Source: Erysipelotrichaceae bacterium
GTDB taxonomy: Bacteria; Bacillota_I; Bacilli_A; Erysipelotrichales; Erysipelotrichaceae
Assembly (NCBI GenBank): GCA_030528645.1
Contig: JAUMYM010000014.1
Span: 1 to 37,335, forward strand
Reading direction: 5' to 3'
Length of the DNA: 37,335 nt
This document shows, one piece after another, positions 1-37,335 of the stretch; within the stretch, counting starts at the first letter, position 1; every line of letters starts with the position of its first letter. A program made the translations under genes and the position numbers. The notes beneath the pieces are model-generated. The model was given only the letters and a program-made list of their open reading frames with translations. It ran no database searches and had not been told where the DNA came from.

Positions 1-1
1 A

Positions 2-54
2 TACCGACCTCCCAATCGTTAGATTTTTTGGTCTAACTTTTGGGGGTCGGTACA
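2..54. repeat. Imperfect palindrome resembling the ends of an IS3/IS150-type element
   Basis: The outer arms TACCGACC (2-9) and GGTCGGTA (45-52) pair, then CCCAA (11-15) with TTGGG (40-44), then GTTAGA (18-23) with TCTAAC (32-37), leaving a short T-rich loop. Read on the minus strand, the right arm is TGTACCGACCCCCAAAAG followed by TTAGACC, which has the TG start and GACCCC..AAGTTAGA pattern I associate with IS150-group IS3 ends. The two arms are similar but not identical. No transposase is present in the window. It overlaps the end of the yfhO-like gene. It could be a small MITE, two abutting IS ends, the edge of an element outside the window, or a plain hairpin. Confidence 0.5.
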
Positions 55-2187
55 TTGGATTCGCTTTTTTGTTTTATAAAGAATAAAGATAAATACATTA
101 AGACTTAAAAGAGATAAAATACTTCCAAGTAGGAATCCTCTTGGTATAAAGGAAAGATGAATTTCATGATTGCCTTCTAGAACATCAAAACCTAAGAAGC
201 CCTGATCGTTTGTTATGGTTTGTTTTTGGTGATTGATGGTTAATGACCATCCGGAATCATAAGCGATCGGTAAGGTAATGTGCTTTGGTTTTGATGTTAG
301 GGTTGCGTAAATATGATTATCTTTCAATTCACTTATTTCTAATGGGAATGGTTTAGCGCCATGGTCTATATAAATAGAATAGTCATTGATGTTTGTTAAA
401 AATTCAAATTTACTATCTTTTGTTAAATCATACATTCCTTTACTGTAACGAGGTTGTCCTAAACTAAAGTTTGGTTGTTTTACCATATAGTACTTAAAAC
501 CTAGTTGACGTAACAGATCAATATCTTGAATATCTAATTGCCAAGTAGTCCATGTAATGTTTAGCTTATCTCTAACAAATGGTAGAATATCAAATTGATA
601 CAAGGAATCATACGTATAGGCAGATTTAAAATCATAGTAGAGATTTACATTAAATGGCATTGGAGCATTAACATCTGTATAAGGAATATATATACGGTAG
701 AATTGATGTTTATTTTCCAAACCTTTGATATAGTCAATTGCTTTGTTATCTAGTGTTTGATCGAATTCAAATTTCTGAAAGTCCGGATAACGATGTAATG
801 TTTTTCTAGCTCCATAGCTAACTTCAAATAGTAAAACACCAACTAACAGTAAATAACTATATTTGTGTTTAAAAGATAAAAGAATGGTATATAGGACAAT
901 GAAGCCTAAGGCTAGAAGTAATCCATTGTATTCCGGTTTTAAATGATCCCAAATAACATCATAACGTTTTATTGCATAAAAGCGTAAGCCAAGAATGATA
1001 ATACTTAAAATACCTGCTGTTACATATAACCATTTTCTATTTATTGGTTGTTTTAAAACATACATAAGAGCAATAATCATAGAAGCGATATAGACCAATG
1101 TCCAACGGAAAGTTGGTTCTTTTAAGCCATGCATCATACTTGCACCATACGGTGTTAATAGAAATATTAGTAAGATACCAAGTAAACTACTAAGAGCAAT
1201 ACGTTCTTTCTTATTCTTTAATAAAAGAACTTGTGGAAGTAATAATATGGTAAATACAGAGGAGTAAAGCGTTAATTGGTTGGTTGAATAATCTGTTGTG
1301 TTAAATAACATATGACCAAGTTCACTGACTTGATAAGGTGCTATAAAGAGTTTTACCAGCATATCAAAGTAGATAAAGGTTGGATTGTATTTTTTTGTTA
1401 AAAGGAAAGATCCGCTTATACGAGGTGATTTCACGAGGTGTAATATCGCTGGGATAATCATAAAGCTTGCCATAAGGACACCAAGAAGATAAAAACCAAT
1501 CAGTATTAAAGTATCCATGACATAGTTCTTAAACTGAAATTCTTTTACCATGTAGTAACGAATTGTCCAGTAAAAAGTTAAGAAAATAGATGTTGTAAAG
1601 AAGAAGTAATAATTGGATAAAAGAAGCAGAAAGATAGAAAACGTAAACCATGTATACTTCTTGTTTATTAAAACAGATTCAATCCCAATAAATAGTAAAG
1701 GTAGTAAGGTATGCCATATTAAAAACATTGGATGTTCCGCAAATAAAGTGGCCCATCCACAGAAGGTATATAGTAAAACACCAACTATGCGATGCTTCAA
1801 AGAACATTGTAGTTGAATTAAAAAATGATTGAACAAAATTCCGGCTATCAAGAATTTTAAGATATAAGTAACTAGCATTGCCAAAATTAGGTGTGAACTT
1901 GGAAACAGTAAGGTGATATAACTAAAGGGATCTCCTAAAATATAGTAGGCTTTACTTGCCCAGAAGTTAGTACCTAAAAAGAAATTATGAGACCAAAAGG
2001 GAAGTTGTCCACTATGTAGTAAACGGTGAAAATCTTTATAAAAAAATAAATGTTGATACTGAAAGTCATAACCTAAAACAAACTTAAGTTGTTTGGTTAA
2101 ATATGGTAAAAATACTAGGACTACAGCTAAACATAAAATAGCGTACAGATATTTGTTTTCTATAAGATAGGTCTTAATTTTTTTCAT
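19..2187 (-). CDS. YfhO-family polytopic membrane protein, probable GT-C glycosyltransferase for surface polymer
   Basis: This 722-residue protein has an N-terminal membrane anchor, about a dozen hydrophobic helices over the first 460 residues, a largely soluble extracytoplasmic domain (about 470-680), and a final helix near 683-705. That layout matches the YfhO family. In Bacillus and Listeria, YfhO-type proteins are proposed to move a sugar from undecaprenyl phosphate onto lipoteichoic acid outside the membrane. The placement fits: it diverges from an LTA synthase operon that also encodes a GtrA-type flippase domain and a CsbB/GtrB-type glycosyltransferase. The ATG is preceded by GGTGATGA, and the start MKKIKTYL fits a membrane insertion signal. 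The last 11 residues and the stop codon lie inside an IS-like palindrome, so the native C-terminus may have been replaced. The acceptor and the sugar are inferred. Confidence 0.8.
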   Translation of the reverse strand: MKKIKTYLIENKYLYAILCLAVVLVFLPYLTKQLKFVLGYDFQYQHLFFYKDFHRLLHSGQLPFWSHNFFLGTNFWASKAYYILGDPFSYITLLFPSSHLILAMLVTYILKFLIAGILFNHFLIQLQCSLKHRIVGVLLYTFCGWATLFAEHPMFLIWHTLLPLLFIGIESVLINKKYTWFTFSIFLLLLSNYYFFFTTSIFLTFYWTIRYYMVKEFQFKNYVMDTLILIGFYLLGVLMASFMIIPAILHLVKSPRISGSFLLTKKYNPTFIYFDMLVKLFIAPYQVSELGHMLFNTTDYSTNQLTLYSSVFTILLLPQVLLLKNKKERIALSSLLGILLIFLLTPYGASMMHGLKEPTFRWTLVYIASMIIALMYVLKQPINRKWLYVTAGILSIIILGLRFYAIKRYDVIWDHLKPEYNGLLLALGFIVLYTILLSFKHKYSYLLLVGVLLFEVSYGARKTLHRYPDFQKFEFDQTLDNKAIDYIKGLENKHQFYRIYIPYTDVNAPMPFNVNLYYDFKSAYTYDSLYQFDILPFVRDKLNITWTTWQLDIQDIDLLRQLGFKYYMVKQPNFSLGQPRYSKGMYDLTKDSKFEFLTNINDYSIYIDHGAKPFPLEISELKDNHIYATLTSKPKHITLPIAYDSGWSLTINHQKQTITNDQGFLGFDVLEGNHEIHLSFIPRGFLLGSILSLLSLNVFIFILYKTKKRIQCTDPQKLDQKI

Positions 2188-2207
2188 TTCATCACCAATA
2201 TTACTAT

Positions 2208-2235
2208 ATCATAAATCATCATTTCTAAGTGACAA
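2208..2235 (-). promoter_or_regulatory. Probable promoter of the yfhO-like gene
   Basis: On the minus strand, TTGTCA (2230-2235) and TATGAT (2208-2213) are separated by 16 bases, about 20 bases upstream of the ATG. Both boxes are close to the sigma-A consensus. It lies back to back with the ltaS promoter. Confidence 0.45.
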
Positions 2236-2270
2236 AGTTGTTATTAATGGGAATATAGTCATGAGAATTA

Positions 2271-2279
2271 TGCTATAAT
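2271..2279 (+). promoter_or_regulatory. Extended -10 promoter of the ltaS-like operon
   Basis: TGCTATAAT is a perfect -10 box (2274-2279) with the TGn extension. No convincing -35 box is seen at 16-18 bases, as is usual for extended -10 promoters. Transcription would start near 2286, just before the ribosome site GAGGTAAG. Confidence 0.5.
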
Positions 2280-2301
2280 TACTTAGATTGAGGTAAGCAA
2301 A

Positions 2302-4161
2302 ATGAAAAAGAAATTATTAAATCATGTGCATATTTTAGTGTTACCATTTTACTTTGTAATAAGTGATGCGTTAGTCCGCATGTTTGCAGGACTAAGGCTT
2401 TTTTCACCGCGTGCTATTGCGTTTTCTTATTTCATAGGCTTATTTTTTAGTGGTCTATCTTTATTGTTAAAAGAAAAAGGACAAAAGATTTATTTGTCTA
2501 TTGTTTTTGTTATTTCGACGTTAGTTGCGTTTAGTCAAAGTTTATACTTTAATTTTTATACTGACTTTTATTCTTTTAATAAGTTAAGTAATATCAAAGA
2601 GTTTTTAGCCGTAAAAGGAGAAACGACCAAGGCATTTCATATGCAATATTTGCTTTATTTTGTACTGTTAGTGTTTATGATTGGATGGCTTATAAAGATG
2701 AACCTTCCAATCCACAATAAAAAACATAAAATACAGCTTGTGTTAGGTTTCGTACTTTTTGCATTGCTCGGGTATCACTCTGTTAAGTTCACATTTATAA
2801 ATAATATGCTTGATTCTACTCAAGTGTATTTAACGGATGATTATTTATATAAGACGTTATATTCGCATCAAAAGGCTGTTGAGCGTTTTGGTGTCTTTAC
2901 TCATGCCAATCGTGATTTATTGCGTATTGCAAAGACGTATCTTCAAAAAGCGGATCCAAAAGAGGTAAAAAGAATTGAAGAGTATTTTGCAAAACATCAA
3001 CGTGAAAAACAGCATAACGCTATGACAGGCTTATTTGAAAATAAAAATATTGTCTTGATTTTAGCAGAAAGTTTAGACCCATGGGGGATTCATCAAGAGA
3101 TTACACCAACACTTTATAAGATGAAACAAGAAGGAATTTATTTTGAAAATTATTATGCACCAATGTTTAATGCAAGTACCATTGATGCTGAATTTATGGT
3201 AAATACAGGCTTAGCACCTTCTTTGGAATCTGGTAATACAGCCTATGTCTTTAGTGGTAATACCTTTCCATTATCACTCGCAAATTTATTTAAGAAGAAA
3301 GGGTATAGTGCAATTAGTTATCACAATAGTATTGGTTCTTTTTATAATCGCTATCAGTTTCATGAAGCGCTTGGCTTTAGTGAGTTTTATGATTCCATCA
3401 AGTTAGACATTGAAACACCTAAAAACTTCGGTTATAACTGGGCACTTGATTACGATTTATTTGATAAGGCAAGTGACATTATTTTAAAACAGTCTCGTCC
3501 TTTCTTTTCTTATTTAATTACGGTAAGTATGCATACTCCATATGATGAAAATCGAATTGCTTTAAAAAAGAATTATGAATATGTATCAAAAATTTTACCA
3601 AATGAAGACAGTCAAATTATTTATTATTTAGCAGCTGGTAAAGACTTAGATGATGGATTGGAGTTATTCCAAAAAAGACTTGCAGAAGAAGGGATTTTAG
3701 ATGATACGGTCTTTGTTGTTTTTGGAGATCATTATTCTTATGGTATGCATCATGATATTATTTGGACTTACGATTTAGATACAAAAGGGGATTTTTATAA
3801 TCTTAAGAAAGTTCCTTTATTAATCTGGACACCAAATATGCAAGAACAAAAGATTAGTGAAATTGCAGGGCAATTTGAAGTGTATCCAACCCTTGCGAAT
3901 ATGTTTAACTTAGAGTTTAATCCGACTTATAATTTTGGGAATGATATATTTAATGAAGATGAAAATATTGTTGTCTATGGTTCAAAGAGTATTTGGCGTG
4001 ATAAAAACTTAGTGTATGATACAGGTAACATTGGTGCTAAGTATGTAGAGGATGCGGATGAATCTTACATCTTTGAACGAAATAGTTACGTGATTGAGCG
4101 TTTAAATATGTTTCAAAAAATCTTAGAACAAGATTACTTTAAGGAATTTAAGGGAGAATAA
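2302..4161 (+). CDS. ltaS: LtaS-family lipoteichoic acid synthase (sulfatase-fold phosphoglycerol transferase)
   Basis: This 619-residue protein has five N-terminal membrane helices (about 11-30, 38-56, 62-80, 113-132, 144-160) and then an extracellular sulfatase-type domain (about 245-600). The LtaS signature residues are visible: Glu256 in LILAES, the probable nucleophile Thr293 in ASTIDAEF, and the metal-binding FGDH at 474-477. LtaS enzymes polymerise glycerol phosphate from phosphatidylglycerol onto a glycolipid anchor at the outer face of the membrane. GAGGTAAG precedes the ATG. It is the first gene of a tightly spaced operon with a phosphodiesterase, a HAD-GtrA fusion and a glycosyltransferase, all consistent with LTA assembly and decoration. 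It could instead be an LTA primase or another phosphoglycerol transferase of the same family; the family call is firm and the exact polymer is inferred. Confidence 0.85.
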   Translation: MKKKLLNHVHILVLPFYFVISDALVRMFAGLRLFSPRAIAFSYFIGLFFSGLSLLLKEKGQKIYLSIVFVISTLVAFSQSLYFNFYTDFYSFNKLSNIKEFLAVKGETTKAFHMQYLLYFVLLVFMIGWLIKMNLPIHNKKHKIQLVLGFVLFALLGYHSVKFTFINNMLDSTQVYLTDDYLYKTLYSHQKAVERFGVFTHANRDLLRIAKTYLQKADPKEVKRIEEYFAKHQREKQHNAMTGLFENKNIVLILAESLDPWGIHQEITPTLYKMKQEGIYFENYYAPMFNASTIDAEFMVNTGLAPSLESGNTAYVFSGNTFPLSLANLFKKKGYSAISYHNSIGSFYNRYQFHEALGFSEFYDSIKLDIETPKNFGYNWALDYDLFDKASDIILKQSRPFFSYLITVSMHTPYDENRIALKKNYEYVSKILPNEDSQIIYYLAAGKDLDDGLELFQKRLAEEGILDDTVFVVFGDHYSYGMHHDIIWTYDLDTKGDFYNLKKVPLLIWTPNMQEQKISEIAGQFEVYPTLANMFNLEFNPTYNFGNDIFNEDENIVVYGSKSIWRDKNLVYDTGNIGAKYVEDADESYIFERNSYVIERLNMFQKILEQDYFKEFKGE

Positions 4162-4162
4162 G

Positions 4163-5095
4163 ATGAAAAAGTTTAAACAGATATTATCACTTATTATTCT
4201 TATAGAAGTAGTTGTCATTGTTGTTGTTTCTTTTGCAATTAAAGAAGATCGTAAAAAGAAACAAGTTGAACTGGCAAGTCTTTGGTTTAATCAATATCAT
4301 GTAGTAGCCCATGCGATGGGCTCTATTGATCAGTATCCTTACACCAATTCTTTGGAGGCATTTTATGCCAATTATGAAAAAGGGACTCGTGTATTTGAGG
4401 TGGATTTTGGTTTAACAAGTGATCAACATTTAGTGCTGACACATGGCTGGCTCGAGCATAAACAGCAACGTTTAGGTATGTTGCAGGCAGATGCATTACC
4501 AATGAGTTTACAGGAATTTAAAGAACAGAAAATCTATGGTCAATATACACCGTTGGATGTAAAGGACTTAATGAATCTCATGCATCAATATCCGGATATT
4601 TATGTCATTTTAGATTGGGGGAAACAGTTGGATTGGGATGAAGAGGCAAAAGTGGATCATATCTTTGATATTGAGCAATTAATTGCGTTAAATCAACAAC
4701 TAATCAATGAATTTAAGCAGGAAGATGAAACTTTATTACAACGTGTGATTCCTCAAATTTATTATGAAGATCATTATTATCGTTTGCATGAAGTATATCC
4801 ATTTAAACATTACATTTATACATTATATAAAAATTATGATAAAACCAACGCACGTAAAGTAATGCAGTTTATTACTAAGAATAAGATTGATGTGGTTACA
4901 AGTAATCTTTATGGGAAACAAGCTATGATTACTTCAGAAATAAAACGACAAATTAACTTAGATCGCACAACAAAGGCGTCGATGGCAGTGTTTTTACATA
5001 CGATTAATAACCTTGAAGAAGCTAAAAAATACATGGAAGAAGGATATAAAGGTATGTATAGTGATGGATTAAGTGAAGCGGATATGAAAGAATAG
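4163..5095 (+). CDS. Membrane-anchored GDPD/PI-PLC-like phosphodiesterase
   Basis: This 310-residue protein has one N-terminal membrane helix (about 7-26) and a TIM-barrel domain of the glycerophosphodiester phosphodiesterase superfamily. Visible motifs are HAMGSID (His50), NSLEAF (62-67), FEVDFGLTSD with Glu79 and Asp81, and THGW (His94). It resembles the subgroup that has HAxGxID and HDW instead of the classic HRG and HDxxL. Here the D of HDW is Gly95, which may affect metal binding or activity. The ATG lies one base after the ltaS stop, so translation is probably coupled. A likely role is cleaving glycerophosphodiesters outside the membrane, such as lipid or LTA fragments. That role is inferred from the neighbours. 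Confidence 0.68.
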   Translation: MKKFKQILSLIILIEVVVIVVVSFAIKEDRKKKQVELASLWFNQYHVVAHAMGSIDQYPYTNSLEAFYANYEKGTRVFEVDFGLTSDQHLVLTHGWLEHKQQRLGMLQADALPMSLQEFKEQKIYGQYTPLDVKDLMNLMHQYPDIYVILDWGKQLDWDEEAKVDHIFDIEQLIALNQQLINEFKQEDETLLQRVIPQIYYEDHYYRLHEVYPFKHYIYTLYKNYDKTNARKVMQFITKNKIDVVTSNLYGKQAMITSEIKRQINLDRTTKASMAVFLHTINNLEEAKKYMEEGYKGMYSDGLSEADMKE

Positions 5096-5103
5096 GTGAT
5101 TAT

Positions 5104-6057
5104 ATGAATGTATATGATTTCGATAAAACCATCTATGATGGAGATAGTACCATAGATTTTTATGTGTTTAATGTAAAAAAAGACTTACGTTTACTTCGTT
5201 TTTTTCCTAAGCAACTCTTTGGTCTTTTTAAGTATTTAGTATTAGGTGCAAGTAAAGAAACGTTTAAAGAAGACTTTTATTGTTACTTAAAAGCGATTGA
5301 TGTCGATACACGTGTGAAAGAATTTTGGTCTTTGCATCAAAATAAGATCAAAACGTTTTATTGGAAGCAAAAGAAAGAGGATGATGTCATTATCAGTGCT
5401 TCATCTGAATTTTTATTAAAACCTATTATAGAAGTGTTGAAGGTACGTCTTATTGCATCAAAAAACAATCCTAAAACAGGAAAATTTGAAGGATTGAATT
5501 GCTATGGCAAGGAAAAAGTCCACCGTTTCCATCAAGAATATCAAGAAACGATAGATGAATTTTATTCAGATTCTTTCAGCGATTTACCAATGAGTCAGTT
5601 AGCCATAAAAAGCTATATCGTTAAAAAAGAAGAAATTATACCTTGGGATGCGTATAAACCAAGTACCATTTCAAAGTGTAAGCAGATGTTTTTTTCCAAA
5701 CAATTTATACAATTTTTATTCATTGGTGTTATTAATACCATCAATGGCATTGCGTTTTCCTACTTATATTCTTTGTTTTTAAATCCAAATATTGCTTTTA
5801 TCTTTGGGTATCTTACTTCTTTAGTAATTGCCTATGTTTTAAATAGTACCTTAGTTTTTAAACATTCATTATCCCTTCAAACATTAACAAAATTTGCAAT
5901 TTCTTACATTCCTAATTTTATAATTCAAAATTTAGTAGTACTATTAGTATATAACGTTCTACATTTCCATAAATTGATTGCTTATGGTCTTGCGGCAATC
6001 TTAGGTATTCCAATTACATTTATCTTTCTTAAAATCTTTGCATTTAAAAAGCATTAG
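5104..6057 (+). CDS. Fusion protein: HAD-IB phosphatase domain plus GtrA-type flippase domain
   Basis: The 317-residue protein has two parts. Residues 1-180 form a HAD hydrolase with all motifs visible: YDFDKT (Asp5, Asp7), a Ser motif in IISAS (97-101), a Lys region near 135-138, and Asp156/Asp160 in YSDSFSD. The layout recalls PgpC-like or SerB-like HAD-IB phosphatases. Residues 199-317 carry four hydrophobic helices beginning QFIQFLFIGVINTING, typical of GtrA-family proteins, which are thought to flip polyprenyl-phosphate sugars. The next gene encodes the matching GtrB/CsbB-type glycosyltransferase. The phosphatase could act on phosphatidylglycerophosphate (supplying the LtaS donor lipid) or on a lipid carrier phosphate; neither is shown. 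No frameshift or internal start at the junction is apparent. Confidence 0.78.
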   Translation: MNVYDFDKTIYDGDSTIDFYVFNVKKDLRLLRFFPKQLFGLFKYLVLGASKETFKEDFYCYLKAIDVDTRVKEFWSLHQNKIKTFYWKQKKEDDVIISASSEFLLKPIIEVLKVRLIASKNNPKTGKFEGLNCYGKEKVHRFHQEYQETIDEFYSDSFSDLPMSQLAIKSYIVKKEEIIPWDAYKPSTISKCKQMFFSKQFIQFLFIGVINTINGIAFSYLYSLFLNPNIAFIFGYLTSLVIAYVLNSTLVFKHSLSLQTLTKFAISYIPNFIIQNLVVLLVYNVLHFHKLIAYGLAAILGIPITFIFLKIFAFKKH

Positions 6058-6066
6058 GAGGTTAGT

Positions 6067-6993
6067 ATGTTGTTATCGATAATTGTTCCATGTTATAACG
6101 AAGAACAAGTTGTAGCTTTGTTTTATCAAGAAGCCATTAAGCATATTTTAGCTTGTAACATGGACTATGAAATTCTTTTTGTAAATGATGGCTCCAAAGA
6201 TCAAACACTACAAGAGTGTTTAAAATTAAAAGAAAAAGATTCGCATATTGTCGTTATTGATTTTAGTCGCAACTTTGGAAAAGAAGCAGCGATGCTTGCC
6301 GGTTTAAAAGAGGCAAAAGGGGACTATGTGGTTATTATGGATAGTGATTTACAAGATCCTCCTTCTCTTTTACCTCAAATGGCAAATCTTTTAAATAGTG
6401 ATACTTGTGACAGTGTAGCAACCTATCGAGTAGATCGTAAAGGTGAGCCTTTGATTCGTTCTTTTTTTGCACGTTCTTTTTATAAACTCATTAATAAGTT
6501 TACAGAAGTAGAAATTGTAGATGGAGCACGCGATTATCGTATGATGAAACGTCAAATGGTCAATGCGATTATTGATTTGCCGGAATATCAACGTTTTTCA
6601 AAGGGTATTTTTACGTGGGTTGGCTTTCGAAGTCAATACTTAGAATATGAAAACATTCAACGTGTGGCAGGAGAAACCAAATGGAGCTTCTTTAAACTAG
6701 TGAAGTATGCCATTGAAGGTATTGTTGCCTATACCACAGCGCCACTTCGTCTTGCTACAGTGATAGGTATTTTAATGTCCATTGTAGGCTTTAGCTTTAT
6801 GTTGTTCATTGTTATAAAGGCTATTTTCTTTGGAGATCCTGTGGCTGGTTATCCTTCTATGATTGTAGTCATTTCTTTAATTGGTGGTATCCAGTTATTG
6901 GTGTTAGGGGTATTAGGAGAATATTTAGCGAAGACTTATATGGAAACAAAACGTAGACCAAACTATATTATTAAGAAAAGGTACGATGAATGA
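6067..6993 (+). CDS. GtrB/CsbB-type polyprenyl-phosphate glycosyltransferase (GT2, DPM1-like)
   Basis: This 308-residue protein has a GT2 catalytic domain with VPCYNEE at the N-terminus, NDGSKDQT (40-47), and the nucleotide-sugar and metal motif DSDLQDPP (92-99). Two C-terminal membrane helices (about 229-252 and 264-288) follow, then a basic tail. This is the full GtrB/CsbB architecture. Such enzymes transfer a sugar from a nucleotide donor to undecaprenyl phosphate on the cytoplasmic side. A GtrA-type protein then flips the product, and a GT-C enzyme such as YfhO uses it outside. All three are present in this locus. The ribosome site is AGGAGG, and the next gene overlaps by four bases. The sugar cannot be read from the sequence. 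Confidence 0.88.
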   Translation: MLLSIIVPCYNEEQVVALFYQEAIKHILACNMDYEILFVNDGSKDQTLQECLKLKEKDSHIVVIDFSRNFGKEAAMLAGLKEAKGDYVVIMDSDLQDPPSLLPQMANLLNSDTCDSVATYRVDRKGEPLIRSFFARSFYKLINKFTEVEIVDGARDYRMMKRQMVNAIIDLPEYQRFSKGIFTWVGFRSQYLEYENIQRVAGETKWSFFKLVKYAIEGIVAYTTAPLRLATVIGILMSIVGFSFMLFIVIKAIFFGDPVAGYPSMIVVISLIGGIQLLVLGVLGEYLAKTYMETKRRPNYIIKKRYDE

Positions 6994-8651
6994 AACTATT
7001 GATTTCTTTGCTATATCCTATATTTATTCTTGTCATTATGGGCGGTATTTTATACCATCAACGCATGCATAAACATTTTAAATGGTTTGTTTTCTTAAAT
7101 GGGATTTTTGCTTTTGCTTTATTGGTATTTACATATTTCTATTTTAAATTTGAAGATACCATTTATTTTTGGGATTCAAGTGGACAATGGAGCAACGCTA
7201 TTTATACATTGGATGCGTATCATTATTCATTAGATGGTCTGTTTTATGAGTTATATCAAAGTATGCTACATACTGAATATTCAAAGTTACCAGCTTTTTT
7301 CTTATTATTTCCATTGCATCAATTTGGCATTGAATTTCGTCATTTTGCCTTTGCGATGGTGTTGGTATTTGGCATCCCGGCGTGTTTTCTTCTAACTGCT
7401 TTTGTTTATCAATATCATCATGAAAAGATGAATAAATGGCATTTGCTATCGCTGGTAAGTCTTGTTTATTTAAGTATCCCTATTTTATTCTCCATGTTGG
7501 AAGGAGAAAGTGGGGCAGCCGGTATTGTATTTATTCTTTTCTTTTATTGGCTTTTTGCAAACTATCGCTATGAGCGTTTTGAATTACTTAAAAATATTGC
7601 ACTAGTAGGTTGTATTTTAATTTTAGTTTTTTTACGTCGATGGTATATCTTTTGGGTTATTAGTTATTTCTTTACGACATTTACATTTCAATGTTATGTA
7701 GCTTATCGTAAAAAGAAATTTCCTTTATGGCTCATAGTAAACTATGCCTTTATTACTCTTGCGGTACTTGTTTGTTTGTGGCTGTTCTTTAAAGAGTTTG
7801 TAATTATGATTACTACGGCAAACTATGTGGATGCCTATGTAGCTTATCGTATCAGTCTTTCAGATCAACTACAACATACATTAGGATTTTATGGCTTAGG
7901 TTACCTAGCTTTAGCTAGCATCGGGATATATTGGATTTATAAATTAAAAAGTAAGTATGGTTTTTTACCATTTCATATCGTATTTACTTATGCAACATTT
8001 TTAATCGTAGATCGTTTTGATACCCATCATTATTATGTAATTACCATTGAACTTTTATTATTGATCATAATTGCTATCTTAAGGATGGATAAGAAGTGGC
8101 AACATCTTCTAATAAGCGTAGTAATTGGCTTTGTCTTTCTTACAAAATTAGTCTTACCATTTCCAAATCTTTTAGCAGGAACGATTACCAATGTGCCTGA
8201 AGTACGTAAGGATAAGGAAGATATTATTGCAATGGTAAAGGATATGAATCAGATTGTGCAAGATGATTCCATTTATATCTTAGCGAGTTCGTTGTTATAT
8301 AATAATCAAACGTTTCAAAATGTCATGTTACCTCAAAAGATGTCTTCCATGAAGAATATGCTGGCAGTAGCGCACATCGATCAAAGAGATGGCTTTCCAC
8401 TTGTAGTCTTTGATGCAGATTACATACTCTTGGTTAGTCCACATCAAATTCATAAAGAAGCAAAGTATCAAAAAGTCATTATTAAATTAAGCGAAGCTTT
8501 ACAAACCATGGCAAGGGATCATTATCAACTTGTAAAAACATATAAAATTGATGAAACAAGCTTTACATTGGTAAAAAAAATCAAAGAGTTTACCTTGCAA
8601 CAACAACAATCTATTATTGATTTTGTTGAAATTGAGCCAATATTGAAATAA
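6990..8651 (+). CDS. Polytopic membrane protein, possible GT-C glycosyltransferase
   Basis: This 553-residue protein has about 11-12 hydrophobic helices in the first 400 residues and a soluble C-terminal part (about 405-553). I do not recognise a named family. An early extracytoplasmic loop near residue 60 contains DSSGQWSNA, which could be the acidic motif common in the first loop of GT-C and PMT-like enzymes. Its ATG overlaps the stop of the GtrB-like gene (ATGA), so the two are probably co-translated. This suggests it uses, or regulates use of, the lipid-linked sugar made upstream, perhaps as a second transferase besides the YfhO protein. The function is inferred. Confidence 0.6.
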   Translation: MKLLISLLYPIFILVIMGGILYHQRMHKHFKWFVFLNGIFAFALLVFTYFYFKFEDTIYFWDSSGQWSNAIYTLDAYHYSLDGLFYELYQSMLHTEYSKLPAFFLLFPLHQFGIEFRHFAFAMVLVFGIPACFLLTAFVYQYHHEKMNKWHLLSLVSLVYLSIPILFSMLEGESGAAGIVFILFFYWLFANYRYERFELLKNIALVGCILILVFLRRWYIFWVISYFFTTFTFQCYVAYRKKKFPLWLIVNYAFITLAVLVCLWLFFKEFVIMITTANYVDAYVAYRISLSDQLQHTLGFYGLGYLALASIGIYWIYKLKSKYGFLPFHIVFTYATFLIVDRFDTHHYYVITIELLLLIIIAILRMDKKWQHLLISVVIGFVFLTKLVLPFPNLLAGTITNVPEVRKDKEDIIAMVKDMNQIVQDDSIYILASSLLYNNQTFQNVMLPQKMSSMKNMLAVAHIDQRDGFPLVVFDADYILLVSPHQIHKEAKYQKVIIKLSEALQTMARDHYQLVKTYKIDETSFTLVKKIKEFTLQQQQSIIDFVEIEPILK

Positions 8652-8666
8652 AATGTTGCTTAAAAG

Positions 8667-8695
8667 TTGAAACATGAATTTAATAGGCATATAAT
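8667..8695 (+). promoter_or_regulatory. Sigma-A type promoter of pduL
   Basis: TTGAAA (8667-8672) and TATAAT (8690-8695) are separated by 17 bases. This is one of the best promoters in the window. It lies immediately upstream of the GGGGAGG ribosome site of pduL, separating pduL from the LTA operon. Confidence 0.7.
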
Positions 8696-8718
8696 ATTTT
8701 TCATGGGGAGGAAATGTT

Positions 8719-9288
8719 ATGGAAAAAATTTTAGTCGAAATTTCTGCTAGACATATTCATTTATGCCAGGAACATTTAGACATCCTTTTTGGAAAAGATT
8801 ATCAACTGACAAAGAAAAAAGAATTATCACAACCTGGGCAATATGCAGCCGAAGAGAAAGTTATAGTAAGGGGTCCTAAAAGTGAACTGAAGGTTACGGT
8901 TTTAGGTCCACTTAGAAAACACACACAACTTGAAATCTCGTTGACAGAAGCACGTGCTTTAGGTGTAAAAGCGTTAATTCGTGAATCTGGGAATATTGCT
9001 GGTACTACAGGAATAGAAATTATAGGTCCAAATGGTAGTGTTACCATTGAAGAAGGTGTGATTGCTGCAAAGCGTCATATTCACATGACACCGGAAGATG
9101 CGAAAAACTATGGTGTTGAAAATGGTGACTTAGTGAGTGTTAAAATTGAAACAGAAGAGCGTTCATTAACATTCTCAGATACGGTAATACGTGTTTCGGA
9201 TAAATTCGCGTTGGCTATGCATATTGATACCGATGAAGCTAATGCTGCTGGATTTTCCGGGACAACAATGGGTGTATTAATCAAATAA
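8719..9288 (+). CDS. pduL: PduL-type phosphate acyltransferase (phosphotransacylase)
   Basis: This 189-residue protein matches the PduL family over its whole length. The two repeated barrel halves each carry the metal-binding signature: RHIHL (His12, His14) and KRHIHMTP (His120, His122). A GIEIIGPNG stretch lies between them. PduL enzymes interconvert acyl-CoA and acyl phosphate. They serve bacterial microcompartments or, in free-standing forms, acetate formation in place of Pta. No microcompartment shell or aldehyde dehydrogenase gene is nearby, and there is no N-terminal targeting extension, so a cytosolic acetyl-CoA/acetyl phosphate role is likelier. The gene has its own promoter and terminator. 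Confidence 0.88.
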   Translation: MEKILVEISARHIHLCQEHLDILFGKDYQLTKKKELSQPGQYAAEEKVIVRGPKSELKVTVLGPLRKHTQLEISLTEARALGVKALIRESGNIAGTTGIEIIGPNGSVTIEEGVIAAKRHIHMTPEDAKNYGVENGDLVSVKIETEERSLTFSDTVIRVSDKFALAMHIDTDEANAAGFSGTTMGVLIK

Positions 9289-9312
9289 AACTTCAAATTT
9301 TGAAGTTTTTTT
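9289..9312 (+). terminator. Intrinsic terminator after pduL
   Basis: AACTTCAAA and TTTGAAGTT form a 9-bp arm inverted repeat with almost no spacer, so the real loop is about 5 bases. A run of T follows directly. Confidence 0.75.
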
Positions 9313-9345
9313 AATTTCTAGCTAGTTTCACAATGTATTCTTTTA

Positions 9346-9351
9346 TATAAT
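9346..9351 (+). promoter_or_regulatory. Possible -10 box of the malY/patB-like gene
   Basis: TATAAT lies about 65 bases upstream of the ATG and just after the pduL terminator. No good -35 box is visible at the right distance, so this is only a candidate. Confidence 0.3.
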
Positions 9352-9417
9352 GTACATAAGATGCTTGTAAAGCGCTTTCGTTTTATCAAACAGAAGAAGT
9401 GAAAGGATGGTATAAAG

Positions 9418-10590
9418 ATGAGTACGTTTGATACAAAAATCTGTCGTAAAAGAACAAAGTCCATTAAATATGAATGGGCAATGAAAATGGCAGGAGAAGA
9501 TGTAATTCCATTGTGGATTGCAGATATGGATTTTGCCATTTCCCCTATTATTGAAGAAGCATTAAAAAAACGTTTCAATCATCCAATTTTTGGATATCAA
9601 CAGGTGGAAGAAGATATTTTCGATAATATGATTGCTTGGTTTAAACAAAGACATGACTATCATTTGAAGAAAGAAGATTTAATTTTAACGGTAGGTGTTC
9701 TTCCTTCTCTTTCTTTAGCCATTCGTATGCTTAGTGAAAAGGGCGATAAAGTGATTATACCTACTCCAGCCTATCAACCTTTTATCACTAAGACTACCAT
9801 CAATGAGCGAGTTCCTTTAACTACTGCAATGAAGTTGGTGAATCATCGCTATACCATTGATTTTGAAGCTTTAGAGAAACAAATGGATGAAACGGTAAAA
9901 CTCTTTATCTTATGCAATCCACACAATCCAAGCGGAACATTGTATACGAAAATAGAATTACAAGAAATTGTTGATTTTTGTAAGAAACATCAACTCTATA
10001 TCATTTCAGATGAAATACATTGTGATTTCATAGGAAAAGACCAACAATTTCATCCAATTATGGATATTGATGAGTATAGTCGTAGTCATACGATTGCCTT
10101 AACTTCTGTTGGAAAAACGTTTAACTTAGCCGGTATTAAGATTGGTACAGTTATTATTAAAGATCCTAAACTTCATGAAGCTTACGCAAAAGCTGTTAAA
10201 CAAATAGGTTTAGATGAAATTAATATCTTTGCCTATGAAGCGTATAAAGCAGCTTACAGCCTTGAAAATAGTCAATGGTTTGATCAAGAACTGGCGTATA
10301 TTCAAGCAAATAAAGCATTTGTAAAAGAATATATCAAAGAACATATGCCTAAGGTTTATGTAAACGATTCACAAAGTACATATTTGCTTTGGTTAAATTT
10401 TAACCCTTTAAAGATTGATGATATTCATAGTATTTTACTGAAAGAAGCAAAGGTAATGTTTGTACGTGGGAATTTCTTTGGGGAAGAGTATGACGGGTAT
10501 GAGCGTATCAATTTAGCTAGTCCAAGAGAATGTTTGCAAGAAGCCATGCACCGTATTAGTAAAGTTTTGAAAAAATATAATAATATTTAG
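9418..10590 (+). CDS. MalY/PatB-family PLP aminotransferase, likely cystathionine beta-lyase
   Basis: This 390-residue protein has fold-type I aminotransferase features. PLWIADMDF sits near the N-terminus, as in MalY/PatB. CNPHNPSG lies near 166-173, followed by SDEIHCD with Asp198, and the PLP-binding lysine is Lys233 in TSVGKTFNLAGI. The family usually has SPSKTFN here, so SVGK is a small variation. PatB/MalY enzymes cleave cystathionine or cysteine to give pyruvate and ammonia, and some have a regulatory role. AAGGATGG precedes the ATG at a normal distance. It appears to be a single-gene unit. Confidence 0.82.
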   Translation: MSTFDTKICRKRTKSIKYEWAMKMAGEDVIPLWIADMDFAISPIIEEALKKRFNHPIFGYQQVEEDIFDNMIAWFKQRHDYHLKKEDLILTVGVLPSLSLAIRMLSEKGDKVIIPTPAYQPFITKTTINERVPLTTAMKLVNHRYTIDFEALEKQMDETVKLFILCNPHNPSGTLYTKIELQEIVDFCKKHQLYIISDEIHCDFIGKDQQFHPIMDIDEYSRSHTIALTSVGKTFNLAGIKIGTVIIKDPKLHEAYAKAVKQIGLDEINIFAYEAYKAAYSLENSQWFDQELAYIQANKAFVKEYIKEHMPKVYVNDSQSTYLLWLNFNPLKIDDIHSILLKEAKVMFVRGNFFGEEYDGYERINLASPRECLQEAMHRISKVLKKYNNI

Positions 10591-10619
10591 TAAAATCTGA
10601 ATAAAAGTTGAATCAGATA

Positions 10620-10648
10620 TTGCATTTCTTAAACATACACAAGATAAT
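10620..10648 (+). promoter_or_regulatory. Candidate promoter of the nucleotidyltransferase gene
   Basis: TTGCAT (10620-10625) and GATAAT (10643-10648) are 17 bases apart. The expected start of transcription would fall at the beginning of the AAAGGAGG ribosome site, giving a very short leader, so confidence is limited. Confidence 0.35.
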
Positions 10649-10669
10649 TTATAAAGGAGGAGATCAAAT

Positions 10670-11572
10670 ATGGAACCAGTATTAGTTATTTTAGCAGCAG
10701 GAATGGGTAGTCGCTATGGAGGGTTAAAACAAATTGATACCGTAGGTAGCAATGGGGAGTCAATTATTGATTTTTCTATTTATGATGCCATTCGTGCAGG
10801 CTTTAAAAAAGTTGTATTAATCATTCGTAAGGAGCATGAAGAAGCATTCAAACGCAATCTTACCGATAAAATTTCTAGTAAAATTCAAGTAGAATTTGCT
10901 TATCAAGATCTATATGATATTCCAGATGTTATCAAGGTACCGGAAGGTAGAGAAAAACCATGGGGAACAACGCATGCGTTATTGGCTTGTAGAGAGATTG
11001 TTAAAGAACCATTTATGATTTGTAATGCAGATGATTACTATGGACCTCAAGCTTTTGAAACTATGTATCAATTTTTAAAACATGAAGTAAAAGATCATTA
11101 CTATGGTATGGTTGGCTATGTTTTAGAAAATACGCTTACGGAAAATGGAACTGTTACAAGAGGGTTTTGTCAACAAGAACATGGGCTTTTAACAAGCATC
11201 AAAGAAGTGGCTAAGATCAGAAAAAATGCACAAGGAGCAGAATATCTTGAAGAAGAACAATGGTTACAAGCACCACAAAATACATTGACTTCTATGAACT
11301 TCTGGGGCTTTACACCAAAGATTTTTGAGGATTGTAAGACAATCTTTGAAACATTCTTAAAAGAACAAGTTTCAGAAAATCCAATGAAGGCTGAACATGT
11401 CTTACCAACGGCTGTAGGGGATTTAATAAAAGCGAATGCATGTCAAGTAAAGGTTATGGCATCAAAAGAAAAATGGTTTGGTGTTACTTATCAAGAGGAT
11501 AAACCAAGTGTGGTTGCTAATCTTGCATCGTATAAAGAACAAGGTTTGTATCCATTTGATTTGTGGGCATAA
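10670..11572 (+). CDS. Sugar-phosphate nucleotidyltransferase-like protein
   Basis: This 300-residue protein begins with the nucleotidyltransferase signature LVILAAGMGSRYGGLKQ (5-21). It also has PWGTTHALL (substrate and base recognition) and CNADDYYG, equivalent to the metal-binding D of this fold. Family members join a nucleoside triphosphate to a sugar or alditol phosphate. The sequence around GSNGESIIDFSIYDA resembles a widespread uncharacterised clade often called NTP transferase or nucleotidyltransferase family protein, so the substrate is unknown. A strong AAAGGAGGAG site lies 8-9 bases before the ATG. It might feed a surface polymer, but no partner gene adjoins it. Confidence 0.7.
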   Translation: MEPVLVILAAGMGSRYGGLKQIDTVGSNGESIIDFSIYDAIRAGFKKVVLIIRKEHEEAFKRNLTDKISSKIQVEFAYQDLYDIPDVIKVPEGREKPWGTTHALLACREIVKEPFMICNADDYYGPQAFETMYQFLKHEVKDHYYGMVGYVLENTLTENGTVTRGFCQQEHGLLTSIKEVAKIRKNAQGAEYLEEEQWLQAPQNTLTSMNFWGFTPKIFEDCKTIFETFLKEQVSENPMKAEHVLPTAVGDLIKANACQVKVMASKEKWFGVTYQEDKPSVVANLASYKEQGLYPFDLWA

Positions 11573-11586
11573 AGAAAGAACGTAAT

Positions 11587-11624
11587 AAAAACACCTCTGA
11601 ATCGTAATGATTTAGAGGTGTTTT
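11587..11624. terminator. Bidirectional terminator between the nucleotidyltransferase and TraB genes
   Basis: AAAACACCTCT and AGAGGTGTTTT form the stem, extended by AATC/GATT, with loop GTAAT. A-rich and T-rich flanks on both sides let it work in both directions. It abuts the TraB stop codon. Confidence 0.85.
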
Positions 11625-12788
11625 TTATTTTAAGTTCAGTAAGGTTCTAATTAGTTCGCTACCACCTAAAAATGTAGCGATGGTACTAAAGATATTTGCC
11701 ATAATCACAACCAATAGAATATGTGTAACTTTATTGTTGTAAAAGCCTTTAAAAGAATTTACATCTTCACTTAAAGATTCAAAATCTCTTACCTGCGGTT
11801 TTCTTAAATAAGCCTCACTAATACCTGCAAACCATCCTGCTGCAAGCAGGGGGCTTAGTGAAGTAATCGGTGCCATGATAAATGCAACTAAAATAGATAA
11901 GATATGCCCTTTAGCAAGCAATACGCCAAAGGCGGATAAGGTACCATTGTAAAGGGTCCAAGTGAATAATTGTTTTAGTCCAATGGAAGTATCCGCATGA
12001 AACGATAAGGCTAATATCACAAGAATACTGATAGGGATAAGCCAACCTAAGGCTTTTGAAATCCATGATTTTTTAGGGATAGACTCTAATTGTGTAAGAT
12101 CGTGATCTTCATAGATGTAACGTTTGATACCGGGTTGATGGGCAGCACCAATTACAGCGACAATTTTCTTACCTTGTGATTGTTTAATTTTCATAGCTAA
12201 ATATTGATCACGCTCATCTACAAGAACCGTTTTTACTATTGGGAATTGTTTTCCGATATCATTTAATGCGGTCTCTAGCATATCACTTTGTTTTAGTTGT
12301 TCAATTTCTGCTTCACTAATCGATTCATTTTCAAAGACACTGGTAAATAAACTAGTGATTAATTTCATTTTGGCAAAGAAATTATGTTTTGCCCAAATGC
12401 GCTTTAATGTAATGTTGACGTTACGATCGACAAGGGATAAAGGTATATTCTTTATCTCACTCATAGTAATGGCTTGTAACATTTCACCACCACTGGTTGC
12501 ATCTAAGCTTTTCGCAACACGTTTTTGAAAAGAAGATAAGATAATAGTAATGAAAAGCAGTCCAACCTTTTTTTCTTTTATAACGCTAAGGATGTCTTGA
12601 TTTTTATATTGTTCCGGATTTAAAATACTGTCATATCTTTTTTGATCAAGCTCGATGGCAATGCAATCCGGGTTTACTTCTTCAATGACTTCTTTTACTT
12701 GTTGTGCACTAATGTTGGATACATGGGCAGTACCAACTAAGTAAATTTCCTTGTCATTTACAAGGAGTTTCTCGTATTTTTGATTCAT
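11625..12788 (-). CDS. TraB/PrgY-family membrane protein
   Basis: This 387-residue protein has an N-terminal TraB domain: VGTAHVS near residue 18, IELDQKRY near 47, and VIGAAHQPGI near 212. A membrane domain of about four helices (about 245-385) follows. TraB-family proteins share a Tiki/EreA-like fold. PrgY in enterococci limits peptide pheromone activity, and other members are suspected metalloproteases. No conjugative plasmid or pheromone genes are nearby, so this is probably a chromosomal housekeeping member of unknown substrate. The minus-strand ATG has a good AGGAGG site. Confidence 0.8.
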   Translation of the reverse strand: MNQKYEKLLVNDKEIYLVGTAHVSNISAQQVKEVIEEVNPDCIAIELDQKRYDSILNPEQYKNQDILSVIKEKKVGLLFITIILSSFQKRVAKSLDATSGGEMLQAITMSEIKNIPLSLVDRNVNITLKRIWAKHNFFAKMKLITSLFTSVFENESISEAEIEQLKQSDMLETALNDIGKQFPIVKTVLVDERDQYLAMKIKQSQGKKIVAVIGAAHQPGIKRYIYEDHDLTQLESIPKKSWISKALGWLIPISILVILALSFHADTSIGLKQLFTWTLYNGTLSAFGVLLAKGHILSILVAFIMAPITSLSPLLAAGWFAGISEAYLRKPQVRDFESLSEDVNSFKGFYNNKVTHILLVVIMANIFSTIATFLGGSELIRTLLNLK

Positions 12789-12870
12789 AAACAGCCTCCT
12801 AATTTCTTAATTTTATATGAAAAAAGTAGATTGGTCTAGTTAAAAGATAATTTAATTCATACTTTGAATA

Positions 12871-12879
12871 TGTTATAAT
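12871..12879 (+). promoter_or_regulatory. Extended -10 promoter of cdaA-cdaR-glmM
   Basis: TGTTATAAT has a perfect -10 box (12874-12879) and the TGn extension. A weak -35 candidate, TTTAAT, lies 17 bases upstream at 12851-12856. Transcription would start about 6 bases upstream of the GGAGG ribosome site. Confidence 0.55.
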
Positions 12880-12903
12880 GTTAGTCATGGAGGATTGTAT
12901 TCA

Positions 12904-14091
12904 ATGACAGACTATAGTGTAAATCTTACCATCCAAACGATTTGGAATGTATCCCGCATTTTTTTAGATGTTTTAATCATGTGGTTTTTAATATATTATG
13001 TAATTAAATTTGTTCGTAACAATGCACGTACCATTCAAATTTTTAAAGGGATTGTGTTTATTATTATCATTAATGGCTTAGCGAAAATCTTAGGACTAGG
13101 TACGGTGGAGTGGTTATCAAACATGGTTGTTAGCTGGGGTTTTTTAGCTGTTATCATCATCTTTGTACCGGAAATTCGTAGTGTATTAGAAAAACTTGGA
13201 AAGAGTAATGTTTTTTCAAAGATTACAACTTTATCAGGAAATGAAAAAGAACACCTTGTGGATGAAATTGTAAAAGCGAGTATGATTTTATCAAGACAAC
13301 ATACAGGGGCTTTAATCTGTATTGAACAAGGACAATCCTTACAAGATTATGTAAAAACAGGTATTATTTTAAATTCTGTAGTCTCAACCGAATTAATTAC
13401 TTCTTTATTTGTAACAAGTACACCACTTCATGATGGGGCAGTCATCATTCAAGGGAATAAAATTGCTTGTGCAAGTGCCTATTTTCCGCCAACAAATTTA
13501 GAACTTCCTTCGAAATATGGTTCAAGACATCGTGCTGCCATTGGTATGAGTGAGATTACGGATTCTGTGACCATTGTAATATCCGAAGAAACAGGAAGTA
13601 TTTCCATTGCAGATGGTGGTAAGATCATCACTGTAAATCGTAAAGAATTACGTAATTATTTAATGCGTGTCATCTGTAATGAAGAAACAGAATTGAAATA
13701 TAAAGAAGAACAACACAGTGAATTTGTCGTATTAGACAGTCCGGATGTTGTGGTAGAAAAGAAACAGGATAAGAGTAGTTTCTTTAATAAGTTTACAATT
13801 CGTCGACAAAATAAGAAAGTAAAACCGGAGAAACAAGTAGAAGTCATAGAAGAAAATGTACAAGAACTTCAAAGTAAAGAAGAAGAAATCTTTAAGGAAC
13901 TGGAAGAAGAAGAAAATAACATTAAGTTACCAGATAAGCGTAAGTTTACTTCTTTTGAAGATATTGTGAAACAAGATGATGATTTTAGTTATTTAAATTT
14001 AGATGGAGATTTAGAAATTCTAGAAATTTCTACGAAAGATGAACCAATCTCACCAAAGGATCAAGAAGATGGAGGTGAACAAAATGGTTAA
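12904..14091 (+). CDS. cdaA: Diadenylate cyclase CdaA with long charged C-terminal extension
   Basis: This 395-residue protein has three N-terminal membrane helices (about 14-36, 46-62, 72-90) and then a DisA_N/DAC domain with the catalytic DGA (177-179, in TPLHDGA) and RHR (208-210). It condenses two ATP to cyclic di-AMP, which controls potassium and osmolyte uptake and wall homeostasis. Typical CdaA is about 270 residues. Here residues about 262-395 form an extra Lys/Glu-rich, low-complexity tail of unknown role. An upstream TTG at 12895 is only one base from the GGAGG site, so the ATG at 12904 is chosen. It overlaps cdaR by 8 bases. CdaR and GlmM both modulate CdaA in other Bacillota. Confidence 0.93.
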   Translation: MTDYSVNLTIQTIWNVSRIFLDVLIMWFLIYYVIKFVRNNARTIQIFKGIVFIIIINGLAKILGLGTVEWLSNMVVSWGFLAVIIIFVPEIRSVLEKLGKSNVFSKITTLSGNEKEHLVDEIVKASMILSRQHTGALICIEQGQSLQDYVKTGIILNSVVSTELITSLFVTSTPLHDGAVIIQGNKIACASAYFPPTNLELPSKYGSRHRAAIGMSEITDSVTIVISEETGSISIADGGKIITVNRKELRNYLMRVICNEETELKYKEEQHSEFVVLDSPDVVVEKKQDKSSFFNKFTIRRQNKKVKPEKQVEVIEENVQELQSKEEEIFKELEEEENNIKLPDKRKFTSFEDIVKQDDDFSYLNLDGDLEILEISTKDEPISPKDQEDGGEQNG

Positions 14092-15481
14092 AGATAAAAA
14101 TAAAATGAATAATGATTCCGAAGTTAAATTAGAACTGGCGAATCGTATTGCGCAACAAAGTAAACGTGTAAGTACAACCTATCAAAACTTTGAAGCAGGT
14201 ATCTTTAAAATCTTCCGTACCATTAGTACGCTGATTGATCGTGTTTTATTTAATTCTAAGTATAGTATTTTAGTATCTTTAGGCTTAGCGATCTTATTTT
14301 ATATATCCATTAACTTTAATTCGGATAATTCTCTTTTTTCACGTACGACAATCAATGCCAAAGAACTTTATAATATTAAAGTAAATGCTTCGTATAACGT
14401 GGAAAGCTTTGAATTATCTGGCTTGCCTACAACTGCCAATATTACCATTATTGGTGATGCCAGTGATGTCATTACCGCAAGTAATAAATCTGGATATGTT
14501 CTAGCTGATTTAGATGGTCTTGTAGAAGGGAAGCATGTGGTTAAGTTAAAAGCGGTAGGCTTTGGAGATAATGTCAATGTAAAGGTGGATCCAAGTAATG
14601 CCTATGTGACCCTAAAGAAAAAGACGACACGTCAATTTGATTTAAGTTATGATTTTATTAATACGGATAAATTAAATAATATTTATATTTTAGGGAAACC
14701 TGAATTTGAAAACAGTAAAGTAAATGTTCGTGCTTCTCAAGATACATTAGATAACATTTCCCTTGTAAAAGCGTTGATTGATGTAACAGGTGTGGATGGC
14801 AACTTTACAAAAGCAGCTAAATTGGTTGCGTATGATTCAAGTGGTAACATTGTAAATGCGGATATTGTACCGGAAACGGTAAATGTAAGTGTTTCAGTTA
14901 CTTCGCCAAGTAAGACAGTGCCAATTGTCTTAAAGACAACCGGAGAATTGCCGGAGGGTATGTCTATTGATTCCATTACGATGGATAATCAAACGGTAAC
15001 CATCTATGCAAGTGATACGGTTTTAAATAAAGTAGAAAAAGTAACGGTTGAGTTAGATGCATCAACCTTGAATAAGGATACAAAAATTGTACAACCGATT
15101 GTGCTTCCTACCGGTGTTAATAGTTCAACAATTACAAAGGTAAACTTAGATATTAAGCTTGGACAAACAACATCAAAAGAAATTGAGCATGTCGATATTA
15201 TGTACATTAATAATGTCAATAAATTATCACTTTCGGTATTGAATAATCAAACAACTGTAACGGTGATTGCCTATGGTACCGAAGCGAATTTAGAGCAGCT
15301 TACAAAAGATGATATCAATGCCTACATTGATTTACAAAATGCCCAAGCAGGTGTTACGGAAGATATTCCAATCTATGTAGATCAAAATTCAACATCGTTT
15401 GTAAAATATGTCTTAAAACAAAACAAACTAAACGTTACGTATAGTGATGGAAGTACAAATGAGGATAAAAAAGATGAGTAA
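14084..15481 (+). CDS. cdaR: CdaR (YbbR-domain regulator of CdaA)
   Basis: This 465-residue protein has a cytoplasmic N-terminus of about 60 residues, one membrane helix (about 61-78), and an extracytoplasmic region of several YbbR-like repeats rich in beta strands and in V, T, N and D. CdaR interacts with the membrane part of CdaA and alters its activity. The start is the ATG at 14084, preceded by GGAGGTGA; an in-frame upstream ATG lacks a ribosome site. It overlaps cdaA by 8 bases and glmM by 8 bases, so the three are probably co-translated. The C-terminus is Lys/Asp/Glu rich. Confidence 0.92.
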   Translation: MVKDKNKMNNDSEVKLELANRIAQQSKRVSTTYQNFEAGIFKIFRTISTLIDRVLFNSKYSILVSLGLAILFYISINFNSDNSLFSRTTINAKELYNIKVNASYNVESFELSGLPTTANITIIGDASDVITASNKSGYVLADLDGLVEGKHVVKLKAVGFGDNVNVKVDPSNAYVTLKKKTTRQFDLSYDFINTDKLNNIYILGKPEFENSKVNVRASQDTLDNISLVKALIDVTGVDGNFTKAAKLVAYDSSGNIVNADIVPETVNVSVSVTSPSKTVPIVLKTTGELPEGMSIDSITMDNQTVTIYASDTVLNKVEKVTVELDASTLNKDTKIVQPIVLPTGVNSSTITKVNLDIKLGQTTSKEIEHVDIMYINNVNKLSLSVLNNQTTVTVIAYGTEANLEQLTKDDINAYIDLQNAQAGVTEDIPIYVDQNSTSFVKYVLKQNKLNVTYSDGSTNEDKKDE

Positions 15482-16808
15482 ATACTTTGGAACGGATGGA
15501 ATACGAGGAAAGGCTAATGTAACGTTAACCGTTGAAACAGCCTTTAAGATTGGTCGTTATTTAGGTTATCATTTTAGCAAAGAAAAAAAAGCCCATATTG
15601 TCATTGGTAAGGATACACGTTTATCAAGCAGTATGTTTGAGTGTGCCATTGCCTCAGGAGCAAGTAGTAGTGGCTGTGATGTTTCTTTGGTTGGATATTG
15701 TCCAACACCGGCGATTGCCTATTTAACCAAAAACATGCATTTTGATTGTGGGGTTATGATTAGTGCGAGTCATAATCCATACTATGATAATGGGATTAAG
15801 ATTTTTTCAAGCGAAGGAATTAAAATTGATGCGAAGCTTGAAGAACTAATCGAAGCGTATATTGATGATGAAGTAAGCCTTGCGTATGCCTCAGGGAATG
15901 AGATTGGTAAAATTGAAACATATAGTGAAGGATTGCAACAGTATTTAGATTGGTTAGCTTCTTTATTTCCAATGGATTTATCAAATTTTCACATTGCCAT
16001 TGACTGTGCCAATGGTTCAAGTACAACGACAGCACTTCAACTTTTAACACGCCTACATGCCAATTGTCATGTGATTTACAATGAGCCAAACGGCATAAAT
16101 ATCAATGAAGGTTGTGGTTCTACACACCCAGAAGCTTTGTGTAAACTTGTAAAAGAAGGTAAGTATGATTTAGGCTTGGCATTTGATGGAGATGCAGATC
16201 GTCTTATTGCGGTTAATGAAGATGGACAACTCATCGATGGTGATTACATTTTATATATTTGTGGTAAATTTTTAAAAGAGAATTATGCTTTAGAAAACAA
16301 TACGGTTGTTACAACGGTAATGGCGAATCTTGGTTTCTTTAAGGCAATGGAGCGTTTACAAATTGATACAAAGTCAACAAAAGTTGGTGACAAGTATGTT
16401 TATGACTGTATGGTAAAAGAACACTTCACTTTAGGTGGGGAGCAATCCGGACATATTATTTTTTCAAACCATGCGACAACGGGAGATGGTTTATTAACGG
16501 CTTTAAAACTCATTGAAGTGATGCATAAAACATCAAAGTCTTTAAAGGAATTATCGGAAGGCTTAAAAATTTATCCGCAATTATTGGTAAATGTTCCTGT
16601 TAAGGATAAAGAAGTGGTGTTACATGATGAAGATGTAGCGAAAGAAATTGAAGAGGTTACATTAAAATTAAAGGATAATGGTCGTATTTTAGTTCGACCA
16701 AGTGGCACAGAACCATTAATTCGTGTTATGGTAGAAGCAGAAACAGAAGAACTATGCCATCATTATGTTTATCAAGTTGTTGATTTAATCAAACAAAAGA
16801 ATTTATAA
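15474..16808 (+). CDS. glmM: Phosphoglucosamine mutase GlmM
   Basis: This 444-residue enzyme starts MSKYFGTDGIRG, typical of GlmM. The catalytic phosphoserine is Ser99 in ISASHNP, the metal loop is DGDADR, and the sugar-phosphate motif RPSGTEPLIRVM is near the C-terminus. It converts glucosamine-6-phosphate to glucosamine-1-phosphate for UDP-GlcNAc and peptidoglycan. In Bacillus, Lactococcus and Staphylococcus, GlmM binds and inhibits CdaA. The conserved cdaA-cdaR-glmM order ties c-di-AMP to wall precursor supply. Upstream in-frame starts are ignored because the GAGGATA site fits the ATG at 15474. Confidence 0.96.
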   Translation: MSKYFGTDGIRGKANVTLTVETAFKIGRYLGYHFSKEKKAHIVIGKDTRLSSSMFECAIASGASSSGCDVSLVGYCPTPAIAYLTKNMHFDCGVMISASHNPYYDNGIKIFSSEGIKIDAKLEELIEAYIDDEVSLAYASGNEIGKIETYSEGLQQYLDWLASLFPMDLSNFHIAIDCANGSSTTTALQLLTRLHANCHVIYNEPNGININEGCGSTHPEALCKLVKEGKYDLGLAFDGDADRLIAVNEDGQLIDGDYILYICGKFLKENYALENNTVVTTVMANLGFFKAMERLQIDTKSTKVGDKYVYDCMVKEHFTLGGEQSGHIIFSNHATTGDGLLTALKLIEVMHKTSKSLKELSEGLKIYPQLLVNVPVKDKEVVLHDEDVAKEIEEVTLKLKDNGRILVRPSGTEPLIRVMVEAETEELCHHYVYQVVDLIKQKNL

Positions 16809-16828
16809 AAGATGGCTTGCCATCTTTT
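16807..16828 (+). terminator. Terminator after glmM
   Basis: AAAAGATGG and CCATCTTTT pair around a CTTG loop, and the T run continues for one more base before G. It separates the cda operon from the two-component operon. Confidence 0.75.
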
Positions 16829-16860
16829 TGTTTCAAAGTAAAAGGTAGGAGGTATGTACA

Positions 16861-17520
16861 TTGAAAAAAGTCATTAATATTGTAGAAGATGAAAAAGATT
16901 TAAATGAATTAGTAAAGAGTTATTTGGAAAAAGAGGGCTATGAAGTAAATTCTTACTTATATTATGAAGATGCTTTGGCGAACATTGAAAATCCAAATGT
17001 ACATCTATGGATTTTGGATATTATGCTTGATGATAAGAGTGGATTTGATTTAATTGAGCGTATTCGTCAATATTCAAGTGATATACCTGTTATTTTTATG
17101 TCGGCTCGTGATAAAGAGTTTGATCGCATCATTGGACTTGAAAAAGGAAGCGATGATTATATCACTAAGCCGTTTTCACCAAAAGAATTGGTATTACGTG
17201 TCAATAATGTAATGAAACGTAGTTATAAAAGTATGGATGCCAATATAGAAGTCTATGGTTATGTGATTGATGAGGCACAACGTAAAGTATTGCACAATGA
17301 TGAGCCGGTAGATTTAACTACAAAGGAATTTGATTTATTAATGTTGTTTGTTAAAAATAAAGGAACCGCATTTTTAAGAGATAAGATTTTAGAAGAAGTA
17401 TGGGATAAAAACTATTTTGGTTCTGATCGTGTGGTAGATGATACCTTAAGAAGATTAAGAAAGAAAATGCCAAACTTAGTCATTCATACCATTTATGGCT
17501 TTGGCTATCGCTTAGGCTAA
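16861..17520 (+). CDS. OmpR/PhoB-family response regulator
   Basis: This 219-residue protein has a receiver domain (1-118) with acidic pair Glu9/Asp10, phospho-acceptor Asp53, switch Ser81 and Lys103 in ITKPF. A winged-helix DNA-binding domain follows (about 125-219), ending with the family-typical TIYGFGYRLG. The start codon is TTG, eight bases after AGGAGG; the nearby ATG at 16854 is out of frame. The kinase gene overlaps by one base. The regulon is unknown. The pair has a distant look of CssRS/VirRS-type envelope-stress systems and lies beside c-di-AMP and wall genes, but no target is shown. Confidence 0.9.
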   Translation: MKKVINIVEDEKDLNELVKSYLEKEGYEVNSYLYYEDALANIENPNVHLWILDIMLDDKSGFDLIERIRQYSSDIPVIFMSARDKEFDRIIGLEKGSDDYITKPFSPKELVLRVNNVMKRSYKSMDANIEVYGYVIDEAQRKVLHNDEPVDLTTKEFDLLMLFVKNKGTAFLRDKILEEVWDKNYFGSDRVVDDTLRRLRKKMPNLVIHTIYGFGYRLG

Positions 17521-18863
17521 TGAAACGCTTTCGTATTTGGTTAAGAGAATTATCACTAGCTCAACAATTGTTTGCGATTGTCTTTTTTGTCGTGACGATT
17601 TTTACGGTCTTTTTATTTGTTTTCCTATCAAATAATGTCGATGTTTTTGTAAACAATCAAATGTATAGTGTGATACAACGTTCTCAAGATAATTTATTAC
17701 AATATTATGTTACACCGGATAATGTCAGAGACATTAATAAAATTGATGATGTAGGGGTGTATCATATCTTGTATGAAAAAAACAGCCGTCTTTTTAAAGT
17801 AAACGATACTTCCATTTTAAATGACGAGTTAATAAAACAGATAGAAGAAGTCATTGGTAATATGAATACAGTTCGTCATCACGGTTCGCTTTATATTGAA
17901 AAAGAAAAGACGTTATTTATTTTTCGTAAGTTTGATATTGATAAATATCTAGTGTCAGGTTTAAATAATAACTTTCGTAAAGAGTTTCGTTTGGCTCTTT
18001 TAAGTAGTATTATCAATTTAAATGTTTGGGTTATTATTATTCTGTTTTCAAGTATTATGATATGGTTACTCTTTTTAATTCATCCTTTAAATTTAATTCG
18101 TGCTTATATTGAAAAGATTAAGGATGGACAGGAAGCAACGCTTAAAATTGATCGTAATGATGAAATAGGAGAAGTTGCTAAGGCGTTGGTCATCATGCAG
18201 GATGAATTAAAGCGTCAAGAAGAAGTGAAAGAAGAAATGATTCATAATATTTCACATGATTTAAAGACACCAATCGCAACCATTAAGTCTTATGGTGAAA
18301 GTATTAAAGATGGTATCTATCCTTATGGTGATTTACAAGCCAGTGTCGATGTTATTATTGAACATGCCAATCGTCTTGAAAAGAAAGTATATAGCTTATT
18401 GATGTTAAATCGTATGGAGTATTTAATCGAGAATACAGGACAACAAACAACAGTCAATATGAAAGAAGTGATTGAAAAAGTCGTAGTGGCAATTAAAATG
18501 ATCAAGCCGAAGATTAATATTACGATGGATTTAAAAGAGATTTATTTTTATGGAGATGAAGAACCTTGGCGCATTGTTGTTGAAAACTTATTGGATAATG
18601 CTTTGCGTTATTCAAAAAGTATCATTCATATTACATTAAATGAAGAAGAATTAAGTATCTATAATGATGGAAGTACGTTAAGCCAACAAATGCAAAAATC
18701 GCTCTTTAAACCGTATGAAAAAGGGGTTGGTGGACAATTTGGATTAGGGTTATCCATTGTTCGAAAAGTATGTATGAATTATCATTATCAAGTCATTGGT
18801 GAAAATGTAAATGACGGAGTTGTATTTCGAATCTACGAAACTACAACAAGAAGAAAAGCGTAA
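17520..18863 (+). CDS. Membrane sensor histidine kinase
   Basis: This 447-residue kinase has two membrane helices (about 14-37 and 160-187) flanking an extracellular sensor of about 120 residues. HAMP follows (about 188-235), then HisKA with His246 in NISHDLKTP, the N box with Asn356/Asn360 (ENLLDNA) and the G2 box GGQFGLGLS (404-412). All catalytic residues are present. It overlaps the response-regulator stop by one base. The sensor shows only a loose likeness to CssS-type sensors (NNQMYS near its start), so the signal is unknown. Confidence 0.9.
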   Translation: MKRFRIWLRELSLAQQLFAIVFFVVTIFTVFLFVFLSNNVDVFVNNQMYSVIQRSQDNLLQYYVTPDNVRDINKIDDVGVYHILYEKNSRLFKVNDTSILNDELIKQIEEVIGNMNTVRHHGSLYIEKEKTLFIFRKFDIDKYLVSGLNNNFRKEFRLALLSSIINLNVWVIIILFSSIMIWLLFLIHPLNLIRAYIEKIKDGQEATLKIDRNDEIGEVAKALVIMQDELKRQEEVKEEMIHNISHDLKTPIATIKSYGESIKDGIYPYGDLQASVDVIIEHANRLEKKVYSLLMLNRMEYLIENTGQQTTVNMKEVIEKVVVAIKMIKPKINITMDLKEIYFYGDEEPWRIVVENLLDNALRYSKSIIHITLNEEELSIYNDGSTLSQQMQKSLFKPYEKGVGGQFGLGLSIVRKVCMNYHYQVIGENVNDGVVFRIYETTTRRKA

Positions 18864-18872
18864 CGATGATAT

Positions 18873-18909
18873 AGGAAAAGACAATAATTTGTTTTTTCCT
18901 TTTATTTTT
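18873..18909 (+). terminator. Terminator after the two-component operon
   Basis: A 12-bp stem of AGGAAAAGACAA and TTGTTTTTTCCT, with one G-T pair and a TAAT loop, is followed by TTTATTTTT. Confidence 0.88.
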
Positions 18910-18938
18910 ATGAAATAAACTGGGCAAAAACAAATAGG

Positions 18939-19085
18939 ATTGATATATTAAAGAAAATAAACAAACATAAACATCGACTTTATATAGATACAACACAAAC
19001 TTCTATGTGGGTTGTGATGATGATTATGTCTTTGGTTGGTTTATTTGGCTTCAATTTATTAAGTAAGAAACAAGAAACTAAATAA
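18939..19085 (+). pseudogene. Possible remnant of a surface protein C-terminus (sorting-signal-like), or a small membrane ORF
   Basis: One frame is open from 18888 to the stop at 19083-19085 but has no ATG until 19005. Its translation ends in DTTQTSMW, a hydrophobic stretch VVMMIMSLVGLFGF, then NLLSKKQETK. That is the shape of an LPXTG sorting signal (polar TGDTTxTS-like, helix, basic tail), but the LPXTG itself is not intact (RLYIDTTQTS). No ribosome site fits the ATG. The piece sits between two terminators. It may be a decayed surface-protein end or an unannotated 26-49 residue membrane peptide using a non-standard start. Confidence 0.35.
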
Positions 19086-19087
19086 TG

Positions 19088-19115
19088 AAAGGAAGAAGAG
19101 TTCTTCTTCCTTTTT
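19088..19115 (+). terminator. Strong hairpin terminator downstream of the 18.9-19.1 kb fragment
   Basis: AAAGGAAGAAGA and TCTTCTTCCTTT form a perfect 12-bp stem around GT (effective loop about 4 bases), followed by TT. It sits three bases after the fragment's stop codon, suggesting the fragment was once, or still is, transcribed. Confidence 0.8.
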
Positions 19116-19148
19116 GTGTTACACTATAGTTAATGAGGGTACATGTTT

Positions 19149-19949
19149 ATGATGATAGATAAGTTAAAAGAAAAAATTATGCAACCCCAACCACTGTTAG
19201 ATGAAGAAATAGAATTTATGTTAGAACATCTAGGTGATGAAAATCCAAGGATAAGAGATGAATTAATTTATGGATTATTTTGTATAAGCTTTGAAACAGA
19301 AATGATTTCAAAAGAACAAATGAAAGGTATTATTAAGCATCTATTTCAACAGAATGTATTATTACAGGACATTGAACACTTGGATATTGATACTACGTTA
19401 ACACGTAGTTATGGGGCTTTATTATGGGCATTAATTCTTTTTTATGACAATGAAAAGACATCGCTTTATTATAAGATTCTTTTAAGAAAAGAAAGAGAAA
19501 AGCTTTTTGAATTAGCGCTATATCATATTGCCAATGAAAAAGATCATACGGGTTATTTAAAACCCTATGGTTGGATTCATACCATTGCCCATGCTTCGGA
19601 GTTACTATTGGCAATGGTAAAACATCAAGACATGCGTAAAGACGTGGTGAATTTGATGTTACGAGGTATCTATAAGATGTTTATAAAACAAAAAGAAATC
19701 TTCCGAGACAAAGAAGAAAAACGCATTGGTCTTGTTATAGTAGAAATGCTTAAAAGAAAACAAGTATCCATGTCTCAACTCATAAATTGGATTGATCAAC
19801 TACAGGAGCATTACGCTACCGATAATCTTATAGAGGTAAAGGATTTTCGTAGTAAAGAGAATGTAGTAAATATGTTAAATTATATGGTATTGTTCATGGA
19901 GGAAGATGCTTTGTTAAAAGAAAGGATTAAAGCATTTAATCGCATTTAA
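19149..19949 (+). CDS. DUF2785 family protein
   Basis: This 266-residue, mostly helical protein resembles DUF2785, whose hallmark is the GWIHTIAHASELL motif, here near residues 139-151. No enzymatic role is established for the family. An alternative ATG at 19143 is only three bases from the GAGGG ribosome site, whereas the ATG at 19149 is at a normal nine bases, so the latter is chosen. It is rich in Lys and Glu with no membrane helix, so it is probably cytoplasmic. It appears to be monocistronic, between two terminators. Confidence 0.75.
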   Translation: MMIDKLKEKIMQPQPLLDEEIEFMLEHLGDENPRIRDELIYGLFCISFETEMISKEQMKGIIKHLFQQNVLLQDIEHLDIDTTLTRSYGALLWALILFYDNEKTSLYYKILLRKEREKLFELALYHIANEKDHTGYLKPYGWIHTIAHASELLLAMVKHQDMRKDVVNLMLRGIYKMFIKQKEIFRDKEEKRIGLVIVEMLKRKQVSMSQLINWIDQLQEHYATDNLIEVKDFRSKENVVNMLNYMVLFMEEDALLKERIKAFNRI

Positions 19950-19950
19950 A

Positions 19951-19978
19951 AAAGGTGTACGAGTACACCTTTGTTTTA
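19951..19978. terminator. Terminator between DUF2785 and the SPFH gene
   Basis: AAAGGTGTAC and GTACACCTTT pair around GA (effective loop about 4), followed by GTTTTATTTT. It is A-rich upstream, so it may act in both directions. Confidence 0.8.
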
Positions 19979-20039
19979 TTTTAATGACTTCACTTAATGC
20001 AGCAGTGGCTATTTTTTAATGACTTCACTTAATGCAGCA
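19979..20039. repeat. Two direct copies of a 26-bp sequence at the 3' end of the SPFH gene
   Basis: The same 26 bases (TTTTAATGACTTCACTTAAT then GCAGCA) occur at 19979-20004 and 20014-20039, a period of 35. The inner copy encodes the C-terminus AALSEVIKK of the SPFH protein. The outer copy lies after the stop codon and, in another frame, would encode nearly the same peptide. This suggests a small tandem duplication of the gene's end. Confidence 0.85.
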
Positions 20040-20899
20040 ACGGTTGCTGAAATATCTTGTAATTGACTTGGAATAATAAGTTTAGTAGAGCTACTTGCTC
20101 CAATCTTTTCAAGAGCTTCATATCCTTTTAATGTAATAAAGGCATTTGTTGGGTTAGATTGATTAATCAACTCAATCCCACGAGCTTGTGCTTGATATAC
20201 ACGTTCTAAGGCAGCAGCTTCCCCTTCAGCCTTAGCAATTGTTGCTTCTTTTTCGGCAATGGCACGAAGAATAGTAGCTTCTTTTGCACCTTCAGCTGTT
20301 AAGATGGCAGCACGTTTTTCCCCTTCAGCTTGTAAAATCTTTTCACGACGTTCACGTTCCGCACGCATTTGTTTTTCCATTGATTCTTGAATATCACGTG
20401 GCGGAATGATGTTTTTAAGCTCTACACGTCCTACTTTTACACCCCAAGGGTCTGTAGCTTCATCTAAGATAGAACGCATTTGCGTGTTAATTAAATCTCT
20501 TGATGTTAATGTTTCATCCAATTCTAAATCCCCAATGATATTACGAAGAGTTGTTGCTGTTAAGTTTTCAATCGCACTAATTGGACGCTCAACACCATAA
20601 GTATATAATTTAGGGTCTGTAATTTGAAAATATACAACCGTATCAATCATCATTGTAACGTTATCTTTTGTAATAACCGGTTGAGGAGCAAAGTCTTTTA
20701 CAACTTCTTTTAATGTTACACGATTTGCAACACGATCAATAAATGGGACAACAATATGCAAACCTGTATGCCATGTTGCATGATAAGCTCCAACACGTTC
20801 CACAACATAAGCGGTAGCTTGAGGTACAATACGTACGCAATAAGCTAATGTAATGGCAATCACTAAAAATACGACACCAAAAATAATAAATTCTATCAT
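20009..20899 (-). CDS. SPFH/stomatin-like membrane protein (QmcA/paraslipin type)
   Basis: This 296-residue protein has an N-terminal membrane helix (1-20) and then an SPFH/band 7 domain (about 22-180) with VPQATAYVVERVGAYH and LRNIIGDLELDETLTSRD. An Ala/Glu/Arg-rich coiled coil (about 175-235) with repeated AEGE and EKEATI segments follows. Such proteins oligomerise into membrane rings or microdomains and often associate with an NfeD partner and membrane proteases. The NfeD-like gene is 10 bases upstream, so they form an operon. The ribosome site is AAGGAGAA. Its 3' end carries a short tandem duplication. Confidence 0.9.
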   Translation of the reverse strand: MIEFIIFGVVFLVIAITLAYCVRIVPQATAYVVERVGAYHATWHTGLHIVVPFIDRVANRVTLKEVVKDFAPQPVITKDNVTMMIDTVVYFQITDPKLYTYGVERPISAIENLTATTLRNIIGDLELDETLTSRDLINTQMRSILDEATDPWGVKVGRVELKNIIPPRDIQESMEKQMRAERERREKILQAEGEKRAAILTAEGAKEATILRAIAEKEATIAKAEGEAAALERVYQAQARGIELINQSNPTNAFITLKGYEALEKIGASSSTKLIIPSQLQDISATVAALSEVIKK

Positions 20900-20909
20900 A
20901 AGTTCTCCT

Positions 20910-21344
20910 TTACTTTTCTATTTTTCTTACGATTAATTTTACACCATCAATGGCTAATACTTCAACCAAATTTCCTTCTTCAATGGTCGTATTATCTACG
21001 GACTTTATATTCCAAATCACACCATTGATTTTCACTTCACCAAGTTCTTGAAATGTAGTCTGTTTTATCACGGTTGTAATAGCCCCAATAACACGATCAG
21101 CATTGGTATGAACAACATTACCACGCAAATAATCCTGTGCTATAGGACGAATAAATAACAGTGAAAGAACCGATAAAACAAAGAAAACTACCACCTGTAT
21201 CAAGAAGGATACATGCAACTGATTTGCCACTAAAGCTCCAATTGCACCAATTGTAAACCAAATACTCACTAAACTGCTTAAGGTAATTATTTCTAAAAAT
21301 AAAGAACCTATTAGCACAATAATCCATAACCAAAAATATTGCAT
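20910..21344 (-). CDS. NfeD-like membrane protein
   Basis: This 144-residue protein has two to three N-terminal helices (about 4-75, with the DRVIGAITTV linker after) and a C-terminal OB-fold-like domain (about 83-144: LGEVKINGVIW...GNLVEVLAIDGVKLIV). This is the short NfeD1b type, which normally pairs with a stomatin-like protein, and that partner is the next gene. The pair is thought to organise membrane domains or support quality control. The upstream gene ends 12 bases before it. Confidence 0.87.
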   Translation of the reverse strand: MQYFWLWIIVLIGSLFLEIITLSSLVSIWFTIGAIGALVANQLHVSFLIQVVVFFVLSVLSLLFIRPIAQDYLRGNVVHTNADRVIGAITTVIKQTTFQELGEVKINGVIWNIKSVDNTTIEEGNLVEVLAIDGVKLIVRKIEK

Positions 21345-21356
21345 ACATTATCCTTT

Positions 21357-21722
21357 CTATAATTGTTTATTTAAATCAACAATTAACATCTTATTCACTT
21401 CATCATAATTTACAGTAAACTTCTCACCATTTAAAGGCTTTTTCAATAATTTGCTAATATCATCGATAACAGCTTTATTTGAAATCCTGAGATACCCTTT
21501 CCCATGAGATATTTTATGAATGTGATTCAAGTTTACAAGTTTTAAATCAATCTCTTCTTTTGTAACTGGTTTAATCGCAACCAATAAGCCTTTACTATCA
21601 ATACCAATCTGGCACCATCGTACTTCATCTAAGTAATAGGCTGCATTATTGTTTAATGTAATGTTACTGGCATACAATGTACAGATTGCAGTATAAGCAC
21701 TACCTTTTGTCCATTCAAACAT
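21357..21722 (-). CDS. Unknown protein, first gene of the NfeD-SPFH operon
   Basis: This 121-residue protein has no recognisable family. Its N-terminal half is mixed alpha/beta with few charges (MFEWTKGSAYTAICTLYASN). The C-terminal half has KGYLRISNKAVIDDISKLL followed by a GEKFTVNYDEVNKMLIVDL strand pair, which may be a small ligand- or DNA-binding fold. There is no membrane helix or signal peptide. The ATG at 21722 is preceded by AAAGGTGG; an overlapping TTG three bases upstream is possible. It shares a promoter with nfeD and the SPFH gene, so a role in that membrane-domain system is a reasonable guess. Confidence 0.65.
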   Translation of the reverse strand: MFEWTKGSAYTAICTLYASNITLNNNAAYYLDEVRWCQIGIDSKGLLVAIKPVTKEEIDLKLVNLNHIHKISHGKGYLRISNKAVIDDISKLLKKPLNGEKFTVNYDEVNKMLIVDLNKQL

Positions 21723-21744
21723 CAAGCCACCACCTTTCTATTCC

Positions 21745-21772
21745 ATTATAGCATAATCTTATTTTTCTTCAA
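21745..21772 (-). promoter_or_regulatory. Promoter of the unknown-nfeD-SPFH operon
   Basis: On the minus strand, TTGAAG (21767-21772) and TATAAT (21745-21750) are 16 bases apart, and TGC before the -10 gives an extended -10. It is a strong candidate. Confidence 0.65.
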
Positions 21773-21799
21773 TATAATATTTTTATTATTAATCTAAAT

Positions 21800-21828
21800 A
21801 TGAACTTTCTTTAAAATTCATATATAAT
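21800..21828 (+). promoter_or_regulatory. Candidate promoter of the hydrolase-Mur ligase operon
   Basis: TATAAT (21823-21828) has a weak -35 match ATGAAC (21800-21805) 17 bases upstream. The ATG of the hydrolase follows 18 bases later with AGGTGA as ribosome site. Confidence 0.45.
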
Positions 21829-21846
21829 AGTAAAGTAGGTGAAACA

Positions 21847-22608
21847 ATGAGTACAATACAGATTAAAGGCTTAAACATTTACTATGAAGTAAAAGGGAAT
21901 AAAAAACAAAGTGTAATTCTATTGCATGGATGGGGACAAAACACGACGATGATGCAAGCCATCCAAGAAGGACTACATCCGTATTTTACGGTGTATAATT
22001 TAGACTTTCCGGGCTTTGGAAAAAGTGATGCATTACAACAAGCATGGTCAACCATAGACTATACCGATTTTTTAGCGAAATTCATTAAAGCCCTTAACAT
22101 TCAAAATCCGATTTTAATTGGACACTCTTTTGGCTGTCGTATTGCCCTGCGCTATGCCAGTCAATATCCTGTTTATAAAATGATTTTAACAGGGGCTGCC
22201 GGATTAAAGCCAAAACGTGGATTCGATTACTACGTAAAAGTTACAACGTACAAACTGTTAAAACAAATATTCAAGTTACCATTTCTTACAAAGTACAAAG
22301 AAAGCATGCAAAGCAAATTTGGAAGCACTGACTATAAAAATGCCAGCCCAATTTTAAGAGAAACCCTAGTTAAGGTTGTAAATGAAGACATAAAACCACT
22401 TTTAAAAGACATCCAAGCGGAAACCTTGTTGGTCTTTGGAAGTCATGATCAGGCAACTCCACTATGGATGGGCAAAGTCATGGAAAAAACGATGCCCAAT
22501 GCGACTCTAATTGTCTTTGAACAAGATGATCATTATGCTTATTTTCATCAAGCACAACGTTTTAATTTAGTGTTAGAAGCGTTTTTAAAGGAGGACATCC
22601 ATGATTAA
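21847..22608 (+). CDS. Alpha/beta hydrolase
   Basis: This 253-residue protein has the full alpha/beta hydrolase set: the oxyanion region LLHGWGQN (25-32), the nucleophile elbow GHSFG with Ser94, acid Asp201 in FGSHDQATP and His229 in QDDHYAYF. There is no signal peptide, so it is cytoplasmic. The substrate is unknown. Its last 8 bases overlap the start of the membrane Mur ligase gene, so the two are co-translated. This suggests a job tied to wall precursors, for example hydrolysis of an ester or amide on a precursor. That link is inferred from position only. Confidence 0.8.
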   Translation: MSTIQIKGLNIYYEVKGNKKQSVILLHGWGQNTTMMQAIQEGLHPYFTVYNLDFPGFGKSDALQQAWSTIDYTDFLAKFIKALNIQNPILIGHSFGCRIALRYASQYPVYKMILTGAAGLKPKRGFDYYVKVTTYKLLKQIFKLPFLTKYKESMQSKFGSTDYKNASPILRETLVKVVNEDIKPLLKDIQAETLLVFGSHDQATPLWMGKVMEKTMPNATLIVFEQDDHYAYFHQAQRFNLVLEAFLKEDIHD

Positions 22609-24166
22609 GTATATTGTATATCCATTGATTCTTAGCTTGTATGTGCTAAATCTTAAAAAAGCGCTGCACATGTTTCAACAAAATCGTTATGAGCTTGATC
22701 GCTACACCAATTGGTTGCTTCAACAACTTAAGGTCAATGTAAAAAATATGTTACTTCTATTGCTTGCCATCTTTTTTCTAATCGCAAGCTATTGGCTACA
22801 ACCTTACAGTATTCTTGTCTTATCAACGATACTGGCAATTCTTAATGTAGTGATGTATCATCAAGAAAAGAAAAAGAACTACATTAAACCACTTCACTAT
22901 ACCAATCGTGTAAAACGCCAATGGGTATTTTTATTGCTTGTATTTCTTGGTATTTCGATATGGATGTATACCCAAAGTGAGCTTGTTCTATATTTCTTTA
23001 GTGCATGTATGTTACTATTACCATGGGTATCTATCTATGCTTTAATTCTGTTAGAACCGATTGAAAACTATGTTAAAGGACGTTTTAAAGCGAAAGCGAA
23101 AAAGAAATTAGAAGCACAATCAGCATTAAAAATAATCGGTATTACCGGATCTTATGGTAAAACAAGTAGTAAGAATATCTTACAAGCAATTTTATCCGAA
23201 CAATACTACTCGTTAATGACTCCGGCTTCTTTTAATACACCGATGGGTATTACAAGAACGATTCATGAATATTTAAAACCGACGCACGAAGTCTTTATCT
23301 GTGAAATGGGTGCCGATCGAGTGGGTGACATTAAAGAATTGATGCAGTTTGTCCAACCTCAATATGGTGTTGTAACCTCAATTGGTCCACAACACTTAAA
23401 TACCTTTAAAACAATGGAAAACATTATTCAAGAAAAGATGCAGATGATTGAATGCTTACCAAAGGATGGAGTAGGGGTTCTTAACTATGACAATGCATAT
23501 ATAAAAAATTATAAAATTAGTAATACCTGTCGCATTCTTACCATTGCCATTGAAGAAAGTGAAGTAGATTATCAAGCCATAAACATACAATATACACCGT
23601 TAGGAACTACCTTTGATGTGAAAAGTAAAGATGGCATAGAAACTTATGAAACAAGACTATTAGGCAAACATAATATTATGAATATCTTAGTTGCCATTGC
23701 ATTAGCCAAAGAGTTTGGTATTGCAAGTCAACAGTTACAACATGCGATTCGTATGTGTCCTTACATCCAACATCGCTTAGAATTAAAGAACATAAATGGC
23801 TATACCTTTATTGACAATGCCTTTAACTCCAATCCAAGTGGAGCCAAGATGTCATTAGAAGTATTAAGTAGAATGCCAAATCGTCGCTTTATTATTACAC
23901 CGGGCTTAATTGACTTAGGTAGTCTTCAAGAAGAAGCGAATTATGAATTTGGCTATGCGATGAAAGATAAGGTCGATGTGGTTATCTTAGTTGGAAAACA
24001 TCAAACAAAACCTATCTATCAAGGCTTACAAGCAAGCAACTTTGATTTACAACAGGTTCATGTTGTGGATAAAGTGGTGGAAGCCTTCCAGTTAGTATAT
24101 CGCTTAGCGGATAAAACCGATACCATCTTACTGGAAAATGATTTACCGGATGCCTTTAATCATTAA
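22601..24166 (+). CDS. MurF-like Mur ligase with an N-terminal membrane domain
   Basis: In this 521-residue protein, residues 1-165 contain four or five membrane helices (about 1-19, 49-65, 68-86, 107-124, 127-150) and a basic linker. Residues 170-521 are a Mur ligase core with ATP loop GITGSYGKTSSK (Lys187), ICEMGADRVGDI, GPQHLNTF and the MurF-like DNAFNSNPSG. MurF adds D-Ala-D-Ala to UDP-MurNAc-tripeptide. The usual N-terminal substrate-binding domain of soluble MurF appears to be missing, with membrane helices in its place, so a lipid-linked substrate is possible. A ddl gene lies close by, which supports MurF-type chemistry. GGAGG precedes the ATG. Whether the cell has another, soluble MurF cannot be known here. 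Confidence 0.78.
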   Translation: MIKYIVYPLILSLYVLNLKKALHMFQQNRYELDRYTNWLLQQLKVNVKNMLLLLLAIFFLIASYWLQPYSILVLSTILAILNVVMYHQEKKKNYIKPLHYTNRVKRQWVFLLLVFLGISIWMYTQSELVLYFFSACMLLLPWVSIYALILLEPIENYVKGRFKAKAKKKLEAQSALKIIGITGSYGKTSSKNILQAILSEQYYSLMTPASFNTPMGITRTIHEYLKPTHEVFICEMGADRVGDIKELMQFVQPQYGVVTSIGPQHLNTFKTMENIIQEKMQMIECLPKDGVGVLNYDNAYIKNYKISNTCRILTIAIEESEVDYQAINIQYTPLGTTFDVKSKDGIETYETRLLGKHNIMNILVAIALAKEFGIASQQLQHAIRMCPYIQHRLELKNINGYTFIDNAFNSNPSGAKMSLEVLSRMPNRRFIITPGLIDLGSLQEEANYEFGYAMKDKVDVVILVGKHQTKPIYQGLQASNFDLQQVHVVDKVVEAFQLVYRLADKTDTILLENDLPDAFNH

Positions 24167-24194
24167 AAAATGTTGAATTGCTTCAACATTTTTT
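24165..24194. terminator. Bidirectional terminator shared by the Mur ligase and AI-2E transporter genes
   Basis: AAAAAATGTTGAA and TTCAACATTTTTT form a 13-bp stem with loop TTGC. It includes the last base pairs of the Mur ligase stop and the TGA of the minus-strand gene. Confidence 0.88.
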
Positions 24195-25370
24195 AATGAC
24201 TTCATTATCAACAATCTGAATTCCTTTTCGTTTTAATCTTGCATGAATATATTCAGAACCAATGGTATAGATACAAGCTGTTAATGGAACTGCAATCAAC
24301 ATCCCAATCACTCCTAACATACTACCAAAGATAAAGATGGAAACCAAAGTCCAAAGAGGAGGCAAGCCAACAGACTTACCTACTACACGTGGATAGATAA
24401 CACTATTTTCAAATTGTTGAACGACTTGATAACCAATGACAAACCAAACCGATTGCAAAGGATTTAAAGAAAGAATTAAGATGGCACCAATTATCATTGC
24501 CAGTGTTGCCCCAAAGACCGGTACCAAAGATAATACTGAGGTAATGGAAGCAATCAAAATGGCAAAAGGCATATTTAAAATAATCATCATTAAGTAAATA
24601 AGACCACCAATAATCATGGCTTCCACTAACTGACCGGATACAAAACTTGTAAAAATATCATTACAGATACGACTGACACGCAATACTTCTGTAAGAGGCT
24701 TATAGGGAATGATGGCAGCCATAACCTTCTTCATTTGCACAATAAGCAATTCTTTTGAACTTAATAAATATAAACTAAACATAAACGCCAAAAACCAAGT
24801 CGCTAAAACACCGGTAAACTGTGAAAAGATATTTACGATAGAAACACCGGCATCTGAAACAATGTTGGTTGTATTTTTTAAGATGTTATTGATGTCTAAA
24901 CCGGATTTACTTAGAAATTGATTGATCGAATTGGTATCAAAATTCAAGTCAATTTCTTCCAATTTAAAGAAAGCTAAAATACTATCAATGTTTTTAAGTA
25001 AGCTATCAATATAATTTCCTAAGTTTACAATTAATACATAAACACTATTAATTAATTGTGGAATAATGATATATCCAAAAAAGATAATAATAGTAAATGT
25101 TAAAATAACAGTAAAGAAAATGGAAATTCCACGCAGTAAATTGGTATTTTTAATATAGTTACCTAAAAAAGCTTCAATCTTTTTTAAAGGGATATTTAAC
25201 ACATAGGCAAAGCCAATCGCAATGGTTAAAGGTGTAAAATAATTTAAATATTTAGCAATAAAATTCCATACCTGTTTATATTGAAATACAAAAAATGTTA
25301 ATAAAATGGCGTATGTAATCAATATAATCCAAGGCTTTAATCTTGATAATTGTTCCTTTAAATCTTTCAT
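24183..25370 (-). CDS. AI-2E family transporter (PerM/YdiK-like)
   Basis: This 395-residue protein has seven to eight membrane helices, an extracytoplasmic segment (about 125-180), and a C-terminal half with SFVSGQLVEAMIIGG, LVPVFGA and PRVVGKSVGLPP, all typical of the AI-2E exporter/PerM family. Members export autoinducer-2 or act as sodium/proton antiporters; the substrate here is unknown. AGAGGACC precedes the ATG. The stop codon lies in the shared terminator stem. It diverges from ddl. Confidence 0.85.
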   Translation of the reverse strand: MKDLKEQLSRLKPWIILITYAILLTFFVFQYKQVWNFIAKYLNYFTPLTIAIGFAYVLNIPLKKIEAFLGNYIKNTNLLRGISIFFTVILTFTIIIFFGYIIIPQLINSVYVLIVNLGNYIDSLLKNIDSILAFFKLEEIDLNFDTNSINQFLSKSGLDINNILKNTTNIVSDAGVSIVNIFSQFTGVLATWFLAFMFSLYLLSSKELLIVQMKKVMAAIIPYKPLTEVLRVSRICNDIFTSFVSGQLVEAMIIGGLIYLMMIILNMPFAILIASITSVLSLVPVFGATLAMIIGAILILSLNPLQSVWFVIGYQVVQQFENSVIYPRVVGKSVGLPPLWTLVSIFIFGSMLGVIGMLIAVPLTACIYTIGSEYIHARLKRKGIQIVDNEVIKKC

Positions 25371-25464
25371 AGTAAGGTCCTCTGGTCATAATGTACAACA
25401 ATTAAAGATAAAATGCAATATTTATAAAAATGTGATAAGCTTATAGAGATTAATGGAGGTTCTT

Positions 25465-26637
25465 ATGAGTATCAATGTCGCTATATTTTTTGGTGGTGAA
25501 TCCGTTGAACATGAAATCAGCATTATTACTGCCAATCAAGCACTTCATGCATTAAATAAAGAAACATATCAAGTTATGCCGGTGTATGTAGCTAAAAATC
25601 GTCAGTTATATACAGGGGAAGAGTTATACGATTTAGCAAACTATAAAGACTTAAATAGTTTAGTATCAAAATTAAAACAAATCACAATATATAAAGTAGA
25701 TAATCAAGTACATATTTATCCGGTAAAACGAAATCTATTTCAACATAAACCACTGTTTACCATTGATGTAGCTTTTCCAATTATGCATGGAACCAATGGA
25801 GAAGATGGAACGATCCAAGGCTTCTTAGAAATGCTAAAGATTCCTTATGTAGGATGTGATGTCATTGCTGCATCAGCCGGACAAGATAAAGTCATCATGA
25901 AACATGTTTTTGAAAATTCAAATTTACCGGTGATTCCATGGTTTTGGCTTTATGGACATCACTACATGAAAGATGAAATTTACTACAATCAAAAAGCCAT
26001 GGATTTAGGTTTTCCGGTTATTGTAAAACCAGCTTCTTTAGGTTCAAGTGTTGGAATTGAATTTGCTTATGATAAAGAGAGTTTAAAACAAGCGATTTTA
26101 AACGCAAGTAAATACGATAGTAAATTAGTCATTGAAAAAGCATTAAGCGATTTTAAAGAAATTAATTGTTCTGTCTTAGGAAATCGTTATGAAGCTCAAA
26201 GCAGTGAATTGGAATTGATTGTGCAAGATGGCTTTTTAGATTACGATGGCAAATATGGACAAGGTAGTAAAGGGATGGTTGCGGCAAAGCGTATTGTTCC
26301 AGCACCACTTAATGAAAATGAAAGTAAATATATTAAAGATTTAGCGTTGGATACGTTTATGGCACTTGGAGCAAGTGGTGTATGTCGTATTGATTTTATG
26401 AAGGATGAAGTTACCAAGCAAATCTATGTCAACGAAATTAATACCATTCCAGGCTCGCTTGCTTATTACTTATGGAGTCCGGTAGGTCTATCGTTTGAAC
26501 AGTTATTAGAGAAACTCATTCATATTGCGATCGATAATTATCGTGCAAAAGAAAAGATGACATTTTCATTTGAAACTAACGTCTTAGCTAACTTTGATGG
26601 AAAAGGTATCAAAGGAAGCAAAGGTATAAAACAATAA
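25465..26637 (+). CDS. ddl: D-alanine-D-alanine ligase
   Basis: This 390-residue ATP-grasp enzyme starts INVAIFFGGESVEHEISI. Other marks are PIMHGTNGEDGTIQG, VKPASLGSSVGI (ATP binding), the linked EINCSVLGN, and the metal and substrate region IDFMKDE...VNEINTIPGS. It makes the D-Ala-D-Ala dipeptide for MurF. At 390 residues it is longer than many Ddl enzymes (300-370). The INTIPGSLAYYLW ending resembles Ddl of clostridial type. An in-frame ATG at 25453 overlaps the GGAGG site, so the ATG at 25465 is used. Specificity for D-Ala over D-Lac or D-Ser is assumed. Confidence 0.9.
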   Translation: MSINVAIFFGGESVEHEISIITANQALHALNKETYQVMPVYVAKNRQLYTGEELYDLANYKDLNSLVSKLKQITIYKVDNQVHIYPVKRNLFQHKPLFTIDVAFPIMHGTNGEDGTIQGFLEMLKIPYVGCDVIAASAGQDKVIMKHVFENSNLPVIPWFWLYGHHYMKDEIYYNQKAMDLGFPVIVKPASLGSSVGIEFAYDKESLKQAILNASKYDSKLVIEKALSDFKEINCSVLGNRYEAQSSELELIVQDGFLDYDGKYGQGSKGMVAAKRIVPAPLNENESKYIKDLALDTFMALGASGVCRIDFMKDEVTKQIYVNEINTIPGSLAYYLWSPVGLSFEQLLEKLIHIAIDNYRAKEKMTFSFETNVLANFDGKGIKGSKGIKQ

Positions 26638-26664
26638 TCATTGTGTGATAAGGAGGAAAAAGAT

Positions 26665-27372
26665 ATGGCAACACCACACATTCAAGCAGAAAAAGGGCAA
26701 ATCGCAAAGATTGTATTAATGCCTGGCGATCCGTTACGTGCAAAATTTATCGCAGAAACATTTTTAGAAAATCCTGTTTTATTCAATACCGTTCGTAATA
26801 TGTTTGGTTATACAGGAACTTATAAGGGAATACCGGTATCGGTAATGGGCTCTGGTATGGGTATGCCAAGTATCGGAATTTACTCTTATGAACTTTATAC
26901 AAAATATGATGTAGAAACCATCATTCGTATCGGATCTGCTGGAGCTTATACGGAAGATTTAAAAGTATATGATGTTGTATTGGCAAATGGTGCATATTCA
27001 GAATCAACGTACGCACTTACACAATCTGGATATGATAAAGATATTACTTATCCAAGCACTTCTTTAAACGAAGCAATTGTAAAGGCAGCGAATCGCTTAG
27101 AAATTCCACTTCATCAATCGTTAATTCACTCTTCGGATGTGTTTTATCGTCAAAGCAGTGACTATTTAAAAGGCATTGTTGAAAAGGGATGCTTAGCAGT
27201 TGAAATGGAAAGTTTTGCATTGTTCCACAATGCAAGTGTTTTAAAGAAACAAGCAGCGTGCTTATTAACTATTTCGGATTCGTTTGTAAGTGAATTTGCA
27301 ACAACAGCCCAAGAGCGTCAAAATAGCTTTACAAACATGATGAAAATTGCTTTAGAAGCGATTGTCGAATGA
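26665..27372 (+). CDS. deoD: Purine nucleoside phosphorylase DeoD
   Basis: This 235-residue enzyme is of the hexameric PNP type. It begins MATPHIQAEKGQIA and has the phosphate-binding MPGDPLRA, the GSGMGMPS loop, RIGSAGAY, and VEMESFALF, which recognises the ribose. TISDSFVS holds the catalytic Asp. It releases purine bases from nucleosides for salvage. AAGGAGG lies 8 bases before the ATG; an upstream in-frame TTG at 26641 is not used. A 63-residue gene overlaps its end by four bases. Confidence 0.93.
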   Translation: MATPHIQAEKGQIAKIVLMPGDPLRAKFIAETFLENPVLFNTVRNMFGYTGTYKGIPVSVMGSGMGMPSIGIYSYELYTKYDVETIIRIGSAGAYTEDLKVYDVVLANGAYSESTYALTQSGYDKDITYPSTSLNEAIVKAANRLEIPLHQSLIHSSDVFYRQSSDYLKGIVEKGCLAVEMESFALFHNASVLKKQAACLLTISDSFVSEFATTAQERQNSFTNMMKIALEAIVE

Positions 27373-27560
27373 AACGACTTTTATTTGTAAGACAATTATC
27401 AGACCCTAAGATTCAAGAAGATATAAAACTTGCCTTAGTGGATACTGGCGTTACTTATCAGCTACATCCAAGCAATGATTGTATCGTGATTGAAGGCAAC
27501 AATGATGCACTAAGAGCTTGTCGTATTGCGATTTTAGAAGCAGGTTATAAAGTAGAATAA
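27369..27560 (+). CDS. Small 63-residue protein, translationally coupled to deoD
   Basis: The ATG overlaps the deoD stop (ATGA), and the codon use is like the neighbours, so it is likely real. The sequence suggests a beta-alpha-beta-beta-alpha-beta order (RLLFVRQL, KIQEDIKLALVDTG, VTYQLHP, CIVIEG, ALRACRIAILEAGY, KVE). That is compatible with a ferredoxin-like fold such as heavy-metal-associated domains. However, it lacks the CxxC metal motif, so it would be a non-metal variant. Function is unknown. It ends in the terminator shared with dut. Confidence 0.6.
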   Translation: MKRLLFVRQLSDPKIQEDIKLALVDTGVTYQLHPSNDCIVIEGNNDALRACRIAILEAGYKVE

Positions 27561-27595
27561 AAAAGCTATAAGAGTTCCTTATAGCTTTTCTTTAT
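27561..27595. terminator. Bidirectional terminator between the 63-residue gene and dut
   Basis: AAAAGCTATAAG and CTTATAGCTTTT make a 12-bp stem with loop AGTTC, followed by CTTTATT. The TAA of dut is inside the 3' arm. Confidence 0.85.
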
Positions 27596-28073
27596 TGGTA
27601 CTACCAAATCCACCGGTACGCTTTTCACTTGTTTCATCATCCATACAAATGCCAAATGGTATAAAGATTCCTTGTGCAAAGCCTTCACCTTGTTGAATGC
27701 TTAATGTGGAATCACTATGATTGGTTACTTTAATCATGATGTGACCCTCGTTGTTTGCGTGGTAATAATCACTATCAATGATACCTACCGTATTATCCAG
27801 TTGTAGACGATACTTAAAGCCTAAACTGGAACGTGGAAATATGGCTAAAAACCAACCGGGTTCCATAAAACAACGAATACCTGTAACCACTTTGATTGTT
27901 TCTTTTGGTTTTAATGTAAAAGCGTAAGGAGCTTTAAAATCATAACCGGCAGAACCAGATGTTGCTCGAGTTGGAAGGATGATTTCTTGATAACAAGAAA
28001 CATCAATTGTAGAATCCAGATTACTTGTAAATTGAGACAAACTCACTTTCTCAAAACGTGCTATTTTATGCAT
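27579..28073 (-). CDS. dut: dUTP diphosphatase (trimeric dUTPase)
   Basis: This 164-residue protein shows the five dUTPase motifs: SGSAGYDF, PRSSLGFK, the NTVGIIDSDYYHANNEGHI region (uracil pocket and catalytic Asp), GEGFAQGIFIPF and the C-terminal RTGGFGSTN. It hydrolyses dUTP to dUMP to keep uracil out of DNA and supply dTMP synthesis. The motif I Asp is in AGYDF. GGTGAT precedes the ATG. A promoter and a tRNA cluster lie upstream on the opposite strand. Confidence 0.93.
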   Translation of the reverse strand: MHKIARFEKVSLSQFTSNLDSTIDVSCYQEIILPTRATSGSAGYDFKAPYAFTLKPKETIKVVTGIRCFMEPGWFLAIFPRSSLGFKYRLQLDNTVGIIDSDYYHANNEGHIMIKVTNHSDSTLSIQQGEGFAQGIFIPFGICMDDETSEKRTGGFGSTNKEKL

Positions 28074-28088
28074 TTTATCACCAAGTAG

Positions 28089-28118
28089 ATTATACTACAA
28101 AGCACTTGCGAAAGTAAA
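28089..28118 (-). promoter_or_regulatory. Promoter of dut
   Basis: On the minus strand, TTTACT (28113-28118) and TATAAT (28089-28094) are 18 bases apart, with the ATG 15 bases downstream of the -10 box. Confidence 0.5.
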
Positions 28119-28152
28119 AATAAAAAATAATTAAAAATTTTATTAAAAGTAC

Positions 28153-28181
28153 TTGCATAAGTATTTTTATTATGGTAGTAT
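28153..28181 (+). promoter_or_regulatory. Promoter of the tRNA cluster
   Basis: TTGCAT (28153-28158) and TAGTAT (28176-28181) are 17 bases apart, about 24 bases before the first tRNA. An overlapping TATAAA (28179-28184) would have a 20-base spacer and is less likely. Confidence 0.5.
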
Positions 28182-28204
28182 AAATGAGCACCAAAAATAA
28201 TGCT

Positions 28205-28295
28205 GAAGAAGTACTCAAGAGGCTGAAGAGGTGCCCCTGCTAAGGGTATAGGTCGAGCAATCGGCGCGAGGGTTCAAATCCCTCCTTCTTCGCCA
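28205..28295 (+). tRNA. tRNA-Ser (anticodon GCT)
   Basis: This is a 91-nt type II tRNA. The acceptor arms GAAGAAG and CTTCTTC pair, with discriminator G and an encoded CCA. The anticodon stem TGCCC/GGGTA holds loop CTGCTAA, giving GCT for AGC/AGU. A long variable arm and T arm GAGGGTTCAAATCCCTC are present. Confidence 0.97.
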
Positions 28296-28303
28296 TATTG
28301 TTT

Positions 28304-28379
28304 GGTCCGGTGGTGTAGTGGTTAACATGCCTCCCTGTCACGGAGGAGATCGCGGGTTCGAGTCCCGTCCGGACCGCCA
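28304..28379 (+). tRNA. tRNA-Asp (anticodon GTC)
   Basis: This 76-nt tRNA has acceptor GGTCCGG/CCGGACC, anticodon stem CCTCC/GGAGG with loop CTGTCAC, T arm GCGGGTTCGAGTCCCGT, discriminator G and encoded CCA. Confidence 0.97.
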
Positions 28380-28384
28380 TTTTT

Positions 28385-28458
28385 GCAGATGTAGTTCAAT
28401 GGTAGAACGCGACCTTGCCAAGGTCGACACGAGGGTTCGATTCCCTTCATCTGCTCCA
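28385..28458 (+). tRNA. tRNA-Gly (anticodon GCC)
   Basis: This 74-nt tRNA has acceptor GCAGATG/CATCTGC, anticodon stem CGACC/GGTCG with loop TTGCCAA, T arm GAGGGTTCGATTCCCTT, discriminator T and encoded CCA. It is five bases after tRNA-Asp, so the cluster is co-transcribed. Confidence 0.97.
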
Positions 28459-28469
28459 TTGAACTTAGC

Positions 28470-28492
28470 GCCTTTATTGAAAGGCTTTTTTT
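28470..28492 (+). terminator. Terminator after the tRNA cluster
   Basis: GCCTTT and AAAGGC pair around ATTG, followed by seven T. Confidence 0.88.
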
Positions 28493-28517
28493 ATGTTTTG
28501 ACCACTATATGACCACC

Positions 28518-28545
28518 AAAAAGGAGTTATTTAAACTCCTTTTTT
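28518..28545 (-). terminator. Terminator after the yfcE-like gene, possibly bidirectional
   Basis: AAAAAGGAGTT and AACTCCTTTTT pair around ATTTA, with T tracts on both strands. It abuts the minus-strand stop codon. Confidence 0.82.
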
Positions 28546-29086
28546 ACTTGAAACGTTGTTGTTTTACAATATGACCATCTAAATCATAAATATATAAACC
28601 ATCTTCACTTAATAAACCATACGTTGAAGGATTACCTCCTTTTGGCATGGAGATAGAACCGGGATTATAAAGAGTAAGAGTCCCTTGTTGTTCCAGTTGT
28701 AATAAGTGAGTATGTCCATACATGAAATAGTCATACTGCCCCTTTGGTAAATGTTGTGGATGATAAATGTGTCCATGAGTTGCGAAAATGGATTTTCCAT
28801 TGATATATAAGGTTGTATAAGTCTCCAATACATCGAAGTCTAAGACCATTTGATCCACTTCACTATCACAATTTCCTCTTACTGCAATGATGTTATCTTT
28901 ATATGGATTTAAAAGTTCACAGACTTTAGCAGGATTATATTCTTTTGGTAAAGGATTTCTTGGACCATGATAAAGGGCATCTCCCAAAAATAATAATTTA
29001 TCTGCTTGGTGCTGTTTCCATAATTCAATCACTTTTGTGGCATAAAAATAAGAACCATGTAAATCCGAAACAATCAATACTTTCAT
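28544..29086 (-). CDS. yfcE: YfcE/MJ0936-type metallophosphoesterase
   Basis: This 180-residue protein is a calcineurin-like phosphodiesterase. Motifs are IVSDLHGS (Asp-x-His), LGDALYHGP, RGNCDSEVD, ATHGH and GHTHLL, then YNPGSISMPKGG at the end, all diagnostic of the YfcE group. These enzymes cleave phosphodiesters such as bis-pNPP, and the cell substrate is unclear. The start MKVLIVSDLHG has a GGAGG site; longer in-frame starts have none. Confidence 0.88.
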   Translation of the reverse strand: MKVLIVSDLHGSYFYATKVIELWKQHQADKLLFLGDALYHGPRNPLPKEYNPAKVCELLNPYKDNIIAVRGNCDSEVDQMVLDFDVLETYTTLYINGKSIFATHGHIYHPQHLPKGQYDYFMYGHTHLLQLEQQGTLTLYNPGSISMPKGGNPSTYGLLSEDGLYIYDLDGHIVKQQRFK

Positions 29087-29121
29087 AAAAGAACCTCCAC
29101 TTAGATTATAAAACAAAAAAC

Positions 29122-29150
29122 TTTAAATGTTTGCTTAACTTTACTATAAT
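29122..29150 (+). promoter_or_regulatory. Promoter of the ECF-coaBC-coaX operon
   Basis: TTTAAA (29122-29127) and TATAAT (29145-29150) are 17 bases apart. Transcription would begin near 29157, giving a leader of about 94 bases before the first ATG. Confidence 0.6.
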
Positions 29151-29156
29151 AGAAGT

Positions 29157-29250
29157 ACCTAGAAGGTGACAATAGCACCTATCTGTAAAAGGTAACTATA
29201 TGATTTCAAATGATACGTTGTATCGTAGGAACGACAGTAGGAGGTAAAAA
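29157..29250 (+). promoter_or_regulatory. Structured 5' leader of the pantothenate/CoA operon, possible riboswitch or RNA switch
   Basis: The leader can fold in two exclusive ways. In one, AGGTG (29164-29168) pairs with CACCT (29176-29180). In the other, CCTATCTGT (29178-29186) pairs with ACAGTAGG (29234-29241), burying part of the AGGAGG ribosome site (29239-29244). A further hairpin ATGATAC/GTATCGT (29210-29226) lies between. A switch that hides the ribosome site is plausible. It does not fit the THF, preQ1 or TPP consensus patterns I know. The ligand and its existence are unproven. Confidence 0.42.
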
Positions 29251-29868
29251 ATGAAATCAAAATATGTAAAAAAATTAGTACTTTTAGCTTTGTTTTTAGC
29301 AATCGAATTTATTTTAATTATCAGTCCTTTAGGTTATGTGAATGTTGGACCGGTGCGTGCAACCACGTTACATATCCCTGTGATTATCGCTTCGATTGTA
29401 TTGGGACCTAAATACGGAATGTTTGTAGGCTTATTTTTTGGAGCAAGCAGTGTAGCAATCAATACTTTTTCTCCAACGCCGGCATCGTTTTTATTTAGTC
29501 CTTTTTATCAAGTAGGACAATATAAAGGAAGTGTGTTTAGTTTAATCATTGCCTTAGTTCCAAGAATTGGACTGGGATATTTTAGTTATTATACCTATCG
29601 CTTCTTACAAAAAGGAATCAAACAAAATGATGTAGCCATTGCCTTAAGTGCATGTTTAAATACATTACTTCATTCTGCATTGGTCTTAGGCTTTATTTAT
29701 ATTTTTTATGCGGAAGGCTATGCAGCATTAAAAGGGGTTTCGGTATCAAAAGTATTAGGTATTATCGCTTCGATTATTGCGGTAAATGGTGTTTTAGAAA
29801 CTGTTGTAGCTGGAGTTGTTGTTCTAGCGGTTTGTAAAGTGATGTTTAAATTATATAAAGAGGATTAA
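29251..29868 (+). CDS. ECF transporter S component, probably pantothenate (PanT-like)
   Basis: This 205-residue protein has six hydrophobic helices and the S-component hallmark near the N-terminus (a run of hydrophobic AL-type helix, then PLGYVNVGPVRATTLHIPVI). The small substrate-binding protein would work with a shared EcfA-A'-T module encoded elsewhere. Because coaBC starts one base after its stop and coaX follows, pantothenate is the best guess for the substrate. Pantothenate is what CoaX phosphorylates. AGGAGG lies 6-7 bases before the ATG, in the structured leader. Confidence 0.75.
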   Translation: MKSKYVKKLVLLALFLAIEFILIISPLGYVNVGPVRATTLHIPVIIASIVLGPKYGMFVGLFFGASSVAINTFSPTPASFLFSPFYQVGQYKGSVFSLIIALVPRIGLGYFSYYTYRFLQKGIKQNDVAIALSACLNTLLHSALVLGFIYIFYAEGYAALKGVSVSKVLGIIASIIAVNGVLETVVAGVVVLAVCKVMFKLYKED

Positions 29869-29869
29869 T

Positions 29870-31051
29870 ATGAAAAAAACAATTGTAATTGGGGTAACAG
29901 GTGGAATTGCCGCCTTTAAAGCATGTCAGTTAGTTTCAGATTTAGTGAAATTAAACTTTGATGTTCATGTGATTATGAGTAAACATGCCCTAGAATTTGT
30001 AGGGCCACTGACGTTTGAAACTTTAAGTAATCATAAAGTACACATCGATATGTTTGATCGAAATTTTCAACACGATGTTACGCATATTTCACTTGCCAAA
30101 AAAGCAGATGTCTTTTGTATTGTACCGGCAACCGCTAATACCATTGGTAAATTAGCTTGTGGGATTGCGGATGATATGCTTACTACAACCTTCATGGCAA
30201 CAACAGCAGTAAAGATTATATGCCCGGCGATGAATACAAATATGTATACAAATTCAATTGTACAAGAAAACATTGAAAGATTAAAACAACATGGAGTATG
30301 TATAGTAGAGCCGGAAAGTGGTTTGTTAGCATGTAAAGATGTTGGAGTGGGAAAGCTTGCTTCTATTGAAGAAATAAAAGAAATGATTTTAGATAGTTTA
30401 ACTGAAAAAACCTTAAAGGGTTATCGTGTATTGATTACAGCTGGAGCTACGTTAGAAAGCATTGATCCGATTCGATACATTACCAATCATTCAAGTGGGA
30501 AGATGGGATATAGTCTGGCACGTATGGCAAAACGCATGGGTGCAGATGTAACCCTTGTTGCAGGAAATGTAGCACTACCAAGGATTTCGGGAATAACGAC
30601 GATTTTCGTAAAAAGTGCTTTAGAAATGTTTGAAGCAGTGAAAAAGCACTATAAAAATCAAAATATGATTATTAAGGCAGCAGCCGTAAGTGATTATACT
30701 GTCAAAACATATCAATCACATAAAATCAAAAAAAGTGATGATGAACTTACACTGGCATTGAAAAGAACCGATGATATTTTGAGTTTTCTTGGTAAACATA
30801 AAGATAAAAAAACCATACTATGTGGATTTGCGATGGAAAGCGAACATGTAATCGACTATGCTCAAAAAAAATTAGTAAGCAAACACTGTGATCTGATTGT
30901 AGCCAACAATGTTACAGAAGCTAATGCAGGATTTCAACATGATACAAACATCGCAACCATTGTGACAAAGGATCAAGTAGAATCGCTGGGTTTAATGAGT
31001 AAACTGGACTTAGCGAACTATATTTTATTAAAAATGAAAGAGATGGGATAA
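29870..31051 (+). CDS. coaBC: Bifunctional phosphopantothenoylcysteine decarboxylase/synthetase
   Basis: This 393-residue protein has two domains. The CoaC flavoprotein part (1-180) has GVTGGIAAFK, His72 in THISLAKKADV, PAMNTNMY (Asn122) and the active-site Cys155 in GLLACKDVG, where the usual G after C is replaced by K. The CoaB part (about 185-393) has ITAGATLESIDPIRYITNHSSGKMG and the KIKK motif. It makes phosphopantothenoylcysteine with CTP, then 4'-phosphopantetheine. It is co-transcribed with the S component and coaX, so uptake, phosphorylation and the next two steps are in one operon. Confidence 0.93.
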   Translation: MKKTIVIGVTGGIAAFKACQLVSDLVKLNFDVHVIMSKHALEFVGPLTFETLSNHKVHIDMFDRNFQHDVTHISLAKKADVFCIVPATANTIGKLACGIADDMLTTTFMATTAVKIICPAMNTNMYTNSIVQENIERLKQHGVCIVEPESGLLACKDVGVGKLASIEEIKEMILDSLTEKTLKGYRVLITAGATLESIDPIRYITNHSSGKMGYSLARMAKRMGADVTLVAGNVALPRISGITTIFVKSALEMFEAVKKHYKNQNMIIKAAAVSDYTVKTYQSHKIKKSDDELTLALKRTDDILSFLGKHKDKKTILCGFAMESEHVIDYAQKKLVSKHCDLIVANNVTEANAGFQHDTNIATIVTKDQVESLGLMSKLDLANYILLKMKEMG

Positions 31052-31054
31052 AAG

Positions 31055-31846
31055 ATGTTATTGACGATAGATGTTGGAAATACCAATATTACAATGGGGA
31101 TTTTTAAAGAAGATGAACTTCTTGGTACGTTTCGATTGATGACAAAAACACAACGTACTTCGGATGAATTTGGTATCTATATGAAAGCCTTTTTAGACCG
31201 TTATCAAATTGCAACGCAACAGATTAACGATGTAATTGTATCAAGTGTTGTACCAAAGATTATGTACTCTTTAAATAGCGCTATTATCAAAACCTTACGC
31301 ATTGAGCCAACTATGATTGGTCCGGGAATTAAAACAGGAATACGCGTCAATACCGATAATCCTAAAGAAGTAGGAGCAGATCGAATTGTCAATGTTGCCT
31401 ATGCCTATCATACGTATAAAAAACCATGCATTGTCATTGACTTTGGAACTGCTACAACCTTTGACTTTGTTAATGAAGAAGGTGTCTTTGAATATACTGT
31501 AATTTCTCCCGGCTTGGAAATTTCAGCACAAGCATTGTATTTACAAACGGCGAAGTTACCGGAAATTGAAATTGCAAAACCAAAATCCATTTTAGCTTCT
31601 AACACCATTTGTGGTATGCAAGCAGGAGTTGTATATGGATACATTGGACATGTAGAGTACATTATTAAAAAAATGTTAGAAGAATTAAAAGTGAAAGATG
31701 TTAAAGTCATTGCCACAGGAGGACTTGGCAAAGTGATTGTTCCGGAGACAAGCTATATCCATGAATATGATCCGGACATAGCTTTTAAGGGCATGAAAAT
31801 TATTTATGATCGAACAAAACGTTTAACAAATAAGGGGGATATGTAA
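31055..31846 (+). CDS. coaX: Type III pantothenate kinase
   Basis: This 263-residue enzyme belongs to the ASKHA fold. DVGNTNITMGIF (5-16) is the ATP-binding motif, VGADRIVN the pantothenate region and DFGTATTFD the second motif. It phosphorylates pantothenate, the first step of CoA synthesis. CoaX is not inhibited by CoA, unlike type I, so transport or the leader RNA may be the control point. It starts three bases after coaBC and its stop shares a base with the maf start. Confidence 0.94.
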   Translation: MLLTIDVGNTNITMGIFKEDELLGTFRLMTKTQRTSDEFGIYMKAFLDRYQIATQQINDVIVSSVVPKIMYSLNSAIIKTLRIEPTMIGPGIKTGIRVNTDNPKEVGADRIVNVAYAYHTYKKPCIVIDFGTATTFDFVNEEGVFEYTVISPGLEISAQALYLQTAKLPEIEIAKPKSILASNTICGMQAGVVYGYIGHVEYIIKKMLEELKVKDVKVIATGGLGKVIVPETSYIHEYDPDIAFKGMKIIYDRTKRLTNKGDM

Positions 31847-32400
31847 TGGAAATCCTTTTAGCAAGCAAATCACCACGACGAAAAGAACTATTACAACTGT
31901 TACAGATGGATTTTCAAGTCGTATGTAAAGATGTAAAAGAAGAATTAGATCGATTAAATGACTTAGAAGAAGAAATTCAAAAATTAGCGATAAAAAAAGC
32001 ACAAGCCGTTGCTTGTGAACATCCAAATTGTCTTGTTATAGGTGCAGATACCATTGTTGTGTTGAATCAACAAGTGCTTGGAAAACCAAAAGATGAACAA
32101 GAAGCCTTTACCATGTTGAAGGCTTTAAGTGGACAAACACATGAAGTACTTACAGCAGTAGCCCTTATTTATAAAGGAAAGATTGAATCTTTTTGTAGTA
32201 AAACAGAAGTAAGTTTTGAATCATTAAGTGATCAAGAAATTTTAGACTATATTCAAAGCAAAGAACCGATGGATAAAGCAGGTGCATATGGCATACAAGG
32301 CTATGGCTCTAAATTTATTTCTCACATTAGTGGGGATTATTATGCGGTTATGGGTCTACCGGTAAGTGCTTTATATCAAAGATTAAAACAATATCGATAG
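31846..32400 (+). CDS. maf: Maf-family nucleotide pyrophosphatase
   Basis: This 184-residue protein starts with LLASKSPRRKELL, the Maf signature. It continues with VIGADTIVVL (catalytic Asp) and DKAGAYGIQGYG. Maf enzymes hydrolyse modified or canonical NTPs (dTTP, UTP) as a house-cleaning function and are linked to septum inhibition. Its ATG overlaps the coaX stop by one base. Confidence 0.92.
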   Translation: MEILLASKSPRRKELLQLLQMDFQVVCKDVKEELDRLNDLEEEIQKLAIKKAQAVACEHPNCLVIGADTIVVLNQQVLGKPKDEQEAFTMLKALSGQTHEVLTAVALIYKGKIESFCSKTEVSFESLSDQEILDYIQSKEPMDKAGAYGIQGYGSKFISHISGDYYAVMGLPVSALYQRLKQYR

Positions 32401-32407
32401 GTGCAAT

Positions 32408-32929
32408 ATGGACATGAAACAATTAGAACAGTGGGTCGATCAAGTGTATGACATTCATATTCCAAGATGGAATGAACTTCCGGAATTTGACTTGTACATG
32501 GATCAAGTCATTACCGTTTTAGATCGTTATCTATGGTTTTTACTTCCTATGGACTATGGTCGTTTAGTAACACCTTCCATGATAAATAATTATGTAAAAT
32601 TAAAGTTATTGCCAAAACCATATAAAAAACAATACAATCGCTATCATTTAGCGAATTTAATCGCCATTACAATCTTAAAACAAGTATTGACGATTAAAGA
32701 AGTAAAAGATGGTATTTTAAAACAAGTAGAAGTCGAAGGAGATGGTAAGGCATACGATAATTTTTGTTATGAACAAGAAATGGCAATTAAACAAGTGTGT
32801 AGTTTGATCGATGAACGTAAGCCTTTAATACAACAAGATAAAATTGATGATGAACATCATGTAGCATTAAAAATGACAACACGTGCCTTTGCTTCAAAAC
32901 TTTTAGCAGTGCATTTGGTAAGTAGGTAA
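32408..32929 (+). CDS. DUF1836 protein, probable helix-turn-helix regulator
   Basis: This 173-residue, helix-rich protein has IPRWNELPEFDLYMDQVITVL and TPSMINNYVKLKLLPKP, which are the DUF1836 marks. The NNYVK..LLPKP segment is like the wing region of MerR-type DNA-binding domains, so it may bind DNA. No target is known. It is embedded in the CoA operon, seven bases after maf. Confidence 0.78.
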   Translation: MDMKQLEQWVDQVYDIHIPRWNELPEFDLYMDQVITVLDRYLWFLLPMDYGRLVTPSMINNYVKLKLLPKPYKKQYNRYHLANLIAITILKQVLTIKEVKDGILKQVEVEGDGKAYDNFCYEQEMAIKQVCSLIDERKPLIQQDKIDDEHHVALKMTTRAFASKLLAVHLVSR

Positions 32930-32933
32930 GAAG

Positions 32934-33737
32934 ATGAAACGTATAAATGAAGTATTAAGTAAAAAAGATTTAGTGGATTATTTTTTAAGACTCGGATTAA
33001 AAAGCGGGATGATTGTGGAGGTACACTCTTCTATAAAAGCATTGGGAACTATCTTGGGGGGAGCTGCTACGGTATTAGATGCCTTAATCGAAGTGGTTGG
33101 CTACAATGGAACGATTATTATGCCTATGCACAATTATGCCAATACGGAACCATCTAAATGGCAATATCCACCGGTTGCTTTATCCCTTATTGCAAAGGTA
33201 CGCAGTGAAATGCCGGCCTTTGATCGCAAGATGAGTGATGCTTATAAAATGGGGGCTTTGGTCGAGGCTCTTCGTCGAAAAGAAGGCGTTGTCATTTCAA
33301 GTCATCCAAGTGTAGCCTATGCAGCATGGGGGAAATATGCAAAGTTATTGTGCAATCATCAATCGTTTCACTTTGCCTTATCAGAAGAATCCGCAACCGC
33401 TACATTATATGCAATGAAAGCTCATTGTTTATTATTAGGTGTTGATTATGATAGTGCCACATGCATGCATCTGGCAGAATATCGCAGTGATATTCGACCA
33501 ATTATTGTGGAAGGATGTGCCATAAATGTAGATGGCAAACGACAATGGAAAAAACGCTTAGATGTCGATTTAGACAGTGATGATTTTCTTGAGGTCTTTA
33601 AAGTCATAGAAGCCAAAGGATATGTTACAAAACAGGCAATCGGTACAAGTGCTATGAAGTTATTTCGTATTGATGTAGCCATTGATGAAGCAATCAAGTA
33701 TTTCGATAACCATCATATCTATAATTTATACAGGTAG
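32934..33737 (+). CDS. AAC(3)-family N-acetyltransferase
   Basis: This 267-residue protein belongs to the aminoglycoside 3-N-acetyltransferase family (YokD-like). Visible features are VEVHSSIKALGTILGG, PMHNYANTEPSKW, SSHPSVAYAAWG with a conserved His, and LLLGVDYDSATCMHLAEYR. It uses acetyl-CoA. Its position inside a conserved metabolic operon, four bases after DUF1836, suggests a housekeeping substrate. No mobile element or resistance context is nearby, so an antibiotic role should not be assumed. Confidence 0.82.
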   Translation: MKRINEVLSKKDLVDYFLRLGLKSGMIVEVHSSIKALGTILGGAATVLDALIEVVGYNGTIIMPMHNYANTEPSKWQYPPVALSLIAKVRSEMPAFDRKMSDAYKMGALVEALRRKEGVVISSHPSVAYAAWGKYAKLLCNHQSFHFALSEESATATLYAMKAHCLLLGVDYDSATCMHLAEYRSDIRPIIVEGCAINVDGKRQWKKRLDVDLDSDDFLEVFKVIEAKGYVTKQAIGTSAMKLFRIDVAIDEAIKYFDNHHIYNLYR

Positions 33738-33746
33738 GTGAACACA

Positions 33747-34742
33747 ATGATTAAAATAGCGACAGTAGGAACTAGTGGTATTACCGAACAATTAATTCAA
33801 GCGATGCAACAATGTCAAGAATATGAAGTAGTTGCAGTCTATTCACGTTCCTTAGAAAAAGGAAAAACACTTGCTGAAAGATATGGCATTGCAAAGGTCT
33901 ATGATGATTATCAAACGATGCTAAAGGATTCTAAAATCCATTTTGTATATATTGCAAGTCCAAACAGTTTACATGCTACACATGCCTATGAAGCGTTACG
34001 GCATGGTAAGCATGTCATTGTTGAAAAACCTATTACGGCAAATCTACAAGAATTTATAAAGTTAAAAGAATTCGCCGATGCAAAGCAGTTAAAATTATTT
34101 GAAGCAATTACGATTTTACATCAACCGAATTTTAAAGTGATTCAAGAACATGTATCATCTCTTGGACAAATTCGTATGATTCAAATGAATATGTCTCAAT
34201 ATTCAAGTAAATATGCAAGTTTTAAAGAAGGACAAAGTCCTAATGTCTTTACTTTAGAATATGCCGGAGGAGCCTTAATGGATATTAATGTATACAACAT
34301 TCACTTCTTGTTAGCATTATTTCCAAACTATAAAAAAGTGATGTATACACCGGTTATACAACAAGGTATTGATACTTCAGGGGTACTAACCATCCTCTAT
34401 GATGACTTTATCGCTTCTATGGTTGGTAGTAAAGATAACATTGGTAAAAACTTTGTTCAATTTCAAGGAGAAAAAGGATATCTCTATGTAGAAGGATCAC
34501 CAAGCTTAGTAGGGGTAAGTTATCTTGTCCCTTATAAACAAGAACCAATCGTTCTTACAGATATAAAAGAGCATAATGTATATTATTATGAGATGAAACG
34601 CATTGCGGAAATCTTTCATAGCAAAGATGAAGCAACATATCAATCTTTATTACAACACTCTTATCGTGTTATAACATGTCTACAACAAGCCAAGGAAGCA
34701 GCAGGCTTAGTATTTGAAAATGATAAAAAAGAAACCGTGTAG
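33747..34742 (+). CDS. Gfo/Idh/MocA-family NAD(P) oxidoreductase
   Basis: This 331-residue protein has an N-terminal Rossmann fold starting IKIATVGTSGITEQLIQ. VYIASPNSLHATHAYEALRHGKHVIVEKPIT contains the family's EKP motif, and a C-terminal alpha/beta domain follows (GGALMDINVYNIHFL). It probably oxidises or reduces a sugar-like compound; the substrate is unknown. The ATG at 33747 has AGGTGA five bases before it; a GTG three codons upstream is directly at the preceding stop. It is the last gene of the operon. Confidence 0.85.
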   Translation: MIKIATVGTSGITEQLIQAMQQCQEYEVVAVYSRSLEKGKTLAERYGIAKVYDDYQTMLKDSKIHFVYIASPNSLHATHAYEALRHGKHVIVEKPITANLQEFIKLKEFADAKQLKLFEAITILHQPNFKVIQEHVSSLGQIRMIQMNMSQYSSKYASFKEGQSPNVFTLEYAGGALMDINVYNIHFLLALFPNYKKVMYTPVIQQGIDTSGVLTILYDDFIASMVGSKDNIGKNFVQFQGEKGYLYVEGSPSLVGVSYLVPYKQEPIVLTDIKEHNVYYYEMKRIAEIFHSKDEATYQSLLQHSYRVITCLQQAKEAAGLVFENDKKETV

Positions 34743-34750
34743 GTTTCTTT
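34725..34750. terminator. Bidirectional terminator after the Gfo/Idh gene
   Basis: AAAGAAACC and GGTTTCTTT pair around GTGTA and overlap the TAG stop. Long A and T tracts flank it. Confidence 0.78.
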
Positions 34751-34764
34751 CTTCTAGATGATCA

Positions 34765-35232
34765 CTAAAGTTGATTGTAGCGCATAAAACTTTGATATAG
34801 ATTTTTAGCAAGAATGTTTGCGACTTCTTCTAATAACACTTGATCTTCTAACTGGAAATTTGCATATTTATAAGAATCAACATCAATCAAAGCTAACACC
34901 TCATTGTTGTATAAAATTGGTACTACAAGCTCACTATTGCTTGCACTATCACAGGCAATATGACCTTTAAATTCATGCACATTATCTACAATGATAGAAC
35001 ACTTAGTTGTTGCACAATGTCCACATACACCTTCGGTAAGTTTGATTTTACTACAAGCCACTTTTCCTTGGAAAGGACCTAAGATTAAAGCATCCTGTTT
35101 TAAAAAGTAAAAACCAATCCAATTAATAGAGGTAAAATGTTCGTTTAATAAAGCGGAAACATTACTTAAAGCTGCAATAAGATCTTCCTCTTTACTTAAA
35201 CTATCCACTTGATTTAATAAAATAGAATTCAT
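34765..35232 (-). CDS. Free methionine-(R)-sulfoxide reductase (GAF-domain fRMsr)
   Basis: This 155-residue GAF protein has the three fRMsr cysteines at the family's spacing: Cys60 in VACSKI, Cys70 in GVCG and Cys94 in GHIACD (10 and 24 residues apart, as in E. coli and yeast). WIGFYFL and SELVVPI support the call. It reduces free methionine-R-sulfoxide and protects against oxidation. The ATG at 35232 follows AAGGTG by six bases. A longer frame upstream to 35337 lacks a site and runs through the thiT promoter region. Confidence 0.88.
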   Translation of the reverse strand: MNSILLNQVDSLSKEEDLIAALSNVSALLNEHFTSINWIGFYFLKQDALILGPFQGKVACSKIKLTEGVCGHCATTKCSIIVDNVHEFKGHIACDSASNSELVVPILYNNEVLALIDVDSYKYANFQLEDQVLLEEVANILAKNLYQSFMRYNQL

Positions 35233-35258
35233 GCTCATCACCTTAAGTATTATATAAG

Positions 35259-35288
35259 TTGAAATACAATGTTGCAATGGGGTATAAT
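35259..35288 (+). promoter_or_regulatory. Promoter of the TPP riboswitch-thiT transcript
   Basis: TTGAAA (35259-35264) and TATAAT (35283-35288) are 18 bases apart. Transcription would start near 35295, at the beginning of the aptamer. Confidence 0.65.
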
Positions 35289-35295
35289 GCTTACT

Positions 35296-35367
35296 GTGAG
35301 CAGGGGTGCAAGAAATGCTGAGAAATACCCTTATCACCTGATCTAGTTAGAACTAGCGTAGGGAGCT
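35296..35367 (+). promoter_or_regulatory. TPP riboswitch aptamer
   Basis: The THI-box conserved blocks are all present in order: AGGGGTGC, GCTGAGAAATACCC, ACCTGATCTAGTTAGAACTA and GCGTAGGGA. The variable P3 arm is very short, as in compact bacterial forms. It senses thiamine diphosphate and controls the thiamine transporter gene downstream. Confidence 0.95.
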
Positions 35368-35410
35368 TTCGCTTTTTCCTTACGCCTCATAACATTGGAG
35401 GTGTTTTTTT
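35356..35410 (+). terminator. Riboswitch expression platform: antiterminator and terminator that also covers the ribosome site
   Basis: GCGTAGGGA (35356-35364, aptamer 3' strand) can pair with TCCTTACGC (35377-35385). If the aptamer is bound by TPP, ACGCCTC (35382-35388) instead pairs with GAGGTGT (35398-35404), followed by six more T before the ATG. The two stems share bases 35382-35385, so they exclude each other. The terminator arm contains the GGAGGTG ribosome site. Confidence 0.75.
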
Positions 35411-35941
35411 ATGAAGGTCAAAGAACTAACTTATGTATCAACTTACATCGCATTGGCTTTGGTATTAGAGTATGTATCAAAGTTAATTCCAATCTTACAA
35501 ATGCCACAAGGCGGTTCCATTAATCTGGCTGTGATACCTGTTTTTATCGCAAGTTACCATTTAGGGTTTAAAAAAGGTGTTTTAGTAGGGATTTTATGGT
35601 GGTTAATCGGATTTTTATTAGGTGGAAACAATTGGTATTTAAATCCAATGCAATATGTCCTTGATTATATTGTACCGATGGGCATTATTGGTTTTGCTTG
35701 TTTAATTCCAAATGTATATGCATCTGTAATCGTTATTGGTATTATTCGTTTTTTATCTACGTTTATTTCAGGGATTTATTTCTGGCCACCGGAAAATGCA
35801 GTAGCAGGAAGCATGTCAGCTATTGTATATTCATTTAATTATAATGTTGGTTATAATTTAGGTACCGTAGTAGTGGCAATTGTTTTAGTTCCACTTTTAA
35901 TGAAAGCCTTAAAAAATTTAAAACTACAATTTTCACATTAA
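35411..35941 (+). CDS. thiT: Thiamine ECF transporter S component ThiT
   Basis: This 176-residue protein has six membrane helices. The sequence GGSINLAVIPVFIASYHLG and the later YNLGTVV resemble ThiT, the thiamine-binding S component of ECF transporters. The TPP riboswitch directly upstream supports this. It needs an EcfT-EcfAA' module that is not in this window. The ribosome site is inside the riboswitch hairpin. Confidence 0.93.
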   Translation: MKVKELTYVSTYIALALVLEYVSKLIPILQMPQGGSINLAVIPVFIASYHLGFKKGVLVGILWWLIGFLLGGNNWYLNPMQYVLDYIVPMGIIGFACLIPNVYASVIVIGIIRFLSTFISGIYFWPPENAVAGSMSAIVYSFNYNVGYNLGTVVVAIVLVPLLMKALKNLKLQFSH

Positions 35942-35947
35942 ATTTTT

Positions 35948-35977
35948 AAAAGTTTCTATTTATAGGAACTTTTTTTG
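35948..35977 (+). terminator. Terminator after thiT
   Basis: AAAAGTTTCTA and TAGGAACTTTT pair with one G-T pair and a short loop, followed by T. Confidence 0.78.
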
Positions 35978-35984
35978 ATATAAT
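35976..35984 (+). promoter_or_regulatory. Extended -10 promoter of the DUF402 gene
   Basis: TGATATAAT contains a perfect -10 (35979-35984) and the TGn extension directly after the thiT terminator. No clear -35. Confidence 0.4.
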
Positions 35985-36007
35985 ACTTTAGAAAGGGAGG
36001 GCTAGAT

Positions 36008-36541
36008 ATGTTACCAGAAATTAAATCTTCCGTATACATACAGAGTTTCAAACATGATGGTTCTCTACATCGAACATGGGCGAAAGGGTATGTCGTAGAA
36101 GCAAACCAAGAGCGGATTGTGGTGGTAACCAATAAAACATGGGTGACAGAAGCAGATGGAAGAAAATGGTTTACAAAAGAACCGGCAATTTGTTTTTTTT
36201 ACACAAAGTATTGGTTTAATATTATTTCTATGATACGTAAAACAGGTATTTATTATTATTGTAATTTAGCATCTCCTAGTTTATATGATGGAGAAGCCAT
36301 TAAAAACATTGACTATGATTTAGATATTAAATTATATCCAGATAATTCTTATATTATCTTAGATGAAGAAGAATATCGCTTGCATGCAAAACAGATGCAA
36401 TATCCAAATGAAATTATGGAAATTGTTGAAAAACAGATGAAGGTATTAATTGAACAAATGGAAACCTATCAAGATCCATTTAACGAACAAACAATAAATT
36501 ACTATCATAATAAATATTTGCAGATGCTACATGAAGAGTAA
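36008..36541 (+). CDS. DUF402 nucleoside tri/diphosphatase (Ntdp-like)
   Basis: This 177-residue protein is similar to the DUF402 family of Bacillota (YgaC, SA1684). The conserved features are HRTWAKGYVVEAN, EPAICFFYTKYWFNII, YYYCNLASPS and DYDLDIKLYPDNSYIILDEEEY, which carries the acidic metal ligands. The family hydrolyses nucleoside di- and triphosphates and is linked to virulence in some staphylococci. GGGAGGG precedes the ATG. Confidence 0.87.
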   Translation: MLPEIKSSVYIQSFKHDGSLHRTWAKGYVVEANQERIVVVTNKTWVTEADGRKWFTKEPAICFFYTKYWFNIISMIRKTGIYYYCNLASPSLYDGEAIKNIDYDLDIKLYPDNSYIILDEEEYRLHAKQMQYPNEIMEIVEKQMKVLIEQMETYQDPFNEQTINYYHNKYLQMLHEE

Positions 36542-36574
36542 ATGTTGCGACTTTATAAGAAAGATGTTTGAAAG

Positions 36575-36604
36575 AAAAAGATACTTTTAACAAAGTATCT
36601 TTTT
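36575..36604. terminator. Bidirectional terminator between DUF402 and the 140-residue gene
   Basis: AAAAAGATACTTT and AAAGTATCTTTTT form a 13-bp stem around TAAC, with A and T tracts on both sides. Confidence 0.88.
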
Positions 36605-36611
36605 AATATAA

Positions 36612-37034
36612 TTAGTTTGAATAGCTCTGTGCCTCTTCACCGATAAATTCTAAATAGTTACTTAAGCGTACATATTTATGAGGTACGTTGTCTTTCATGA
36701 ATATAATGTGATCGTTATCTTTTACAAAGATGGTGTATGGATTAGAGTTGATTGTGCTTAGATAAACATGAGTATCATCTGTAGTGCTATAACTTCCTTG
36801 AAGAGCAAATGTTAGTTGGTCGTAGTAGTAAATCATGTGTTGAGACTGATCGAAAACTAGGTATTGGGCGCTTGGACTTTGATTTTCCTCTGTAATGAAA
36901 GTTCCGTGAAGGTGGTGGATGGTTGCGTTAGATTGTTTATGTATTTTAACAATATAAGCAACGAAAAAGAGAATGATAATGAGGCTAAGTAATAGTAAAA
37001 CCCAAGGTGTATTCATGTTCCATTTCTTTTGCAT
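36612..37034 (-). CDS. Small membrane-anchored protein of unknown function
   Basis: This 140-residue protein has a short basic N-terminus, one membrane helix (about 10-30) and an extracytoplasmic domain (about 31-140) rich in Tyr, His and Asp that looks like small beta strands (YLVFDQSQHMIYYYD, LQGSYSTTDDTHVYLS). I recognise no family. AAAGGA precedes the ATG by about 7 bases. It appears to be a single gene. Confidence 0.6.
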   Translation of the reverse strand: MQKKWNMNTPWVLLLLSLIIILFFVAYIVKIHKQSNATIHHLHGTFITEENQSPSAQYLVFDQSQHMIYYYDQLTFALQGSYSTTDDTHVYLSTINSNPYTIFVKDNDHIIFMKDNVPHKYVRLSNYLEFIGEEAQSYSN

Positions 37035-37335
37035 AACGATATCCTTTCTGTGATGAATTATAGATGCTTATACCTAAAGTATAGCGCATTTTATTTTTTA
37101 TAAAAGAACAGTGTAAAAGATGTATGATGTTTTAAAGATATAAATAGACATAAAAAGTATGCAATACCATAAATAATGTCAAATAACATACAATTTTATA
37201 AAAATGTTCAAATATAAAACATTAGAAAAAAGGCTAAAAAATAAGGGGTATGGGAGGATGGGAGTGGAGAAAGGAAGAAGAAAAAAGAAAAAAAGAGAAA
37301 ATAGTGAAAAAATAGTATTGACTTGGAGTAGAAAC
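37035..37335. other. Non-coding, AT-rich end of the window with a purine tract
   Basis: I see no gene in this stretch. The left part is AT-rich and should hold the promoter of the 140-residue gene; a TATAAT-like box on the minus strand near 37050 is only a candidate. From about 37242 the plus strand becomes very purine-rich, with an unbroken run of 36 purines at 37266-37301. TTGACT at 37318-37323 could be a -35 box of a promoter whose -10 lies beyond the window. Confidence 0.5.

Follow-up and report, generated by a model that had tools for sequence, protein, structure and literature searches.

In Mycobacterium, the decaprenyl-phosphoryl-arabinose pathway is divided among separate proteins (Rv3806c, Rv3807c, DprE1/DprE2 and Rv3789), the last of which is a GtrA/SMR protein and the proposed flippase. 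In pathways of this kind, decaprenyl-phosphate phosphoribosyltransferase (DPPRS) places ribose-5-phosphate on polyprenyl phosphate, a phosphatase removes the 5-phosphate, and the product is then flipped for use on the outer side; the mycobacterial Rv3807c is not a HAD (PMC11127046). The three-component pentofuranose system of Citrobacter youngae O1 comprises ORF15 (PRP-UbiA), ORF14 (a MATE flippase) and ORF12 (GT136); its UbiA carries the phosphoribose phosphatase as a fused HAD domain (PMC11127046). The glycosylation of lipoteichoic acid (LTA) by the CsbB/GtcA/YfhO system, as in Bacillus and Staphylococcus, uses a GT2 enzyme, a GtrA-type flippase and a YfhO protein, and the dolichyl-phosphate mannose synthase (DPMS) of Pyrococcus furiosus (5mlz) is a donor-making enzyme fused to a GtrA/DPMS membrane domain.

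The locus described here shares parts with each of these. It was found in a window of 37,335 nucleotides, the whole stretch of DNA that was analyzed, which is one entire contig of a 1.38 Mb genome (completeness 97.5%) whose nearest named relative is Erysipelotrichaceae bacterium OH741_COT-311. The YfhO gene stands first on the contig. An earlier note had reported six genes here, and the ORF list and domain profiles bear out all of them in position, strand and family (Table 1). From the LtaS-like gene to that of the 553 aa protein, the gaps are at most about 9 bp, or a 4 bp overlap, and the five genes are spaced as in an operon.

Table 1. Features of the LtaS-like and HAD-GtrA locus, in window coordinates
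Feature	Position	Strand	Basis
YfhO family polytopic protein, predicted GT-C, 722 aa, divergent	19..2187	-	PF09586 219.6 bits, cut-off 28.5
LtaS-like polyglycerolphosphate synthase	2302..4161	+	PF00884 Sulfatase domain, 135 bits
GDPD-family phosphodiesterase, hydrophobic N-terminal segment	4163..5095	+	PF03009 36.2 bits, cut-off 23.6
HAD-GtrA fusion, 317 aa	5104..6057	+	HAD residues 3-163 and GtrA residues 203-314
HAD-IB phosphatase part, residues about 1-200	5104..5703	+	PF12710 55.4 bits (cut-off 27); TIGR01488 46.1 (cut-off 45)
HAD motif I, DFDKT, residues 5-9	5116-5130	+	alignment and script
HAD motif II, SAS, residues 98-100	5395-5403	+	alignment and script
HAD motif IV, DSFSD, residues 156-160	5569-5583	+	alignment and script
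GtrA flippase part, four predicted TM helices	5704..6057	+	PF04138 47.6 bits, cut-off 26.1
GtrB/CsbB/PgfS-type polyprenyl-phosphate glycosyltransferase (GT2, C-terminal TM helices)	6067..6993	+	PF00535, 116 bits
Polytopic protein, 553 aa	6990..8651	+	no Pfam match

The HAD part of the fusion matches general HAD-IB models only. Its motifs I, II and IV and the catalytic lysine, K138, are invariant or near-invariant in an alignment of 19 relatives. An AlphaFold model (pLDDT 92.9, pTM 0.81) predicts an alpha/beta domain whose helical cap is hydrophobic (helix residues 28-45), followed by four membrane helices (residues 199-223, 228-251, 258-285 and 290-313), the first of which starts just before position 5704. 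By Foldseek, the HAD part resembles HAD phosphatases, with 3fvv as the best PDB match and phosphoserine phosphatases also found, and the GtrA part resembles the transmembrane domain of Pyrococcus DPMS (5mlz, E 8e-4 by fold). A phmmer search of the PDB with the single fusion sequence found no relative; a profile of the fusion family matched both 3fvv and 5mlz. With both domains above cut-off, the HAD motifs intact and the model confident, the claim that a complete HAD-IB domain is fused to GtrA stands. Because the HAD part is located before the first membrane helix and has no signal sequence, it should be cytoplasmic, a placement that fits phosphatase action ahead of flipping. No published HAD-GtrA fusion was found in the papers searched, a coverage that mostly excludes subscription papers, and HAD-GtrA is a new domain arrangement within a known kind of pathway.

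An assembly artefact, one of the conditions under which the earlier note would have withdrawn its reading, is ruled out by three further genomes (G001, G021 and G031) that carry this fusion with its genes in the same order, the first a separate assembly of strain OH741_COT-311 with a 98% identical fusion, and by identical architecture in independent assemblies and across Clostridia. Together with the genome studied here, these are the only genomes with the fusion among the 78 genomes of relatives (4/78). The order of LtaS, GDPD, fusion and GT2 is common to all four and is kept in three genera, with a syntenic GDPD gene in each and two additional genes in between in G031; 16 other genomes of the family have a HAD on its own, about 185 aa long. 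Among the best 80 loci in GTDB contigs, 20 are fusions, with hosts that include Clostridium puniceum, Desulfosporosinus nitroreducens, Oscillospiraceae, other Clostridia and one Lentisphaeraceae genome. The fusion, described earlier as unusual, is indeed seldom seen in Erysipelotrichaceae, yet it is no rarity in Clostridia. On a HAD tree in which most deep branches are weak, the fused state requires about ten changes, and the fusion has therefore probably been gained or lost several times.

Outside the Erysipelotrichaceae, the neighborhoods of the fusion form two classes. In one, it is adjacent to a DPPRS-family UbiA gene (L089, L090, L091, L094, L095, L104, L106, L132 and G337); in the other, it lies directly behind carD-ispD-ispF (seven cases: L096, L097 and L099-L103). 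None of the fusions examined there has GT2, GDPD or YfhO within 5 kb, and one, in C. puniceum, has LtaS within that distance. In Clostridium and Desulfosporosinus the fusion follows UbiA by 16-101 bp, and the UbiA proteins score 171-205 bits against the DPPRS model, under its curated cut-off. In G337, UbiA and the fusion are adjacent, beside an LtaS homologue and a relative (E 5e-40) of a 542 aa polytopic protein that also neighbors UbiA in the genome studied here. The unfused parts keep similar company: 11 stand-alone HADs of the same family adjoin UbiA, 10 of them within 60 bp, and the UbiA operons of L139, L142 and G396 contain GtrA as a gene of its own, accompanied by the HAD in L139 and L142. 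The fusion therefore joins parts that also exist unfused, and parts that are fused in one lineage and separate in another are classically taken to act in one pathway. In raw counts, over a set of loci picked by similarity to four fusions and not at random, fusion and UbiA are associated (12/22 versus 11/76, Fisher p 0.0003), but the association is not significant in a tree-corrected pairs test, which had 3 usable pairs only.

These neighborhoods do not bear out the proposal that the fusion belongs to a GT2/YfhO system: elsewhere it occurs without both, with DPPRS-type UbiA or ispDF instead, and is thus not tied to them. Obligate pairing with GT2/YfhO is rejected on these grounds. Obligate pairing with DPPRS is likewise rejected; of the 22 fusions in the tree, 10 lack a nearby UbiA, 7 of these 10 follow carD-ispD-ispF, and no DPPRS was found in the genomes of these seven. 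The fusion can therefore work without DPPRS, and its biochemical role may be broader or class-specific.

In the genome studied here, UbiA was out of the earlier note's view, since the window is one contig that stops short of this gene. On contig C13 of G001, the alignment with the end of contig C7 stops 2.05 kb short of the window's first position (99.1% and 98.9% identity), and from the alignments of both to C13, C7 and the window are therefore neighbors. Beyond the edge are another YfhO, of 840 aa, the 542 aa polytopic protein and UbiA, along with two related DHHW/AlgX-like proteins and one MBOAT/DltB-like protein. UbiA and the fusion are on one contig at distances of 8.9 kb in G001, 9.1 kb in G021 and 17 kb in G031; by synteny, the UbiA gene of the present genome would be some 9 kb away from the fusion and just past the contig edge. 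Its product reaches 229 bits with the DPPRS model, just under the curated cut-off of 234, and matches Mycobacterium tuberculosis DPPRS (8j8j) over its full length (E 2.5e-42). All nine Rv3806c residues named for PRPP, lipid and Mg binding (PMC10994848) are conserved in it (R22, K28, Y70, N73, D77, K87, R90, Y138 and K143). The UbiA-type polyprenyl phosphoribosyltransferase that characterizes the pentofuranose system is accordingly present, encoded outside the window. Among the 78 relatives, DPPRS is found in exactly the four genomes with the fusion (3/62 genera); for independent genera, an assumption that does not fully hold, the chance of this coincidence would be 2.6e-5. The DprE1-type oxidase domain (PF04030) was detected in none of 11 genomes tested, with a positive Corynebacterium control. 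The arabinose branch (DprE1/DprE2) is thus rejected in favor of ribose, and ribofuranose is the likely sugar as judged from this domain.

Linked to DPPRS, a HAD phosphatase fused to GtrA would fill exactly the two missing steps of such a pathway. On the observed genes, motifs, linkage and co-occurrence, we think it rather probable that the fusion supplies the middle steps of a pathway for a lipid-linked pentofuranose, in which the HAD part dephosphorylates and the GtrA part flips. We infer the substrate, the order of steps, the flipping and the acceptor as follows. The cytoplasmic HAD part would take the 5-phosphate off polyprenyl-phosphoryl-ribose-5-phosphate; the GtrA part of the same polypeptide would flip undecaprenyl-phosphoryl-ribofuranose, or a derived pentose, outward; and a membrane glycosyltransferase, for which the 542 aa protein beside UbiA is the best candidate, would add the pentose outside to a polymer of the cell surface, with LTA as the simplest choice. 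The idea that lipid-phosphate removal is coupled to flipping thereby survives in part, with its putative target now read as lipid-linked ribose 5-phosphate. A stricter form of this proposal is tentative and on the doubtful side: the 5-phosphate would act as an export gate, holding lipid-linked ribose at the inner leaflet, and the same polypeptide would both remove it and flip the lipid, decorating LTA with pentofuranose, a modification for which the papers searched held no report.

This arrangement shares with Citrobacter a UbiA-type polyprenyl phosphoribosyltransferase and has candidate counterparts of its HAD phosphatase, its flippase and its polytopic glycosyltransferase. However, the HAD is fused here to the putative flippase rather than to UbiA, that flippase is GtrA rather than MATE, and the locus is in a Gram-positive lineage beside LtaS, with a candidate transferase that has no family match in place of GT136. 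With the mycobacterial pathway it shares a homologous DPPRS and a putative flippase of GtrA/SMR type, but here there is no DprE1-type domain, and phosphatase and flippase parts, separate proteins in Mycobacterium, are joined. The architecture also has a parallel in Pyrococcus DPMS, although the soluble part is a GT2 there and a HAD phosphatase here.

LTA is proposed as the acceptor because of the LtaS-like gene, which is the sole LtaS match in its genome and keeps its catalytic residues, and of the LtaS homologues that adjoin the UbiA-fusion pair in G337 and C. puniceum. The protein reaches 181 bits against the LtaS model, for which the curated equivalog cut-off is 970, and is therefore filed as LtaS-like and not as an LtaS equivalog. 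Its alkaline-phosphatase-type domain, aligned to eLtaS (2w5q and 2w8d), retains the catalytic Thr (Ala in chain 2w5r) and the metal ligands, with the GDHY and ES motifs kept. Of the two polytopic proteins, that of 542 aa has no match in Pfam or the PDB, and its family accompanies UbiA in G001, G021 and G337. The 553 aa protein, also without a Pfam or PDB match, is possibly a GT-C glycosyltransferase, a candidacy based on its topology and an FWDSSG motif after the first helices; it has relatives of 24-28% identity in G044, G019 and G036, and its structure model, built from two sequences only, has a pLDDT of 38. Neither protein has a sequence or profile match to the PDB or to the transferases beside Clostridial UbiA.

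The remaining question is how far the CsbB/GtcA/YfhO system can account for the locus. As the earlier note had observed, GT2, GtrA and YfhO all stand next to the LtaS-like gene, whose active-site residues are intact, in an order kept in three genera, and the GT2, about 10 bp downstream of the fusion, is the nearest donor synthase to it in the window. The best named model for the GT2 is PgfS (320 bits, under the cut-off of 500), and its closest solved relatives are GtrB enzymes (5ekp, sll0501, E 3e-78 over 300 residues); the YfhO protein scores 73.5 bits against the PgfM2 model, far under that model's cut-off. On these grounds the whole locus could be read as LTA glycosylation, in which the GT2 makes undecaprenyl-phosphoryl-hexose, the fused GtrA flips it, YfhO transfers the sugar to LTA and the HAD acts on carrier or donor. 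Yet we know of no step in the CsbB-type pathway that requires a phosphomonoesterase, Clostridial fusions have no GT2 or YfhO nearby, and in G337, where the fusion is beside UbiA, a distinct GtrA goes with the PgfS-like GT2. DPPRS, a second YfhO, MBOAT and DHHW proteins nearby and a GtrA fused to a phosphatase also set the locus apart from that system, and as the whole explanation it is unlikely. GT2 and YfhO rather suggest that the locus also serves a second modification, of hexose type, through a CsbB-like donor and transferase set that may share the fused GtrA. By analogy with CflA of Lactococcus, a single GtrA flippase that can serve several donors (PMC8035078), the fused GtrA may serve both. 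The glycosylation frame is therefore half of the story, and the fusion is better explained as a phosphatase and flippase for lipid-linked pentofuranose.

Alternatively, HAD-GtrA might perform general polyprenyl-phosphate house-keeping, such as dephosphorylation or recycling of the carrier at the inner leaflet together with flipping, and have been recruited to several pathways. Such a role would suit the seven fusions behind carD-ispD-ispF, in genomes without a detected DPPRS, and the many stand-alone HADs that have no UbiA. However, the ispDF-linked fusions group in the HAD tree with Oscillospiraceae stand-alone HADs, apart from the window's protein, and a spread as patchy as 4/78 relatives is ill-suited to house-keeping, which makes this account quite improbable. 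YqeG is the usual Firmicute phosphatase for the phosphatidylglycerophosphate step and is present in the genome (135 bits, cut-off 89), so that the earlier suggestion of phosphatidylglycerol supply, read here as a PgpC-like HAD working for LtaS, is very improbable, for all the HAD-IB class, hydrophobic cap and adjacent LtaS, and is rejected as the main role: the PgpC model TIGR01545 does not match the window protein at E 0.001 and gives a Clostridium relative 25 bits against 259, and the same HAD adjoins UbiA or ispDF elsewhere.

If the pentofuranose reading is true, some Firmicutes would make polyprenyl-phosphoryl-ribose from PRPP, and a Firmicute surface polymer beside the LTA machinery would carry pentofuranoses, by a pathway that until now has been reported from mycobacteria and Gram-negatives. 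The fusion also links a soluble, assayable phosphatase with a GtrA protein.

Divergent, full-length HAD-GtrA-like proteins are encoded beside tgt at loci L081, L082 and L083, in reduced genomes belonging to another family. In these proteins the HAD motif is lost, with MRIFSFSRVIYDG found where MNVYDFDKTIYDG is expected, and a Pfam search with them returned no matches. They are probably dead phosphatases in which the membrane part has been retained.

Further pairs of GtrA and GT2 genes are listed in the table. The pair in the window's own genome belongs to a large cluster of glycosyltransferase genes, which lies on C7, the contig next to the window. The G337 pair shares its region with both UbiA, a DPPRS-family protein, and the fusion, such that two flippases lie side by side. 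The genes adjoining UbiA at L179, L180 and L181 form a conserved block, which suggests that the same surface polymer is O-acylated. Elsewhere in the window, the cdaA row corresponds to the usual c-di-AMP operon.

Features of the compared loci and of the window
Feature	Location	Remarks
HAD-GtrA-like protein, divergent, full-length	L081:1501-2454; L082:1498-2451; L083:1501-2457	genomes G234, G246, G270
Second GtrA beside second GtrB-type GT2	L182:4089-5442	G000:C7
Separate GtrA and PgfS-like GT2	L183:15943-17392	G337
Two DHHW/AlgX-like and one MBOAT/DltB-like	L179:11385-15264; L180:10669-14515; L181:5916-9811	adjoining UbiA
PduL/EutD-type phosphate acyltransferase	window 8719-9288	immediately 3' of the operon that holds the fusion
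CdaA diadenylate cyclase, YbbR/CdaR, phosphoglucomutase (GlmM-like)	window 12895-16808	consecutive
Aminoglycoside 3-N-acetyltransferase family protein	window 32934-33737	PF02522, 215 bits

In gut Clostridia represented by L096, L097 and L099-L103, the fusion is immediately preceded by carD-ispD-ispF, and DPPRS was not detected in these genomes. This arrangement provides a candidate link between the fusion and the supply of isoprenoid or carrier lipid.
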